Assembly (NCBI GenBank): GCA_002355935.1
Contig: AP017895.1
Span: forward strand, 558,001-622,000
Source of the DNA: Rothia aeria
GTDB lineage: Bacteria > Actinomycetota > Actinomycetes > Actinomycetales > Micrococcaceae
DNA: 64,000 nt
Direction of reading: 5' to 3'
The position numbers and the translations under genes are program-made. Positions 1-64,000 of this stretch are shown here, in pieces. The stretch's first letter is position 1; every line of letters starts with the position of its first letter. The notes beneath the pieces were generated by a model. The model was not told where the DNA came from, did not search any database, and saw only the letters and a program-made list of their open reading frames with translations.

Positions 1-1
1 G

Positions 2-706
2 CGGTGCGGTGACTTCTCGGTGCTTTCTTCGTCTCCTGAGCGTTTTCTGATGGTTGATATACAGGGGAACGCCGAAACGAAGCCGATTAAAGGGACGTGC
101 CCGCGCGGTGCGAATCCTCAGGATGACGCCGCTGCGGCTCACTGGCTGCAGCACGATGCGAAAACCCGTGCCGAGAATCTGATGATCGTCGATCTTTTGC
201 GCAACGACCTTTCGACGGTGAGTGATCCCGCGAGCGTTCAGGTTCCTGTACTCATGGGGGTGGAAAGTTATGCAACGGTGCATCAGCTTGTTTCGACCGT
301 CACCGCGCGTCTTAAACCCGAAATTTCCGCGGTGCATGCCAGTGCGGCGTGCTTCCCTGGCGGGTCTATGACCGGCGCACCTAAGCCCTCAACAATGAAT
401 ATTATTGAGGATCTGGAGGCGCGCCCCCGCGGCGTATACTCGGGTGCTCTCGGATTCTTCTCGGCGGATGGCGGCGCCAATCTCTCTATTGTCATACGCA
501 CCTTGGTCGCGCACGATAACGGGCTTATAACCCTCGCCGCCGGCGGCGCTATTGTCGCCGATTCAGATCCGAACACCGAGTACGAAGAAATGCTGACGAA
601 ACTGCGTGCGGCGCTTCCACCGAGCGTGGGGCACATCGTTGAAAAGGGCGTGCGTAAGCAGAACGTTGCCGCAATAGCCGACCGAGAAAGCCCAGGAATA
701 TTATGA
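2..706 (+). CDS. pabB: Aminodeoxychorismate synthase component I, C-terminal part
   Basis: Chorismate-utilising enzyme that, with its glutaminase partner, makes 4-amino-4-deoxychorismate for folate synthesis. The gene runs in from the left edge; the frame is open from base 2, reading GDFSVLSSSPERFL, a conserved family stretch. PIKGTCPRG follows about 20 residues later; the Lys in PIKGT is the residue that distinguishes ADC synthases from anthranilate synthases (usually PIAGT). FPGGSMTGAPK and the DLLRND stretch complete the chorismate-binding core. The stop overlaps the next start (ATGA, 703-706), so the downstream phosphatase is translationally coupled. The symbol rests on the PIKGT lysine; the N-terminal half is not visible. 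Confidence 0.88.
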   Translation, partial: RCGDFSVLSSSPERFLMVDIQGNAETKPIKGTCPRGANPQDDAAAAHWLQHDAKTRAENLMIVDLLRNDLSTVSDPASVQVPVLMGVESYATVHQLVSTVTARLKPEISAVHASAACFPGGSMTGAPKPSTMNIIEDLEARPRGVYSGALGFFSADGGANLSIVIRTLVAHDNGLITLAAGGAIVADSDPNTEYEEMLTKLRAALPPSVGHIVEKGVRKQNVAAIADRESPGIL

Positions 707-1487
707 ATTTTGTCTTCGATATTGACGGCACCACCAGCTTTAACGGCATGGTGATCGAACCCGCCATTGAGCGCGAAATTTATGCGCTGCTGCAGGCGGG
801 ACACCGCGTAGTTTTTGCCTCTGCCCGACCGGTGCGCGATATTCTGCCCATGCTCTCTGAGGATGTGCGCACGCATAGCGGGTTGGCGCTGATCGGTGCG
901 AACGGTTCACTGTTGTATCGGGACGGGCAGCTGCGGGCGCGGGAACACCTAGATACGCATAGTTATGCGAAAATTCGGGACCTTATCAAACGTCACGGGC
1001 TGCACTATATCGTAGACTCCCTGGATTCTTACGCCTTTGATTTGCCCGATGCGCATGTGCTCGTGGAACGGTTAAACCCCGAGGGAACGGACCGCCTAGT
1101 TTCCTTGAAAGACCTGGATAATCCGGTCAAAATAATTCTGCTCGACATCAATAATCCGCATCTTTATACCGAGCTCGAAGAGACTATTGCGAGCCTAAAC
1201 CTGCATGTGACTAAGCATCAGGATGCCACCACGAGTATTGACCTGGCACCCGGGGAGTGCATAAAGTTTCGGCTCTCCCGCAGGCGCTTGGCGCGCACCC
1301 GGGCGAAAAACCCGACCCCTATATCGCGTTCGGCAACGATATGAACGATGCAGGGCTGCTTGAGGGTGCTCAGTATGCGGTCGCGGTGGGCTCGCATGAG
1401 GCCCTGCTGCCGCTCGCAGATCTGACGGTGGACCCGCATCCGGATGCGGTCGCCGCCGCCATCCGCGCCCTTGCGGAGGATTTCTGA
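703..1487 (+). CDS. Cof-type HAD-superfamily hydrolase (frame broken)
   Basis: Predicted sugar-phosphate or cofactor phosphatase of the HAD superfamily. FDIDGTT at residues 5-11 is the DxD nucleophile motif, FASARP is motif II, and FGNDMND near the C terminus is the Mg-binding motif IV. The frame breaks near 1247-1252: the first part ends in a run-on after SIDLAPG, while the next frame reads GVHKVSAL to the end. Adding one C to the CCC of 'cacccgggg' gives SIDLAPRGVHKVSAL, as expected for the family. The start overlaps pabB by 4 bp. Substrate cannot be inferred from sequence. Confidence 0.82.
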
Positions 1488-1573
1488 TCTTCCCGTATCA
1501 ACCCTAAAAAACAATTATCTTCTTGTATAAAGGGATAATGATTGCAGGGAAATGCATGATGTACCATCATATG

Positions 1574-1588
1574 AACCTAATGTAGGTT
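1574..1588. promoter_or_regulatory. Inverted repeat upstream of membrane protein gene
   Basis: AACCTA-atg-TAGGTT is a perfect 6-bp inverted repeat about 60 bp before the start at 1650. It could be an operator; no regulator is assigned. Confidence 0.3.
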
Positions 1589-1649
1589 ATGCTCAATATG
1601 CGACTTCATTACAGCGAATAGCTGTTATACATCAAAAGGAGCATCACCG

Positions 1650-2392
1650 ATGAGCCAATATCACCTACCCGATCCTGCGGGGCAGCCAAGTTATCCGGCG
1701 CCGCAGAATTCCCCTTACTACAATCAGGCCCCTGCACACCAGCCCCCTGCATATTCGCAGCCTCCTGTTATGCCCTATGCTCCGGTGTATGCGGGTGTGC
1801 TTCAGCCTGCTCCGGTGGCCCGTCCTAAACTCACGATCACGCCCATTATCACGCTGATTATATGTGCCATATGCATCGTTCTGCGGGTGTCGGAGCTTAT
1901 TGCATCCACTCGGATGGTTAACTCTTATAACAACCTCATGCATCAGCTCTTCACAGATTTACATATGCAGCAGGATCATGATATTACCTCTTTTACTAAT
2001 GGTATTAACCACGTTCTGCAAGTTCTGAATATCTTATTGCTGATAAGTGTTGCCATATACTTTACACTTGGTATTTTTGTCTACCGTGGGCGTAACTGGG
2101 CTCGTATTCTGATGGCTATTATCGCTATTTTTGGGATGCTAGGTAGCACCTTGCACCTTCTCTACATGTTGAACATTCAGCACTACATGGTTGAGGAGGG
2201 AAAAGAATTAATTCAGCCAGGGCTGCCGGTGCCCCACTTTGAGTTTGAGTCTATGATTCCTGTCCTAGTATTTATCTACGCATCACTGATTATCACGAAT
2301 TTTTCCTTCTGGTATTTTTGTGGCTGCCCGGCACTAACGCCTTTATTCGCAACTCTAAGATATACCGCCTGGTGCAGAAATCTATGGCTTAG
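1650..2392 (+). CDS. Proline-rich four-TM membrane protein, paralog A1 (frame broken)
   Basis: No known function. Residues 1-60 are rich in Pro, Tyr and Gln (PAHQPPAYSQPP); then come about four hydrophobic segments. AAGGAG at 1635-1640 sets the start. The frame breaks near 2300-2310: adding one base in 'tttttccttctgg' changes the C terminus to FLWLPGTNAFIRNSKIYRL and ends at the TAG 2390-2392. The neighbouring paralog at 2569 has the near-identical LLWLPGTNAFMFNSKVYRL in register, which is strong internal evidence for a missing base. Both also share a YxFRGxxWAR-like loop (VYRGRNWAR here). Probably a cytoplasmic-membrane protein with a disordered N-terminal tail. Confidence 0.8.
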
Positions 2393-2568
2393 CCAGAGAT
2401 GAGGCAGCGGTGCAAATAATGGTTCACAGGCTCCCAGCGGCGGCAATTACAAAACATGGATGTGTGGCCATGATGTTCTTTGCTAGCGTTAGTTTCGGCT
2501 ATGCTTATGTGCAATGACTCGATGCCCGAGTTTCTGTGTGCCACTACATCTATGAAGGAATGTACACC

Positions 2569-3279
2569 ATGAGTGAGAGTGCGACTACCGACCACCAAGA
2601 CCCGCAGAAATCTGTACTTCTGAAAATATACACATTACCTCAACAGACTCAGGCTTTTACTCAACAATCCACACCGGCAGTGTATGCGTTCGCAGTACCG
2701 GCACCGACTGCACGCCCTAAAATCACGGCTACGGCCAAGACCGCTTTTATCACCACACTGCTATGTGCGCTGCTGCGCATTGTGGAGTTCACGATCATAA
2801 TAGTCACCATAAACTCTCTGCACTCCGCAGGCGAGATGACTGATGATCGGTATAGAGGTCTTGGGTCGTCTTTAATCTTCATGTCTACCCCATTGTTCCT
2901 CAGCGTTATTCTGTATATTGCGTGTGGTTTCTATATTTTCCGGGGCTACGACTGGGCGCGCGTGGTCGTGAGTGTTATGGTCTTTCTGGCTTTTACCAGC
3001 GTTTACATATATATACTTTACATACAGGGGTTGATAAGCGGATTGAGGGAAGAACGGCTGGCAAGGACGCCCGGAATTTCCGCTATTCTATACACGCTCC
3101 TGATAATTTACATAACGCTGTTTATTGTGAACATCGTTCTGTTTGTGCTCCTGTGGCTGCCCGGAACCAATGCCTTTATGTTCAACTCTAAGGTGTATCG
3201 TCTGGCACAGAATCCCTTCGTTCAGCCGGTAATTGTGCACCCACAGCATGTTCAACCTCAAAAACCGCACCAGGAGTAA
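2569..3279 (+). CDS. Proline-rich four-TM membrane protein, paralog A2
   Basis: Paralog of the gene at 1650. The start is placed at the ATG at 2569 because GAAGGAA (2554-2560) lies 8 bases upstream; an earlier in-frame ATG at 2536 has no ribosome-binding site. A Pro/Gln-rich N-terminal tail of about 45 residues precedes TM segments, a conserved IFRGYDWAR loop, and a final helix ending LLWLPGTNAF with a short basic and Pro/His-rich tail. Function unknown. The two genes are 176 bp apart in the same direction, as expected for a local tandem duplication. Confidence 0.82.
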   Translation: MSESATTDHQDPQKSVLLKIYTLPQQTQAFTQQSTPAVYAFAVPAPTARPKITATAKTAFITTLLCALLRIVEFTIIIVTINSLHSAGEMTDDRYRGLGSSLIFMSTPLFLSVILYIACGFYIFRGYDWARVVVSVMVFLAFTSVYIYILYIQGLISGLREERLARTPGISAILYTLLIIYITLFIVNIVLFVLLWLPGTNAFMFNSKVYRLAQNPFVQPVIVHPQHVQPQKPHQE

Positions 3280-3380
3280 CACATATATACCCTTCCCTGT
3301 TAGAGGTCTTTGCAGTACGGGGCGGAGCACGACGCAGCGGGTCTGCCCCCAGCACACCCCTGAATCGTAGGGTCACCCGC

Positions 3381-3386
3381 TAAACT
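3381..3386 (+). promoter_or_regulatory. -10 box of leaderless pyrE
   Basis: TAAACT ends 6 bases before the pyrE ATG and there is no Shine-Dalgarno, so transcription probably starts at the ATG. Confidence 0.55.
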
Positions 3387-3392
3387 TGGAAT

Positions 3393-3974
3393 ATGACTAA
3401 ACTTTCCGAAACCCTGCCTATTGAAGAAGCCCGCGAACGCCTGCGCCAGCTCATCTCCGAGCTTGCCGTGGTGCGCGGTAAAGTGACTCTTGCCTCCGGG
3501 AAAGAAGCCGACTACTACGTCGACTTGCGCCGTATCACCCTGCATCACGAAGCGTCGCGCCTGGTCGGTCAGGTGATGCTCGATCTGCTCGACCGCAACG
3601 GCATCGAGTTCGAGGCCGCCGGAGGTCTAACGATGGGTGCCGACCCCGTTGGATCCGCAATTATGCGCGCGGCGGGCGACCAGGATCGCGCTATCGATTC
3701 GTTTGTGGTGCGTAAGGCGCAAAAGTCCTACGGCATGGGTCGCCAGGTTGAGGGGCCCAGCGTTGAGGGTCGCCGCGTGGTCGCCGTTGAAGATACTTCC
3801 ACCACCGGCGGGTCCGCGTTAACCGCCGTGGATGCGCTGCGCACAGCGGGCGCCGAGGTCGTTGCCGTCGCTGTCATCGTAGACCGTGCAACCGGGGCGA
3901 AAGAACATATCGAGGAGGTTGCCGGGGTCCCCTGCTTCTACGCCTACTCCAAGGATGATTTAGGGCTCGACTAA
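3393..3974 (+). CDS. pyrE: Orotate phosphoribosyltransferase
   Basis: Converts orotate plus PRPP to OMP in pyrimidine synthesis (cytoplasmic). At 193 aa it has the usual length. VVAVEDTSTTGGSALTAV is the PRPP-binding loop (VEDTxTTGGS), LASGKEADYYVDLR is the typical N-terminal block, and GLTMGADPVGSAI follows. The start follows a TAAACT box by 6 bases with no Shine-Dalgarno, indicating a leaderless transcript. It stands alone rather than in a pyr operon and ends at a hairpin at 3985-4024. Confidence 0.93.
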   Translation: MTKLSETLPIEEARERLRQLISELAVVRGKVTLASGKEADYYVDLRRITLHHEASRLVGQVMLDLLDRNGIEFEAAGGLTMGADPVGSAIMRAAGDQDRAIDSFVVRKAQKSYGMGRQVEGPSVEGRRVVAVEDTSTTGGSALTAVDALRTAGAEVVAVAVIVDRATGAKEHIEEVAGVPCFYAYSKDDLGLD

Positions 3975-3984
3975 GGCTTTGTAG

Positions 3985-4024
3985 ATGCCCGCGCGTGCTG
4001 GCAGTTAGCGGCGTGCGGGCATTT
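3985..4024 (+). terminator. Terminator-like hairpin after pyrE
   Basis: ATGCCCGCGCG pairs with CGTGCGGGCAT (one G-T pair), followed by a short T run. Confidence 0.6.
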
Positions 4025-4097
4025 CCGCACCGCCCCGCCGCCCAGATTCCTTTGCCGCGCATCCGGCACTATATGTACGCGCCATCAGAAAGAAACC

Positions 4098-4837
4098 ATG
4101 AGTTCCCCAAGCCGTCAGACACCCCTTGACCCCTCAGATTCCGGGCAGGATTCCCGCGTGAACGAGTCTGCAGAGCCGCAGAATACACCGCAGGAGTACC
4201 CCGAAAGCGAGGCTTTCGGAACGCCCCGGTTTGAGGTTGGCGTCGGCCCCTGGGAGGGCGAGTGGCCCGAGGGTGACCATTGGGATGAACAGCTTCTGCG
4301 TGAGGGTGACCGCCGCAATGTGGTGGATAAATACCGTTACTGGAGCATGGAGGCGATTATCGCCGACCTTGATACGCGCCGCCATGATTTCATGTCGCGA
4401 TCGAGAACTGGCAGCACGATCTGAATATCGGTACCGTGGTGCGCACCGCGAACGCCTTTTTGGCGAAGGAAGTGCACATTATCGGTAAGAAACGCTGGAA
4501 CCGACGCGGCGCTATGGTGACCGACCGGTACCAGCATGTGCGGCATCATCCCACGATTGAGGATTTTGTGGCGTGGGCGCAGGGCGAGGGCCTGGACATT
4601 ATCGGCATCGATATTTTTCCGGATTCGGTGCCGCTTGAAACCTACGATCTGCCGAAGAACTGTGTGCTGGTCTTTGGGCAGGAAGGCCCAGGGTTGTCGG
4701 AGGAAATTCACGCCGCCGCACGCGATACGCTCTCGATCGAGCAATTCGGTTCAACCCGGTCGATGAACGCGGCAACTGCCGCCGGGATCGCGATGCACGC
4801 CTGGGTACGCCGCCATGTTTTCGGACAGAAACCTTAA
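4098..4837 (+). CDS. TrmH/SpoU-family RNA 2'-O-methyltransferase (frame broken)
   Basis: SPOUT-class methyltransferase acting on tRNA or rRNA ribose. NIGTVVRTANAF, LVFGQEGPGLS and LSIEQFGSTRSMNAATAAGIAMH are motifs 1, 2 and 3 of the trefoil-knot domain. A disordered N-terminal extension of about 75 residues precedes it. The frame breaks near 4389-4393: adding one C ('gatttc[c]atgtcgcg') gives HDFHVAIENWQHDLNIG, joining the halves. Target site cannot be told from sequence. Confidence 0.82.
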
Positions 4838-4849
4838 AGCAAATACACC

Positions 4850-4923
4850 GCGAGCAGGTAGGATTTTGCCGAAAAGGTAGGAAATCCTACCTGCTCGAAC
4901 CAAAAACCACCTGCTCGCGGTGT
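4850..4923. repeat. Cruciform intergenic repeat, copy 1
   Basis: Outer arms CACCGCGAGCAGGT and ACCTGCTCGCGGTG form a perfect 14-bp inverted repeat. A nested 16-bp pair, CGAGCAGGTAGGATTT with AAATCCTACCTGCTCG, allows an alternative fold. A second copy with the same layout and the same linker 'accaaaaacca' lies at 20801-20876, so it is a dispersed element and not a simple terminator. Confidence 0.75.
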
Positions 4924-4941
4924 TGTGTAGAGGAGTAGACC

Positions 4942-5981
4942 CTAGCCCACCGGAACGTTCACGTTCACGAGCGAGAAAAGATCCTTCGGATCGTCCGGAT
5001 TCGCCACCAGGTCAATGAACTGCTGCAGATCGGTGCCCTGAGTTGCCGCGCGCGCATAGCGCAGACCTGAGAAGTCGGCGATCGCAAAGCCCACCGAATC
5101 GAAGAGAGTAATCTGCTCATCCGAGACGCGCCCGGGCTCCTCGCCGGTCAGAACCTTCCAGAACTCCACCACCGGGAAGTCCGGGTCCTTCTGCTGAATT
5201 TCACCCTCGATGCGGGTCTGCGGTGGGAACTCCACAAACACAGTCGAACGATCCAAAATCTCGCTCTCCAGCTCGGTTTTGCCGGGGCAGTCGCCTCCAA
5301 TAGCATTCAGATGCACACCGGGCTTCACCTGCGAGTTCAGAAGCACCTTTGCCTGCTGTTTATCGGCGGTGCAGGTGGTAATAATATCGGCGTCTGCAAC
5401 AGCCTCGTCCACGCTGGATGCGGCATGAATCCTGAACCCTAGTGGCTCCAGATTACGGCGGAACTTCTCAATAGCGGCGGGATCAACATCGTACACCGCA
5501 AGGTCCTCAATGCCGAGGACGGCGCGCATCCCAAGGGCCTGGAACTCGGACTGTGAACCCGTGCCAACCATCGCCATCTTCCGCGAATCCTTGCGTGCCA
5601 GATGCTTAGCCACCATGGCAGAAACAGCGGCGGTACGAAGGGCGGTCAGCAGGGTCATCTCTGCAAGGAAGACAGGGTAACCGTTATCTACATCAGCCAG
5701 CAGGCCGAACGCGGTCACGGTCTGGTACCCGCGTGCAGGGTTTGAGGGGTGCCCATTCACGTACTTGAAGGAATAGGTGACGTTATCTGAGGTGGGCATT
5801 AGCTCAATCACGCCGAAGGGGTGTGGGATGCCACGCGCGGAATCTTATCGAAGCTCTGCCATTTCTTGAAGTCTTCTTCCAGGAAATCCACCATTCCGGC
5901 GATGATGTTCCCAACACCGTCTTTCTGAATCCACTGTGCCATAGCTGCAACATCCACGAATTCAACTTTGTGATCGCTCAT
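4942..5981 (-). CDS. ocd: Ornithine cyclodeaminase family protein (frame broken)
   Basis: Predicted NAD-dependent deamination of ornithine to proline, or a related activity of the OCD/mu-crystallin family. MVGTGSQSEFQALGM is the nucleotide-binding loop, and KPGVHLNAIGGDCPGKTEL is the family signature. Correcting one missing T near 5815-5817 (CCTTCGG to CCTTTCGG) joins a 56-residue N terminus (MSDHKVEFVDVAAMAQWI) to the body at HTPFGVIELMPTSDN, giving 346 aa. AAGGAG precedes the ATG at 5981. The amino-acid permease upstream points the same way and might supply the substrate. Substrate is inferred from family only. Confidence 0.85.
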
Positions 5982-6223
5982 TAATTCTCCTTTATTCGGC
6001 GGTAGTAGCGGGTGCTCGTGTCATTATAGCAATGCATTTTACCCGGCGTACGCGGCTTAAAAGTTTTCCCAATCACAATGATGATTTTATGTCTAAAGCT
6101 TATAAAAGTAATTCACATCATGTGATTGTATTGTTTTATGTTGGGAGTGTTGGGGTGGGCGGCGTGCTGGGTAATCCCGCAGAATTGGCCGTTGAACACA
6201 CCGCCCGCCCCTACTACAGGCTG

Positions 6224-7833
6224 CTACTTATCGTTGTCTTTCGGCTTGTCATCATGCCGGTGGCTGCGCGGTGTATCTTCAACGCCCAGTCCCTCAATAT
6301 CAACGTGTATGCGCGGCTCGTGCACGAGTTTGCGCACCACAGGGCGCTGAGCCACGATCGGCGCCGAACCGGTGTAGCCCTCACGCACACGAGCAATTTC
6401 GTACACGCGCTTACGAACCGTGAACCACCCAATAACCAGTAAGGGAATAAGGATGGTCAAGGATGCGAAAGTGTAGGTACCTACAGGGTAATTGATCGCT
6501 AGGAGTACGACCACAAATGCTATGAATGCTATGACTGACCAGTCAGCAAAGCGCCCGCCGGGGCTCGGTAGCTGGGACGTTTGTACTTGCCTTCTCCGAC
6601 CAGTTTGAGAAATTTCTGGTGGGAGAACGCGATGGCTGCCCACGAAGCCATGGTTCCGAATGAGGCGATATTGACAACCACAGAGAAGGCTTCTTCGGGG
6701 ATAAAGAAGTTTAGTACCACACCGAAAAGCCCTACTACGCCGGTCAGTAGAATACCCGCCACCGGAACGCCGGATTTAGAGACCTTGGTGGCAAATTGGG
6801 GTGCCGAGCCGGCAACACCCATGGAGTGTAGAATGCGTCCGGTTGAGTACAGGCCTGCGTTCAGTGAGGAGGCGGCTGCGGTAATCACAACCAGCTGCAT
6901 AATCGGGGCTGTTCCTGCCACGCCGATCTTGTCGAAGAAGGTCACGAAGGGGGATTCGGTATCACTGTAGACGGTGTAGGGCATGAGTAGGCATAGTAGT
7001 GTAATCGATCCTACATAGAAGATGGCGATGCGCCACACCACAGCATTAATGGCACGCGGGATGACCTTTTGTACGTCTTTTGTTTCGCCGGAGGTGGTAC
7101 CCACCAGTTCAATACCGGCATAGGCGAACACCACACCCTGCACCACGATGAGTGTTGTGAGGGCATCATGGGGGAATAGCCCATCGCTACTCGTGATGAG
7201 AGGCAATCCCGGCTGCACGCCATCAATAGGCTGTCCAAAGAAGAGATACCAGATACCAACCGCCATAAAGGTCAACAGTGCCAGAATCTTAATGAGGGCG
7301 AACCAGAATTCAAGCTCACCAAAGATCTTGACCGAGATTAGGTTGAAGCTGACGGTTATAATCACCACAATAAACGCGGTGAGCCACTGCGGCAGGTCAT
7401 AGAAAAACTGGTTGTACCGACCAAACCAGTTGACGTAGATAGCAATTGCGGTGGCGTCTGCCACGGCGGTTACTGCCCAGTTGAGCCAGTATAACCAGCC
7501 GGAGACGAACGCTGCTTTCTCGCCGTAGAATTCGCGGGTGTATGAGACAAAAGAACCTGAGGACGGTCGGTGCAGGATGAGCTCGCCAAGGGCTCGCAGA
7601 ATTAGATATCCGAAGAAACCGCAGGCTGCGAAGATAAGGGCCAATATGGGGCCTGCCTTTTGAAGACTTTCTCCAGCGCCCAAGAATAGACCAGTGCCAA
7701 TAGCCGATCCGATGGCGATCATCTGGAGCTGTCGTGCCCCTAGCCCCTTGTGCAGTCCTTCCTGCTCATGGGCGAAGGCGTCCTCTTGGGGAGGCGCTGT
7801 GGTTGGTGCGTCCGTAGACTTTTGGGCGCTCAT
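6224..7833 (-). CDS. APC-family amino-acid permease, AnsP-like (frame broken)
   Basis: Proton-coupled amino-acid importer with about 12 TM helices. IGSAIGTGLFLGAGESL is the TM1 signature of the AAT family; RALGELILHRPSSGSFVSY follows. The start is set at 7833 because AGGAATGAGG lies just upstream; an upstream in-frame ATG at 7896 is weaker. The frame breaks near 6557-6562: adding one C in 'gccccggcggg' converts YRAPAGALLTG to YRAPGGRFADWSV and adds a last TM pair and a basic tail. It resembles asparagine or D-serine/alanine permeases, but substrate is not decided. Confidence 0.85.
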
Positions 7834-8141
7834 TGAAACCTCATTCCTATTTGGATTGCGCAGTGCGGGGTCGGTGATCCCCGTGCGGCTTTGCAACCTG
7901 TGCAGCGCAACGCATAAGCAGCGGATCGCACCACAAGTTTGTGGCGCAACCCACGAGATAGTATGTCAATGACTATAACAGAAAAATTCTTAGGATGTAA
8001 TTGAGGACACCTCTGATGTAAATACATAGAATATTCATTTTGAGGCGTGAATCTCAGCCGAATATATTGGTCGATAAATTACGCAAAACCATACCACAGG
8101 TGACCTTGAATGGCATGATATGTCGGAGAAAGCGAGGGCGT
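7834..8141. promoter_or_regulatory. 308-bp leader/intergenic region
   Basis: Upstream of the permease on the minus strand. It holds TTGACA (minus strand) and an imperfect hairpin, GCGCCACAA/TTGTGGTGC, in the presumed 5' leader. No riboswitch class recognised. Confidence 0.3.
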
Positions 8142-8450
8142 TTAATTGCGCTTCGCGCGCTTGCTGATTTTGTTCTCCAGGCTTTTCTTGCGGCGGTTTA
8201 ACCACCACCAGCTGGGCAGGTGGAGCACAGATTTACGGCCTACATCCACCACTGACGGCAGTTTTTTCTTGTGGAGGGTGGTGTCTATCTCATGGTCGGT
8301 AGCGCCTTCGGCACGCATCTTCTCGATAATCGCCAACGACTGTGCCATGGGGCCACTACCGAAAACGTGCGCGTCAATACGTGCCTGCACCGTGTTTAAT
8401 TTGTGGTGAAGCGGCGACGGGGGCTGGGTGTTACTGTCTTGGGTACCCAT
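8142..8450 (-). CDS. Hypothetical basic protein, 102 aa
   Basis: Unrecognised. Begins MGTQDSNTQPPSPL; an A/H-rich middle contains EGATDHEIDTTLHKK, and the C terminus is strongly basic (NRRKKSLENKISKRAKRN) after a WWW patch. AAGGAG stands 14 bases before the ATG. It lies between permease and aldolase on the opposite strand to the latter. The basic tail and Trp patch could suit nucleic-acid or membrane-surface binding, but that is a guess. Confidence 0.5.
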   Translation of the reverse strand: MGTQDSNTQPPSPLHHKLNTVQARIDAHVFGSGPMAQSLAIIEKMRAEGATDHEIDTTLHKKKLPSVVDVGRKSVLHLPSWWWLNRRKKSLENKISKRAKRN

Positions 8451-8639
8451 AGTGCGGGGTCTCTCCTTAAGGTGCGATTACACCTTACTTTACCTGTGTT
8501 TGAGCGGAAAAACCGCCTATTTTGCTCTCTGAAAATCGGGCTGCCCTTGCTAAAATAGAGGGTGCAGGTGGCGCATGAGTGCGCCAACAATATGAGCCGC
8601 CCCTGAAGCGGGTGGTCGAATCCTAATCAAGGAGTCAGC

Positions 8640-9663
8640 ATGGCTATTGCAACCCCGAAGTCTACGCAGAGATGCTGGAGAACGCGAAGGCTAAAGGCTT
8701 CGCCTACCCGGCAGTGAACGTCACCTCTTCTCAGACTCTTAATGCCGCTATTCGTGGTTTCGCTGAGGCTGGTTCTGACGGTATTGTTCAGGCATCCACT
8801 GGTGGCGCAGCGTACTGGTCGGGTGCGTCGAAGAAGGATATGGTTGTTGGCTCCCTGGCGTTCGCCGCATACGCTCGTGAGGTTGCAAAGCAGTACGACG
8901 TGAACATTGCGCTGCACACTGACCACTGCCCCAAGGACAAGCTGGACGGCTTTGTTCTTCCGCTGCTCGCCGAGTCTGAGAAGGCTGTGGCCCGCGGCGA
9001 AGACCCCATCTTTAACTCCCACATGTGGGATGGTTCCGCTATTGATCTTGACGAGAACCTCAAGATCGCAGCTGAGCTGCTGGAGCGCACCAACAAGGCA
9101 AAGATTGTGCTTGAGGTTGAGATCGGCGCCGTCGGTGGCGAGGAAGACGGCGTTGAAGGCGCTATTGACGACACCCTGTACACCACCGTTGATGATGCCG
9201 TGAAGACCGTTGAGGCTCTGGGCCTGGGCGAGAAGGGCCGCTACATTGCGGCGCTGACCTTCGGCAATGTGCACGGCGTGTACAAGCCCGGTAACGTGCA
9301 CCTGCGCCCCGAACTGCTCAAGCAGATTCAGGACGAGATCGGCGCTAAGTACGGTAAGGAGAAGCCGTTCTCGCTCGTGTTCCACGGTGGCTCCGGTTCG
9401 ACCGCCCAGGAGATTGCGGATGCGGTTTCCTACGGTGTGATCAAGATGAACATTGATACCGATACCCAGTACGCTTTCACCCGCCCGGTTGCCGGTCACA
9501 TGTTCAGCAACTACGACGGTGTGCTTAAGGTTGACGGCGAGGTCGGCAACAAGAAGACATACGACCCCGCGTGTGGGGCGCTAAGGCTGAAGAGGGCATG
9601 GCAGCTCGCGTGGTCGAGGCTTGCCAGCAGCTCGGTTCGGTAGGCACCTCACTGAACAAGTAG
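8640..9663 (+). CDS. fba: Class II fructose-bisphosphate aldolase (two frame breaks)
   Basis: Zinc-dependent aldolase of glycolysis: fructose 1,6-bisphosphate to DHAP plus glyceraldehyde 3-phosphate. LHTDHCPKD supplies a zinc-ligand His, NVHGVYKPG and FHGGSGS the others and phosphate binding. AAGGAG at 8629-8634 sets the start. Two single-base losses: near 8657-8661 (ACCCCGAAG needs one C, giving MAIATPEVYAEMLE) and near 9568-9571 (GACCCCGCG needs one C, giving YDPRVWGAKAEEG). Corrected length is 341 aa, normal for the family. Two breaks in an essential gene favour sequencing error. Confidence 0.92.
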
Positions 9664-9692
9664 GTAATTCTCAGCCGGATTGCCCCGGCATC

Positions 9693-9746
9693 AAAAGGCT
9701 CTTTATGTGATAGCTGTAATGCCTCTATCACATAAAGAGCCTTTTT
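9693..9746 (+). terminator. Intrinsic terminator of fba
   Basis: A 21-bp stem (AAAAGGCTCTTTATGTGATAG with its complement) is followed by TTTTTT. Confidence 0.9.
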
Positions 9747-9831
9747 AGTATGTGCGGAGAATTTGTTGTACGAGTCCTGCGAAGAGGCAAAATAGTGGGA
9801 CGTGAAAGATATACATGGTAGTTTTGAATTT

Positions 9832-10536
9832 ATGAGCGAGCAATCATCGAAAGACAACTCTGTCGAACAGAACCCGCAAGATGCGGTAAAACCTTGGGCG
9901 ACGTCGCAGTCTTCCGGTTCTCAAGCTTCGACGGTGCCGGGGCAGTATGCATACCTGGGAGCCGCGAACCAAACGGAAGCGCCCATAGCCGTGACAACGG
10001 TATACCCTAAATTTCCGCTCCGTTGGCTTTATGGGGTGCGTATTGCGTTCATGATGGTGAGCCTGGGGTTGTCCGTGTGGAGCATATATAACATTGTGGA
10101 GTTTATCGCTGAGTATGGATTCAAGTATTGGGACGCAGAATATTTTCTGCACGTAGTGTTGACATGTGCATTTCTGGTATATCATAGCCTTCAGATACTC
10201 GCCGCTATCTTCTATCTCAAGTCTAAAGCGCTGGGATTTATTCTGAGCATCAATATTATTGGTCTGATCCTTCAAGCTCTAGAAATAACAACGCTAATTA
10301 ATGTGATCACCCATATGGATGACTTCTTCCGGTACGCCATTGGCTTGACGTACCTCTACTGGGCTCTATATTTCATAGACATAGCCCTCTGCATCGTCTT
10401 TATCTTCGTGACGGTTCGAGAATATTCTCGCCGTCGGACGAATAAAACGGTTTGGGTGCAGGGAGGAGCACAGGCGCAAACCGCACAATCTCAGCCTGTA
10501 CGGCCTCAGAACCCGCCTGAGCAGCCCCTAATGTAG
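9832..10536 (+). CDS. Proline-tailed four-TM membrane protein, paralog B1
   Basis: Unknown function; belongs to the same family as the genes at 12195 and 13091. Hydrophilic Ser/Gln-rich N terminus (about 60 residues), around four TM segments, and a Gln/Pro-rich tail (AQSQPVRPQNPPEQPLM). The loop KSKALGFILSINIIG matches SKGKLLGVVRAINIYG of the 12195 gene. The ATG at 9832 lies 7 bases after TAGTTT and may be leaderless; a GTG at 9802 in the same frame is the alternative. Ends at a strong hairpin. Confidence 0.75.
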   Translation: MSEQSSKDNSVEQNPQDAVKPWATSQSSGSQASTVPGQYAYLGAANQTEAPIAVTTVYPKFPLRWLYGVRIAFMMVSLGLSVWSIYNIVEFIAEYGFKYWDAEYFLHVVLTCAFLVYHSLQILAAIFYLKSKALGFILSINIIGLILQALEITTLINVITHMDDFFRYAIGLTYLYWALYFIDIALCIVFIFVTVREYSRRRTNKTVWVQGGAQAQTAQSQPVRPQNPPEQPLM

Positions 10537-10555
10537 CCGATACTCGCAAGCTGTG

Positions 10556-10605
10556 AAAATACATGAGTGCCCCGAACTATGGACGGTTCGGGGCATACGT
10601 ATTTT
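10556..10605 (+). terminator. Terminator after the membrane protein gene
   Basis: Nested stems TGCCCCGAAC/GTTCGGGGCA and AAAATAC/GTATTTT. Confidence 0.75.
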
Positions 10606-10785
10606 AGCTACAACGGGCCTTCTTGATGCTGCTTTCCGCTTTTTGCGCCTTTGCCCGGAGAACTGCCAGCAAATACAAAGACTGAAGCCTTCAAAGCGCG
10701 CCTGTTTTTAAGTCATCCTTCAGATCTGCAGAATACCCTGAAATATCAGCTCATCGTAAAAGCTGCAGACTGGCAAGGAGCGCAC

Positions 10786-11960
10786 ATGTCAAAACATAAT
10801 GAGGAATTACACGCTGTACCTTCACTGCTTGAGCTGGCTGAGCAGCTTGAGAACAAAGCCGCTGAGGAAAAATATGGAAGCAAACGCAGGACAAAGAAGA
10901 CGAAGAAGAAGCTCGAACTGCGCAGCAAACAGGGAAGGGCACCCAGCCAGAAGACACGGACAAAAACGATCAGGCGCCTCAACCTGCGGATGAAGATACG
11001 CGCCGCAACGACCATGCGGAGCAAAGCACACACGGGGAGCCGGATGAGACCTCCGAAAAACCCGCACCTGCTAGCGAGGATGCTAAGCAGACAAACCGCG
11101 TGTCTGCTGGTGTTGCATCCACTGGAGGTGCGTCAGAAACCTCTATCGTTCCTCCCAAGACTAAGGCTGAGGCGTACACGCTCGCCAAGACCGCACGCAC
11201 CTTTAAAGTCGTCTTTATTGGAGTTCGGTTCTTTTTTCTCCTGCTCCCGCTTCTTGCACTATTGGTTGCTACGGTATCTGGGGTGGTGTTTCCTGCACCT
11301 ACAGTCTTCGCGTACCCGATTCTGCTTTTACTGAGCCTAGGCCAACTTGATAAAGGACGTGTTGCCGTAAACGTCGCGGCTAATATCTTAACGTTACTGA
11401 GCCTGCCCTTTTTGTGGGGAATCACCATGTCGCTCTACAAAATATTTATGACTCCGGGCATTATGCTGTGCGCCTTCGAGCTATTTTGCGCTGTATACAG
11501 CTTGGCGCAGGCGCCCAAAATCTCCAAAGGTTATATCCAGTTGGGGGAGGGCGGTCGGCATCTCTATGAGAAATACTTAACTGCTGAGGACTTACCCCGT
11601 GAAATGTCGTTAAGCAATATAACGCCCCCTGCACACCCGGATACCCCAGAAAAACCTGTCGAAAACCCTGAAGGAGGCGCCAAATCCTCCAGTAATACTG
11701 TGCCTGAAAGCACGGAATCGACCAGTACCGATGCTCCCACAGAGACGACAGTGCCAGCCGTCACTCAGAGCGATGAGCCTGAGACAGAGATTCCGGAAAC
11801 CCATGATAAAGAACCCGCCTCGAGCGACTCGGGCGAACATAACAGCCTTCTCCCCGGTATCCCGGTTGTATCTGAGCATCTGGTGCAGCAAGCCCAAAGC
11901 TCTCAACTGCGGCCGCAATCCCACCCAAGTTCCAAGCAACATAAGACCCACGATCACTAA
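10786..11960 (+). CDS. Charged-tailed membrane protein (frame broken)
   Basis: Unknown function. The ATG at 10786 follows AAGGAG by 6 bases. Residues 1-30 form a Leu/Glu-rich helix (LLELAEQLENKAAEEKYG). The frame breaks near 10875-10878: adding a G ('tatgg[g]aagc') continues into KQTQDKEDEEEARTAQQT, a long acidic disordered region, then around four TM segments and a Pro/Thr/Ser/Glu-rich tail of more than 120 residues. The uncorrected frame is Arg/Lys-rich nonsense. Layout (disordered tail, TM core, disordered tail) matches the adjacent proline-rich family, though sequence similarity is weak. Confidence 0.7.
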
Positions 11961-12188
11961 ACGCCTGCATATCGCATTGTGCGGGTGAGCACTGGTTGGC
12001 ACCGGCCCGTTGTAAAACCTTGGGAAACAGCACATCATGCCACCCGTGTGTTAGTAATCTAGTGGAGGGGTAGCGGGTTCGGAGAAGACGCAAATTTCTC
12101 ACTATTTGATATTTTGGGTTGATATTTGATGTTTTTTAATAATTCCACGCCAGATTGTCAGCTTACCTTCAGGTTGGGTGTTTAGGAT

Positions 12189-12194
12189 GCCTAC
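12189..12194 (+). promoter_or_regulatory. Six-base spacer of leaderless start (TAGGAT at 12183-12188)
   Basis: TAGGAT ends at 12188, six bases before the ATG at 12195; no Shine-Dalgarno is visible. Confidence 0.5.
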
Positions 12195-13007
12195 ATGAGC
12201 GCCGATAACATATTTCAGCAACGACACACTGAAGAGTCTGTGTACGATGTAGATCACCTCCCCTACTCGCTGTTATACGAACAGCCTCAGGCACCGGTGC
12301 AATCATCGCATACGGTGCACCCTTATGGGCCAGTCAATCAGCAGACTCAGTATCAGTTTGTATCGCAGGGAGCCGAGATACCGCCTCCCGCCTATGCTCC
12401 ACCTGCTTTTCCAGCCGCACCGCTGCCGCCGCAGGGAGCTATGTCGCCGCCTGTTGTAGAGGTCTCACCGCTTAAATATGTTGCCTTATACTGGGTGCGT
12501 GCTTATGTACCAATGGTTATTATGCTTCTGGGCTTATGGTGTATATATTTTAACTTTCTTCGCGGTGCAGAAGAATATTACTTTATTGTAACCATCCTGT
12601 TTGTTGTACCCAATATAACATATATGGTGAACATCATATTGCAGGCTTTCTGTGCTTATTTTTATAGTAAAGGAAAGTTGTTAGGTGTAGTACGGGCCAT
12701 TAATATTTATGGATTCGTGGCCTGTGGGTTACCTATGGTTGTAGCTTTTGCGATAAACCCGTTTATTTTACCGTTCTTGGTGTTTGACATTGCTATGGGA
12801 ATCTTTTACATGTTAGAAATAGCAAGCCATCAGCGGCAGGAAGAGGCGGAACGTATGTTCGCCTCGCAGCCGACGTACCCCAATAACGGCGTGGTACCGC
12901 CGCAGTTTGCCTATCCGTCCGCTGCCCCCATCCCGCCAACTCAACAGGCGGTGCAGGCTCCCTATCCGCATCCACCCGCTGTCCCGGACGTACACCTTAA
13001 TAATTGA
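12195..13007 (+). CDS. Proline-rich four-TM membrane protein, paralog B2
   Basis: Unknown function. About 90 Pro/Tyr/Gln-rich residues (PPPAYAPPAFPAAPLPPQ), then around four TM segments, then a second Pro-rich tail. FYSKGKLLGVVRAINIYG is shared with the gene at 13091 (YQRGKLLGLAMGINIYG after frame repair). DNA is noticeably more AT-rich than the flanking housekeeping genes. Leaderless-type start after TAGGAT. Paralog of 9832 and 13091. Confidence 0.8.
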   Translation: MSADNIFQQRHTEESVYDVDHLPYSLLYEQPQAPVQSSHTVHPYGPVNQQTQYQFVSQGAEIPPPAYAPPAFPAAPLPPQGAMSPPVVEVSPLKYVALYWVRAYVPMVIMLLGLWCIYFNFLRGAEEYYFIVTILFVVPNITYMVNIILQAFCAYFYSKGKLLGVVRAINIYGFVACGLPMVVAFAINPFILPFLVFDIAMGIFYMLEIASHQRQEEAERMFASQPTYPNNGVVPPQFAYPSAAPIPPTQQAVQAPYPHPPAVPDVHLNN

Positions 13008-13090
13008 GGAGCGCACCCAATAGATAACACTGTCATAGTGGCTGGTAGTGCATAGTTGCAGTTTTTTAAAATTTTAAGGATACAGACCGT

Positions 13091-13728
13091 ATGAATAATT
13101 CTGGATTCCCACAGAATCCTTACATGGGAGTGCCCCCTCAAGTGCCCCCGACCGCCGCAGTGCCGTATGGGCCGAGTGCGCAGAAGCCCAATACTATATA
13201 TATTGTTTTTTACTGGCTGCGTTTTATTGTGCATGCAGCACACATTGGTTTCTGGATTTTTATAGTCACAACTCTTAGATCAGGGTCGACCGACTATGAA
13301 CAAGGTTTGGGCATGGTCATCGGTATCATGCTTTTGATCTTAGGTACCCCCTATATTTTGTATATTATCCTGCAGATTATTAGCGCTATTATGTATCAGC
13401 GCGGAAAACTTTTGGCCTGGCCATGGGTATAAATATTTACGGTGCGGTACTTGCGGGAATCGCTGTTTTCTTCCTTTTATTTTGGGGGATTGAGGGCGGA
13501 GAAGTGGAATTAATTAGTGGTGGTCTTATGTCTTTGTTGGGGATGACGGTCTGCATTCTCTACTCGGTAGACTGTGCACGGCATATGCAGGACATTAAGA
13601 GGCAGCGTGAATATCAGCGGCTAGCCATGCAGCAAGCAGCTGCAGCCTACCCTGCATATGGGGGCGGGATGGTGCCGCAATACACCCAGGTAGGGTACGA
13701 GCAGCAGCCACCGCATTACTACCAGTAG
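13091..13728 (+). CDS. Proline-tailed four-TM membrane protein, paralog B3 (frame broken)
   Basis: Third member of the B subgroup. Short Pro-rich N terminus (GVPPQVPPTAAVPYGP), TM segments, and a Gln/Tyr/Pro tail ending QPPHYYQ. The frame breaks at 13411-13416: adding one G in 'ttttggcctgg' turns LLAWPWV-stop into LLGLAMGINIYGAVLAG, which aligns with the 12195 paralog. A strong terminator follows. Function unknown; the separate downstream reading frame is not an independent gene. Confidence 0.78.
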
Positions 13729-13730
13729 CA

Positions 13731-13768
13731 GTGTGGGCCTCACCCGTGAAGGGTGAGGCCCACGTTTT
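13731..13768 (+). terminator. Terminator
   Basis: GTGGGCCTCACCC-gtgaa... pairs with GGGTGAGGCCCAC, followed by GTTTT. Confidence 0.85.
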
Positions 13769-13802
13769 GGTGTTAAATATTTAGCTGCTGGTTGATGGTG
13801 GG

Positions 13803-14399
13803 CTACTTGCTGCCACACCCGCAGCCACCGCATCCGCAGCCGCCGGACTTGATGGCAACAGAACCCTCTGTAGGAATGCCGTCACCGGTATCCCCGCCCA
13901 TGAGATTCACGCGGTTACCAATATCGGGACCACCCACCACCTGTGGCTTCTTCCCGGCAAGAGTGGCCGCGAACCCGGCGGGTTCACGTAACCCGCCCGG
14001 CGATAAGTCAGGCACCGGGCTGCCTGCGCCCCCGGTTGGTCCACAGGCAGCAGCAGCCGCATTAACCTTCGGATTTTTGACCGTGTGTGCTTTTGCAAAA
14101 CGTTTCAGCTGCTCAGCGGTGGGGTACATGAATGATACTTTTACTTCGCCATTCACCAGCATAATAGGCAGAACCTCAAGGCCGCTCATAGCAATCTGCT
14201 CCGCCACCGGTTCGCACTCCTCAAATGCTGAGGGGTAGGTGTCGGTGGCAAACACCTCAATATCAACCCCGTCATCCAAAGCCTGCTGCGCTGCGCCTAA
14301 AAAGGCGCTGCGTTCCACATCGCCCGGGTCGTTGGGGTTCTCTCCTGGACCCGGGATGAAGACCTCAAGAATAGTGCCTGTTGGCTGCTCTTCGCTCAT
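13803..14399 (-). CDS. ArsD-like thioredoxin-fold protein with Cys-rich tail
   Basis: Residues 10-100 resemble the ArsD metallochaperone fold: ILEVFIPGPG, then ALDDGVDIEVFATDTYPSAF and GLEVLPIMLVNGEVK...YPTAEQLKRF. The paired N-terminal cysteines of true ArsD are absent (PGPGENPNDPG instead). The C terminus ends GGCGCGGCGCGSK, a cysteine array that could bind metal. No arsA or arsR is nearby. Start at 14399 with GGAG 5 bases upstream. Best described as an ArsD-related protein of unknown function, perhaps a metal carrier. Confidence 0.65.
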   Translation of the reverse strand: MSEEQPTGTILEVFIPGPGENPNDPGDVERSAFLGAAQQALDDGVDIEVFATDTYPSAFEECEPVAEQIAMSGLEVLPIMLVNGEVKVSFMYPTAEQLKRFAKAHTVKNPKVNAAAAACGPTGGAGSPVPDLSPGGLREPAGFAATLAGKKPQVVGGPDIGNRVNLMGGDTGDGIPTEGSVAIKSGGCGCGGCGCGSK

Positions 14400-14699
14400 A
14401 CCCACTCCGCTGTTGTTTATCGATGCACCATCATGTGCCTGAACTTGCTCCTAAGTTTACTCGCGTTGCATCTGTGCTGACAGGGGGATGCAGCAAGGAT
14501 GCGCGCACGGCTTAACCGCCCTAACCCCAGGCAGGGAAACCTATAAAAACGAGTGGTGCGGCACATCTTCCACAATACGTCATGGGGTTTTGGCCACACC
14601 CCTCACCCGCTGAATACGGTATCCTTGATGCAGAAACGTGTTCCAGATCGCCACTGGGGATCGCATCGGTTTCATGACCACCCCACTGAAGGAGATTAT

Positions 14700-15203
14700 A
14701 TGTTTGGATTCGGCAAGAAAAAAGAAGCTGCAGAACAGCCTGCCGCCGAAATTTATGTAGCACCTGTCAGCGGTGAATACCTGCCTCTCGCCGAGGTTTC
14801 AGACCCTGTTTTTTCGCAGGGCGTGATGGGTGATGGCTACGCTGTGGACCCCACCGATGGTGTTATCTGCGCCCCCGTGAGCGGCGAGATCGCACTCATT
14901 CAGGACACCCTGCACGCATTTATGATTCGCACCCCTAACGGTGGTGAGGTGCTGGTGCACATCGGCATTGACACCGTAGACCTTGGTGGTGAAGGGTTTG
15001 AGGGTCTGGCTAAAGTCGCCGATAAGGTTGATGCGGGCGACCCCATTGTGAAGGTGGACTGGGCCGCAATTGAAGGGCGCATCCCCTCAAAAGAAACCAT
15101 GGTGATGATTACTAATACCGCGAAGTTCAATATTTCTAAGGAATCTGACGCTCGCCGCACCGTTCAAGCTGGCGACCGCGTTGCTGAAGCCACCAAGAAA
15201 TAG
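14700..15203 (+). CDS. PTS glucose-type EIIA component
   Basis: Cytoplasmic phosphocarrier that passes phosphate from HPr to an EIIB(C) sugar permease. VLVHIGIDTVDLGGEGF contains the phosphorylated His; CAPVSGEIALIQDTLHAFMI is the other conserved block. Length 167 aa fits a free-standing EIIA-Glc. GAAGGAG at 14689-14695 sets the start. No EIIB/EIIC lies alongside, so it probably serves permeases encoded elsewhere. Ends at a strong hairpin. Confidence 0.92.
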   Translation: MFGFGKKKEAAEQPAAEIYVAPVSGEYLPLAEVSDPVFSQGVMGDGYAVDPTDGVICAPVSGEIALIQDTLHAFMIRTPNGGEVLVHIGIDTVDLGGEGFEGLAKVADKVDAGDPIVKVDWAAIEGRIPSKETMVMITNTAKFNISKESDARRTVQAGDRVAEATKK

Positions 15204-15230
15204 TAAATTTCACTTTTCCGCACCTAATCT

Positions 15231-15285
15231 CGCCCGCCGTCGCGTGTATCGGGACCCTCCGATACCCGCCCGGCGGGCTATTTTT
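15231..15285 (+). terminator. Terminator after EIIA
   Basis: GCCCGCCG...CGGCGGGC with inner GTATCGG/CCGATAC stem and a following T run. Confidence 0.8.
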
Positions 15286-15558
15286 ATGCGTACTTTGTGT
15301 ATTTATGGGGTATTGAAGGCCCCGTTAGCCGCGTAATGCTCTGGATAGAACGGCTGCTACCCGAAACCATTTTATGCTCCTGACTAGGGGCTTTATTTTC
15401 TGCTGCAAAAAACACGCATAAATCTTTAGAAAACAGAGACAGACAGCTTAAAATAGATATGCTACTTAAAGCATAAGTTCACTACAAGTAGGGCTTAATG
15501 CACACACATAACACACGTAAAACTGAATTAACAACGAATGAACGAGGGAGACTACCCG
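15286..15558. other. Intergenic region upstream of GDPD
   Basis: AT-rich (aaaatagatatgctacttaaagcat). Presumed promoter; no specific operator recognised. Confidence 0.3.
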
Positions 15559-17175
15559 ATGACAACATTCAACTTTAACTTGAACCGTCGTGCCTTTATT
15601 GGCGCCGGAACACTAGGAGCAGCCGCAAGCGTCTTTGGGACGGCAAGCAGTGCATCTGCCGCAGAAGCGAGGCAAAACGCCGCCCCGCAGGCGCAGGGGA
15701 CACTCCCAGGTGCCGTATCAACTGCTGCACACAACTTTATCCGCCGTCAGGAATTCTTCATCGCCCACCGTGGCGCAGGAGATGTAAACCCCGAACACAC
15801 CGCCTACGCTTACGCAGAATCCGTGCGGCGCGGCGCGGAAGCTGTCGAAATCTCAGTGCGCACCACCTCCGACGGCAGGCTCGTGTGCATGCACGACGAA
15901 ACCCTGCAGCGCACTACGGGGTCAAATATGGTAGTGCGCCACAATACCTACGTGCGGCTGCGCAGCGTATACGTGAACATGCGTGAAACCCTCGGTGAAG
16001 GTGCCCCGCTTGAGCTGATTCCCACCCTGGATGAGGCACTGGATTCCATCGATGCCATTAACCGCAACACCATTCTGTTCATTGAAGCGAAAGACGGCCA
16101 AGGCCAGCGCCTGCTGCTTGAGACGATTAAGCGCCGCAATCTTGCCGCCCGCACCGTCGTAAAAATCTACCGTGACGGCAATGGCAAATACGACCCCAAC
16201 TCCCGCTTCCTCACCCAGGCCAAAGCAGCAGGATGCCAGACCTGGTGCTACTTCGACGCCAATGACAGCCAGCCTGGAATCCAGCGCATGGCTGCCTCCG
16301 CCACTGTGGACGCTATTGGGGTACCCTTCTATGAGAACACGCGCGGTACCGCATCCGGCACCATGTCTGTGGAGAATGTGCGCAAGGTGGTAGGTTACGG
16401 CAAGCCCGTAATTGTGTGGGAGATTCACCGCCGCAGTGTGCACCAGCGTTTCCGTGCCCTGGGTGTGCGCGGGTTTATGTGCCCGGACCCGTACTGGATT
16501 ACCGGCGGTAACCTCGACCCCAACCTAAAGCTGGGGGAGGGGCGCCGCCTGCACGGGATGATTCCGGCTGAAGTTACGAACCCACGCGATATGCCCGACT
16601 ATTCCCGTGGGGCTCTTGTGCACAGTCAGCCCCATGACGAGTCGGTGCTGCTGGGCCCGCTGGTGAGTATGACCATGCGCCAGAACTACACCCTAGACTT
16701 TTCGATGCGTTGGGAAAACAGGCTGCCCTCCACCACCTGGCAGTACGGCTACTTAGTCTTTGGCCGCGAGCACGACGGGCCGTTCGGCATTGCCTCAAAA
16801 TTCCGGGGTGAAGCCACCGATGGGTGCTATATGCTGACGCTGCGCCCCGGCGGCCGTGTGCGTGATGAAAACGGCAAGTACCTCAGTGGAGATATTGCAC
16901 AGGTGCTCCGTTATGATCCGGCCAAACGTGGCAAGGAGCCGGTGGTGCTGCACACCATGAAGCTGGAGAAGCCTCTAGCGGCCAACCGCAATATTGACGG
17001 GAAGATTATTGTGAAGAAGGATTTCTTCTACTACGTGATTAATGGCCAGTACTCGCCGCGGCTGAATGACACCGCATACCGCGGCCCTTATGTGCACTTC
17101 GGCCGGTACCACGGTAATAGCAACGGTGGTCCGTTGGCGCTGACCAGAATGGTTGCGCGCGAATCGTGGGCGTAA
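15559..17175 (+). CDS. Tat-exported glycerophosphodiester phosphodiesterase-like protein
   Basis: Secreted two-domain protein, 538 aa. The N terminus carries a twin-arginine signal (NRRAFIGAGTLGAAASVFG, then SSASA before AEA). A GDPD barrel follows (about residues 65-310): FIAHRGAGDVNPEHTAY and VCMHDETLQRTT carry the two catalytic His. The usual ExD metal pair is ExS here (EISVRTTSDG), so one Asp ligand is replaced by Ser. The C-terminal 220 residues look like a beta-sandwich. GAGGGA at 15544-15549 sets the start. It may hydrolyse teichoic-acid or lipid-derived phosphodiesters, but activity is not assured. Confidence 0.82.
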   Translation: MTTFNFNLNRRAFIGAGTLGAAASVFGTASSASAAEARQNAAPQAQGTLPGAVSTAAHNFIRRQEFFIAHRGAGDVNPEHTAYAYAESVRRGAEAVEISVRTTSDGRLVCMHDETLQRTTGSNMVVRHNTYVRLRSVYVNMRETLGEGAPLELIPTLDEALDSIDAINRNTILFIEAKDGQGQRLLLETIKRRNLAARTVVKIYRDGNGKYDPNSRFLTQAKAAGCQTWCYFDANDSQPGIQRMAASATVDAIGVPFYENTRGTASGTMSVENVRKVVGYGKPVIVWEIHRRSVHQRFRALGVRGFMCPDPYWITGGNLDPNLKLGEGRRLHGMIPAEVTNPRDMPDYSRGALVHSQPHDESVLLGPLVSMTMRQNYTLDFSMRWENRLPSTTWQYGYLVFGREHDGPFGIASKFRGEATDGCYMLTLRPGGRVRDENGKYLSGDIAQVLRYDPAKRGKEPVVLHTMKLEKPLAANRNIDGKIIVKKDFFYYVINGQYSPRLNDTAYRGPYVHFGRYHGNSNGGPLALTRMVARESWA

Positions 17176-17217
17176 CCCCTGACGGTTGGACAGCATCTGC
17201 TGTAGCTAATCGGTGAA

Positions 17218-17233
17218 TGTTTCACGTGAAACA
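17218..17233. other. parS centromere site (ParB-binding)
   Basis: TGTTTCACGTGAAACA is a perfect 16-bp palindrome containing the canonical actinobacterial parS core GTTTCACGTGAAAC. It is intergenic. ParB loads here for chromosome segregation; such sites cluster around oriC. Confidence 0.9.
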
Positions 17234-17277
17234 GCAAAAAAGTAGTTGTTAGCGGTTGCTTTTTGGGGATATAAAGG

Positions 17278-17316
17278 ATGCGGGGTGCCGCCTAAGGTGT
17301 AGGCGGCACCCCGCAT
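17278..17316 (+). terminator. Terminator after GDPD
   Basis: ATGCGGGGTGCCGCCTA pairs perfectly with TAGGCGGCACCCCGCAT across a 5-base loop. Confidence 0.8.
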
Positions 17317-17434
17317 TTGCATGCTTTGCGCAATATTTCTGCACGGTATTCTCTCGTATCACTAGGTTATTGTGTGCGAAGTTATGATGCCTACTGGTGT
17401 GACGAAACCACGAGCCAGCACACAGCAGAGCTTG

Positions 17435-17440
17435 TACACT
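17435..17440 (+). promoter_or_regulatory. -10 box of leaderless DUF6891 gene
   Basis: TACACT ends six bases before the ATG at 17447. Confidence 0.5.
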
Positions 17441-17446
17441 GAGGGC

Positions 17447-18181
17447 ATGAGCCAAGAAATTACTGAAGAAACCGCTACCACTTGGTATAACCATTGTCTT
17501 ACCCTTGACCCACCCGTGCCCGCCGAATGGGGCGTCGATCAAGAAACGCGTGAGGCGATTGAGGGAAGCATTCGCTCCCACCTTGCGATGGGAGTGGGGG
17601 ACCCCGAACAGTACACAGAAATGATCCTAGATAGTATCGACTATCTGCCTGATGACGATCGGGATACTGAAGAGTCGTCTTGCCCCACTGAAGAAGCCAT
17701 TAATGCTTATGCGCGCCAAGTGATTGAACGGCACCGCAACCTGGCTCAAGAGCTCGGCATTACCCGTGAAGACGGCAACCTCGAGCGTGCCTTTGCACAG
17801 CTGGCGGAAGAAGGAATTCTGGGGCGCAGCAACTTCACCTGCTGCGGCACCTGCGGCAACTACGAAATCGTTGATGAGCGCGATAGTTCCCGCACCTGGT
17901 ACGGGTATGTGTTCTACCACCAGCAAGATGCCGAAGCCATCCCACAGGGACGGGGTGTTTTCCTGGGGTATGGCATATTTTGGCCTGCTCACTGCACGAA
18001 AGAACAGTTCGAAGCAATGAGCGAGGAAGAAAAAGACGAAATATACGAGCGTCTGTCTGTCGCTATGATGCGCGATAAAGTGGTGCCTGTTTTAGAGCGA
18101 AACGGGATGCAGGTGGACTGGAATGGTGATTTCAGTCGCCGCCCCTATATTCATAATGTGTGGGCATTTGAGGTGCCCTAG
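17447..18181 (+). CDS. DUF6891 family protein
   Basis: Cytoplasmic protein of unknown function, 244 aa. The DUF6891 signature is clear: NFTCCGTCGNYEI (three cysteines), then GYVFYHQQDAE and GVFLGYGIF. The first 90 residues are acidic and helical. TACACT ends six bases before this ATG, indicating a leaderless start; an upstream ATG at 17372 has nothing in support. Ends before a strong hairpin at 18227-18258. Confidence 0.8.
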   Translation: MSQEITEETATTWYNHCLTLDPPVPAEWGVDQETREAIEGSIRSHLAMGVGDPEQYTEMILDSIDYLPDDDRDTEESSCPTEEAINAYARQVIERHRNLAQELGITREDGNLERAFAQLAEEGILGRSNFTCCGTCGNYEIVDERDSSRTWYGYVFYHQQDAEAIPQGRGVFLGYGIFWPAHCTKEQFEAMSEEEKDEIYERLSVAMMRDKVVPVLERNGMQVDWNGDFSRRPYIHNVWAFEVP

Positions 18182-18226
18182 AAGCTGGTGTGATACGCCT
18201 ATAGTGGCTGAGGCGCAGCGAATACC

Positions 18227-18258
18227 GCGCCCGGGCAGGTGGTTTCCTGCCCGGGCGC
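18227..18258. terminator. Bidirectional terminator
   Basis: GCGCCCGGGCAGG pairs with CCTGCCCGGGCGC between convergent genes. Confidence 0.75.
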
Positions 18259-18313
18259 ATACTGTTAACTATCGAACCTAAAACCCCGTAAACAATCTCT
18301 GTAGATTGCTTTT

Positions 18314-18909
18314 CTATTCAGGCAGCAGGTTCAGTGCAATGTTGAAGAGATGCTCCCGATTGGTTGAGGCTGACAGGGTTGAGCGCACCATAAACCCCTG
18401 GAAAGTGAGGATGAGCGCATCCGCTGTGTCGCTGACGAAAGAATGCAGTTCGTCGGCAGAAGGTTTGCGTTTATTTTTCGCCTTGAGATACTGCTGACCC
18501 CAAGGGGTGAGCGACTGGGCAACAATATCGTGCAGGGTAGTAAAAGCGTGTTGGTGGATTCTTGCACCTCGGGAACAGTAAAAGCTTCCAGGCGGATACG
18601 CAACATTGAGGTGAAGTTCGCTTCGACGGCTGAGGTGCTAAAAATCATGCGCATAATATCGCGTGGTGAGGGAGTATTGAGTTCCTGGTAAGCAGCGGTG
18701 ATCATATCGATACGCTGTTGAACAGTGGCATGCAGAATATCGCCTTTGCCGTCAAAGTGCGAGTAGATGGAACCCGAGGAAAGCCCAGATTCTTTAATAA
18801 TGTCGCTCATGGAGGTATGGGTGTACCCCTTGGCGGTAAAACACGTGAAGGCGGCGTCGATAATTTGGCGTCGACGTGCCTGTTTAGTGGCTTCGGTCAG
18901 ACGTGGCAT
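18314..18909 (-). CDS. TetR-family regulator (frame broken)
   Basis: Predicted repressor of the divergent YhgE-like gene. MSDIIKESGLSSGSIYSHF is the TetR helix-turn-helix (about residues 33-52). The frame breaks near 18541-18545: adding one T in CTTTTACTACC gives NTLFTTLHDIVAQSLTPWG and an open frame to the TAG at 18314-18316, restoring a normal ligand-binding domain of about 198 aa. Two matching palindromes lie in the 168-bp divergent promoter region. Confidence 0.85.
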
Positions 18910-18983
18910 GCCTTAAGACTATACCTTTCCGAGGAGTTTGCGCTAGATAAAAATAGAATGTTTATTCTCTGTTGTGAGATTAT

Positions 18984-19005
18984 AAACAAAATGATTATTG
19001 TGTTT
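18984..19005. promoter_or_regulatory. Putative TetR operator O1
   Basis: AAACAAAA-TGATTA-TTGTGTTT: same arm sequence and 6-base centre as O2, with one mismatched pair. Confidence 0.6.
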
Positions 19006-19045
19006 GCATCTGGTCTTTATGCAGAGTAGAGTCTTAGGTGTTAAT

Positions 19046-19067
19046 AAACAAAACATCTATTTTGTTT
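19046..19067. promoter_or_regulatory. Putative TetR operator O2
   Basis: AAACAAAA-CATCTA-TTTTGTTT, perfect 8-bp arms, centred 62 bp from O1 and just upstream of the exporter start. Confidence 0.65.
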
Positions 19068-19077
19068 GGAGAGTTTC

Positions 19078-20286
19078 ATGGCACGCACACCGGAGGCGAT
19101 TACGCCCTCATCCTGGCGTAAAGTTATCGCCATCGCCACGCTGGCATCCGTCATCGTCAGCATCGTGATTCTCGCCTTCACCTGGCCCACTAAAGCCATG
19201 GAGACGAAAAACCTACCCGTCTCCATCGCGGGACCGGAAGCAGCCGTCAGCCAATTCGAACAAGGACTCAAAGACCGGGGTGTGGAAACCTTCGAGTTCA
19301 AACAGGCATCCTCGCGCGAAGACGCCGAACGGCAGATCAAAGAACGTGAAACCTACGGCGCGATCGTCTTCACCGAAGGCGCAGCACCCGAAGTCATGAC
19401 CGCGCCCGCCGCAAACGCATCCGCAAACCAGATGCTCACCGGCGTAGCCCAGCAGATGAACGCTCAAGTACAGCAGCAAGCTACCGCAGCCAAAACTCAG
19501 GCACTGCAGCAGGCCGCCCAGGCGGGCGGGCAGCAGGGCGCTATCGCCACCCAGCAGCTCGAACAGCTGAAAACCGAGCAGGAAAAACTGCAGCAGGCGC
19601 AGGTTAAAACCACCGCAGTCGTACCACTCGGCGAGGGTGATCCCAACGGTATGGGTCTGGCGGTTGCCGCATTCCCGCTGGTGATGGGCGGCATAATCGG
19701 CGGGGTTCTCAGTATCTCTCTTGTCAAAGGAACCGTGCGACGCTTCGCGACTGCAGGACTCTACGGGATTCTTGGCGGACTCTTCATGACCCTTATTCTA
19801 GGAACCTGGTTCGGGTTTGTTCCCGGCGATTTCGGGGCACTGTGGGCGACCTTCGGCATGACTGTTTTCGCGACGGCCTCCTTCATGATCGGAATGTCCG
19901 CGTTGTTTGCCGACGCCGTCGGTATCGGTCTTGGCGCCGTGATCTCCATGTTCATCGGCAACCCGCTCTCCGGGGCAAACATGCCGCGGCAGTTCATCCC
20001 CGCACCCTGGGGCGCCCTCGGGCAGCTGATGGTGCCGGGCGCATCCAACACGTTGTTGCGGAATATCGCCTATTTCCCGGACGCTTCAAACTCCCTGCCA
20101 TGGGCTGTACTGTTGGGATGGGCAGGGTTTGGCCTTCTCGCCGGGGTGATCGGCTGGGCGTGGAAAGAACGCCGAGCAACTCACATGAGCGCAGAGGATG
20201 ATACCGCGAGCGTTCGCGCGAAAACCGAGGCGAACGCAGATGTGCCGGACAACGTTGAGATTCCCTGGAAAGCGGCAAACGTATAG
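19078..20286 (+). CDS. YhgE/Pip-like ABC-2 type membrane protein
   Basis: Probable efflux membrane protein. TM1 at residues 20-38, an extracytoplasmic domain (about 40-190) with a Gln/Ala-rich coiled coil (QQMNAQVQQQATAAKTQALQ), then five C-terminal TM helices. The layout is that of YhgE/Pip and related ABC-2 permeases; no ATPase is adjacent. TTGGAG precedes the ATG at 19078. Divergent from the TetR gene and likely controlled by it through O1/O2. Substrate unknown. Confidence 0.75.
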   Translation: MARTPEAITPSSWRKVIAIATLASVIVSIVILAFTWPTKAMETKNLPVSIAGPEAAVSQFEQGLKDRGVETFEFKQASSREDAERQIKERETYGAIVFTEGAAPEVMTAPAANASANQMLTGVAQQMNAQVQQQATAAKTQALQQAAQAGGQQGAIATQQLEQLKTEQEKLQQAQVKTTAVVPLGEGDPNGMGLAVAAFPLVMGGIIGGVLSISLVKGTVRRFATAGLYGILGGLFMTLILGTWFGFVPGDFGALWATFGMTVFATASFMIGMSALFADAVGIGLGAVISMFIGNPLSGANMPRQFIPAPWGALGQLMVPGASNTLLRNIAYFPDASNSLPWAVLLGWAGFGLLAGVIGWAWKERRATHMSAEDDTASVRAKTEANADVPDNVEIPWKAANV

Positions 20287-20307
20287 CGACCTCGCCCCCA
20301 AGTAGAT

Positions 20308-20347
20308 CCGCGAGCAGATAGTATTTTCAAAATACTATCTGCTCGCG
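20308..20347. repeat. Near-perfect palindrome, intergenic repeat copy 2
   Basis: CGCGAGCAGATAGTATTTT and its complement are separated by one C. The GCGAGCAG(g/a)TAG arm is shared with the copies at 4850 and 20801, but the nested linker is missing. It lies between two same-strand genes and is not followed by T residues. Confidence 0.75.
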
Positions 20348-20378
20348 CCGCATGGGGGAGATTCCTAGAATGGGAAGT

Positions 20379-20759
20379 ATGAGCGAAGAGATCACCAGCG
20401 CCCGCATCGACGTCTGGCTGTGGTCGGTGCGCATCTTCAAAACCCGCGCACTCGCAGCCGACGAATGCAAAGGCGGGCACGTGCGCGTGAACGATGCATC
20501 CGCAAAACCCTCACAAAAACTCAAACGAGGCGACATTGTGCGGGTGCGCTACCCCGGCTGGGAACGCGTGTTTAAGGTCGAAAAACTCATCACCAAACGG
20601 GTGGGCGCGCCGATTGCCGTCACCTGTTACGAAGACCTCTCGGAGCCGCGCCCCGCGCACCTGTCGATGCCGCCGGTCGCCAAACGTGAACGCGGCACCG
20701 GGCGACCCACCAAGAAAGAACGCCGTGCCCTAGACGAGCTGCGGGGGCGAAAAGGCTAA
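20379..20759 (+). CDS. S4-domain RNA-binding protein, Hsp15-like
   Basis: Residues 8-70 are an S4 domain (ARIDVWLWSVRIFKTRALA...GHVRVND...KPSQKLKRGD). Hsp15 rescues stalled 50S subunits carrying nascent chains in E. coli. A basic tail (RGTGRPTKKERRALDELRGRKG) follows. TAGAAT ends seven bases before this ATG, fitting a leaderless start; an ATG at 20352 within the palindrome edge is less likely. Confidence 0.82.
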   Translation: MSEEITSARIDVWLWSVRIFKTRALAADECKGGHVRVNDASAKPSQKLKRGDIVRVRYPGWERVFKVEKLITKRVGAPIAVTCYEDLSEPRPAHLSMPPVAKRERGTGRPTKKERRALDELRGRKG

Positions 20760-20800
20760 ACCCAGTTCCGCTTTCTCTCACCCCGCGGGCGTCGTTAAGA

Positions 20801-20876
20801 ACCGCGAGCAGGTAGGATTTGGTCGAACAGGTAAGATTTTCCTACCTGCTCAAACCAAAAACCACCAGCTCGCGGA
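20801..20876. repeat. Cruciform intergenic repeat, copy 3
   Basis: ACCGCGAGCAGGTAGGATTT ... CCTACCTGCTC, then the shared linker 'aaccaaaaaccacc' and CAGCTCGCGG. Same architecture as 4850-4923 with about ten differences, so it has diverged from a common element. Confidence 0.75.
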
Positions 20877-20950
20877 ATAAGAAGCGGTCATAGCATGAGA
20901 CAGATAAACACATCGCTGACGTGCCATACGTGCGGGAGTAGGCTGTACCT

Positions 20951-22453
20951 ATGAGCAACAAGGCCTCAGAACCCAACACATCAGGCGCCGCGAACACAGC
21001 CGACGGCACCGCCAGCACGCACGAACCCCAAAACCTGCTGGATGCGACCCCGCGCACCGGCAGCATCCCCCTTCACCTGGGGGAAGGCGAGGCGGAATCC
21101 GGGAAAACCCAACCCGAAAAATCGCTCAACAGGCGTATTCTGGCGCTCGCCGTACCCGCCTTCGGCGCACTGATTGCCGAGCCGCTGTTCGTGCTCGCCG
21201 ATTCCGCACTCGTGGGGCAGCTGGGCACCGAAACCCTGGCGGGCATGAGCATTGCGGCAACCCTCATCACAACCGTGGTGGGGCTCATGAACTTCCTCGC
21301 ATACTCGGTGACCCCGGCGGTTGCGCGCGCGTTCGGGGCGCATCGGCTGGCGCACGCCTACCGCATCGGCGTGGACGGCATGTGGGTTGCGCTTGGACTC
21401 GGCCTGCTCATTATGGGTGTGGGTTATATCTTTGCCGACCCTGCGCTGCGCGGCATGGGCGCGAACGACGCAACCATCGGCTATGCGCGCGACTACCTGC
21501 ACCATTCGCTGTGGGGCATTCCGCCCATGATGATGATTCTGGCGCTCATGGGCACCCTGCGCGGGCTGCAAGACACCGTGACCCCGCTCAAAGTTGCGGG
21601 TGTGGGCACCGTGGTGAATGTGGCGCTGAACTGGGTGCTGATATACCCAGTCGGCTGGGGCGTGGCCGGTTCGGCGACGGGCACATCGCTCACGCAGTGG
21701 GGCATGGCGCTCGCACTCGGTATATTTATTCATCTTAAGATGCGCCCGCAGGGCGTGACGTGGCGACCCGATATTGCGGGGATGCGCGGCGTGCTATCCC
21801 TCGGTTCCTGGCTGATGCTGCGCACCCTCTCGATGCGCCTGGCACTGCTGTCTACCGTATTTGTGGTGGCTCGCCTGGGCGACGAGCAGACGGCGGCATA
21901 TCAGCTGGGCATGAGCGTGTTCAACCTGCTGCTCTTTGCCCTAGATTCTCTTGCAATAGCGGCGCAGGCACTGCTGGGCAAGGAACTTGGAGAACGCGAC
22001 CTGACGGCTGAATCCGGGCGTGCGAAAGTGCGTGAGCTCAAGAATCGCCTGGTGCGTATGAGCCTGGTGTACGGGGTTGTCACCGGCGTTGTTGCGCCCG
22101 TGATTGGCTTCTTCGGAAACTGGATTTTCACGCAGGATGCGCCCGTCGCCACCCTCTTTGCGTGGGCTACCCTCGTGATTGGCGTGGGGCAGCCGATAGC
22201 CGCATATGTATTCGTTCTTGATGGTATCCTCATGGGTGCTCAGGATGTGAAATACCTGGCAATTGGCTCATTTGTGATGCTGGTTGTTTATGCGCCCGTC
22301 ATTTTCGGGATCTACTGGGCGGTTTCCGGTGGCCTGCTGAGCGCCACGGTGGGGTACCTGGGGCTCTGGGCGGCGTACATCCTGTGGTACCAGGGCGTGC
22401 GGGCGTTCATCTTCGGCCGCCGTGCCGCCTCGGACGTATGGATTAAAGCGTAA
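20951..22453 (+). CDS. MATE-family efflux transporter, DinF-like
   Basis: Cation-coupled multidrug exporter, 500 aa with 12 predicted TM helices after a 60-residue hydrophilic N terminus. LALAVPAFGALIAEPLFVLADSA is split across TM1 and matches the DinF branch; GALRG-type motif appears as MGTLRGLQDTVTPLK. TAGGCT ends six bases before the ATG, suggesting a leaderless start. It stands alone, with a cruciform repeat in front of it. Confidence 0.88.
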   Translation: MSNKASEPNTSGAANTADGTASTHEPQNLLDATPRTGSIPLHLGEGEAESGKTQPEKSLNRRILALAVPAFGALIAEPLFVLADSALVGQLGTETLAGMSIAATLITTVVGLMNFLAYSVTPAVARAFGAHRLAHAYRIGVDGMWVALGLGLLIMGVGYIFADPALRGMGANDATIGYARDYLHHSLWGIPPMMMILALMGTLRGLQDTVTPLKVAGVGTVVNVALNWVLIYPVGWGVAGSATGTSLTQWGMALALGIFIHLKMRPQGVTWRPDIAGMRGVLSLGSWLMLRTLSMRLALLSTVFVVARLGDEQTAAYQLGMSVFNLLLFALDSLAIAAQALLGKELGERDLTAESGRAKVRELKNRLVRMSLVYGVVTGVVAPVIGFFGNWIFTQDAPVATLFAWATLVIGVGQPIAAYVFVLDGILMGAQDVKYLAIGSFVMLVVYAPVIFGIYWAVSGGLLSATVGYLGLWAAYILWYQGVRAFIFGRRAASDVWIKA

Positions 22454-22627
22454 TTTTTCCGGGGTTTACGCAGAATTCAGGCGTTGAGGACACAAGTTTT
22501 TTCACGGTCTTCTAGCTCACGCATCGCGTTGGCATGACTGGTGGCCCCACGGCATCTATGGCGAACGGACTATACCCTTAGTGGTATGTGTGCCCCTGAA
22601 ACGGAGACGGTTCTGCGATGTGCATCG

Positions 22628-22969
22628 TTAGATAAGGGACTGTACTCGCACCCTCACCTGAGGCTGGGGCTTGGAGCCTGACCCCGAAGCGCCACCCTCT
22701 CGACTTGCTTGCGACAGTAAGCGCAGAACCGCCTCTTGAACATCGCGGACAATTTCTTTGACCGCACGAGAGCCGTCGATTCCAATCTCGATAATGACCT
22801 TCTGCCCGCCCGACTCGATGATAACCCCGAATCGAGCGGCCGCAGGGTCGCCGCTCATACGGCTGCCGATAGCTTTCAGCGTGGAGCCGATCCCCGGCTC
22901 AATGCCGCGCACTCCAGGAACGGCCGTGACTACATGAGTCAATTCGGCTGCTGAGAGGTTAATCGTCAT
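22628..22969 (-). CDS. Small Asp23/Gls24-operon protein D
   Basis: About 113 aa. INLSAAELTHVVTAVPGVRGIEPGIGSTL begins like an Asp23-type helix that senses or packs with partner subunits, and KVIIEIGIDGSRAVKEIVRDVQEAV matches the beta-alpha unit of the family. Start placed at 22969 inside the end of the upstream gene (11-bp overlap), so it is translationally coupled. Last gene of the operon. Exact family name uncertain. Confidence 0.7.
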   Translation of the reverse strand: MTINLSAAELTHVVTAVPGVRGIEPGIGSTLKAIGSRMSGDPAAARFGVIIESGGQKVIIEIGIDGSRAVKEIVRDVQEAVLRLLSQASREGGASGSGSKPQPQVRVRVQSLI

Positions 22970-23507
22970 CGTGCAGATCCTCAATATGAATATTGACGGT
23001 TGGGGACAACTCTAGGTTCTCATAACACGCCTGGCGCACAGCATCACGAACCTGCTGCGCAAGCTGGGGGAGGCTACTGGTTGTAACATGTGCAGAGATA
23101 CGGCAGAAGATCGTATCCGGCATTCCCAGCCCCCGATGACCTTCAGGGGCTGGGGCATGTTTGAAAGAAGACCGCAACGCGCGAGCGCCGGGTACGGAGT
23201 CTACGCTGCGTCGCACTAGGGCGCGTAGGGAGAACTCAGACATGCTATAAGGCCCTAAGTCGGTCGGCGGCATCTCTATCTGAGCGCCATGACGGGTTTC
23301 GGCGATTACCGCATCCATCATGTGACGCTGAGGCATCACCGATGCGCTCGACTGTGATTCCAGTGTGTCCCAAGTCTTGTGGAGAGAAGCAATTAGACGC
23401 AGATATTCCCGTGTGGAGGCCTCATCAAGCTCATGAGCCTGAGACAGCGAACCGGCCGACTGTGCGTGCTGCGGTTCTGCGTGTGGGATGCGGGTGCTGG
23501 AACTCAT
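22959..23507 (-). CDS. Asp23/Gls24-operon protein C
   Basis: About 182 aa. The N-terminal half is hydrophilic; the C-terminal half has the pattern of Asp23-like proteins (DTIFCRISAHVTTSSLPQLA...VRDAVRQACYENLELSPTVNIHIEDLH). The ATG at 23507 overlaps the sigma-factor stop by 4 bp (ATGA). Probable membrane-surface partner in envelope stress; function inferred from operon. Confidence 0.68.
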   Translation of the reverse strand: MSSSTRIPHAEPQHAQSAGSLSQAHELDEASTREYLRLIASLHKTWDTLESQSSASVMPQRHMMDAVIAETRHGAQIEMPPTDLGPYSMSEFSLRALVRRSVDSVPGARALRSSFKHAPAPEGHRGLGMPDTIFCRISAHVTTSSLPQLAQQVRDAVRQACYENLELSPTVNIHIEDLHDDD

Positions 23508-24151
23508 TCCCACTCCTTCATGTGGCGCATCACGAGGGAACGGGCGCGTGCCAGCCTCCCCCGGACTGTGGATTCGGTTAGGTTCAGGGTTTGGGATATC
23601 TCCTCGTAGGACATGTCATCAACCTCTCGAAGCACCCAGACGATACGCAGCTCTTCGGGAGCAGATGCCAACAGTTTGGCTAATGCTTCCATCTGGGCGT
23701 TGACTTCGCTGGACTGCGCCGGATCACCGGCCGCTGTCGACGTTGTGTCAGGGAGGATGCTCGCGCTCTCAAGACCCTCTGAATCGTAAGGGTCAGTGGC
23801 CCGGCGCTGGCGCTGACGAATGCTGCTGGTGGCCTTATTCGTACAGATGCGCATGAGCCAGCCCCGGAAGGCATCAGGATCCCGAAGCAGATGAAGGCTC
23901 CGCCACGCCTGAACAAGGGTCTCTTGGACGATGTCCTCACTGTCGTGGCGGTTGCGCACGATCATGTAGGCGGTGCGAAACAGGCGCCCCTGATAACGTT
24001 CAACGAGCTTTCCGAAAGCGTCAATGTCGCCGTCCTGAGCTCGCAGCACCAGGTACCTGTCTTTGCCCTGGGACGCAGTGTTCGGATGAGGCACATGCTC
24101 GGTGGGCGGACCGGTGGACTGCCCTGCATCGCTGCGCTTTTCATCGGTCAT
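23504..24151 (-). CDS. ECF-type RNA polymerase sigma factor
   Basis: 215 aa. Region 2: FGKLVERYQGRLFRTAYMIV and HDSEDIVQETLVQAWRSL; region 4: LREVDDMSYEEISQTLNLTEST, a helix-turn-helix. It sits within the Asp23 operon, overlapping the upstream gene by 11 bp and the downstream one by 4 bp. No classical anti-sigma gene (zinc-finger or RsgI type) is next to it; the membrane partners encoded beside it may restrain it. Likely directs its own operon. Confidence 0.88.
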   Translation of the reverse strand: MTDEKRSDAGQSTGPPTEHVPHPNTASQGKDRYLVLRAQDGDIDAFGKLVERYQGRLFRTAYMIVRNRHDSEDIVQETLVQAWRSLHLLRDPDAFRGWLMRICTNKATSSIRQRQRRATDPYDSEGLESASILPDTTSTAAGDPAQSSEVNAQMEALAKLLASAPEELRIVWVLREVDDMSYEEISQTLNLTESTVRGRLARARSLVMRHMKEWE

Positions 24152-24791
24152 GATTATCAGAACCGCCGCTTTCTAATGAGTGTTTGCCAGCCACAGTGTG
24201 GGCTGCACTCTGGGGCTTGGTGGCTTGTTCTAGGCGCAGCAGTACGTCGATCTGACGAGCGTGCTTTCCCAGAGAGGAACTAACGTCTTGGTCAAGTCGG
24301 TTCCTGAGCTCGCTCACGGTCCATGCAACCTCGCTGTTCTTTGCTACGGTGACGGTTGCCTGCACCCACAGGTTGCTGGGTGAACCGGTGACCCATACTG
24401 AGCACCGCTGAACCCCCGGGACGTCTTCGGCCCGCTCAGACAGCGCTTGGGCTATGACATCGGGGCTGAGTGTGGCCAGAAGTGTGCCGTCGGAGCCTGT
24501 CAGACGCAAGGGGGACGCGGCAGCTTTACGGGGCACCTGCTTAATGAGCAGAACCAAGCCAAACGCGATGAGAAGAACCGACCCGAGGGCGGCGGCTGGC
24601 AACAGCCAGTGCGCCTGGGGCCCGGCCCAGGTACCGACCCGGGTGTCAGCTTTGGCGAGAACTGAGCTAAGCGTGGGCCATGATTGATCCAAACTTATGC
24701 CGGAAGCCACAACCCAGAGGGCTGCCGCGGTGATCAGTAAACCGCATACCGCAAGGACTATCCTATTGAGAATTCCAGATACTGAACGCAT
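24141..24791 (-). CDS. AmaP/DUF6286-like membrane anchor protein 2
   Basis: 216 aa with two N-terminal TM helices (about 8-30 and 65-85) and a soluble C-terminal domain (LSPDVIAQALSERAEDVPGVQRCSVWVTG). Architecture matches AmaP, which anchors Asp23 to the membrane in staphylococci. Thirteen bases downstream of its paralog at 24805. It overlaps the sigma gene, so the two are probably made together. Confidence 0.7.
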   Translation of the reverse strand: MRSVSGILNRIVLAVCGLLITAAALWVVASGISLDQSWPTLSSVLAKADTRVGTWAGPQAHWLLPAAALGSVLLIAFGLVLLIKQVPRKAAASPLRLTGSDGTLLATLSPDVIAQALSERAEDVPGVQRCSVWVTGSPSNLWVQATVTVAKNSEVAWTVSELRNRLDQDVSSSLGKHARQIDVLLRLEQATKPQSAAHTVAGKHSLESGGSDNHDR

Positions 24792-24804
24792 GGTTTTCTC
24801 TCTT

Positions 24805-25353
24805 TCAGCTCGTGTGCTGGATACGCACTCGGCTGTGTGCGGTTCCGACGGGTTTCAAGGTTTGTATAGCCTGCTCAGCTGCCTTCTGTGCTGCCTGTCG
24901 CACAGGTTCGAGGTCATCCAGGACGCTGAACACTGTCACATTCACGCGCGTTCGACGGACTCGAACCTTGGTGCTGTGAACACCATCGACCCGCTCGACA
25001 TGGGCTTGTACCAGCCTTGCTAGGTCACGACGTGAAATGGCTGTCTGACCGGGTACGTTATCTGCAAGAACCTCAGTGCGTTCAAAAGCCCCCGGCCACA
25101 GGGCAAGAAGAATCATGAACAGACCACATACGGCCACAAAACAGGCCGTTGCTAGTACCGCTGGCGACCCGATGATCGTGGAGTCGAGCCTGCTGACTGC
25201 TGAGGATATTTCATTCGGCCATGCTCCGTTCAGGAGCCGGTTTCCCAACGCCCAGATTCCCAGCCCTCCTACGATGAGAAGCAGTAACGCCAGGACAATG
25301 ACAGGTGCACTCCGCGACGGGCGCCGGATGAGATTTTGTACGGGGGTTTTCAT
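24805..25353 (-). CDS. AmaP/DUF6286-like membrane anchor protein 1
   Basis: 182 aa, same architecture as its neighbour: basic N terminus, two TM helices (LALLLLIVGGLGIWALG; ATACFVAVCGLFMILLAL) and a cytoplasmic domain (ISRRDLARLVQAHVERVDGVHSTKV). ATGA overlap (25350-25353) with the Asp23 gene upstream. Likely membrane anchor for the Asp23 proteins. Confidence 0.72.
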   Translation of the reverse strand: MKTPVQNLIRRPSRSAPVIVLALLLLIVGGLGIWALGNRLLNGAWPNEISSAVSRLDSTIIGSPAVLATACFVAVCGLFMILLALWPGAFERTEVLADNVPGQTAISRRDLARLVQAHVERVDGVHSTKVRVRRTRVNVTVFSVLDDLEPVRQAAQKAAEQAIQTLKPVGTAHSRVRIQHTS

Positions 25354-25754
25354 CGCAGAGCCCTCCTTGCCTGGCTGCTCGGATTGAGCCAGGAGATCTC
25401 AATGTTGATCTTCTCAACCTTCAACCCGGTGAAGTGCTCGACACGCTGGCTCACATGCTCACGCAGCTGTTGCAGGGTTGAAACCAATGCTGTGGGGAAG
25501 GTCAGGCCGATATCCAGGTGCAGGACTGCAACCTGACCGTAAATATCGCACTTTGCCTCGGGGCGCGAGTGGAAATTTCGACGTGCCCCGATCCCGAGCA
25601 GCCCCCCGGCGTTCGAGCCCACATTTGCGCTCTCGTAGGCGGCTTGGGCCGCGATCTGCGCAACAACCTGGGCGGGAATGACGGTGACGCCACGCTGCTC
25701 CTGCCAGGAACTCTCTGCACCGGCAGCAGCGGGCTGTGTGCTGGTCTCCGTCAT
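25350..25754 (-). CDS. Asp23/Gls24 family protein B
   Basis: 134 aa. QRGVTVIPAQVVAQIAAQAA and REHVSQRVEHFTGLKVEKINIEI are typical of the alkaline-shock family. The start at 25754 shares one base with the DUF2273 stop (TAATG); an in-frame ATG 12 bases upstream is possible but overlaps more. Peripheral membrane protein involved in envelope stress, by family. Confidence 0.82.
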   Translation of the reverse strand: MTETSTQPAAAGAESSWQEQRGVTVIPAQVVAQIAAQAAYESANVGSNAGGLLGIGARRNFHSRPEAKCDIYGQVAVLHLDIGLTFPTALVSTLQQLREHVSQRVEHFTGLKVEKINIEISWLNPSSQARRALR

Positions 25755-25930
25755 TACTTCCTCCATCGATTAAGGATGCTTTGGACATCGACCCGGCCCT
25801 CCAGGTAAAGACCCACCACCGTGCCAACCAGGCCGCACAGTGCCACCAGGATGAAATCGGTGAAGGAACCGAAAGCAAGAATTGTTCCCAGGAATAGGCC
25901 CACCAAGAGGGCCAGGTGTGTTGTCTTCAT
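25754..25930 (-). CDS. DUF2273 small membrane protein
   Basis: 58 aa, easily missed for its length. Reads MKTTHLALLVGLFLGTILAF and ends VDVQSILNRWRK: two short TM helices joined by a tight turn. GAGGA stands six bases before the ATG. DUF2273 proteins occur within Asp23/AmaP operons of Gram-positive bacteria, probably as part of the membrane anchor. Confidence 0.88.
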   Translation of the reverse strand: MKTTHLALLVGLFLGTILAFGSFTDFILVALCGLVGTVVGLYLEGRVDVQSILNRWRK

Positions 25931-25954
25931 AAAAGATCCTCAGATCGTGGCTGG

Positions 25955-26437
25955 TTACTTGAGGTCGGCGGAGTCAGCAGAATTGGAGTCGTCGTCGGGC
26001 AGGTGAACGTCGGTGACGTCGATATTGACCTCTACTACCTCTAGCCCCGTGGTCCCCTCAATCTGTTCGATAATGTTGCGGCGGATAGCATTGGCTACTT
26101 CCACAATGGAGACTCCATATTCGACCACGACGGTGACATCTACGGCTGCCTGGGTCTCGCCCTTCTGGACGCTAATACCGCCAGCAACATTGGTCTGGGC
26201 GTTGGGGATGCGGTCGGTCACGGCGCTGAAGGCGCGGCGTACAGCATTGCCCATATCGTACACACCGGGAACTTCGCGGGTTGCCATGCCAGCGATTTTG
26301 GCAACAACGTTCTCTTCAATGGTGGTTACACCGTGTGAAGTCTGCAGGGGGCCGCGAGGGGTTTTGTCCTGTTTAGTCTCCTTGTTGTTTTCGCGCTCGC
26401 GCTGCTGGCCGGTTTGGGGGATGGAGTTGTCGCTCAT
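25955..26437 (-). CDS. Asp23/Gls24 family envelope-stress protein A
   Basis: 160 aa. THGVTTIEENVVAKIAG is closely matched here (SHGVTTIEENVVAKIAG), followed by VVEYGVSIVEVANAIRRNI and VEVNIDVTDVHLPDD, the full Asp23 domain. Hydrophilic N terminus. GAGGCTCCT precedes the ATG. First gene of the operon running down to 22628; likely the most abundant subunit. Confidence 0.9.
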   Translation of the reverse strand: MSDNSIPQTGQQRERENNKETKQDKTPRGPLQTSHGVTTIEENVVAKIAGMATREVPGVYDMGNAVRRAFSAVTDRIPNAQTNVAGGISVQKGETQAAVDVTVVVEYGVSIVEVANAIRRNIIEQIEGTTGLEVVEVNIDVTDVHLPDDDSNSADSADLK

Positions 26438-26712
26438 AGGAGCCTCGTTTCATGTGTTTTTCCGCTGCGCGGATTATGATGTTTGATATGTGCGGCACGC
26501 ATCGACGGCTGGGGGAGTTTGGGCGCTACCCACGCCCTTTATCCGTTCTTGCAGTCGATGGTGACGCTACTATAAAGACGCTTGAGGTACCGAATTCCTC
26601 ACGAATTAAAATAGTGGTATATATCACATTATATTGGCGGGTGTCCGCAACCACGACTGTTGCCCGTGTTTGCTCGGCTCAGCTGCCTATCGCGCGAGTA
26701 GTCCTCATATGG

Positions 26713-26766
26713 AACTAAGCGGTTTATGCAGAAATTCCGAGTTTCTGCATAAACCGCTTAGTTTTG
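26713..26766. terminator. Terminator after glsB
   Basis: Perfect stem of about 20 bp (AAGCGGTTTATGCAGAAA arm) with AGTTTTGTTT/AACTAAG flanks; works for minus-strand transcription and perhaps both. Confidence 0.8.
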
Positions 26767-26800
26767 TTTCTGCGATGCTGAAGCGACGCAAGGATATGGG

Positions 26801-27064
26801 CTACTGGTTCTTCCTGCCGGTCACGCTTAGGTATACGGAGATTGCGATAATGGCGGCAATAACGGATAGGATCCAGCGAATCCAGTCGATACCGGCGGTA
26901 TCTGCAACACCGAAGAAGCTGGCGATTCCTCCTCCTACGAATGCGCCAACAGCACCCAGGATGATGGTCCACAGCACCGAGATGTTCTGGTGGCCTCGCA
27001 TAATGAGGCGGGCCAAAGCGCCAATAATGGCGCCAGCAATAATCATTCCGATGAGTCCAAGCAT
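26801..27064 (-). CDS. GlsB/YeaQ/YmgE-family stress membrane protein
   Basis: 87 aa, three TM helices. GMIIAGAIIGALARLIMRG and ILGAVGAFVGGGIASFFG are the glycine-zipper helices of the transglycosylase-associated family. It lies upstream of and parallel to the Asp23 operon, as GlsB does in enterococci, but a terminator separates them, so it is probably a separate transcript in the same response. Confidence 0.88.
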   Translation of the reverse strand: MLGLIGMIIAGAIIGALARLIMRGHQNISVLWTIILGAVGAFVGGGIASFFGVADTAGIDWIRWILSVIAAIIAISVYLSVTGRKNQ

Positions 27065-27492
27065 GATGTTCTTCCTTTGTGAGTATCCGCCATAGCACGG
27101 GCGCGCCTGAGCGGATGTTGGTATGGGGTCTTAGCGCGCAGATCGGTGAGTTTCTGTCTGAAAGTTCAGTGGTAGCCGGGGTTCCAGTTGCCGTTACTGC
27201 CACATATTGTGTGATCCGACAGGGCTGTCGCCGCCTGCCGTCGTCTCTCAAAACTTGCGGCGCTGATATGAAGACGCCATGGGCACGCAAATCCTCACGT
27301 ACTTAACAAGTGTTTTGCATCACGTATGTGTTGGCGGATTTTTCTTCTGCCGCCGCGCCGCCCCAGACGTGTGGACCAAAAAGTAACCGGTGCCTTCAGA
27401 GAATCCGGCCGCATGTCCTAAAAAGATGTAACGGCCACCCTCTGTTAGGCTTGAAACTTCCAGGAGTTTTAGGACCCCGAGGAGGAACCCGC
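27065..27492. other. Intergenic region, 428 bp
   Basis: Contains the glsB promoter side and the leader of the 27493 gene. No open frame with a credible start and no motif recognised beyond GAGGAGG before 27493. Confidence 0.3.
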
Positions 27493-28137
27493 ATGTACAT
27501 AAATCACCTGTACTATCACAGCAGCTCTGCAATCACCCACACGCTCACGCATATCCTAGCGAACGCCGTTAAACATGCTGATGTGCGCGCTTACCTGTTT
27601 TTCAGTGCAGATCGTGAAGCAGAATTTGAGGAAACGGCTGCGCGGATTTCGGGAAAAGTGGTGTGGGTCCACAGCGTCGCAACAGGACCTATGGGGTTTC
27701 TTGCTGAACGTGCCTTCATTGGGCTGATCGAATTTAATGTGCCAGCTGGTGGTGCCGGTGCGGTAAGTGCCTTCTTTGAAGAAAGCGGTATTGCTGAGAA
27801 GGACGGCCAGGTGCTGCTTGTCAAAGACCCCGCCTCACCCGAGAATCTTCGTGACATCCTCCTGCGTGAGTATACGCCGCATGACGAGAGGGCGAACACC
27901 AATTTTCCTTCGGTGGATGCACTCATGAATGCGGGTACCGCCTTGTTGTATTACCGCGATCTTGCAGGTGCCGCCTACGATAGCGATTCCGGGGAGACTC
28001 TCTCCTGCTGTGAGGTGTTTGTTGATGCTGAGTGGGAGCATCTTGTTCCTGAACCGCCGCAAGATGCAACCACCAATGAAGGGTCTTTTGACACCGCAGC
28101 TGGTGAAGTAAAGTTTACCGTCATAGAACACCTATAG
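27493..28137 (+). CDS. Hypothetical protein, 214 aa
   Basis: Not recognised. MYINHLYYHSSSAITHTLTH opens the protein; it is acidic overall (last 60 residues EPPQDATTNEGSFDTAAGE). No TM segment or signal peptide. GAGGAGGA 6 bases upstream decides the start over an ATG at 27310. A hairpin (GGGGCAGC/GCTGCCC at 28165-28187) follows. Confidence 0.65.
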   Translation: MYINHLYYHSSSAITHTLTHILANAVKHADVRAYLFFSADREAEFEETAARISGKVVWVHSVATGPMGFLAERAFIGLIEFNVPAGGAGAVSAFFEESGIAEKDGQVLLVKDPASPENLRDILLREYTPHDERANTNFPSVDALMNAGTALLYYRDLAGAAYDSDSGETLSCCEVFVDAEWEHLVPEPPQDATTNEGSFDTAAGEVKFTVIEHL

Positions 28138-28308
28138 GGCAGCAGACCCAAGGGCGCTTTGGCGGGGCAGCTTGTTCGGCTGCCCGCTAGAGCTATGCCT
28201 TCACCGGGGGAACACGGCTGATAAAAAGCTGAAAATTAACCTTTAAAGGTTGTTTTTGTTCAATATTCTGTTTCGTTGCAGACCGTTCTCGCACCAAGAA
28301 AAAGACCC

Positions 28309-28377
28309 GAATAACGCATCATTAGGCGTATTACCCGCCCCTAGAAGGTATGTAATACGCCTTTTGGTGCGTTATTC
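28309..28377. terminator. Long inverted repeat between genes
   Basis: GAATAACGCA...TGCGTTATTC outer and AGGCGTATTAC/GTAATACGCC inner stems; lies between the convergent 27493 and 28395 genes. Possible bidirectional terminator. Confidence 0.55.
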
Positions 28378-28394
28378 ACCGAATATCTGAACCG

Positions 28395-28544
28395 CTACAT
28401 CTCACCACGTGCTCGTTCAGGGACGTGATAATGGTTTGAAGCTGCACGCAGCTGCTGGATCGCCTCAAAGAAACTCGGGTCCAACTCTCCCAGCTCATCA
28501 AGCCAAAACCAGTCGTCAGAGCTGAACTCATGCTTATAGGTCAT
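28395..28544 (-). CDS. Small acidic protein, 49 aa
   Basis: MTYKHEFSSDDWFWLDELGE opens it, and ...VPERARGEM ends it. AGGAG is placed 6 bases before the ATG. Codon pattern is consistent with neighbouring genes. Function unknown; not a member of a family I can name. Confidence 0.6.
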   Translation of the reverse strand: MTYKHEFSSDDWFWLDELGELDPSFFEAIQQLRAASNHYHVPERARGEM

Positions 28545-28609
28545 AAGTTCTCCTCTTTTAGAAGACATATAAAGGTGGGTTGGGATCCTTCACTTCGGCC
28601 CGCCAGACT

Positions 28610-29338
28610 CTAAACCCTACGGTACACCTCGTTGAAGGGCAGGCGGAAGCGCTCGCCCCAGATACCGTGGCCGGGTTTGCGGATACCGCAGGCGACCACC
28701 ATGTTAATCTCAACATTGCGCGGTAGGCCGAGGAGTTTCTTCACGCGATGGCTGTCGAAGCCTTCCATCGGGCAGGTATCGTACCCCGCCTCGGTCATCG
28801 CGAGCATAAACGTCTGCGCCACCAGGCCGCAGCTCTTGTGCACAACCACGCGATAATCGTGCTCCGAAACCTCACGCATCATCGGAACGAATAGGCCCGC
28901 ACAATTCGCCATTGCCGCGCGGGATGCGCCCAGCAGACCAAAGCAGCGCGCGTACACGAACGGCATAGCCTTGGTGTAGTACATTTCCCAATTCTTAATG
29001 CGGTCTTTCTGCTTCTCAGGCGGGCTGTTACGCTCAACATTGCCGCGCTCAAACTCCAGCGCGGCTTTCGCGCGGCGGCGGTGCAAATCCTGGCGGGTCA
29101 CGAACACCACCATCTGCTGCGCGGTCTTGGCGGCCTGCTGGTGCATGCACGCAGCGGCGAGTTTATTCAGGACGGCGGGATCAGTCACGTGGTAGAGCTC
29201 GTACAGCTGCATATTCGAACTTGTGGGCGCCAGCTGAGCCGCACGCAAACACTCTTTGACAACATCGGCATCAATAGGCTGGTTCTCGTCGTAATGGCGC
29301 ACCGAACGGCGGCGGTTCAGCAAATCTAGCAGGGACAT
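28610..29338 (-). CDS. Nitroreductase-family protein
   Basis: FMN-dependent oxidoreductase fold, 242 aa. LLDLLNRRRSVRHYDENQPI and AAQLAPTSSNMQLYEL at the N terminus (RRSxRxY and APTxxNxQ), and DTCPMEGFDSHRVKKLLGLP near the C terminus. AGAGGAG precedes the ATG. The 65-bp gap to the small 28395 gene and the second nitroreductase at 29516 in the same direction suggest a redox cluster. Substrate unknown. Confidence 0.87.
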   Translation of the reverse strand: MSLLDLLNRRRSVRHYDENQPIDADVVKECLRAAQLAPTSSNMQLYELYHVTDPAVLNKLAAACMHQQAAKTAQQMVVFVTRQDLHRRRAKAALEFERGNVERNSPPEKQKDRIKNWEMYYTKAMPFVYARCFGLLGASRAAMANCAGLFVPMMREVSEHDYRVVVHKSCGLVAQTFMLAMTEAGYDTCPMEGFDSHRVKKLLGLPRNVEINMVVACGIRKPGHGIWGERFRLPFNEVYRRV

Positions 29339-29515
29339 TATGCAGCTCCTCTTTCACGGCGGCGTTTCGAAGGTGTGTCAAAACAACCCTCACCTTTAAG
29401 GCTAGCGTTCGCGGGCGCGGAATTCACGCATAATTTTTCGGCAGTAATACTCAGCAGGTCAATAGCCGCACTTATGTATGGAAGCTATCGGGTGAGCCAG
29501 TCCGTGGAGGGCAGG

Positions 29516-30175
29516 CTACTTGGCCCACACGACGAGCTCATCGAGCGGCTTGCGCGGCTTCGGGTCGATCTCGCGTGAGCGGTAGCCAAAGGTTGCGGCA
29601 ACGGATACGCCGTAATCCTCAGGATCGAGAAGCCCTTCCTCGGTGAGGAGCTGGGTGACCACATCGTAGTCCATGCCTTCAACGGGGCAGGAATCGATGC
29701 CGAGCATCGCTGCACCCGTAAGCATATTCGCCAGCGCAATATAAGTGTTCTTCCTAGTCCACTCGAAAAGGGAACGCTCGTCGTCGGCGATCTTCATATC
29801 GTGTACCTGGAACTTTTTGTACCTGTCCAGCGCCATCTGCATCTGGTCTTCGGGAAGGTTGCGCTTCGCGAGCGCCTGCAGCAGGAAATCGGAATCGTAG
29901 CGGGCGTTCTTCTTCGCCACAATAATCACCACGTGGCTGGCGTCATCGAGAGTGTTTGCCATACCCCAGGCGATAGGCTTGAGCTTCTCGCGCAGCTCTT
30001 TATTCTGTATCACAAGGAATTTCCACGGCTCGGAACCAACCGAGCTGGGGGAGAGACGCCCAAACTCAAGGATTGTGTTGAAGTCTTCATCGCTGATTGT
30101 ACGGGCAGGGTCGTAGGAGCGGGTAGAAACGCGACGCTTGAAAATTTCGAGTGCTTGTTCACGAGTGAGAATCAT
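29516..30175 (-). CDS. NAD(P)H-dependent nitroreductase, NfsB-like
   Basis: 219 aa. KRRVSTRSYDPARTISDEDF and EFGRLSPSSVGSEPWKFLV bind FMN; DSCPVEGMDYDVVTQLL is the C-terminal signature. Differs clearly from the 28610 gene, so they are not a recent duplication. AAAGGAAAA precedes the ATG. Role probably reduction of quinones, nitro compounds or flavin. Confidence 0.87.
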   Translation of the reverse strand: MILTREQALEIFKRRVSTRSYDPARTISDEDFNTILEFGRLSPSSVGSEPWKFLVIQNKELREKLKPIAWGMANTLDDASHVVIIVAKKNARYDSDFLLQALAKRNLPEDQMQMALDRYKKFQVHDMKIADDERSLFEWTRKNTYIALANMLTGAAMLGIDSCPVEGMDYDVVTQLLTEEGLLDPEDYGVSVAATFGYRSREIDPKPRKPLDELVVWAK

Positions 30176-30325
30176 GGTTTTCCTTTTCTGTGCTGGGGTT
30201 TTATGACGGAATTTAGTATATCGAGCAGGGATGCGCCTCCCGCTGGTTTTTTCGCACAGCGTGACTGTGGGAGAAGCCCCGTCCTTTTTAACTTACCCTT
30301 CAAACTGGTGTAGCCATATCGGTAA

Positions 30326-31018
30326 TTACGCCACTTTCACGGTGTATTCCAGGGCCTTGTGCGGTCGCAGAGTCGTTGAGACGTATCCGTTGGCGGGGGT
30401 GCGCACATAGTCGAGGTAATCCTGCATGGACGGGCTGAACCCCTCAACATCATCTACGGCAATCACGGCGCGGTCGGCAAGATGCGGCTCCAACAGCTGA
30501 AAGACGGGATGCACCAGGTCAGGCCACCCGTCGAGAAGTACAAAATCGGGGCTGAAATCCAGGTCTTGCAGGGTCTTCAGCGCATCGCCTTCGCGCAGCT
30601 CGATATAGTCCGCAAGCCCCGCCCGCTCAAAATTTTTCCGCGCGGCCTCCGCCTTATGAGGCACGTATTCGCAGGTGATCACGCGTCCGCCATTGCGTTT
30701 TGCGGCGGCGGCAAGATACAGCGTCGAGATGCCGTAGGATGTACCGAACTCAACGATATTCCGCGCGCCGCGCGCCAGCGCCTGCATATACAGAAACTCT
30801 CCCTGCTGCGGGGTGATGGGGATGTATTTATCGGCGTAGAAGTCCTCATCTTCAGTCCTCCAATCGATCCCCTTACCTAAAAGCTGGTGGATTTTCGGCA
30901 GAAAATGCAGGAACATGCGTTTGCCCTGCTTGAGCGTGGCGTCGTAGAGATCATAGAGTGTGTCTTCGACCGGCGGGTCGTTGAGGAACGTGAACATTTG
31001 CGGGGTTAATTTGGGCAT
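30326..31018 (-). CDS. Class I SAM-dependent O-methyltransferase
   Basis: 230 aa. NIVEFGTSYGISTLYLAAAA is motif I of the O-methyltransferase-3 type; EGDALKTLQDLDFSPDFVLLDGW carries the metal-binding Asp; VIAVDDVEGFSP follows. CGGGAG sits upstream of the ATG. Acceptor unknown. Similar to catechol/caffeoyl-CoA O-methyltransferases in fold. Confidence 0.85.
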   Translation of the reverse strand: MPKLTPQMFTFLNDPPVEDTLYDLYDATLKQGKRMFLHFLPKIHQLLGKGIDWRTEDEDFYADKYIPITPQQGEFLYMQALARGARNIVEFGTSYGISTLYLAAAAKRNGGRVITCEYVPHKAEAARKNFERAGLADYIELREGDALKTLQDLDFSPDFVLLDGWPDLVHPVFQLLEPHLADRAVIAVDDVEGFSPSMQDYLDYVRTPANGYVSTTLRPHKALEYTVKVA

Positions 31019-31191
31019 GTGAATCTCCCGGGTGCTTCGCTGCGCAGCATATCTTTGCGCCGCAGTTTCAGGTGTTTCTCTGAAGGGTAGCGCGGGTATC
31101 TGGATTCTTTTATCATGCCAGCGTCAGCAGGGGAGAACAAGAGATTTGTACGAAGACACACAGAAGCCGAAGCTCGCCGCCGCAAACCGGG

Positions 31192-33590
31192 CTACCGCTC
31201 AAATCGGGTGAGGCGCATCGAATTGAGTACCACAAACACCGAACTGAACGCCATGGCCGCGCCCGCAATCATCGGGTTCAGCAACCCTGCCGCTGCGACC
31301 GGCACCGCGATAGTGTTGTATGCGAACGCCCAGAACAGATTCGACTTGATGGTGTGCAAAGTCGCTCGTGAGAGCCGCAGCGACGTGGGGATTGCGTGCA
31401 TATCCGAGCGCATCAGCACAATATCCGCCGCCTGTACCGCAACATCCGTACCCGAGCCCATCGCCATGCCCAGGTCCGCGCGGGCCAGGGCAGGCGCATC
31501 ATTCACGCCGTCGCCAACCATCGCCACCCGGTAGCCTTCATCCTGAAGCTGCGCAATAACCTCGGATTTACGTTCGGGCGTGACCCCCGCAAAAACGTTC
31601 TCCGGATTAATCCCCACGCTGGATGCAATAGCCTGGGCAACCTCGGGGGCATCACCGGTCAGCAGTACGGGTTCTAAGCCCAGTTCGTGAAGCTCGGCGA
31701 TAGCCTGCGCCGACTCGGGTTTGGGGGAGTCTGCCAGTGCGATGAGCCCCACAGGCTGCGGATCCTTCGTGCCGGTCGCGCGAGCTACAGCCACGGTGGT
31801 CAGCCCTTCCGAGCGCGTTTGCTCAAGCATCTGATGCTGCTTCTCGGTGAGTGCAACGCCCGCCTGCAGCAGGTATTCGGGGGTGCCCACCAGCACCAGG
31901 CGGCGGGACTCCCCGTCGGTATCGGCGGGCACAAGCTCACCGCGCACACCTCCGGGCACACCCTCAAAACCCTCGACGGACCCCAGAAACGCCCCATAGT
32001 TTTCTGTCGCAAAACGCGCAATAGCGCGGGCTATTGGATGCTCACTCAGTGCCTCCACGGCTGCGGCATCGCTCAGAATAGATACAGAACGTTCGCTCTT
32101 TGAAGAGGCGTTGTCGTCTGTGACTTTGGTGAAATCGTCGAAGGTCCCGAAGCGCGCCACGCGCATTGTGCCTTCGGTGACGGTCCCGGTTTTATCCAGC
32201 ACGATGCGGTTCACCGCATATGTAGTTTCCAGCACCTGCGCGTTGCGAATCAGTATGCCCAGCTGCGAGCCACGCCCGGTACCCGCCAGCAGCGCCGTGG
32301 GGGTCGCCAGACCGAGCGCACAGGGACAGGCGATCACCAGCACCGAAACCGCCGCATTGAACGCACGCGGCACATCGTGCGATACAACCAGCCACCCGAT
32401 GAGGGTCAGGAGCGAAATCACCAGAATCGTTGGCACGAAAATCGCAGAAACACGGTCGGCAAGGCGCGCGATGGGTGCCTTCGTTTCCTGGGCGGCGGCA
32501 ACCAGCTCACCCATTTTCGCGAGCGTCGTCTCAGACCCCACGCGGGTTGCGCGCACCGTCAGCGACCCGGAGGTGTTCAGGGTTGCGCCGGTGACCGCAT
32601 CGCCCACCGAAACCTCGACAGGCACCGATTCGCCGGTCAGCAGGGAGGCGTCCACGGCGGAAGACCCCGCAATAACCGTGCCGTCAGTGGCGATTTTTTC
32701 ACCCGGGCGCACCAGAAATTCGTCTCCCGGAAGCAGGTCCTCAACCGGAATCTGCACCTCGCGCGTGGTTCCCCGCTTATCGGTACGAAGCAGGGTCGCG
32801 GTGCGTGCCCCCAGGCTCAGCAGGGTGCGCAGAGCCTCGGAAGAGCGGGTTCGTGTGCGGTGCTCAATTGCCCGCCCGATCAGCAGGAATAAAGTCACCA
32901 TAGACGCCGAATCAAAATACAGCGGCGCATGGTGCCCGCTCAAGAACATGTCGAGAATACTCCCGTGCACGGGGTGAACATGCTCGGTCAGCCCGGGGTT
33001 CATGAACAGCTGCGCGAGCGAATACAGGTAGGCGACAATCACGCCGAGAGAAACCAGCGTGTCCATCGTGCTGCTGAAGTGGCGTGCGTTCGTGAGAGCG
33101 GCGCGGTGAAACGGCTCGGCGCTATAGACCGCAACCGGCAGCGTGATAAGCGCAAGCACCCAGCCCAGTGCGGGAACTGGAATGTGGGGAACATTGAAAT
33201 CAAGAAAATCGGCACACTCAACAACAACGCCACAACGATGCGCCATCCCAAGCCCCCGCTGCGCGCGTTGGTCGTCTCTTCGGACTCTGTCTTGTGGCCC
33301 TTGGTTTTGAGCGATGCCGTATACCCGGCGTTATTGACCGTTTCAATGATCTGCTCATCGGTAATATCGGCGGGAACGATCACGCGCGCAGACTCCAGCG
33401 GCAGGTTCACGGCGGGATCAACCCCCGGGATTTTGCGGAGTTTACGTTCCACGCGGCCCACGCAGGATGCGCACGTCATGCCCTGAACATCCAGGTGGAT
33501 AATGCGCGTCTGCCCGCCATTAGCCGAGGAATCGAAAAGAGAACGCTCGTTCTCAGTTGTGGTGGATGCTGTTTGAGTTGAGTTACCCAT
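31192..33590 (-). CDS. copA: Copper-exporting P1B-type ATPase (frame broken)
   Basis: Exports Cu(I). N-terminal HMA domain [20 protein letters not shown] in TM6; [11 protein letters not shown] phosphorylation site; SEHPIARAI nucleotide-binding HP motif; [12 protein letters not shown]. The frame breaks at 33163-33166: adding one G in TGGGCTGG changes FPHWAGC to [18 protein letters not shown], joining an N-terminal piece of about 140 residues to the core. Corrected length is about 799 aa. Last gene of the csoR operon, regulated by CsoR. Confidence 0.92.
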
Positions 33591-33664
33591 GTTCTTCGCC
33601 TCTGTTCTTAATGCTCACGATGCTGTGCTGTCTTCTGGCTTTGCCTGCCGCAGTCCGCCCTGAT

Positions 33665-34101
33665 CTATACTTCGCCTTCGTCCGGCAGTCCATCGGCACG
33701 GTTGCTGCGCGGTCGCTGCCCGGTTAGTTTCGGGCCTCGATCGTTCACCCCGCGAACCCGCGTGACGGCAGCACGCCTGAATGTGCGGCGTTGAGCGAGG
33801 GCGTCGTATGCGGTGCCGTGCACACCGGGATGCAGATTATCGCCGGTGCCGTCTGCGGGGGTATTCGCCGCATGATCCTGTGAGGAATGTATACGCGATG
33901 CGCCCCGCCGCTTCAGCCCGCGCTGATCCTCGCGCGCCGTGTAGGGGTGGAGTCGCGCACCCACGCATCCAGCAGATCGGAGTCGAGTCCCATCTGCCGT
34001 GCCACGCGGGAAATCGCCTCGGTCAGGTGAATGTTCTCGGTGCCTACGAGTGCGCGCACTGCCCCGACCGCCATTGCCTGGTACTGCGGAGAATACGCCA
34101 T
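33665..34101 (-). CDS. HTH-containing hypothetical protein within the copper operon (frame broken)
   Basis: Residues 25-52 (AISRVARQMGLDSDLLDAWVRD) look like the helix-turn-helix of an IS3-type transposase OrfA. The frame stops after TRRARISAG unless one C is added in 'ccacccctac' (near 33956), which gives STPYTAREDQRGLKRRG and about 90 more, mostly polar, residues to the stop at 33665. Only 2 bp follow the copZ stop, so the gene is coupled to it. Typical csoR-copZ-copA operons lack it. Function unknown; perhaps a domesticated element. Confidence 0.5.
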
Positions 34102-34103
34102 GA

Positions 34104-34319
34104 TTAGACGGCGGGAGTGAAGCCAGCTTCGACGATGGCGTCCGCTACGGCTTGCGTGTTAAGGGTGCCTTCGTGCTCGATGGTGACGGTCGAAACGCCG
34201 TCTTTGACCACGTCTACGTTCACGCCGGTGACGCCCGGAACTTCGCCGACTTCTTCACTCACGCTCATGGCGCAGTGGTTGCAGGTGAGGCCGGTTGCTT
34301 TGACGGTGGTGATTGCCAT
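34104..34319 (-). CDS. copZ: Copper chaperone (HMA domain)
   Basis: 71 aa, single ferredoxin-like heavy-metal domain. GLTCNHCAMSVSEEV holds the CxxC copper site. AAGGAAC precedes the start. Delivers Cu(I) to CopA in the same operon and possibly to CsoR. Confidence 0.92.
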   Translation of the reverse strand: MAITTVKATGLTCNHCAMSVSEEVGEVPGVTGVNVDVVKDGVSTVTIEHEGTLNTQAVADAIVEAGFTPAV

Positions 34320-34376
34320 GATGTTCCTTCCGAAAATTTTTGGAATTAAAAAACTTGTGGATGCGCCGCCCGCGTG

Positions 34377-34700
34377 TCAGCTGCGCATCATGCGGGATAT
34401 AGCGGCGGTTGCCTCTTTGATTTTCTCATCAACGATCGTCGCATCACCTGTACGTTCGGATTCAATCGCGGCGTTGGTGACGCAATGCCCCATATGTTCT
34501 TCGAGCAGGTTGAGAGAGACCGCGTGGAGTGCTTTGGAAACCGCCGCGACCTGAGTAAGCACGTCAATACAGTACTTGTCTTCCTCGACCATGCGGGCGA
34601 TACCGCGCACTTGCCCTTCGATGCGGCGCAGGCGCTTCAAATGCGCCTCCTTATTTGGGGTGTACCCGTGTGGCTGTGCTGAGGAATCATGCTTTGTCAT
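34377..34700 (-). CDS. csoR: CsoR-family copper-sensing repressor
   Basis: 107 aa, all-helical. HLKRLRRIEGQVRGIARMVEEDKYC is the N-terminal block; Cys (DKYCIDVL), then HMGHC provides the His and Cys ligands. TACACT ends six bases before the ATG, and the operator 34709-34730 overlaps that box, so the repressor directly occludes its own leaderless promoter. First gene of the copper operon. Confidence 0.93.
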   Translation of the reverse strand: MTKHDSSAQPHGYTPNKEAHLKRLRRIEGQVRGIARMVEEDKYCIDVLTQVAAVSKALHAVSLNLLEEHMGHCVTNAAIESERTGDATIVDEKIKEATAAISRMMRS

Positions 34701-34708
34701 AGATTCAG

Positions 34709-34730
34709 TGTATACCCTAGGGGGTATATC
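34709..34730. promoter_or_regulatory. CsoR operator
   Basis: GTATACCCtagGGGGTATAT contains the ATACCC/GGGTAT inverted repeat typical of CsoR sites, adjacent to the TACACT -10 box (minus strand 34712-34707). Confidence 0.8.
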
Positions 34731-34767
34731 TCAAGAGGTGGTGAAAGTGATTTGATATATTGGCTTT

Positions 34768-35069
34768 ATGCGTGCACCACACCCTCAATCGGTCTATACG
34801 CTTCCGCACGAGCAAACGGTGCTCAATACCCTGCGGAAGTATGGGGTGGTTAAAGCGCACCTATTCGGCAGCGCGGCACGCGGCGAGCTTACCCCCGCCA
34901 GTGATCTTGATTTTTGATAGAGATGAAAGACTCCCCAGATTACGGCGTATTACTGCGGTTATCTGAGGAGCTTGAGCAGATTACAGGGTACCCGGTCGAT
35001 GTGCTGACCTCTATTAAGCCTGTTTTTCGCCCCTACATCGAACCCGACTTGACGGAGCTGCCGTTGTGA
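34768..35069 (+). CDS. MNT-type minimal nucleotidyltransferase (frame broken)
   Basis: About 100 aa. LFGSAARGELTPASDLDF is the GSxxRGxxxxxSDxDF nucleotidyltransferase motif of MntA-like proteins. The frame stops at once after LDF unless one T is added to the run 'gatttttga', which gives DFLIEMKDSPDYGVLLRLSE and an open frame to the TGA at 35067. Such proteins normally pair with a HEPN toxin; only a ten-codon stub follows here. TATATT ends six bases before the ATG. Confidence 0.75.
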
Positions 35070-35103
35070 AAGTTCCAGACCCCTACATCATCGGTTGAAA
35101 CAG

Positions 35104-35147
35104 AAAAACCCCGGGGCGCAGAAACACTGCTGCACTCCGGGGTTTTA
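35104..35147. terminator. Terminator between convergent genes
   Basis: AAAACCCCGG pairs with CCGGGGTTTT; serves both pta and the MNT gene. Confidence 0.85.
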
Positions 35148-35187
35148 TCTGGTTTTTGCTGAAGCGTTCGTGGTGTTTAACCGCGGC

Positions 35188-37280
<2,093 letters not shown>

Positions 37281-37516
37281 AGTGCTCCTTTGGCGTTGAA
37301 CGTTCGGCGGGGGCGGCCCGTCTATGGGGTGTGGGCGACTCTCGTCGAGTTTGTGTTGTCTTTTCCATTCTAAGGATGCTTCCGGGGTGTGGCACACATT
37401 ATATGTTGTGGTGTGTGGTATTTCATGGGGTGTTGTGGGTGTGGGTTGTGTTCGTGGCTAGGTTCGGGGCCTGCACGGGGTGCTGCCGGGGGTGTTCCTA
37501 TCTTCTGGGTTCGCAC

Positions 37517-37522
37517 TACCAT
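37517..37522 (+). promoter_or_regulatory. -10 box of leaderless MTH1187 gene
   Basis: TACCAT ends six bases before the ATG at 37529; the GGGAG next to the ATG is too close to act as a Shine-Dalgarno. Confidence 0.5.
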
Positions 37523-37528
37523 GGGAGT

Positions 37529-37845
37529 ATGTTGTTTGCTTTTTCTGTAGCCCCCACTGTTAGTGACCCTGACGGGTCGGTTCACCGTGCTATCGCCGAT
37601 GCGGTGGCGATTGTGCGCGCATCCGGGCTGCCGCATCAGACCGGGCCCATGTTTACCACGATTGAGGGGAGTGGGACGAGTGCATGGATGTTATTAGGCG
37701 CGCCACGGAGGTTGTGGGCAAGCATGGCCCGCGCGTTTCGCTGGTGATTAAGGCGGATATCCGCCCCGGCCATGACCACGGGGAGATTGAGGGGAAGGTG
37801 CAGCGGCTTAATGCCGCCATAGAGCAGCTGGATTCGGGGAAGTAA
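37529..37845 (+). CDS. MTH1187/YkoF-type thiamine-binding protein (frame broken)
   Basis: Ferredoxin-like protein of about 105 aa. LFAFSVAPTVSDPDGSVHRA and FTTIEGEW are family features. The frame breaks near 37668-37672: adding one G to GGGG gives TIEGEWDECMDVIRRATEVV, running to LNAAIEQLDSGK. Family members bind thiamine or a related pyrimidine. Monocistronic. Confidence 0.82.
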
Positions 37846-38048
37846 CCACTCTGCGAGGGTTCGGCGCACCTGCTTCTTTGGGGCCTGTGAGCCTCTATGT
37901 CGGCCAGTGATGCGACGAGGGGCAGCTATAGCTATGCGTGCACCCCGCCAGCCTGTAGGGTTCACGCGGCTGCTGCGGGGTCTCGTATCTAGGCTTCTTG
38001 ATGGTTGCCCACCCGGGTGTTGCCTGAACCTGGCGTAGGCTTATGTGC

Positions 38049-38915
38049 ATGGCGAAAAAGAAAACCCGCAGCGCTGCCTCACGCCGCGCTGAGCGCTCCG
38101 AGTATCCGCACACAACAGGTGCAGTCGCCGGTGTGTACCCCATTTCGACCGGTGAAGCTGAGCTTGTGCCCGATGGCTACCACGCTGATGGTTGGCTTCT
38201 GCTCATTAACGGTGTGCAGTCTTCGCATGTGATAGTGGGGCAGCCGCGCATGCTCGATTTTGAGTACATGCGCTGGATTGCTGCGGTTCTCGACTCGCAT
38301 ATTCAGACTCACCTTAATCCCGACAAGCTGCGTATCACCCATCTGGGCGGCGGGGCGTGTTCTCTAGCGCGCTACTGCGTGGACGTATACCCAAATTCAC
38401 GCAATACCGTTGTGGAGCTTGATGCCAAACTGGCCGAATATGTGCGTGAGTGGTTCGATATTCCTAAGTCGCCGCGCGTAAAAATTCGGGTGGGCGATGC
38501 GGGCACTGTCACTCGCTCGTTTGCGCCGGCATCGCGCGATGTGGTTATTCGTGATGTGTTCGCGGTAGATAAAACCCCAGCGGAACTTACAAGCGTGGAT
38601 TTCGTGCGGACGGTTGATCACTCTCTGGCGCCTGGTGGGCTGTATATTCTCAACTGCGGGGATGGCCCCTCATTGGATGGGGCGCGTGCTGAGGTGGCTG
38701 CCCTGTTTGAGGTGTTTGAGCAGGTGTGCCTGGTGGCTGATGCCGCGATGCTCAAGGGCAGGCGGCGGGGCAATATTATTATTGCCGCATCGCACAGTCC
38801 GCTGCCAGCGGCAGGCTCAGCTGAGGCGGCGGCTATCTCGCGAACGCTCATGGGCGGCGGTGTGCCGGCGCAGTACCGGGATTCGGCACAAACCCGGCAG
38901 TTTGCCCGCCTGTAG
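38049..38915 (+). CDS. Spermidine synthase-like methyltransferase-fold protein
   Basis: 288 aa. LRITHLGGGACSLARYC is the polyamine synthase/methyltransferase nucleotide loop; TVVELDAKLAEYVREWF and DAGTVTRSFAPASRDVVIRDVF follow. The gate-keeping acidic residues of a true spermidine synthase are not evident, and no speD is near, so aminopropyl transfer is unproven. Basic N terminus (MAKKKTRSAASRRAERSE). TAGGCT ends seven bases before the ATG. Confidence 0.75.
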   Translation: MAKKKTRSAASRRAERSEYPHTTGAVAGVYPISTGEAELVPDGYHADGWLLLINGVQSSHVIVGQPRMLDFEYMRWIAAVLDSHIQTHLNPDKLRITHLGGGACSLARYCVDVYPNSRNTVVELDAKLAEYVREWFDIPKSPRVKIRVGDAGTVTRSFAPASRDVVIRDVFAVDKTPAELTSVDFVRTVDHSLAPGGLYILNCGDGPSLDGARAEVAALFEVFEQVCLVADAAMLKGRRRGNIIIAASHSPLPAAGSAEAAAISRTLMGGGVPAQYRDSAQTRQFARL

Positions 38916-39131
38916 CTTCCACTGATAGGGCATCGGCCGCTTACGGCCACATAAAATAGAACGCACGCTCTACTATGGAGGTTTCGCCCCGAGCCATCCT
39001 GCGCTTATGAGGCGCCTGCCGCAAGGGTTGCTGGTGGGGATGGGGCTACGCCGAATCTTGGGGTATCCCGCATCCCGAAATCACCTGCCTGCCCGGTTCG
39101 CGCTGCGGCGCCTCGCGCTAAGATTGAACCC

Positions 39132-40097
39132 ATGCGATACACCTACCTTGGACCCTCAGGCACCTTCACCGAATCCGCCCTGCTTTCCGTGCCCGGCGCG
39201 GTCGGTGCCAAACGCATCCCCGCCACCAGCGTGCCTAATGCGCTTGAACGTCTTCGCAGTGGCGACGTGGATGCCGCCATGGTGCCGATTGAGAACTCGG
39301 TCGAAGGCGGGGTGAGCGCTACTCTTGATGCGATCGCGGCTTCCGAGGGAATGCGCATTATCCGCGAGGTTCTGGTGCCCATCAGGTTCGTGCTGGTCGC
39401 GGCGCGTCCGCTCGCGATTGATGAGATTAAAACCGTTTCAACCCACTCGCATGCCTGGGCCCAGGTGCGGCAATGGGCAGATGAGACTATCCCCACCGCC
39501 GAGTACCTGCCCGGTTCCTCCACCGCGGCAGCAGCCGTGGGTCTGCTTGACCCTTCCTGCGCGTATGATGCCGCGATTTGTTCCCCCGCACTTTTGGCAA
39601 CTCACCCCAACCTGCATGTGCTTGCCGAAGACATTGGTGATAACAAAAATGCCGTCACCCGGTTTGTGCTTATCAGCAGCACCGCAGATATTCCAGATCC
39701 TACCGGTGCCGATAAGACGACGCTCACGATCCCTCTGCCCGAAAATCGAGAGGGCACTCCCGAAAACCGTTCGGGTGCGCTCTTGGAACTGCTCGAACAG
39801 TTTGCATCGCGCGGCGTGAACCTCTCACGCATCGAATCGCGCCCCACCGGCAGGCAGATGGGATCCTATATGTTCAGCGTGGACGCAGACGGGCATATTT
39901 ATGAGGCTCGAATGCGCGATGCCCTGCGCGGCCTGCACCGCATAGCACCCGGCATTAAATACCTGGGATCGTACCCGCGTGCCGACCGGCAGCCCACCGT
40001 TGCGCCGCGCATCCACTCCGAGAATTCGTTCGATGCTGCCCACGCCTGGGTGGAATCGCTCTTCCCAGGTGGGCGACCGGCGCATCTGAAACGCTAA
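39132..40097 (+). CDS. pheA: Prephenate dehydratase
   Basis: Converts prephenate to phenylpyruvate in phenylalanine synthesis. YLGPSGTFTESAL at the N terminus, VPIENSVEGGVSATLDAI, and VTRFVLI (the TRF catalytic motif); an ACT domain with LSRIESRPTGRQMGSYMF binds Phe for feedback inhibition. 321 aa. TAAGAT ends seven bases before the ATG, so it is probably leaderless. Confidence 0.93.
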   Translation: MRYTYLGPSGTFTESALLSVPGAVGAKRIPATSVPNALERLRSGDVDAAMVPIENSVEGGVSATLDAIAASEGMRIIREVLVPIRFVLVAARPLAIDEIKTVSTHSHAWAQVRQWADETIPTAEYLPGSSTAAAAVGLLDPSCAYDAAICSPALLATHPNLHVLAEDIGDNKNAVTRFVLISSTADIPDPTGADKTTLTIPLPENREGTPENRSGALLELLEQFASRGVNLSRIESRPTGRQMGSYMFSVDADGHIYEARMRDALRGLHRIAPGIKYLGSYPRADRQPTVAPRIHSENSFDAAHAWVESLFPGGRPAHLKR

Positions 40098-40117
40098 ACC
40101 GCCCCCCGCGACCGTAT

Positions 40118-40191
40118 AAAAAGAACCTTTATGCGAATAAAGCGTTGGGAATCCCGCTTTATTCGCATAAAGGCTCTTTTTACGGCTGGGG
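40118..40191 (+). terminator. Terminator of pheA
   Basis: CCTTTATGCGAATAAAGCG pairs with CGCTTTATTCGCATAAAGG, followed by TCTTTTTA. Similar to the fba terminator tail. Confidence 0.88.
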
Positions 40192-40200
40192 GCGACTGGG

Positions 40201-40206
40201 TACTAT
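40201..40206 (+). promoter_or_regulatory. -10 box of leaderless serS
   Basis: TACTAT ends six bases before the GTG start codon of serS; the terminator lies just upstream. Confidence 0.6.
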
Positions 40207-40212
40207 TGATAT

Positions 40213-41514
40213 GTGATTGATATTAACCTCCTCCGCGAAAACCCCGAGATTTTCCGCGCCTCCCAGCGAGCACGCGGCAAAGACGAAGCCCACGTAGACC
40301 GTATTCTTGAGGCGGATGCCGCACGCCGCGCCTCGATCGGCACCTACGAGAACCTGCGCGCCGAACAGAACGCCTTCGGTAAACAGGTGGCGAAGGCACC
40401 CAAGGAAGAGAAACCCGCCCTCGTAGCCCAGGCGAAAGAACTCGCCGCCCGAGTCGCAGAGGCAAAAGCGGAATCTGAGGCGAAAACCGCCGAATATGAA
40501 GAGCTGCTAAGCTCCATCGAAAACCTGATTATCGACGGCGTACCCACCGGCGGCGAAGACGACTTCGTGGTGCTCAAAGAAGTCGGCACCCCCCGCGATT
40601 TCGCCGCAGAAGGTTTTGAACCGCGCGACCACCTGGAAATCGGCGAACTCGTCGGCGGTATCGACATGGCACGTGGTGCCAAGGTCTCCGGCTCGCGCTT
40701 CTACTTCCTCAAAGGGCAGGTTGCCCGCCTGGAGCAGGCGCTCATGTGGATGGCACTCGATCTGGCGACAGCCAATGGCTTCACCATGATGACAACCCCC
40801 ACCCTCGTGCGCCCCGAAATCATGAACGGGACCGGGTTTAACGTCAAGCACGACGATGAAATATACCGCCTTGAACGTGATGACCTGTACCTGGTCGGCA
40901 CCTCGGAGGTGGCGCTTGCGGGCTACCATATGGACGAAATACTCGACCTTAGCGACGGACCCAAGAAATACCTGGGATGGTCATCCTGCTATCGCCGTGA
41001 AGCCGGTGCCGCAGGTAAAGACACCCGCGGTATTATTCGCGTGCACCAGTTCAACAAGGCCGAAATGTTTGTCTACTGTCAGGTGGAGCAGGCGGAAGAA
41101 ATACACGAGCAGATGCGCGCCCTCGAAGAGGAAATGCTGCAAAAATGCGGCCTTGCGTATCGCGTGATTGATACCGCCGCAGGGGATCTGGGCACCTCTG
41201 CCGCACGCAAGTTCGACTGTGAGGCGTGGGTTCCCACCCAGGGCACCTACCGCGAGCTGACCTCGACCTCGAACTGCACCACCTACCAGGCACGCCGCCT
41301 GAACATACGCGAACGTACCGCAGACACCGTAGACGATGCGGGCAATGTGCGTAAGGGGCGCACCCGCGCGGTCGCAACCCTCAACGGCACCTTGGCGACT
41401 ACCCGTTGGGTTGTGGCGATTCTGGAGACCCACCAGCAGCCCGACGGTTCGGTGCGTATTCCTGAGGCGCTGCGTCCGTATATGGGCGGTGCTGAGGTTA
41501 TTCCTGTGGTGTAA
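40213..41514 (+). CDS. serS: Seryl-tRNA synthetase
   Basis: Charges tRNA-Ser. Residues 1-110 form the tRNA-binding coiled coil ([25 protein letters not shown]); class II motifs follow: [37 protein letters not shown] (motif 2) and [18 protein letters not shown] (motif 3). 433 aa. Begins with GTG and has no Shine-Dalgarno, hence a leaderless transcript. Confidence 0.95.
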
Positions 41515-41574
41515 AAACGGGTGCTTCGCCGAGCTGCTAAGCCTGCCGTTTCATCGTGTGGGAACCCACTAGCA

Positions 41575-41617
41575 GCCCAAGAGCGGTGTGTTAACATGGG
41601 GATATTACTGAAATGGA
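41575..41617. repeat. Imperfect direct repeat, left copy
   Basis: GCCCAAGAG ... GGGATATTACTGAAATGGA. Its partner at 41843-41879 brackets the 42-aa reading frame. Confidence 0.6.
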
Positions 41618-41692
41618 AAGCTACATATTTTATGTATGTAGCGGAGAGGCTCGGCGGCTTGCAACGACCGAACCTCCCCTTGCGAGTTGATA

Positions 41693-41821
41693 CTACTTCA
41701 GGTTGCGGACAACAACCTTGAGAGTATCAAGAGCGTTTGAAACAGCCTGAGCTGATCCATCGGTAAGGATGAGACTTACCAGGATTGCTTGGGCTGTTTC
41801 CATGAGTTCGAAGAACATCAT
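41693..41821 (-). CDS. Putative 42-aa amphipathic peptide
   Basis: Reads MMFFELMETAQAILVSLILT and then DGSAQAVSNALDTLKVVVRN-LK. Two hydrophobic or amphipathic helices around Asp-Gly, with no signal peptide, resemble in style phenol-soluble modulins or type I toxins, but I recognise no family. GGGAGGTG stands 9 bases before the ATG, a strong site. A GC-rich hairpin (GGGGAGGTTCGG/CCGAGCCTCTCC, 41649-41683) follows the stop. Bracketed by direct repeats. The codon support is limited by its length. Confidence 0.45.
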   Translation of the reverse strand: MMFFELMETAQAILVSLILTDGSAQAVSNALDTLKVVVRNLK

Positions 41822-41842
41822 GGCTCTACTCACCTCCCCTCT

Positions 41843-41879
41843 GCCCCAAGAGTCGACCGCAGGGATTTACTGAAATGGA
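41843..41879. repeat. Imperfect direct repeat, right copy
   Basis: GCCCCAAGAG ... GGGATTTACTGAAATGGA; matches 41575-41617 with one-base differences in each block and a different centre. Confidence 0.6.
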
Positions 41880-41983
41880 TGTGCTGCGGCGCACCCCGGG
41901 AAGAGGGCAGTACTAACTACCGTACAGTGTTATTTCAGCTTCTAGTGTGCGTTTAGGTCTCTAAAAAGCGTTACTCTTAAAGT

Positions 41984-43066
41984 ATGTCCATTTCGCGTTC
42001 TAAACTTATTGGCGCATCAGCCTTGGCTGCAACAACGGCTGCGCTGGTGGCGCGTGCCCGTTCACATGCGCAGAAAATTGTGGCCCCGCTTGGTATCTGG
42101 CGAACAATCCCCACCGGCGATATGCGTCGCGTGGGCGTGGTGTACAACCCAAGTAAAGGCGGGGCTAGCGCCGCTGTTGGCATTATTGAACGCACCATTA
42201 GAGCGAACGGCTGGCCCGCACCTATTACCCGCACTACCCGCATTGACGAGCCCGGTGGGGAAGCCACCCGTGAGGTACTGGCTGAAGGCGCGGATACCGT
42301 GATCGCCGTTGGCGGAGACGGGACGGTTCGTGCCGTAGCCACGGCGTTGCAGGGGTCGCAGGCGACTCTTGGTATTATCCCGTTGGGCACCGGTAACTTG
42401 CTCGCCCGCAACCTGTACCTGCCGGTGGGTGATGTTGCCTCCTGCGTCAATATTGCGCTTAACGGGGTGCAGCAGCCGGTAGATGCTATTAGGATGGTGA
42501 CCGACCCCGGCAGCGACGAAAAAACCGAACATACGTTCTTTGTTATGAGTGGTGCCGGGTTTGACGCGCTGGTGATGAACGATACCACTGAGGAGCTTAA
42601 AGCTCGTATTGGGTGGCTCGCCTATGTGCGCACGGGGCTGCGGCATATGATGGGGCATTCGCATATGGTGCGGCTAAAAATGGATGATGAGCCAGTGATT
42701 GAAACCCGCGTGCGGTCGGTACTGATCGCTAACTGCGGGCGGCTTCAGGGTGGGCTGCAGCTGACCGATATGACCGATTTGGACGACGGTAACCTTGAGG
42801 TGATTGTGGCGTCTCCGCGCACGGTGCTGGAGTGGGGGCTGCTCACCGCAAAGGTTATGCGCCGTACCCTGTTGGGGGCACCGCGTGTAGAAATGCCGAT
42901 GATCCGCCATTTTGTGGGGCACAAGGTTGAGCTTGAGATGCTGGACGAGCCTCAGCCTGTGGAGGTTGACGGCGACCCGGCCCCGTCCGCGTCGCATATA
43001 TGCGCGCATATTATTCCTGCCGCTATTCACGTTAATATTCACCCGGATGCGCACCGGCTGACATAA
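41984..43066 (+). CDS. Diacylglycerol kinase-family lipid kinase
   Basis: 360 aa. VYNPSKGG, VIAVGGDGTVRAVATAL and IIPLGTGNLLARNL are the nucleotide and lipid-kinase motifs of the DgkB/YegS family. A hydrophobic Ala-rich N terminus (SALAATTAALVARA) may associate with the membrane. TACTCT ends six bases before the ATG. Phosphorylates a lipid, substrate not specified by sequence. Confidence 0.88.
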   Translation: MSISRSKLIGASALAATTAALVARARSHAQKIVAPLGIWRTIPTGDMRRVGVVYNPSKGGASAAVGIIERTIRANGWPAPITRTTRIDEPGGEATREVLAEGADTVIAVGGDGTVRAVATALQGSQATLGIIPLGTGNLLARNLYLPVGDVASCVNIALNGVQQPVDAIRMVTDPGSDEKTEHTFFVMSGAGFDALVMNDTTEELKARIGWLAYVRTGLRHMMGHSHMVRLKMDDEPVIETRVRSVLIANCGRLQGGLQLTDMTDLDDGNLEVIVASPRTVLEWGLLTAKVMRRTLLGAPRVEMPMIRHFVGHKVELEMLDEPQPVEVDGDPAPSASHICAHIIPAAIHVNIHPDAHRLT

Positions 43067-43176
43067 CTTACTCGGGGGTAGGGCTTGTGGCCCGATATGC
43101 GGTTAGTCTGGGTAATTTATGACGGCAGCAGTGCCGACGGTTTACACGATAGCTCCTAGAAATATATGGGCGAAGG

Positions 43177-43845
43177 TCAAAAAATCTCTGTATACGCCTG
43201 CCTTGCCATGAGAAAACCGATAATTGCAGCTATCCATAGTATGGCTCCATCGGCGTTACGGGTTGCTAAGCTAACAAAATGGTCAAGCTTAGGTGTGATC
43301 CATGATGAAGCAAGACGGCGTATTACCAAGAGAGTAACAGCAGGGATGAACATTATGAGGCAATAACCCATCAGCACTATGAGCTTAGTGATAATAGTGG
43401 AATCCCAGGTGTTAAGCATGCTGATGGCGGCGAGGTAAGGGAGCATAGTTGCAGCTTCGAGAACCCCAGCGAGAAGCGCGATAAAGATTGCTGCGCGCGG
43501 ATTGGTGACTTTTTCGAGACGGGTGCGCCATTTTATTTCGCTGGCGCGGCTGTCAGGGCTGGGTGAGAGGATACCGTATGCGAAGAGGATAGCCCCTAGA
43601 ATCAGCTGAATCCAGTAGCGTCCTTGGGATGAAAAGATAGGATGGTTCCAAGTGATAGCTTCTACACCAAGTAGAAGAAGGGTGCCGAGTGCCGTGTAGA
43701 ACAGCCCTAACGTGAAGCAATAAAGGGCTAGTGTGCGTACCTGAAATCGTGGTTGCGCCAGAAAAATAAGCGGTATAACTAGTGTTCCTGTGCTAAGGGA
43801 ATCAAGAAGAGCCAAACTGAGAAGTGTCATGAAAAACAAGAGCAA
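43177..43845 (-). CDS. GAP/LysE-superfamily membrane protein
   Basis: 222 aa with six TM helices. LSLALLDSLSTGTLVIPLIFL at the N terminus and LEKVTNPRAAIFIALLAGVLEAATMLPYLAAI match the GAP family (Sap/LysE-type exporters of glycolipids or small molecules). AGGTTGCT (minus strand) is near the start. Divergent from the TetR gene at 43931, which probably controls it. Confidence 0.78.
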   Translation of the reverse strand: MLLFFMTLLSLALLDSLSTGTLVIPLIFLAQPRFQVRTLALYCFTLGLFYTALGTLLLLGVEAITWNHPIFSSQGRYWIQLILGAILFAYGILSPSPDSRASEIKWRTRLEKVTNPRAAIFIALLAGVLEAATMLPYLAAISMLNTWDSTIITKLIVLMGYCLIMFIPAVTLLVIRRLASSWITPKLDHFVSLATRNADGAILWIAAIIGFLMARQAYTEIF

Positions 43846-43918
43846 CCTCCTAAGAGCAGAGTGATGGTTTTAGTACGACTGTGTTATTAAAATTAGCATA
43901 CAGTTTAGACGGAAGACG

Positions 43919-43924
43919 TAAGAT
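43919..43924 (+). promoter_or_regulatory. -10 box of leaderless tetR
   Basis: TAAGAT ends six bases before the GTG at 43931. ACTGT/ACAGT half-sites at about 43879 and 43901 flank it and may be its operator. Confidence 0.45.
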
Positions 43925-43930
43925 AGACAT

Positions 43931-44542
43931 GTGCCGAAAAATGTTGATCATCAGCAGCGTCGAGATGACATTGCGCAAGCTACCTTTGAACTCATTGCTC
44001 GTAATGGTCTGATGAACGCCAGTGTTCGAGCTGTCGCCGACTATTCTGGGTATTCAGCTGGATCAATCCGACACTATTTCCCTGTGCATGATGAGCTTCT
44101 GCGTTACGTCTCAAGCTACCTGACGCGACAAATCGGAAATCGTATTTCAGCTATTGCACAAGATAAAAAACTTACGGTACGGCAGCGTGTGGAGCAAGCC
44201 TGCGAACAGCTTCTTCCGCTTGATGCTATGCGTAAACGGGAGATCGTTGCCTATGCGGAGTTAGGCCGTCTTGAACGTGCTCGACCAACAGGTCGCCTAG
44301 AGGAAGGGCAAGAAATCGCTAAGGTCTGTGAGGCTTCGCTCGATGCTTTGGACGTGCATCGCGTCCTTGATAAAGCACGTCGCGCACAACTGGCACGTCG
44401 GTTACACTGGGTGCTTGACGGATTGGCTGCGCAAGAAATTATCTATCCTAGTTACATAAACCCTGCGGATATTCAGGAAGAATTGCGCCAAACTCTTGAC
44501 GATATCGAGCGTGAGATTGCTGATTTAATACCACAAAAATAA
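43931..44542 (+). CDS. TetR-family regulator
   Basis: 203 aa. ASVRAVADYSGYSAGSIRHYF is the helix-turn-helix of the TetR/AcrR family, with a BetI-like C-terminal domain. GTG start with no Shine-Dalgarno, 85 bp from the divergent GAP-family gene. Likely represses that exporter and itself. Confidence 0.85.
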   Translation: MPKNVDHQQRRDDIAQATFELIARNGLMNASVRAVADYSGYSAGSIRHYFPVHDELLRYVSSYLTRQIGNRISAIAQDKKLTVRQRVEQACEQLLPLDAMRKREIVAYAELGRLERARPTGRLEEGQEIAKVCEASLDALDVHRVLDKARRAQLARRLHWVLDGLAAQEIIYPSYINPADIQEELRQTLDDIEREIADLIPQK

Positions 44543-44551
44543 TTTGGAAGT

Positions 44552-44803
44552 CTAACAGGGGAGCACACGCAGAAGAGCGTCAATGTCACGTTCGCGTTGT
44601 AGGATGCGTTGCTGGGCATCAACGATGTCAGTGGTAGCAACGTAGAAGAGCTGATGATCACCCACCATAAAGTCCGCAGTGTAAGTGGAGTAGCCTTCGA
44701 GGCGTCGGGCGAGTTCAGTGCTCGCGGCAGCTTGTCCGCGTTCACGAAAAATGCTCTTGAGAGTACGATACTTTGCAGGTTGTGATGCGCCAGCCGAGGC
44801 CAT
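44552..44803 (-). CDS. Hypothetical protein, 83 aa
   Basis: Unrecognised. KYRTLKSIFRERGQAAASTE and VATTDIVDAQQRILQRERDID read as a helical bundle. Converges on the TetR gene, 9 bp apart. No clear ribosome-binding site. Could be a fragment of a larger protein. Confidence 0.45.
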   Translation of the reverse strand: MASAGASQPAKYRTLKSIFRERGQAAASTELARRLEGYSTYTADFMVGDHQLFYVATTDIVDAQQRILQRERDIDALLRVLPC

Positions 44804-44861
44804 CGAGTGTCCCTAAATAGAAAAAATAGCGATTTTTCCATTTACAGGCCTTTGCGCAGGG

Positions 44862-44897
44862 GCATATTGGAAGAAACAGCCGTTTTTTCCAATATGC
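44862..44897. other. 16-bp hairpin upstream of xth
   Basis: GCATATTGGAAGAAAC-agcc-GTTTTTTCCAATATGC, one mismatch. Sits between divergent genes, so more likely an operator or structural element than a terminator. Confidence 0.4.
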
Positions 44898-45019
44898 TGT
44901 GTAAAGAGTGCTCTCCGCTCCAGCTTCGGAAGGGCGGTGCGCGGCTCGTCAGATCCGAGTCATTTACCGGCGAAACTTTCACCGTTGCCTGGCAGGGCGC
45001 ACACGGTAAGCTGGTGTAC

Positions 45020-45822
45020 ATGAAGATTGCTACCTGGAACGTGAACTCCATTCGCGCCCGCGCCGACCGCATCGAGGACTGGCTCGATAAAACCGAGGTC
45101 GATGTGCTCGCCCTACAGGAAACCAAAACCAAGGACGAAACCTTCCCCTTTGAGCTCTTTGAATTCCTGGGGTACGAGGTGGCGCATTACGGGCTGAACC
45201 AGTGGAATGGGGTAGCAATCGCATCCCGCGTGGGGCTAGACAGCGTCGAACGCGCCTTCCCGAACCAACCCGCCTTCGGAAAACCCGGAGACCCCGCCGA
45301 AATTGAGGCGCGAGCCATCGGTGCCACCTGCAACGGCGTGCGTATCTGGAGTCTATACGTGCCGAACGGGCGCGGGCTCACCGACCCTCATATGCCGTAC
45401 AAAATGGAGTGGATGCGCCAGCTGCGCACCAACGTCAACGGCTGGCTGCACGCCGACCCCGCCGCACAGTTTGCGCTCGTCGGCGACTGGAATGTGGCGC
45501 CCGAAGATACCGACGTGTGGGATATCGACTTTTTCCGTGAGAACGACCTCACCCACGTTTCCGCCCCGAACGCGAGGCATTCTATGCCCTGCTCAATGAT
45601 GAAGGGCTCATCGATCCGGTGCGCCCCTACACCCAGGGCGAGTACACCTACTGGGACTACAAAGCCGGGCGGTTCTCGAAGAATGAGGGGATGCGCATCG
45701 ACTTTCAGCTGTGCTCCCCGGCGCTCGCCGCCCGTGTGGAAAACGCCTGGATCGATAGGGAAGAGCGCGAAGGGGACGGTGCGAGCGACCATACCCCCGT
45801 GGTGATTGAGCTTGCTGACTAG
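45020..45822 (+). CDS. xth: Exodeoxyribonuclease III (frame broken)
   Basis: AP endonuclease of base-excision repair. MKIATWNVNSIRARADRIEDW, LALQETKT (metal-binding Glu), YVPNGRGL, LVGDWNVAPEDTDV and the C-terminal SDHTPVV catalytic His. The frame breaks near 45571-45575: adding one C in GCCCCGAACG gives SAPEREAFYALLNDEGL and the active-site end. TAAGCT ends seven bases before the ATG. Corrected length about 267 aa. Confidence 0.92.
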
Positions 45823-45851
45823 AGGCTAAACATGTGATGTGAGGAGACAGT

Positions 45852-46727
45852 ATGAGTCGGAACCTTACCTCTGAACCGGTGGCGACGGGCAGCGCAGAAA
45901 CCCGAATCGGTCTGCTTCGCTGGCGTGAATACGGTGGTCCCCGTGAAGCCGCAGGCGAGAGGACCCTGTTGTTTGTGCATGGGCTGCTGACAAATTCGGA
46001 TGTCTGGGGCGAGGTGGTGCAGAACCTCTCCCAAGATTTTCGGTGTATAACCCTCGATATTCCCTTGGGGAGTCACACTATTCCCGCCCGAGAAGATGCA
46101 GCCCTCAACGTTGCCGAGCTGGCGCAGGCCGTGAACGAAGCGGCAGAACAGCTATGCCCACACGGGTTTACCCTCATTGGCAGCGATACCGGCGGAGTGG
46201 TTTCTCAGCTGGCGGCGGTGCAGGAACCCACAGGGCTCAAGCGCCTAGTGCTGCTCTCGTGCGATACCGAGAAGAACTTCTTGCCCCTGCCGTTACGCTA
46301 CCTGCAGTATGTGGCGTACATTCCGGGAACCATGCAGGCGCTCCGAGCTGCCCTGCATCTGGGGTGGGTGCGCCGCCTGCCGATTGCCTTCGGGTGGCTA
46401 GTGAAACGTGAGCTTGATGCTGCCGAGTGGAACAGCATTATTGCGCCGCTGAAAAATGCCGGAGTCCGCCGTGATTTGGCGAAAGTGCTGAAGGGTATTT
46501 CTGTGAAATATACGGTGCAGTCCGCGCGGGATTTGGAGCGGTTTGAGCATCCAACCCTGTTTTTGTGGGCCGATACCACGAAGCTGTTCCCGATCGAGAA
46601 TGCGCGCCGTTTAGCCACCCGCATGCCGGATGCGCACGTGGTTCCCGTGCCGGAAAGCTACGCATTCAGCCAGCTGGATCAGCCCGAATTTGTGGCGAAC
46701 GCCCTGCGGGAAGAACTGGCCGGGTAA
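45852..46727 (+). CDS. Alpha/beta-hydrolase lacking the expected catalytic His
   Basis: 291 aa. TLLFVHGLLTNSDVW is the oxyanion block and LIGSDTGGVVSQLAA the nucleophile elbow with Asp, as in haloalkane dehalogenases and epoxide hydrolases. At the C-terminal position where those enzymes read HFxQxDxP this protein reads AFSQLDQP, so the catalytic His is Ala (GCA). Start: ATG with GAGGAG upstream. Likely a non-enzymatic or altered relative; function unknown. Confidence 0.7.
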   Translation: MSRNLTSEPVATGSAETRIGLLRWREYGGPREAAGERTLLFVHGLLTNSDVWGEVVQNLSQDFRCITLDIPLGSHTIPAREDAALNVAELAQAVNEAAEQLCPHGFTLIGSDTGGVVSQLAAVQEPTGLKRLVLLSCDTEKNFLPLPLRYLQYVAYIPGTMQALRAALHLGWVRRLPIAFGWLVKRELDAAEWNSIIAPLKNAGVRRDLAKVLKGISVKYTVQSARDLERFEHPTLFLWADTTKLFPIENARRLATRMPDAHVVPVPESYAFSQLDQPEFVANALREELAG

Positions 46728-46767
46728 CCCGTACACTCCCCAACCCTGCACTGAAGAAGGAGGAATA

Positions 46768-46974
46768 ATGACGACCGTTTTTTATCGTGGTGAGCGCCGC
46801 GACGTTAAGTCGTTTACTCCCGAGGAGCGCCAGGATTACCTGGATAAGAAGCAGCACACGATTAATGAAGCCAAAGAAGCCATTGCAGGTATGAAGGCTC
46901 GTATTGCCGAGTTGGAGCGCATTCAGGCGATGAACCCAATACGCCGCTGGTTCTACAAAACCTTCCATATCTAA
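46768..46974 (+). CDS. Small coiled-coil protein, 68 aa
   Basis: TTVFYRGERRDVKSFTPEER, then a charged helix DKKQHTINEAKEAIAGMKAR and ending RRWFYKTFHI. AAGGAGG lies five bases before the ATG, the strongest site in this region, and fixes the start. Probably translated from its own site behind the hydrolase gene (41 bp gap). Function unknown. Confidence 0.72.
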   Translation: MTTVFYRGERRDVKSFTPEERQDYLDKKQHTINEAKEAIAGMKARIAELERIQAMNPIRRWFYKTFHI

Positions 46975-46992
46975 CAGGTTTTTTAGCAGAAT

Positions 46993-47037
46993 GCCCGCAC
47001 GGGCCGCCAACGATGGCGCGTTTCGTGCGGGTTTGTT
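46993..47037 (+). terminator. Terminator hairpin
   Basis: CCCGCACG pairs with CGTGCGGG, then TTTGTT. Confidence 0.65.
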
Positions 47038-47126
47038 GTGTGCGGATGACCAACCAGCTACTTCTGAGCTGCCGGAACGCCTATGCTGGAAGGGAATAAC
47101 CCGCATTAACGCAGAAAGAAGCATCT

Positions 47127-48005
47127 GTGAAAGCCTACGATATTGTTTTCGACCACACTCCCGAAGGCGCGACGGAGCGCGTGTGGTCATATGACGCGAT
47201 GAACCGCGACATGGACTCCACCCCTGATAAAGTAACTGAGAGCGGCTGGTTGGGAAATGCTGGCCCGAATATCCCAGATAACCAGTGGCCGCGCAGCTCC
47301 CATTCGGGGCTGCCCATGCAGCATATCTTTACCCTGCACCTGCCCGAGGAGTACCGCACGCAAGGCCCCGAATATGTGGCCGTCTCATTTTTCGCTGGGG
47401 ATGGGCAGTTCGCTGAGCTAGGTGAACGGGCCGTACCCGACCCGCATAGTGACGACCCGTTCCTGGTGCAGCTTGCAGAGTACACCCCGCACCCGAAGTG
47501 CCGCATTCTCACCGATATTCTTGATAGTGAGTACGCGACAATTTTCCTTACCGAGGCTGAGTTTTCGGGGCGTTCGCATGGCCCGGAGGATGTGCGCCGT
47601 CAGGGTGAGCACCGGGAGGACGCCGAGAGCTATAGTGCCTACAGCACGTATACGCGGCAGAAGTGTGAGCGCACCCTGGGGCTGGTGGAGCGTATCGACC
47701 CGAACGCCGGGATTGCGCCGGTGTATGAGTACACGTCCGATCCGGACGGTGAGATGACCCCGAAGGATGTCTGCTCTAACGGGTACGAGGATCCTTACGA
47801 CCCAGACACGCGCGATGACAAGCCGTGGGCAGAGCCGCTGTACGGGCGGTGCCACTTGGGCGGTACCGTGTTCTGTGTGCAGAACATGCCGGAGGGGCTG
47901 ACTGCTTGGTACATTGAGTTCGAGGAGATGGACGTCATGAATTTCGGCGGCGGAAACGCTCAGCTTGACCTTGAATCCAATACCTTCGACTGGGCGTGCG
48001 GTTAA
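47127..48005 (+). CDS. DUF1963-like hypothetical protein
   Basis: 292 aa, cytoplasmic. YGRCHLGGTVFCVQNMPEG and YIEFEEMDVMNFGGGNAQLD near the C terminus resemble the YwqG/DUF1963 pattern (L-GG-P-x-Q; small-residue-rich MxxGD). GTG start; AGAAAG upstream. The family has no assigned biochemical activity. A strong hairpin follows. Confidence 0.55.
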   Translation: MKAYDIVFDHTPEGATERVWSYDAMNRDMDSTPDKVTESGWLGNAGPNIPDNQWPRSSHSGLPMQHIFTLHLPEEYRTQGPEYVAVSFFAGDGQFAELGERAVPDPHSDDPFLVQLAEYTPHPKCRILTDILDSEYATIFLTEAEFSGRSHGPEDVRRQGEHREDAESYSAYSTYTRQKCERTLGLVERIDPNAGIAPVYEYTSDPDGEMTPKDVCSNGYEDPYDPDTRDDKPWAEPLYGRCHLGGTVFCVQNMPEGLTAWYIEFEEMDVMNFGGGNAQLDLESNTFDWACG

Positions 48006-48021
48006 ACATTCACCCGTTACA

Positions 48022-48064
48022 AACGCCCCGCGCATCCACCGTAAAGGTGAATGCGCGGGGTGTT
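48022..48064. terminator. Bidirectional terminator
   Basis: AACGCCCCGCGCAT and its complement with a GGTG/CACC inner stem, between convergent genes. Confidence 0.8.
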
Positions 48065-48108
48065 ACCGCGTCTGAAACCGTCGCACTGACTAAACGGTAC
48101 GCCTAGAA

Positions 48109-49194
48109 CTACTGTGCCAGCAGCTCCGGGTCGGTGGTGACGAGGATCTTCACAGCGGTCTCGTTGTGGTTAATCAAGGTGTCGAAGCCCTTATCAATCA
48201 GGTCTTCCAGGGCGATCTTGCCGGTAATGAACGGCTTCAGATCGAGCTTGCCCGACTCGACGAGAGCGATGCTCTCGGGGTGGTTATTCACGTAGGCGAT
48301 GGTGCCGCGCAGGTCGATCTCTTTCAGCACCAGCTTCTGCACATCCAGCGAGGCAGGCTTGCCCCAGATGGAGACCACCACGACCTTACCGGTGGGCTTA
48401 ATGGCATCCAGGATCAAATCGAGCGCGGGCTGAACAGAGGTGCACTCGAAGGCAATATCCACGCCACGGTCATTGGTGAGCTTCTGAATTTCAGCGAGCA
48501 CATCGGTCTCGGCGGGGGAGAAGGTGTAGTCTGCAACCCCGGAGTCGAGCGCCTTCTGGCGACGCAGCGGTGACAGCTCGGAGATAATGACCTTAGCGCC
48601 CTTTGCCTTAAGCACTGCGGAGGTGAGCAGGCCGATCGGGCCTGCGCCGGTCACCAGCGCGTAATCGCCCTCATGGATTTCGCCGGCGCGCTCAACAGCG
48701 TGCACACCCACGGTGAGCGGCTCAATAAGTGCCGCCTCGTCAAGGGGAATGTTCTTGGAGATCTTGTGGACCCAGCGGCGCTTGACGCTCACAACTTCGG
48801 AGAGCCCGCCGCCACGGCCTGCCAGGCCAATAAAGTTCATGTTCTTTGACAGGTGGTAGGTCTTTGAGTCGGGGCCAACATCCACTGCGTCATCAATGAT
48901 GTAGGGCTCAACAACCACATGGTCGCCGACTTCCAGGTCGGTGACGCCTTCGCCGAGTTCTTTCACGACGCCAGAGAACTCGTGGCCCATGGTGACGGGG
49001 GAATCCTCACCCGAGATGGGGTGCGGGTGCCCGTGCTGGGGGCAGAAGATGGGGCCGTCGAGGTATTCGTGCAGGTCGGTGCCGCAAATGCCGCACCAGG
49101 CGACCTTAACGAGTACTTCACCGGGGGCTACTTTGGGGGCCGGGATGTCTTCGATACGAATATCGTTGCGGTCATAGAAACGAGCTGCCTTCAT
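48109..49194 (-). CDS. Zinc-binding dehydrogenase, (R,R)-butanediol dehydrogenase type
   Basis: 361 aa, medium-chain dehydrogenase. CGICGTDLHEYLDGPIFCP and GHEFSGVV contain the catalytic zinc ligands (Cys, His-Glu); VTGAGPIGLL is the NAD-binding loop; PQHGHPHPISGEDSPVTMGH is the insertion typical of 2,3-butanediol dehydrogenases. AAGGAG precedes the ATG. Probably interconverts acetoin and butanediol. Divergent from the metal ABC operon with a 383-bp intergenic region. Confidence 0.85.
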   Translation of the reverse strand: MKAARFYDRNDIRIEDIPAPKVAPGEVLVKVAWCGICGTDLHEYLDGPIFCPQHGHPHPISGEDSPVTMGHEFSGVVKELGEGVTDLEVGDHVVVEPYIIDDAVDVGPDSKTYHLSKNMNFIGLAGRGGGLSEVVSVKRRWVHKISKNIPLDEAALIEPLTVGVHAVERAGEIHEGDYALVTGAGPIGLLTSAVLKAKGAKVIISELSPLRRQKALDSGVADYTFSPAETDVLAEIQKLTNDRGVDIAFECTSVQPALDLILDAIKPTGKVVVVSIWGKPASLDVQKLVLKEIDLRGTIAYVNNHPESIALVESGKLDLKPFITGKIALEDLIDKGFDTLINHNETAVKILVTTDPELLAQ

Positions 49195-49454
49195 GGGAGA
49201 CTCCTTAATCTGGGGCGCTGGCCCCTGTGAGTGGTTGGGGTGAGAATCGCATGCTTCTCACCTTTTTAAGGTACTCCGATGTGTCTAAAAAGCCTAGATT
49301 TTAGGCGTATTTTTGCGTATATGACGCGCAATGATGCTATTAGGAATTATTCTCAATAGATTGTGCAGTTCTGTGTTCTATAGCGTTCTGTAGGCTTTTT
49401 CTTGACGTTGAGTGGAGCCTTAATTTTTTCCATGCCATGCCGCCTAAGTTGTAA

Positions 49455-49472
49455 AGTTCGCCTAGGCGAACT
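49455..49472. promoter_or_regulatory. Putative MntR/DtxR-type operator
   Basis: AGTTCGCCTAGGCGAACT, perfect 18-bp palindrome about 105 bp before the metal transporter operon; a half-site CGCCTAAGTT lies at 49441. TACCTAAGTT recurs over the mntR -10 box (52986-52995). Confidence 0.7.
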
Positions 49473-49577
49473 AATGTTAATAGCATCCACAAAGTAGGTG
49501 GTTTTCACAGTCGCAGAACCACCCGCGCAAAACGCAGACACTACGAAGTATCAGCACATCATATAGAAAGACAACCG

Positions 49578-50543
49578 ATGTTTACTCCACTGGCTTTCAT
49601 TACACGGCATAACACCCACAATGCCGCCCGACGCATCCGCATCGCAGCCCTTGCAATGTTCAGCGTGTTCATTCTCTTATTAACCGCCTGCTCAGGTGCG
49701 GGCCCCGCATCGTCCGGAAATGGTAAGAAGACCGTGCTCACCACCTTTACCGTGCTGGCTGACATTGCTAAGAACGTAGCAGGCGACCACCTAAACGTGG
49801 AGTCACTTACCAAACCAGGGGCTGAAATCCACGAATACGAGCCCACCCCCAGCGACATTAAAAAAGCCCACAGCGCCAATTTAATCCTCGACAACGGGCT
49901 TAACCTAGAAACCTGGTTCGCTAAGTTCGTGCAAGAAGCTAACGCCCCGCACGCCACGGTCTCTGAGGGCGTTACCCCCATGAATATTTCTGAGGACGCC
50001 TACGCGGGCAAACCCAACCCGCACGCCTGGATGAGCCCCAAAAACGTACAGAAATACGTGGATAATATGGTGACGGAGTTCAGTAAACTCGACCCCGACC
50101 ACGCCGAAGATTTCAAAAAGAACGCCGAAAACTATAAGCGGCAGCTGCAGGACGTACAGGACGAACTGTCCAATGAGGTGCGCACCCTGCCCGAGAACCA
50201 GCGGGCGCTTGTCACCTGCGAAGGCGCCTTCTCGTACCTGGCCGCAGACGCCGGGCTGAAAGAGAAATACATTTGGGCCGTGAACTCTGAGCAGCAGGCA
50301 ACTCCCTCCCAGATTAACTCCGCTATTGACTTCGTCAAAGCCAATAAAGTGCCCGCCGTATTCTGCGAATCCACTGTCTCGGACAACCCCATGAAACAGG
50401 TGGCTGACGCAACCGGCGCAAAATTTGGCGGGGTACTCTACGTGGACTCGCTCTCAGACGCTAACGGGCCGGTACCCACCTACCTGGAGATGATCCGCCA
50501 CGACGCAAAAACCATTGTGAAAGGCCTGACCGGTAAGCAGTAA
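49578..50543 (+). CDS. Metal ABC transporter substrate-binding lipoprotein, manganese type
   Basis: 321 aa with lipobox LLTAC after a signal helix. Ligands follow the PsaA/MntC pattern: His in EIHEYEP, His in NPHAWMSP, Glu in CEGAFSYLA and Asp in YVDSLS, indicating Mn or Fe rather than Zn. The stop overlaps the next start (TAATG). First gene of a three-gene operon with a DtxR-like operator in front. Confidence 0.9.
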   Translation: MFTPLAFITRHNTHNAARRIRIAALAMFSVFILLLTACSGAGPASSGNGKKTVLTTFTVLADIAKNVAGDHLNVESLTKPGAEIHEYEPTPSDIKKAHSANLILDNGLNLETWFAKFVQEANAPHATVSEGVTPMNISEDAYAGKPNPHAWMSPKNVQKYVDNMVTEFSKLDPDHAEDFKKNAENYKRQLQDVQDELSNEVRTLPENQRALVTCEGAFSYLAADAGLKEKYIWAVNSEQQATPSQINSAIDFVKANKVPAVFCESTVSDNPMKQVADATGAKFGGVLYVDSLSDANGPVPTYLEMIRHDAKTIVKGLTGKQ

Positions 50544-51361
50544 TGGGTGTAGGGCAGAGTATGGAAACGCTACTGAACGTCGAGAACTTGGGTGTGAACT
50601 ACGGTTCGGTACAGGCCTTGCACAACGCCACATTTAGGCTTGGGGCAGGAAGTATCTGCGGGCTTATTGGCATGAACGGCTCGGGAAAATCGACCCTGTT
50701 CAAAGCGATTATGGGCGTTACACCCGCCCACACCGGATCCGTTGAGATCGCCGGAGGTGACCCTGCCGCCGCCCGTAAAAGCGGTGTTGTCAGCTACGTG
50801 CCGCAAAGCGAGGAGATCGACTGGAGCTTTCCCGTATCGGTGCGCGATGTCGTGGCGATGGGCCGCTACCGTACCCTGGGGCCCACCCGCCGTCTGCACA
50901 GTAAGGACAAGCAAGCACTCGCTCATGCGTTAGAGCGTCTGGAGCTCACCGACCTGGCAGCGCGGCAGATCGGGGCACTATCAGGTGGGCAGCGTAAGCG
51001 GGCCTTTGTGGCCCGCGCTATCGCCCAAGGCGCACGGCTGCTGCTGCTTGATGAACCGTTCGCTGGGGTTGATAAACGCTCCGAAGCGATGCTCATTGAC
51101 GTTCTCAAACAGCTGCGTGATAGCGGCGCCTCGGTGCTGGTGTCAACCCACGACCTTGCGTCGCTTCACTCCTTCGCTGATGAGGCGGTGCTGCTGCGTA
51201 AAACTGTGCTCATGCACAGCACCCCCGAGGCGGTACTCGCCCCAGAAAACCTGGTGCAGGCGTTTGGTATGCACATTAATACCGGGCACAGCCCGTCCAC
51301 ACCAGAGAAAAACACAGCGAACAATACCGACGAGCAGGTGAAAAGGGTAAATAACAAATGA
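50543..51361 (+). CDS. Metal ABC transporter ATP-binding protein
   Basis: 272 aa. Walker A GMNGSGKST, signature LSGGQRKR, Walker B LLLLDEPFAGVD, switch STHD. The C terminus is a polar tail. Start at 50543 (coupled by TAATG) or the ATG at 50561. It overlaps the permease by ATGA. Confidence 0.92.
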   Translation: MGVGQSMETLLNVENLGVNYGSVQALHNATFRLGAGSICGLIGMNGSGKSTLFKAIMGVTPAHTGSVEIAGGDPAAARKSGVVSYVPQSEEIDWSFPVSVRDVVAMGRYRTLGPTRRLHSKDKQALAHALERLELTDLAARQIGALSGGQRKRAFVARAIAQGARLLLLDEPFAGVDKRSEAMLIDVLKQLRDSGASVLVSTHDLASLHSFADEAVLLRKTVLMHSTPEAVLAPENLVQAFGMHINTGHSPSTPEKNTANNTDEQVKRVNNK

Positions 51362-52231
51362 GTATTCTGGATTATTTGACGGAGCCCCTCACCCTGCCCT
51401 TTATGATGCGCGCCGTCCTAGTCACCGTGGCCGCCGCGGCTGTCTGTGCACTGCTGTCCTGCTGGCTTATTATGCTTGGCTGGTCGCTAATGGGGGACGC
51501 GATATCCCACGCCGTGCTGCCGGGGGTGGTGCTCGCCTATATCGCCGGTGCCCCCTTCGCCGTGGGGCGGTTATTGCAGCCCTCGTGGCGGTCGCGCTCA
51601 TTGGTGCGGTACAGCGCAGCGGGCGGGTGCGCGAGGATGCCGCGATCGGTATCGTTTTCACCACCCTCTTTGCTTTCGGGCTGATCCTTATCTCTGTAAC
51701 GCCCTCAAATACTGACCTTAACCACATTCTTTTCGGGAACGTGCTGGGGGTATCGTGGCTGGACGTGTGGCAGGTGCTTGCCCTTGCCGCAGTGGTGGGG
51801 GCTGTTCTGCTGGTGAAGCGTCGCGATTTTGTGCTGTACGCCTTCGACCCAGGTTTTGCGCACGCAATCGGTCTGCGGCCGCGCCTGCTGGGCGGTATGC
51901 TGCTGGTCATGTTGGCGCTCACCAGTGTGGTGGCGTTGCAAATTGTGGGAGTGGTGCTGGTGGTGGCGATGCTGGTGATTCCAGGCTCAACCGCGCGTCT
52001 GCTCACCGACCGGTTCTCCATGATGCTGGCGATCTCGGTGGGTGTTTCGCTATTGGGCACCCTTATTGGCCTCTACAGCAGCTACTACATGGATGTTTCC
52101 CCCGGTGGTGCTGTGGTGCTCACTCAGGGGTGCTGTTCCTGCTGGCGTACCTATTCGCCCCGCATCACGGGGTGTTGGGACGGGCCCGCGCCGCCCATCG
52201 TGCGCAGCAGAGCCCTGCCGTACACGGGTAG
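51358..52231 (+). CDS. Metal ABC transporter permease (two frame breaks)
   Basis: ABC-3 type permease of about 291 aa. LTLPFMMRAVLVTVAAAAVC, WSLMGDAISHAVLPGVVLAY and LLVMLALTSVVALQIVGVVLVV are typical. Break 1 near 51568-51571: adding one G in 'gtgggg' gives FAVGAVIAALVAVALIGA. Break 2 near 52125-52128: adding one G in 'cagggg' gives LTQGVLFLLAYLFAPHHG and a TAG at 52229-52231. Together with the lipoprotein and ATPase it completes the importer. Confidence 0.88.
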
Positions 52232-52256
52232 CAGGCGCGCATCGTTGGGCGGTTCT

Positions 52257-52975
52257 TCAGGGGCGGGAGATGAAAAGGTCGGTTGCGGCAGCTGCCCCCA
52301 ATGGCACGGTGGTCTGCGGCGGGGCAGCAGGGGTTTGGGCGGATGCAGTGCCTGCATCCGCTGGTGCGACAACACGCACATTAATGGCCTCGGAGAACGG
52401 GGCGCCTTCTTCGATCGCCAGGTGCGCACCGGGAGTGAAACCATGCTCGGACAGGTAGCGCAGCAGCTTGGGTCACTGTCGTTAATGCGTTCCAGTACAA
52501 CGGTCTCGCCCGGTTCGCACTGGCTCAGCGGCACCGTATGCGGGAATGAGATGCGCCCCGAGGCGTCTGGGATGGGGTCGCCGTGCGGGTCGCGGCTGGG
52601 GTGCCCAAGTACCGTGTCGATGCGTTCAATCATGAAGTCTGAGACGGCGTGTTCGAGCACTTCGGCCTCATCATGCACCCGGTCCCAGGTGTACCCCAGG
52701 GTTTCGACGAGGAAAGTTTCGATAAGGCGGTGGCGGCGGATCATCGCCACCGCATAGGTGCGCCCCAGTTCGGTGAGTTCGATGGTGCCGTACCGCTGAT
52801 GTTCAATGAGGTCAGCTGCCGCCAGGCGTTTAAGCCCGTCCGAAACTGAGGATGCCCGTAACCCCATGCGTTCGGCGAGCGCTGATGCGGTGGCAGGCAT
52901 ATTGGACCATTCCTCAAGGCTCCAGATAGCTTTGAGGTAGTTCTGGGTGCTGGCGGACAGTTCTGACAATGGCAT
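52257..52975 (-). CDS. mntR: DtxR/MntR-family metal-dependent repressor (frame broken)
   Basis: LSASTQNYLKAIWSLEEWSN is the first helix; TASALAERMGLRASSVSDGLKRL is the helix-turn-helix; VLEHAVSDFMIERIDTVLGHPS holds metal ligands (His/Glu/Asp). The frame breaks near 52466-52469: one extra C gives DPKLLRYLSEHGFTPGAHL and an SH3-like C domain, ending FISRP. TAAACT ends six bases before the ATG. Convergent with the permease (26 bp apart); probably controls the operon through the 49455 palindrome. Confidence 0.87.
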
Positions 52976-53064
52976 AGGTCAAGTTTACCTAAGTTGGTGT
53001 TTGTGGTGCGCTGCGGAAAGTCATATGGGGGTGCTACTGCTGTGTTTACGCCCTAATAAAAACA

Positions 53065-53123
53065 TTCAGAAGGTACCTGTTGAATTTTTCAGAAGGGTCC
53101 TGTAGTATTTTCTTACAGGGTCC
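53065..53123. promoter_or_regulatory. Repeats upstream of marR gene
   Basis: TTCAGAAGGTACCTGT (53065) and TTCAGAAGGGTCCTGT (53088) are direct repeats; an inverted TTACAGGGTCC at 53113 completes a palindrome-like set. Likely operator of the MarR protein. Confidence 0.55.
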
Positions 53124-53274
53124 AGTAAGAAACTTGGGGCCCGTCATTGACGCCCGGTGAAAACCGTAAAACCCCGGGCTATTCGCCCGCTGAGGCGCAT
53201 ATGGGCGGTAGAACTCCGGCCCGTAACTCACCAGGGCTCACAGCATGACACAACACAATATGGAAGGTGCAGCC

Positions 53275-54116
53275 ATGAACGCACAGAATAATACGGGCGA
53301 TAATACCTCCCAGAACGAACAAGAACACCGCAACCACCCTTGCGGGGAGCCGTCGCCCACCCGGGAGCTCTACAAGAAGCTGGGGCATATTGGTCGCCTC
53401 ACTCACCTGTGGGCAGCTCAGCAGCGCGAGCGTACGGGCCTTGGGCGCATCGACACCACCCGTGGGCAGGGGCGCATCCTCGCAGCCTTGAAACTCAAAG
53501 ACGGCATCGCAACCCGCGAACTCGCATACGTGCTGGGAATTCGTGTTCCCTCGCTGAATGAGGCACTGAGCAAGTTAGAGAACGCCGGGTATATTGTGCG
53601 GGAGCCCGATCCGCGTGACCGCCGCGTGCAGCTGATTACGCTCACTGATTCGGGGCGGGCTCTCACCGGGCAGCTGGGGGAGGGGGAACCCGAGGGTGAC
53701 AATATTTTGAGGTGCTGACCGAGCAGGAACGCGCGAACCTGAGCGACTACCTGGATAAGCTGATCGCCCGCATGCACGAAGATTTGCCCGACCTTGAAGC
53801 CGACCGTCAAGAGTGGGAGAAGGCTGCCCGGGAACGCATGGGGGATGATGCGTTTGAAGCGTGGGCAGCACAAGCCCAAGAACGCGGCGGGTTCGGTGCC
53901 CTGGCTGGCTTCGGTCCGCTGGGTGGGTTTGGCCCCGGTTTTGGACCTCAGGGCTTTGGCCCCCGTGGTTTTGGCGGCCCGGGCGTTGGCCGTGGCCGCA
54001 AGCGTCGTCGTCACGGTGGCCCCAAATCTCGTGGCGAGCGTGGCGAGTTCCCCAAGGGGTTTGAAGGTAAGCATCACCGCCACCCTTCACCGTGGGCATC
54101 TTGGATGATGTGGTGA
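53275..54116 (+). CDS. MarR-family regulator with glycine-rich basic tail (frame broken)
   Basis: Winged-helix regulator of about 280 aa. GRILAALKLKDGIATRELAYVLGIRVPSLNEALSKLE is the wHTH; EPDPRDRRVQLITLTDSG is the wing. The frame breaks near 53703-53707: adding one T in ATTTTGAGG gives DNIFEVLTEQERANLSDYL and extends the protein by a helix, then a low-complexity tail of FG repeats (GGFGPGFGPQGFGPRGFGG) and a basic end (GRGRKRRRHGGPKSRG). GGAAGGTG precedes the ATG at 53275. Target probably its own promoter. Confidence 0.78.
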
Positions 54117-54167
54117 CAATAGAATACCGGTAAAACCAAGCGGGGCGGCACCTGGGAACCTGTGGTG

Positions 54168-54173
54168 CATAAT
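54168..54173 (+). promoter_or_regulatory. -10 box of DCC gene
   Basis: CATAAT ends six bases before the GTG at 54180, with no Shine-Dalgarno. Confidence 0.4.
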
Positions 54174-54179
54174 GGGGGC

Positions 54180-54608
54180 GTGAGTACTTCGCCCTCCTAC
54201 CACTCTCGCGGCACAGATGAACCGGTGCTGCTGTATGACCCTGACTGCGGTTTCTGTGCGGCAGCCGCAGATATGCTTGCGCGTCTGGGGCCGCAGGTGC
54301 GCATTATGGCCGGAACCCCCGCGGCTCTTGAGTACTACGGGGTGTGCGCTGATAGGTTTGCGCACGCCATTCCGCTGGTGAATGCGCGCCACCACGCCAT
54401 TTTCGGGTCGGATGCTATAGCGCTGGCCCTGCGCACCCACCGTGCACCCCTGCTGCGGCTGACCGGCTGGATGCTTTTGCGGGCGCCGGTTCGGCCGCTG
54501 GCACACCGCGCCTACAGGTTTATTGCGGAGAACCGCCCGCTCATTTCCCGGGCAGCTGCGAAGGCCGGTGCTCGCTGGGGTGAATCATGCTCCATTTCAC
54601 CCCAATAG
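54180..54608 (+). CDS. DCC-family thiol-disulfide oxidoreductase-like protein
   Basis: 142 aa. EPVLLYDPDCGFCAAAADML is the DUF393/DCC motif (DxxCxxC-like DCGFC). GSDAIALALRTHRAP follows. Redox role only by family. Start: GTG 54180 (leaderless) or 54162. Followed by an AT-rich gap of about 280 bp in which I see no gene. Confidence 0.78.
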   Translation: MSTSPSYHSRGTDEPVLLYDPDCGFCAAAADMLARLGPQVRIMAGTPAALEYYGVCADRFAHAIPLVNARHHAIFGSDAIALALRTHRAPLLRLTGWMLLRAPVRPLAHRAYRFIAENRPLISRAAAKAGARWGESCSISPQ

Positions 54609-54889
54609 AGTCCTGAAATAGCAGGGAATAAAAGAATATATTTACATTATGCGCATATTATGCTTCTTTTATTGCCGCTGCCATTTCGGGATATTAGATA
54701 TGGGGCAGCCAATAACCGGATAAATAAAGTGTATATATGCATTCACTCCGCGGAAAACCAAGAGAATAGTAATGCAAAAATATGCGAACCATCGGGCGGG
54801 TGCAGTAATGGGCCGAGCATTAGCGGGCACACAAAAATGAGGGCACCGAGTACCCATAACGCTCTAGATAAACCGCGAGAAAAAATAGA
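54609..54889. other. AT-rich intergenic gap
   Basis: No credible gene. Contains two short poly-A/T stretches and no obvious terminator; base composition is lower in GC than the neighbours. Confidence 0.4.
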
Positions 54890-55536
54890 CTACTCGGCTG
54901 CAATAACCGAGGGCTCAGCAACATCCATACGGTCCAGCAGGTTCACCACCGTGGCCCGCGCCGCCTGCTCCTCATGCCACAGTGAACGCACAAGGGCGCG
55001 GCTAACCGCCTGGGTAGTAATACCAAGAGCCGCTGCTGCTGCCTTCTGTTGGCCCCGCACCCCCGGGACGAGCAACCGTACCACGCGCCATTCAGCCTCC
55101 GTACGGTCAGCACATACCCGGTACAGCAGCCGCGCAGACCCTGTAGCCATCTCGGCAAGAGATCGGTCCCTGGCCATCACCGCAATACCGCGTGAGGGTG
55201 CGCCCCCACGGGCGTACTCAACCGCCAGCCGTGAAAACTCCAGGGCGTCCCCCGTGCAATCCGTAATGTTCAGCGCACCCAGCGCCCCGGCAAAACGAGG
55301 GAAAGTAAGCTCACCAGCGCCAATGCCCACCCAAAACCGTGGGCATGTGCCGCTAAAAGAGCCGCATGCAATGCATCAGAGGCGCTCTCAAAAGCCCCCT
55401 GAGCCTCATCAGGATATGTTTGTGCGAATGTGACCTGCGGATTAAGCTTCTCTAGCGATTCAAGAAGACTTGGAACTGATGCAGTATCAGATCGTTGTAT
55501 AAAAGTTAGGACGAACACACTACCATTATGCCGCAT
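54890..55536 (-). CDS. SatD-like protein with C-terminal HTH (frame broken)
   Basis: About 215 aa. The N-terminal part (VFVLTFIQRSDTASVPSLLE, then VTFAQTYPDEAQGAFESASD) and GIGAGELTFPRF match a family seen in actinobacteria as putative DNA-binding proteins; KAAAAALGITTQAVSRALVR is a helix-turn-helix. The frame breaks near 55326-55330: adding one G in TTTTGGGTGGG joins GFGVGIGAGELTF. ATG at 55536 with GGAGGGG just upstream. Role unknown. Confidence 0.62.
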
Positions 55537-55750
55537 ACCCCTCCGGAAATGCGGGAGCTCGAAGGCCCAAGATAACGACATAATGATTTCGTAATATTTC
55601 GCCAGACCGAAAATATGCATAAAACCCACATACCACGCGGAAAGAACGGCCGGACACCTCATCAGAGTCATTCGCCACAGAAACCCAGATGCCCAGATGC
55701 TGGAACACGTCAACGCCCCAAAAACGAAACTCTAACCTTCCACTTGAGAG

Positions 55751-58456
55751 CTAATAATCACTGAGGTTGCACAACACCATGAAATCACCAAGAACCGCCA
55801 GCTGCTGCGCCGTGGCGGGCACAAACCGGTGGATCGTACTCGAACACACCAGCACCGAACACCACTGCCCGCGTGAAATCGCCACATTCAGCCTGTTCGG
55901 CGACAGCAAGAACTCCGCCCCACGCCCCGAAGCCCCAGCATTAGAAGCCGCCAACGACACCACCGTCACCGGCGCCTGCTGACCCTGAAACTTATCAACC
56001 GTACCCACGCGCACACCGTGCCCCTGCGCATCCCGCAAACCGGCGCGTTCCAGATGCTGCACAATCGTATCAACCTGCGCATTGTAGGCGGCGACCACCA
56101 CAATATCATCGCCCGTTAACGCCCGGACAGCCCCATCGCCAGCATCCCACCTGGCACCCACAAACTCCTGCGCCAGGCGCACCACCTCAGCTGCCTCGAC
56201 CTCCGAACGCACCGTACACCGCCGGTGAGACACCGGAACCACCTGCAGCCCCGGATCCCGACCCTCAAGATGCCGCAGCGCAGCAGCCGGTGCCGAGGCC
56301 AGGCGCCCACCATAGCTGAGCCGAGACACCGGCGCACACAGCTGCGGATGCATCCGCCAGCTCACCGGCAAAAAATACCCGAAACGCTCATCCACAGTGG
56401 GAGCATCACCCGAAAGCCAGCTGAGAGTCGAAATATCCACCGGGTACGGGTGCGGGGCAGACGACACCTGCGGCAGCTGCTGCGGATCCCCCAACAGCAG
56501 TAGGTTACGGGCCGAACGGGCAACCGCCAGCGTATTCGCCAGCGAAAACTGTCCCGCCTCATCAACCACCAGAAGATCCAAAGACGCCTGCTCAAACAGA
56601 GAAGCATTCGAAAAATTCCAGGCGGTACCACCGAATACGAAACCCTCCCCGTTAGCGCCGCCCGCGCACCGCTGCTGAACCGTGGCGCGAGACCACTCAG
56701 CCCACGGAAAATCCGGCCTCTGGGAAGTCCCCGCCAATTTAGCGACCCGCTCAGCAGGGAACAGCCCGCGCTCAACCACTGCCGCGAGCATATTCTCAAC
56801 CACTGCATGCGACTGCGCCACCACGCCCACCCGCCAGCCAGCAGCCACCAGAGACGCAATCACATGCGAACCCAAGAACGTCTTCCCCGAACCAGGCGGG
56901 CCCTGCACCGCCACATACGAAGAGTCCAGCGCACACACCGCCGCGTGCACCGCCCGCACCATCGGTAAATCCTCACCCGAAAAATCAGCCTCAGTCGGCA
57001 GAGAACCGCCAGTCACAAGGCGCGGCGGGCGGCGATACAAAATATCCAACGCCGCCGCCGAGACGCCCCCAGTCGCAGGCTCAATAGCCTCACCCGGTGA
57101 ACCCTCAACCCCCACAGCCTCTGAGGCTGGAAGCACATCCGGCAGAGACGCATCCACAGAACGCGCAAAATCCTGCAGCGACTGCTCCAACGCCACCGTA
57201 GGAACCGTCGCCGCAGGAGCCAAAGCCACCGGCAGTGCCTCATGCGGTTCATCCTTCACCCGAATGCGCTCCTCAACCACGAGCACCACCCGGGCCAAAC
57301 CATCCGCGCTCACAGGCTCTTCGGCAGGGGCCGCCTCCAGCAGGTGCGCCCCGAAAAACCCCACCCGCGCCACAGTGCGCGGCACATACGCACCCGGGTT
57401 AGCGTGCCGGAACGTGTTTACCTGCGACTCCATCGCATCCACCGCCCGGGCGGGTGCGTGGGCGGCCTCATACATCACATACAGCGCCTTATCACGCCCT
57501 ACTTTGAGTGCGCTGCCCTCACCCACAAGAGCTACCGCACGCAAAACCCGCACCTGCCCTGAACCGACCGTGGCCTTCTGCCAATCAGAAGTCACCTGAA
57601 CCGACTCAAATACCGCACAATCCCGCGAACCAGCCCACGACGCCACCGGCTCATACAGGCGCCGCATATGCTCACGCCAGAACGGGGCGCGCTCACGGCG
57701 GTGATAGTTCGTCGCAGCCAGGGCAAACGCCAGAGTACGCTCATCCTCCGTGAAATGGGTTGGCTCTTTCGCTCTTTCCAGCGCCTGCAGGCGCTCATCC
57801 AGCTGCTGCTGGATCAGGTGCCACTCATCCTCCGACTCAACCGGTGCGGGTACCGGGTAGCCGCCCTCGAGAGCCTCAGTGGTGCGATCGGGTTCTGCCG
57901 TGTCGGGTTCGTCTGCCTCAACCTGCTCAGGGGCGGGCAGCTGAACCTCGGCGCCTTCCAAACGGGCGCAGGCATCACAAGTGCCGCAGGCAAACACATC
58001 CGGGATATTTTTTGAGTCTGCACCCTCACGAATGGCGCGGGCCAGCTGTTCGAGACGGGCGAGCATCCCACGAAATATCGGCAGGATACGCGCCGCCGCA
58101 ACGCTCTGTCCCGAACCGTCCTGATCCGCAGCGTGAATCTCAAAAGTATGCGGGGCCGGGCGGCTGCCCAGCTCGGGGGCGTTACGCAGTAAGTGCAGCA
58201 AGGATGCGGCACCCAGCAGGTCACGTACCTCGTCCCCGCTGTGCTCAAGACGCAGCACGTCGCCCGGTTCCGTACCCAACACCCGGTTCACGGCCTCGAA
58301 GGTTTCATGTTTGCGGCGGGCGAGCTCATCCGCGCCCGGTGCGGGGCGTGCCCGTATGTCCTCATAAAGCGCGATTTCGCAGATATGGGTGCGTATCGCA
58401 TCGTCCAGAGAATACGTAAATGGTTCACTCGCTGCGGAGAACAGCCACAGGCTCAC
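55751..58456 (-). CDS. UPF1-like SF1B helicase, TM0106-related
   Basis: 901 aa. Walker A VQGPPGSGKTFLGSHV, Walker B LLVVDEAGQFSLA, LLLLGDPQQLPQV, VGTVDKFQGQQAPVTVVSLA and LNVAISRGQW are motifs of DNA2/UPF1 helicases. The middle (AATNYHRRERAPFWREHMRR) resembles the linker of TM0106-type nuclease-helicases, but the N-terminal RecB-like nuclease seems missing or degenerate; a CGTCDAC cysteine cluster remains. GTG start with GGAGGGG ahead, 3 bp after dac. No frame break seen. Confidence 0.8.
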   Translation of the reverse strand: MSLWLFSAASEPFTYSLDDAIRTHICEIALYEDIRARPAPGADELARRKHETFEAVNRVLGTEPGDVLRLEHSGDEVRDLLGAASLLHLLRNAPELGSRPAPHTFEIHAADQDGSGQSVAAARILPIFRGMLARLEQLARAIREGADSKNIPDVFACGTCDACARLEGAEVQLPAPEQVEADEPDTAEPDRTTEALEGGYPVPAPVESEDEWHLIQQQLDERLQALERAKEPTHFTEDERTLAFALAATNYHRRERAPFWREHMRRLYEPVASWAGSRDCAVFESVQVTSDWQKATVGSGQVRVLRAVALVGEGSALKVGRDKALYVMYEAAHAPARAVDAMESQVNTFRHANPGAYVPRTVARVGFFGAHLLEAAPAEEPVSADGLARVVLVVEERIRVKDEPHEALPVALAPAATVPTVALEQSLQDFARSVDASLPDVLPASEAVGVEGSPGEAIEPATGGVSAAALDILYRRPPRLVTGGSLPTEADFSGEDLPMVRAVHAAVCALDSSYVAVQGPPGSGKTFLGSHVIASLVAAGWRVGVVAQSHAVVENMLAAVVERGLFPAERVAKLAGTSQRPDFPWAEWSRATVQQRCAGGANGEGFVFGGTAWNFSNASLFEQASLDLLVVDEAGQFSLANTLAVARSARNLLLLGDPQQLPQVSSAPHPYPVDISTLSWLSGDAPTVDERFGYFLPVSWRMHPQLCAPVSRLSYGGRLASAPAAALRHLEGRDPGLQVVPVSHRRCTVRSEVEAAEVVRLAQEFVGARWDAGDGAVRALTGDDIVVVAAYNAQVDTIVQHLERAGLRDAQGHGVRVGTVDKFQGQQAPVTVVSLAASNAGASGRGAEFLLSPNRLNVAISRGQWCSVLVCSSTIHRFVPATAQQLAVLGDFMVLCNLSDY

Positions 58457-58459
58457 GTG

Positions 58460-59988
58460 CTACTTCCCCTCCGTCGGTGCCGGTTCGCCAGCGGGCGCCA
58501 ACGTAACAGGAGCGTTCGAGGTGGACGTATCGGTGGCCTTCGGGGACTCTGCGGGCTTGGCGGACTCAGAGGGTGAGTGCTCCCCAGCGGAGTGCGAAGA
58601 ATCCGAAGGGGACGGGGAAGGCTTAGGCGCCCGGTCGCTAATGACCGCAGCGGCAGCATCTGCCACCTTCTTCGCCTGCGGCAGCCCACCGATGCTGTCT
58701 GTATCGTTCAAAATCAGCGCAAATATAAGGCGCGTACCGTCTGGGCGGGTAGTGTACCCCGCCAACGCAACCACCGTGAACAGGGTGCCGGTTTTTGCCC
58801 GCACATGCCCGCGCGCATCCACAGCGTCGGGCTCAGTAAAACGTTCTTTGAGGGTGCCGGTTTTACCCGCCACCGGCAGCCCCTGCAGCAGCTCCTCGTG
58901 CCGGGGATGCTCTAACAGCTTGGCCAACGCCTGAACCAGCATGCGCGCCGTCACCCTATTCTCCAGGGACAGCCCGCACACATCCGCCTGTTTCAGATGC
59001 TCGGTAGTCACCCCGGCGGCCTCAATTTTTTCACGCACCAGCTTCTGCGCCTCCTCAGCGCTGCCCTGCCGGCCCGCCGCGATCGCCGCGTTCCGGGTGA
59101 GCGCCTCAGCGAGGGTATTATCGGATTCGAGCATCATGTGCTGCGCTTGCTGAAGAGCCGTCGCCGATTCGACGCTGGCAATTTCGGTGGCATCCGATGG
59201 TTTAGTCCGCTTATCTTTACGCTCAAACGAATAACCATGCGGTTCGCCCGCTTTATTTAGTGCATCCACAAACGCCTGCTGCGCCGCCGAGGCCGCATCG
59301 GTAGGCCGTGCCGGTGTGCCGTAGGGGCCAGACTTGCCGGCAATAGTGTGAGAATCCAGCGCAATTGGCGAAATCCCGGTTATTTGACCGGAATCAATAT
59401 CTGGTTTCTCCCACCCCGGGTTCAGTTCAGGACCCGTATAGATGGAGGTATCCAGAAAGACCGGGAACTTACCTTTTTCGGTCTTGGCAGACCGCAGGCT
59501 CTCAACGCACGCCCCCGCGAGCGTCCCCAGCCCCGCATAACCATTCACTGCATCCTTTTTGGAGTCACCCGCGCCCAGCATCGTATCCCCGCCCGCGATG
59601 AGAGTAAGCTCGTTTCCGTTACGCGCCACACTTGTTTTAAAACGCGTCCCCAGATCTATGCTGTGCGCCAACGCCAGATACGTGAGAACCTTCATAGCTG
59701 ATGCGGCCGCACGCGGCTCGTTCTCGCCCTCGCCGTACACTATGTTCCCGTCGGTGTGTGTGACCAGTGCCGAACGATGCGCCCCGGCACGATCCGCTAA
59801 AAGCTTCTGCAGCTGAGGAAACTCCGGGGCAGCGGCGGAGGCCTCAGGGGCAGCCGACTCCGCGGTGTTTTGAGGCGACTGTTCGGGCTGCTCCTCACGG
59901 GCGCATGCCGCCAGGGCTGCCAGCGGCACAAGGGAAAAAGAACGGTGCGGCGGGTAGGGTGTGAACGGAGTGTTTGACGAAAGCGCAT
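58460..59988 (-). CDS. dacB: D-alanyl-D-alanine carboxypeptidase/endopeptidase, PBP4 type (frame broken)
   Basis: Trims peptidoglycan stem peptides outside the cell. Active site: SAMK (SxxK), ESDNTLAE (SxN), GKTGTL/AKTGTL (KTG). The N terminus is restored by one T in CTTTTTCCC near 59943-59948: MRFRQTLRSHPTRRTVLFSL leads to lipobox LAAC, so it is probably a lipoprotein of about 509 aa. TATGCT ends six bases before the ATG at 59988. Ser/Pro-rich C-terminal tail. Divergent from ppa. Confidence 0.88.
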
Positions 59989-60081
59989 CTTTAGAGCATA
60001 ACGCGCGCGGTACAATAGGTACGATTCCGGCGCACCGAGCGTGACGGAAAACAGCAAGAACACAGTAAGAGAGAGGTTCCC

Positions 60082-60567
60082 ATGGAACTCGACGTCACCA
60101 TTGAAATCCCCAGCGGCTCGCGCGTGAAATACGAAATAGACCACGAAACCGGCCGCCTGCGCCTGGACCGTGTGCTATTTACCTCAATGCAGTACCCCAC
60201 CGCATACGGCTACTTTGAGAATACCCTCGGCGAAGACGGGGATCCGCTGGATGCGATGGTCATGATTGATGTTGACGTTCTGCCCGGTGTGATTGTTGAG
60301 GCGCGCCCCGTGGCCGTGTTCAATATGACCGACGAAGCCGGTGGTGACGCGAAGGTGCTGTGCGTGCCCTCAGATAAGCGCTACGACCACATTAAAACCC
60401 TGGCGGACGTGCCCGAGCAGCTCAAAGCCGAGATTCAACACTTCTTCGAACGCTACAAGGACCTGGAACCCGGCAAATGGGTCAAGGGTGAAGGTTGGGA
60501 TGATTTGCCTGCCGCGGAGAAGATGGTTCAGGAGGCAATCGACCGCTTCGCCGCAGAGTGCCACTAG
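60082..60567 (+). CDS. ppa: Inorganic pyrophosphatase
   Basis: 161 aa soluble family I enzyme. EIPSGSRVKYEID, YPTAYGYFENTLGEDGDPLDAMVMIDVD (split across metal-binding loop: GEDGDPLD) and KRYDHIKTLADVP. AGAGAGG precedes the ATG. Hydrolyses pyrophosphate. Monocistronic, with a long terminator. Confidence 0.95.
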   Translation: MELDVTIEIPSGSRVKYEIDHETGRLRLDRVLFTSMQYPTAYGYFENTLGEDGDPLDAMVMIDVDVLPGVIVEARPVAVFNMTDEAGGDAKVLCVPSDKRYDHIKTLADVPEQLKAEIQHFFERYKDLEPGKWVKGEGWDDLPAAEKMVQEAIDRFAAECH

Positions 60568-60596
60568 GTCTCACGCGCGTTCCTCATAACTTCGGG

Positions 60597-60643
60597 GCGG
60601 AAATCTGCAGTCGCTAAAGGGCACGCCCGCTGCAGATTTCCGC
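60597..60643 (+). terminator. Terminator of ppa
   Basis: GCGGAAATCTGCAG and CTGCAGATTTCCGC form a perfect 14-bp stem. Confidence 0.8.
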
Positions 60644-60696
60644 TCCTGCTTTTGTGCGGGTGTTTTCCATTTGCCACACCTTGCATTTTTCCGAAG

Positions 60697-60761
60697 AATA
60701 GTTCGGATTTACTGTATTTTTAGTCTTCTCGTGGTGTAAAATTCTTAAAAACCGAACTATT
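60697..60761. promoter_or_regulatory. Putative HipB operator
   Basis: AATAGTTCGG (60697-60706) and CCGAACTATT (60752-60761) are perfect inverted repeats bracketing the hipBA promoter region. Confidence 0.6.
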
Positions 60762-60805
60762 ATTCGTATTTTTAAGGGGGCTGCGGCCATCACGCCGCAC
60801 ACACG

Positions 60806-61033
60806 ATGGCTTTCCACGCAGAAGAGTTTGCTCAGAACTTCGGGCAGCGAGTGCGGCGCATCCGTAAGGAAGAACGGCTGACCCAGCTGGAACTTTCCTA
60901 TATGGTGGGTGTAAGCGATAAAACGATTCGTGATATTGAACGTGGTAAATCGGGACCATCTTTTGGGTCTGTGCTCAAAACCGCTGAAGTGCTGGGTATA
61001 TACCTCGTTGTAGAAGGTGCAGATCATGCTTAA
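60806..61033 (+). CDS. hipB: HipB-like XRE-family antitoxin
   Basis: 75 aa. LTQLELSYMVGVSDKTIRDIERGKSGPSF is the helix-turn-helix, as in HipB. Overlaps the hipA start by 8 bp, a classic toxin-antitoxin layout. Likely represses the operon through the 60697/60752 inverted repeats. The ribosome-binding site is weak and the start could be slightly different. Confidence 0.85.
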   Translation: MAFHAEEFAQNFGQRVRRIRKEERLTQLELSYMVGVSDKTIRDIERGKSGPSFGSVLKTAEVLGIYLVVEGADHA

Positions 61034-62208
61034 TCGCGAGCTCCTCAGGGCAGACATCTATAAAGCGGGACATCTAGCCGCGCGGCTCACACGGCACAGT
61101 GATTATTCTGTTCACTTCGCTTACTTGCCGGGATATACAGGTGAACCTCTTGCTTGGTCTTTACCTTTAGGCATAGAGCGGGTGACACCTCAGAGCACTC
61201 TTCCTAATTTCTTTACTAATCTCTTGCCGGAGGGATACCGCCTGAACGCCCTTGCAGCGAGCCTAAAAACCAGCAAAAGCAATGAGTTAACTCTTCTGTT
61301 AGCTCTGGGATCTGATGTGCCAGGGGACGTTCAGATTGTTCCCGAGGGGAAGCCCCTCAAGAAGTTCCTGCCACGCTTGTCGAGGATGTTGAAACAGTAT
61401 CATTTCACGACCTAATGGGAGTTATAGATCGTAAAAGTTTACCTGGTGTGCAGACAAAATTCAGTGCCCGCGTAAGTACTTTAATGCGGACTCTGCCCGT
61501 GAATTGGCGCAGTGAAGAAGCTCTTCTGAAGGTAAGCCCTGAGCGTATACCTTACCTAGTCGAAAACGAGTATGAACATTTACGTGCCGCCTCCAACCTC
61601 AAAATCCCTGTGGCTCAGAGCACTCTCATCTATGATCGGGAGAATACACCAGGGCTTCTCATCTCGCGGTTTGATCGTGGCCCTCAAGGGGAACGTTATG
61701 CTTTGGAAGACGCAGCTCAGATTCTTGATATTCCTCCCGCCGCCAATATAGTGCAGACGGTGACGTTACCAGTGAATCTCTTCTGACAGCAGTGTCAGAA
61801 CGCGCGGCATCCCCTGCGCTTGCTGCCCGTAATATATATGTGCAATTTCTATATGCCTGGCTTACCGGTAATGGGGATTTGCACGCCAAAAATATTTCTC
61901 TGCTCAAAACACCAGAGAAAGGGTGGCATGTCTCTCCCATGTATGATGTGCCAAATTCGTGGGTTTATTTCAAAGACGATATGGCGCTCAGCGTAAATTC
62001 ACGTGTTAAAAACTTGAAGAAACGCGATTGGGATGCACTTGCTCACTGCGCAGGAATCCCCGAAAAGATGCAGCGGTCTCTGCACAAAACCGCTCTGAAA
62101 GCGGCAGCTGGAGTGTTGTGGGACCGGCTACCGTTTACCGGCTCACAACGGTATGGGGTGGAACGGGAATTGAGCCATCGTCGGTGGGAACTTGAGAAGT
62201 ATCTATGA
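61026..62208 (+). CDS. hipA: HipA-type serine/threonine kinase toxin (two frame breaks)
   Basis: About 394 aa. LPNFFTNLLPEGYRLNALA (N domain), LPGVQTKFSARV and SPERIPYLVENEYEHL (P-loop region), and NGDLHAKNISLL (catalytic HipA motif GDxHxKN) after repair. Break 1 near 61351-61356: adding one base in CTCAAGAAGTT gives PLKEVPATLVEDVETVSFHD. Break 2 near 61745-61748: adding one A in CAATATA gives PPAAKYSADGDVTSESLLTA. Member of the hipBA module, by family a translation-inhibiting kinase. Confidence 0.85.
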
Positions 62209-62237
62209 TGCCTCGGGCGTGCGCTCAATAGGCTAAC

Positions 62238-62288
62238 CTGTGAGCAGATAAGATTTTCCTACCCCGAGTTCAGTTTTCTTGCTCACCA
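62238..62288. repeat. Degenerate copy of the intergenic repeat
   Basis: GTGAGCAGATAAGATTTTCCTACC ... TTGCTCAC (20 bases at a time match the 20801 element's arm GAGCAGGTAGGATTT). Weak. Confidence 0.35.
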
Positions 62289-62383
62289 TTGTTAGGGGAG
62301 CGGGGCGTGTTGTTGCTTCCTGAGAAAAACACGCTCGCCGTGAAACTGTTGGCACCAGCACCGCCGCAACCAGCGGCGGCAAC

Positions 62384-62389
62384 TACACT
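62384..62389 (+). promoter_or_regulatory. -10 box of leaderless metalloprotease gene
   Basis: TACACT ends six bases before the ATG at 62396. Confidence 0.5.
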
Positions 62390-62395
62390 GTGCAT

Positions 62396-63532
62396 ATGAG
62401 TGAGAACAGCATCCAAGACCTGTTGAACCCCGAGGCAGTCACCAAAATTGTAGGCACCCTAGCACCCGCCGGGCCGCGCATCGCCCCCGACAAGATGCGG
62501 CAGGCGGTAGAATCTATCCGCGCCGCAGCCGAAGTGTCCGTCGATCACGTGCATCGCATCACCGGGCTTGAAGCTGCTCACAACCTACGCGACTCGCAGG
62601 TGCTCGTGACCGACCGCAGCACCTGGGCGAAAGCTAACGCGCAGGCGTTCTCGGTCATGCTCGAACCCGTCTTACGTGCCCCGCTGGAAAAAATAAGGCA
62701 GAAAAACCCTGCCGCGCTCAGCATCACCAGGTACGGTATCGCCACCGAAGTCGGCAGTATCCTTGCGTACCTTTCAACCCGCGTGCTCGGACAGTACGAG
62801 CCGTATGCGGCACTCGCCGGGTATGGTGCTGCGGGCGGGCGTCTGATGCTGGTGGCACCGAATATTCTGGCGGTTGAAAAAGAGCTCAATGTTGAGCCCG
62901 AAGATTTCCGTCTGTGGGTGTGCCTGCACGAGCAGACGCACCGGGTGCAGTTCGCCGCCGCGCCGTGGCTGCGTGACTACTTCCTGAACAAGATCGCGCA
63001 GCTTGGTGATAGCGTGAGCACAGGCTTGAGCATTAAAGACGCGCTCGTCGCCTCCAAAGGCGCCCGCACCGATGAGGCTGATAACGAGCCGCAAATTGGT
63101 GAGCAGCTTGCCGCCCTGGCAAAAACACCCGCCCGTGCCAAACAGATCGCCAGCGAGATCACTGCCGTCATGAGCCTCCTGGAGGGGCACGCGAACGTGA
63201 TCATGGATGCCGTTGACGCCGAGATAGTGCCGACCGTCAAAACAATTCGCCGCCGGTTCAACCGGCGCTCCGAGACGCAGAAACTCGTAACCCGCCTCAT
63301 TTCGCGCCTGCTTGGGCTGCACCGCAAAGCCGCGCAGTACCGCGATGGGCAGAAGTTCGTGCAGCATATTGTGGATGCGGTCGGCATGGAACGCTTCAAC
63401 GTCGTGTGGGAGCGGCCCGAGAACCTGCCGACCGAGCGGGAGATTCACAACCCGGACGCCTGGATGAAGCGCGTGCTGGATGAGGGGTCAGAGGTGACCA
63501 GTGCGGTTAAACATGGAGAAACCACCGAGTAG
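62396..63532 (+). CDS. Zinc-dependent metalloprotease (DUF2342 family)
   Basis: 378 aa. LHEQTHRVQF contains HExxH, and LLEGHANVIMD, some 100 residues later, supplies the third ligand. Its position between dac/ppa and tilS is conserved in actinobacteria. Formerly annotated as F420-biosynthesis-associated. Substrate unknown. Likely leaderless start. Confidence 0.85.
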   Translation: MSENSIQDLLNPEAVTKIVGTLAPAGPRIAPDKMRQAVESIRAAAEVSVDHVHRITGLEAAHNLRDSQVLVTDRSTWAKANAQAFSVMLEPVLRAPLEKIRQKNPAALSITRYGIATEVGSILAYLSTRVLGQYEPYAALAGYGAAGGRLMLVAPNILAVEKELNVEPEDFRLWVCLHEQTHRVQFAAAPWLRDYFLNKIAQLGDSVSTGLSIKDALVASKGARTDEADNEPQIGEQLAALAKTPARAKQIASEITAVMSLLEGHANVIMDAVDAEIVPTVKTIRRRFNRRSETQKLVTRLISRLLGLHRKAAQYRDGQKFVQHIVDAVGMERFNVVWERPENLPTEREIHNPDAWMKRVLDEGSEVTSAVKHGETTE

Positions 63533-63685
63533 TCCCAGGGCGGGTTATGCGACAAAACCGCGCGACATCTCAATATACCGGCGTGCTTGATAATGCGTAA
63601 TTCGCTGCTGCGTCTGCCGCGAGGATCAAAGGGATTTGCGAATAGATTTTGTCGTAGCGGCATGTACAACAGAGAAGGACAACAC

Positions 63686-64000
63686 ATGCAACATGGACGG
63701 CAGGGGCGGCTGCATCCGGGGTGGGGAAGGCTCGCCGGGAACTGGCTCGCGCGCTGACGAACCTGCTGGGTGAAGGCACCATCAAGGGGACCGGGCGTGC
63801 GCGGCGAGACTCGACCGTATCGCAGCAGGGCGCAGAAACCGAGAAACCCCTCGTGCTGGTTGCATGCAGCGGTGGGCCAGATTCGCTCGCGCTCGCCTGC
63901 ATTGCTGCGCATTTTGCGCGTCGTTCCGATGTGCGTGTGGGCGCCGTCGTGGTCGATCACGGACTGCAAGCCGACTCCGCCGAGGTTGCCGCATCCACCG
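63686..64000 (+). CDS. tilS: tRNA(Ile)-lysidine synthase, N-terminal part (frame broken)
   Basis: Essential enzyme that modifies the CAU anticodon of tRNA-Ile. [20 protein letters not shown] contains the SGGxDS PP-loop; [15 protein letters not shown] follows. The frame breaks near 63717-63720: adding one G to GGGG gives [21 protein letters not shown]. Start at 63686 (AAGG upstream). Runs off the right edge. Confidence 0.88.

Follow-up and report, generated by a model that had tools for sequence, protein, structure and literature searches.

Asp23 proteins occur widely among Gram-positive bacteria. According to the excerpted text of a 2020 paper (PMC6954212), Asp23 of S. aureus is held under the membrane by AmaP, deletion of asp23 or amaP triggers a strong cell wall stress response, and the molecular function of the protein was still unclear. 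In Streptomyces venezuelae, an excerpt of PMC9769785 reports that an Asp23/Gls24 gene falls after ethanol shock; this drop does not fit a layer that is simply induced when the membrane is stressed. The passage of a review (PMC8999054) that deals with ECF286 and ECF292 states that these sigma factors adjoin soluble Asp23-family proteins, which are predicted anti-sigma factors for which experimental data are lacking; the statement rests on a cited classification paper. Class I anti-sigma domains (ASDI) are defined, in the excerpt of PMC7406223, by four helices, the first three of which bundle on region 4 of the sigma factor while the fourth lies on region 2.

Here we describe a locus of the oral bacterium Rothia aeria in which an Asp23-layer operon likely harbors an autoregulated ECF sigma/anti-sigma module whose anti-sigma factor, P7, is an Asp23 hybrid. 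The sequence is a 64,000-nt stretch, hereafter the window, of contig AP017895.1 (GCA_002355935.1; positions 558,001–622,000), and all coordinates refer to the window. Eight open frames, all on the minus strand, run from 26437 to 22628 (Table 1). The original prediction of an eight-gene Asp23/AmaP-like operon with an internal ECF sigma factor holds in frames, order, and place, as does the GlsB-like gene upstream. Its DUF2273 gene is better called DUF2273-like, being below the model's cut-off; related frames are present in the loci of relatives. The two membrane anchors, M1 and M2, contain two TM-like stretches each and M1 exceeds the DUF6286 cut-off, but both score below the AmaP cut-off. The sigma factor carries sigma-70 regions 2 and 4, and no TM-like stretches were found in P7 or P8 of the window. 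Nearly all junctions had been described as overlapping; with the likeliest starts, five of seven do (1 nt at gene 2/Asp23 B, 4 at Asp23 B/M1, 11 at M2/sigma, 4 at sigma/P7, where the ATG of P7 overlaps the sigma stop codon, and 11 at P7/P8), whereas gaps of 24 and 13 nt separate Asp23 A from gene 2 and M1 from M2. The longest frames begin farther upstream for Asp23 B (25766), P7 (GTG 23513), and P8 (TTG 22984).

Table 1 Features of the Asp23 operon and its surroundings in the window.
Feature	Coordinates	Strand	Evidence
Asp23 protein A, first operon gene, 160 aa	25955..26437	-	PF03780 96.7 bits
Gene 2, DUF2273-like small membrane protein, 58 aa	25754..25930	-	PF10031 (DUF2273) 16.9 bits, cut-off 25.4; hydrophobic stretch
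Asp23 protein B, 134 aa from likeliest start ATG 25754	25350..25754	-	PF03780 34.7 bits; GGAGG precedes ATG
Membrane anchor M1, DUF6286/AmaP-like	24805..25353	-	PF19803 93.7 bits; NF033218 (AmaP) 43.4 bits, curated cut-off 55
Membrane anchor M2, AmaP-like	24141..24791	-	NF033218 39 bits, curated cut-off 55; PF19803 27.1 bits, cut-off 35
ECF sigma factor, 215 aa	23504..24151	-	PF04542 61.3 bits; PF08281 44.2 bits
P7, candidate anti-sigma factor	22959..23507	-	N-terminal helices and C-terminal Asp23-type domain
P8, small Asp23-type protein, ATG 22969	22628..22969	-	Profile comparison with Asp23 A
GlsB-like small membrane protein (Transgly_assoc), upstream of operon	26801..27064	-	PF04226 33.5 bits
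Predicted ECF-type promoter of Asp23 operon, GTGAGGA ... CGTC	26577..26602	-	
Predicted ECF-type promoter of glsB, GTGAGGA ... CGTC	27273..27298	-	Same motif

The original prediction also held that the operon lacks an anti-sigma gene, a claim that finds no support here. P7 lies directly 3' of the sigma gene, the usual place for an anti-sigma gene, and belongs to a family many of whose members have an anti-sigma-like N-terminal domain. A search that started from the sigma factor across 297 genomes of the order yielded 101 matches of at least 145 bits, the next score being 134 after a gap. A P7 match lies directly downstream of 84 of these 101 close relatives, compared with none of 30 lower-scoring ECF sigma factors that reached the cut-off. 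Of the 17 that the profile missed, 16 have a downstream frame judged by eye to be P7-like, four of which receive no score from the earlier P7 profile; the remaining sigma gene (locus L185) has no P7 downstream. Among 150 distinct pairs, P7 overlaps the sigma gene by 4 nt in 124 and by 10 nt in 22, and starts 7 nt after it in four; one natural sigma-P7 fusion was found. In a survey of 35 genomes of the genus, sigma and Asp23 occur together in 19, sigma alone in one, Asp23 alone in none, and neither in 15. The two other ECF sigma factors of the Rothia genome also adjoin genes that appear anti-sigma-like by eye.

The N-terminal region of P7 relatives may provide a link to known anti-sigma factors. 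In 52 of 150 relatives, an Hx3Cx2C motif joined to the Asp23-type domain lies within the N-terminal 130 residues, compared with one of 150 after residue 130 and none of 150 in the sigma factors. A CG lies ahead of the motif in 47 of the 52, with 17–28 residues between its Cys and the His. When a profile of 30 zinc-type P7s was compared with the PDB, 12 matches were obtained that included RsiW (E 0.0071), a chain that we take to be RslA (0.016), and DdvA (0.29), all of them weak and outranked by a C2H2 zinc finger (E 0.0033). Among the same 30 proteins, the NCBIfam anti-sigma models NF052375, RsrA, and NF052368 weakly match four, two, and one, respectively, and Pfam zf-HC2 matches one; comparable E-values are also reached by individual members against unrelated families. 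The window P7 contains no Hx3Cx2C motif, which is optional in ASDI, and judging from the sequences the motif has been lost repeatedly in the family, the clade of the window included. Only two helices (residues 22–57 and 63–74) are modelled in its N-terminal part, confidence in the model being low from about residue 50 onward; the part that resembles helix 4 is conserved. The family of the window P7 matches the zinc-type profile (99%, E 9e-18) in an alignment that begins only at residue 63. This N-terminus is a candidate for a reduced anti-sigma-like domain without the zinc motif.

Covariation between sigma and P7 was scored for the top 60 residue pairs, with shared ancestry uncontrolled. In 86 sigma-P7 pairs, and with that reservation, 12 couplings joined P7 helix 4 to sigma region 2 (4.4 expected), whereas helices 1–3 and region 4 had no excess (7 versus 7.3 expected). 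In 150 pairs, likewise uncorrected for ancestry, the largest excess lay between helices 1–3 and region 2 (22 versus 8.6), which is not what known anti-sigma complexes would predict.

The description of P7 and P8 as Asp23-type proteins stands on family profile comparisons, since neither window protein matches Pfam Asp23 (PF03780). At E-values up to 0.5, this model matches 26 of the 30 zinc-type P7s and, among 16 P8-like proteins, six. The zinc-type P7 profile aligns with Asp23 A (98.4%, E 9e-15), and through this profile the family of the window P7 is tied to Asp23. P8 aligns with Asp23 A when 16 diverse P8-like rows are used (95.7%, E 9.2e-9), whereas ten close rows give only 8%. P8 could allow a different route of control, in which P8 or free Asp23 subunits would compete with sigma for the inhibitor P7, so that unassembled Asp23 rather than the membrane is sensed. 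We regard such partner switching as unlikely, though the best of the alternatives. P8 overlaps P7 by 11 nt in the window and also follows it in close relatives (L003–L011), the two parts seem by eye to be fused in one protein at loci without the sigma gene, and S. aureus Asp23 forms filaments, according to the excerpt of PMC6954212; however, P8-like genes are diverse and are labelled in some loci only.

Those loci without the sigma gene bear on a second alternative. At 28 of them, the P7-like protein has a shorter stretch ahead of its Asp23 part (median 34.5 residues, the lengths being upper bounds) than where sigma is present (median 79). All 28 belong to one genus code, other genomes of which have the sigma-P7 pair, and may therefore reflect a single event or a paralogue. 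If P7 were a co-factor or layer subunit that merely shares the sigma transcript, sigma activity would be set by its own synthesis, and the window P7, in which the zinc motif is missing along with most of the recognizable three-helix part, would fit such a role. This explanation is improbable: in 146 of 150 pairs the two genes overlap by 4 or 10 nt, 52 of 150 relatives carry the anti-sigma-like motif, and the N-terminus is shorter where sigma is absent. Very improbable, finally, is the proposal of the original prediction that M1 and M2 hold sigma at the membrane with no dedicated anti-sigma factor: the anchors match the DUF6286 and AmaP models, M1 above the DUF6286 cut-off, and M2 overlaps the sigma gene in the window, but the constant neighbor of sigma is P7 (by profile in 84 of 101 cases and by eye in a further 16), whose family has an anti-sigma-like N-terminus, and among 88 loci found via P7, where P7 is present by construction, the Asp23 A operon is divergent from sigma at 40 and Asp23 A was not found in the fetched stretch at 11.

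A conserved promoter-like motif lies ahead of both the Asp23 operon and glsB. Upstream of Asp23 A, it occurs in 30 of 75 regions (shuffled sequences, mean 0.3 and maximum 2; reverse strand, 0) and was not found in the other 45. Upstream of GlsB, it occurs in 8 of 18 regions (shuffles, mean 0.03 and maximum 1; reverse strand, 0). The R. aeria genome contains four matches, two of which are the operon and glsB promoters, compared with none for the reversed pattern; at least two copies arose in 3 of 100 shuffles of the window. All seven Actinomyces and Propionibacterium loci have a GlsB-like frame ahead of the operon, and in six of them (five with a stricter pattern) the motif precedes that frame. 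These comparisons suggest that sigma probably drives the Asp23 operon, with glsB as the predicted second transcript of its regulon.

Under the favored model of an Asp23-hybrid anti-sigma factor, P7 would be translationally coupled to sigma and would bind and inhibit it, its N-terminal helices, what is left of a class I-like domain, holding sigma. The Asp23-type domain of P7 would dock on the Asp23/AmaP layer and report its state. Disturbance of the envelope or the layer, the presumed signal, would cause P7 to release sigma, which would then transcribe the Asp23 operon (its own gene, P7, and P8 included) and glsB from GTGAsGA-N-CGTC promoters; rebuilding of the layer would reset the system. The idea that Asp23-family proteins serve as both layer and sensor survives in altered form: an Asp23-type protein probably regulates sigma, through P7 rather than the anchors. 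It is tempting, if still speculative, to view the system as a homeostat in which P7 either binds to the Asp23/AmaP layer or is displaced by it through competition, and an incomplete or damaged layer releases sigma. One protein family would then, just as tentatively, supply layer subunit, sensor, and anti-sigma factor.

The published prediction for ECF286 and ECF292, as worded in the review passage, could in this way gain testable content: specific domains, a promoter motif, and a regulon of two transcripts. An Asp23-type anti-sigma factor tied to the layer operon would provide a direct handle on the layer, the promoter reporting what it senses. The findings also suggest that repeated loss of the zinc site need not separate an anti-sigma factor from its sigma partner.

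The Asp23/AmaP system of S. aureus shares a DUF2273-type partner gene with the window; to our knowledge, its operon differs in having no ECF sigma/anti-sigma pair inside. The holding of Asp23 under the membrane by AmaP (PMC6954212, excerpt) is the feature that the window's layer genes resemble. Zinc-type P7 relatives resemble the soluble zinc anti-sigma factor RsrA of the RsrA/SigR pair in being soluble and having the Cys and Hx3Cx2C. P7 differs in its added Asp23-type domain and, in the window, in the absence of the zinc motif, which makes zinc-based redox sensing by the window protein unlikely. Like the class I anti-sigma factors RsiW, ChrR, RseA, and RskA, as described in the excerpt of PMC7406223, P7 is encoded beside its ECF sigma factor and has a conserved helix at the position expected for helix 4 of ASDI; as among ASDI groups, many relatives have Hx3Cx2C and others lack it. 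It differs from them in having no TM-like stretch and in its C-terminal Asp23-type domain. The passage of PMC8999054 on ECF286 and ECF292 mentions neither a zinc-type N-terminal domain nor a promoter or regulon; the arrangement it describes is that of the window, where the sigma gene lies beside one for P7, a soluble protein of Asp23-family type.

The locus comprises eight genes in the order Asp23 A, a DUF2273-like peptide, Asp23 B, two AmaP/DUF6286-like membrane anchors designated M1 and M2, an ECF sigma factor, P7 (a candidate anti-sigma factor), and P8 (a small Asp23-type protein). This organization agrees with the original prediction of an eight-gene operon containing Asp23, DUF2273-like, anchor, and ECF sigma genes, as does the GlsB-like gene that we find upstream on the same strand. 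The statement that nearly every junction overlaps is correct for five of the seven (1, 4, 11, 4, and 11 nt at the likeliest starts), but not for the other two, which are gaps of 24 and 13 nt.

Coordinates of the operon and of related features (window positions unless a locus or contig is named)
Feature	Position	Strand	Remark
Eight-gene Asp23 operon	26437-22628	minus	
P7	23507-22959	minus	directly 3' of ECF sigma
P8	22969-22628	minus	
Terminator-like inverted repeat	26713-26763		25-nt arms; between glsB and Asp23 operon
Sigma-P7 single frame	L138 6000-7526	minus	508 aa
P7-like protein with Hx3Cx2C	L172 5955-6689		
Promoter-like pattern copy	C1:817077-817103		no clear gene downstream
Promoter-like pattern copy	C1:1103896-1103921		inside frame resembling tRNA-dihydrouridine synthase (by eye)

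P7 of the window is 44–74% identical to close relatives in Actinomyces, Propionibacterium, Brachybacterium, and Rothia, and Pfam gives no Asp23 match for it. Its identity follows from the architecture of distant relatives that adjoin a related sigma factor. These proteins contain an N-terminal CGR...Hx3Cx2C region, followed by a conserved helix and an Asp23-type domain. Hx3Cx2C lies inside the first 130 residues of 52 of 150 P7s from distinct sigma-P7 pairs (CxxC is retained in five more), while the control counts were 1/150 for P7s beyond residue 130 and 0/150 for the sigma factors. CG precedes the motif in 47 of the 52, with a Cys-to-His spacing of 17–28 residues (17–21 in 42 of the 47). On a quick sigma tree, several branches of which are poorly supported, the zinc motif changes at least seven times; the window's group of 18, itself on a poorly supported branch (47), is without it.

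A profile built from 30 zinc-type P7s (those with Hx3Cx2C) yielded 12 matches in the PDB up to E 10, of which the top was a C2H2 zinc finger (E 0.0033), the second the anti-sigma factor RsiW (E 0.0071), and the fifth DdvA (E 0.29). The chain matched at E 0.016 is listed as a probable conserved membrane protein, which we take to be the anti-sigma factor RslA. The same profile aligned with the window P7 family over residues 63–184 (99%, E 9e-18) and with Asp23 A (98.4%, E 9e-15). The structure model of the window P7 contains helices at residues 22–57 and 63–74, where confidence is low in part, and a mostly confident alpha-beta-beta-alpha-beta part at residues 93–180.

As a guard against circularity, the 297 genomes of the order that had earlier been searched with P7 were searched again with the sigma factor. 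The matches split into 101 at 145 bits or more and 30 that fell below 135 bits yet reached the cut-off. Among the P7 matches listed, P7 is directly downstream of 84 of the 101 upper sigma factors and of none of the 30 lower-scoring ones, which does not support the claim that the operon has no anti-sigma gene: the sigma factor is followed by a member of a family in which many proteins have an anti-sigma-like N-terminus. By eye, 16 of the 17 misses have a P7-like downstream frame (15 through a 4-nt overlap, one 7 nt past the stop), two of them with Hx3Cx2C; the stretch inspected behind the sigma factor of L185 contains no such frame. L188, L191, L193, and L199 give no match to the earlier P7 profile, so that their P7 label rests on likeness to the others. 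Across the 150 pairs, P7 starts with a 4-nt overlap of the sigma stop in 124, a 10-nt overlap in 22, and 7 nt after it in four. The L138 frame, which joins the ECF sigma factor to the P7 Asp23-type domain, may be a genuine fusion, or it may result from a sequencing frameshift where the two genes overlap. In L172, no group sigma (relative of the window's sigma factor) reaches threshold within the stretch, and the P7-like protein perhaps goes with a more distant one. The Rothia genome itself contains four sigma-70 region 2 genes, including one primary-type sigma; RsrA-like and RskA-like genes adjoin its other two ECF-type sigmas (by eye).

The original prediction held that the two anchors retain the sigma factor. 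Searching with P7 gave 88 loci, counting three duplicates. The Asp23 A operon precedes the sigma gene on the same strand in 32 of them, lies upstream in divergent orientation in 40, and follows the sigma gene on the same strand in five; in the other 11 it was not found within the fetched stretch. The anchors are thus not the constant neighbor of the sigma factor, which argues against this role.

Group sigma was not found in 31 of 187 fetched loci. In 28 of these (between L242 and L312), a P7-like gene is opposite in strand to Asp23 A, and the sigma factor and most of the P7 N-terminal domain are missing together. Residues ahead of the Asp23 part number a median of 34.5 (an upper bound, n = 28), with 43 or fewer in 22 and 54, 55, 56, 61, 99, and 428 in the other six; P7s paired with sigma (n = 150) have at least 45, with 79 as the median. 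By eye, something like the last helix is kept, the zinc part is gone, and a P8-like part is seemingly fused behind. All 28 come from one genus code (g36), other genomes of which hold the sigma-P7 pair, so they may represent one event or a paralogue.

GTGAsGA-N13-17-CGTC, which resembles ECF promoters, occurs upstream of Asp23 A in 30 of 75 loci forward and none in reverse (shuffles: mean 0.3, maximum 2), and upstream of GlsB in 8 of 18 (mean 0.03, maximum 1). At divergent or lone loci (n = 51), it points away from the sigma gene in 14 and toward it in three. The window has two copies, ahead of Asp23 A and of GlsB, with 0.18 expected and two or more in 3 of 100 shuffles. A slightly longer pattern has four copies in the whole genome, and its reverse none; the two copies other than those of the window, on contig C1 (L207, L208; see table), have no clear target. 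The pattern is present in 29 of 35 genomes of the genus and the reversed control in 15, so it is evidence only in combination with position.

Within these 35 genomes, 19 have an Asp23 match and the sigma factor, one has sigma only, none Asp23 only, and 15 neither; the lowest-scoring Asp23 matches may in fact be to P7, and the 15 genomes with matches above 86 bits all have sigma. The close P7 form occurs in three. The window sigma shares 76% identity with its Actinomyces oris counterpart, but 41% and 36% with those of two other same-genus genomes. Window frames of at least 80 aa at 12–38 kb match L003 (Actinomyces) and L009 (Propionibacterium) in the operon only, plus one frame over glsB in L003. 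Together with plasmids of Dietzia kunjamensis, these sequence comparisons suggest that the module may have been exchanged among actinobacteria. On those plasmids (NZ_CP099713.1, NZ_CP099715.1), the 15% match to the operon coincides with genes annotated as Asp23, DUF6286, and sigma-70, so plasmids may spread sigma-Asp23 modules. In the same-genus locus L173, the flank is shared with the window as well, and sigma-P7 pairs of other same-genus genomes, at L140, L174, L175, L157, L165, and L176, differ clearly from the window's, on several sigma-tree branches.

Most likely, the module works as a circuit in which P7 would bind and hold the sigma factor, disturbance of the envelope or Asp23/AmaP layer would free it, and freed sigma would transcribe the Asp23 operon and glsB. 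We infer that the window's reduced P7 form still binds sigma and that its Asp23 part takes the signal. Among the open-licence papers listed, we found none on the zinc-type domain, promoter, or glsB link of such modules; the kind itself, an ECF sigma factor with an Asp23-family anti-sigma factor, is already predicted in print for the groups ECF286 and ECF292, whose neighbors are soluble Asp23-family proteins (PMC8999054). Expression of an Asp23/Gls24 gene of Streptomyces venezuelae decreases after ethanol shock (PMC9769785), which counts against simple induction. In S. aureus, strains that lose asp23 or amaP show strong induction of the cell wall stress response (PMC6954212; for asp23, PMC11350273 agrees), consistent with the cell sensing the loss of the layer. 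Class I anti-sigma factors, as described in PMC7406223, place three helices on sigma region 4 and a fourth on region 2, and their zinc motif is optional.
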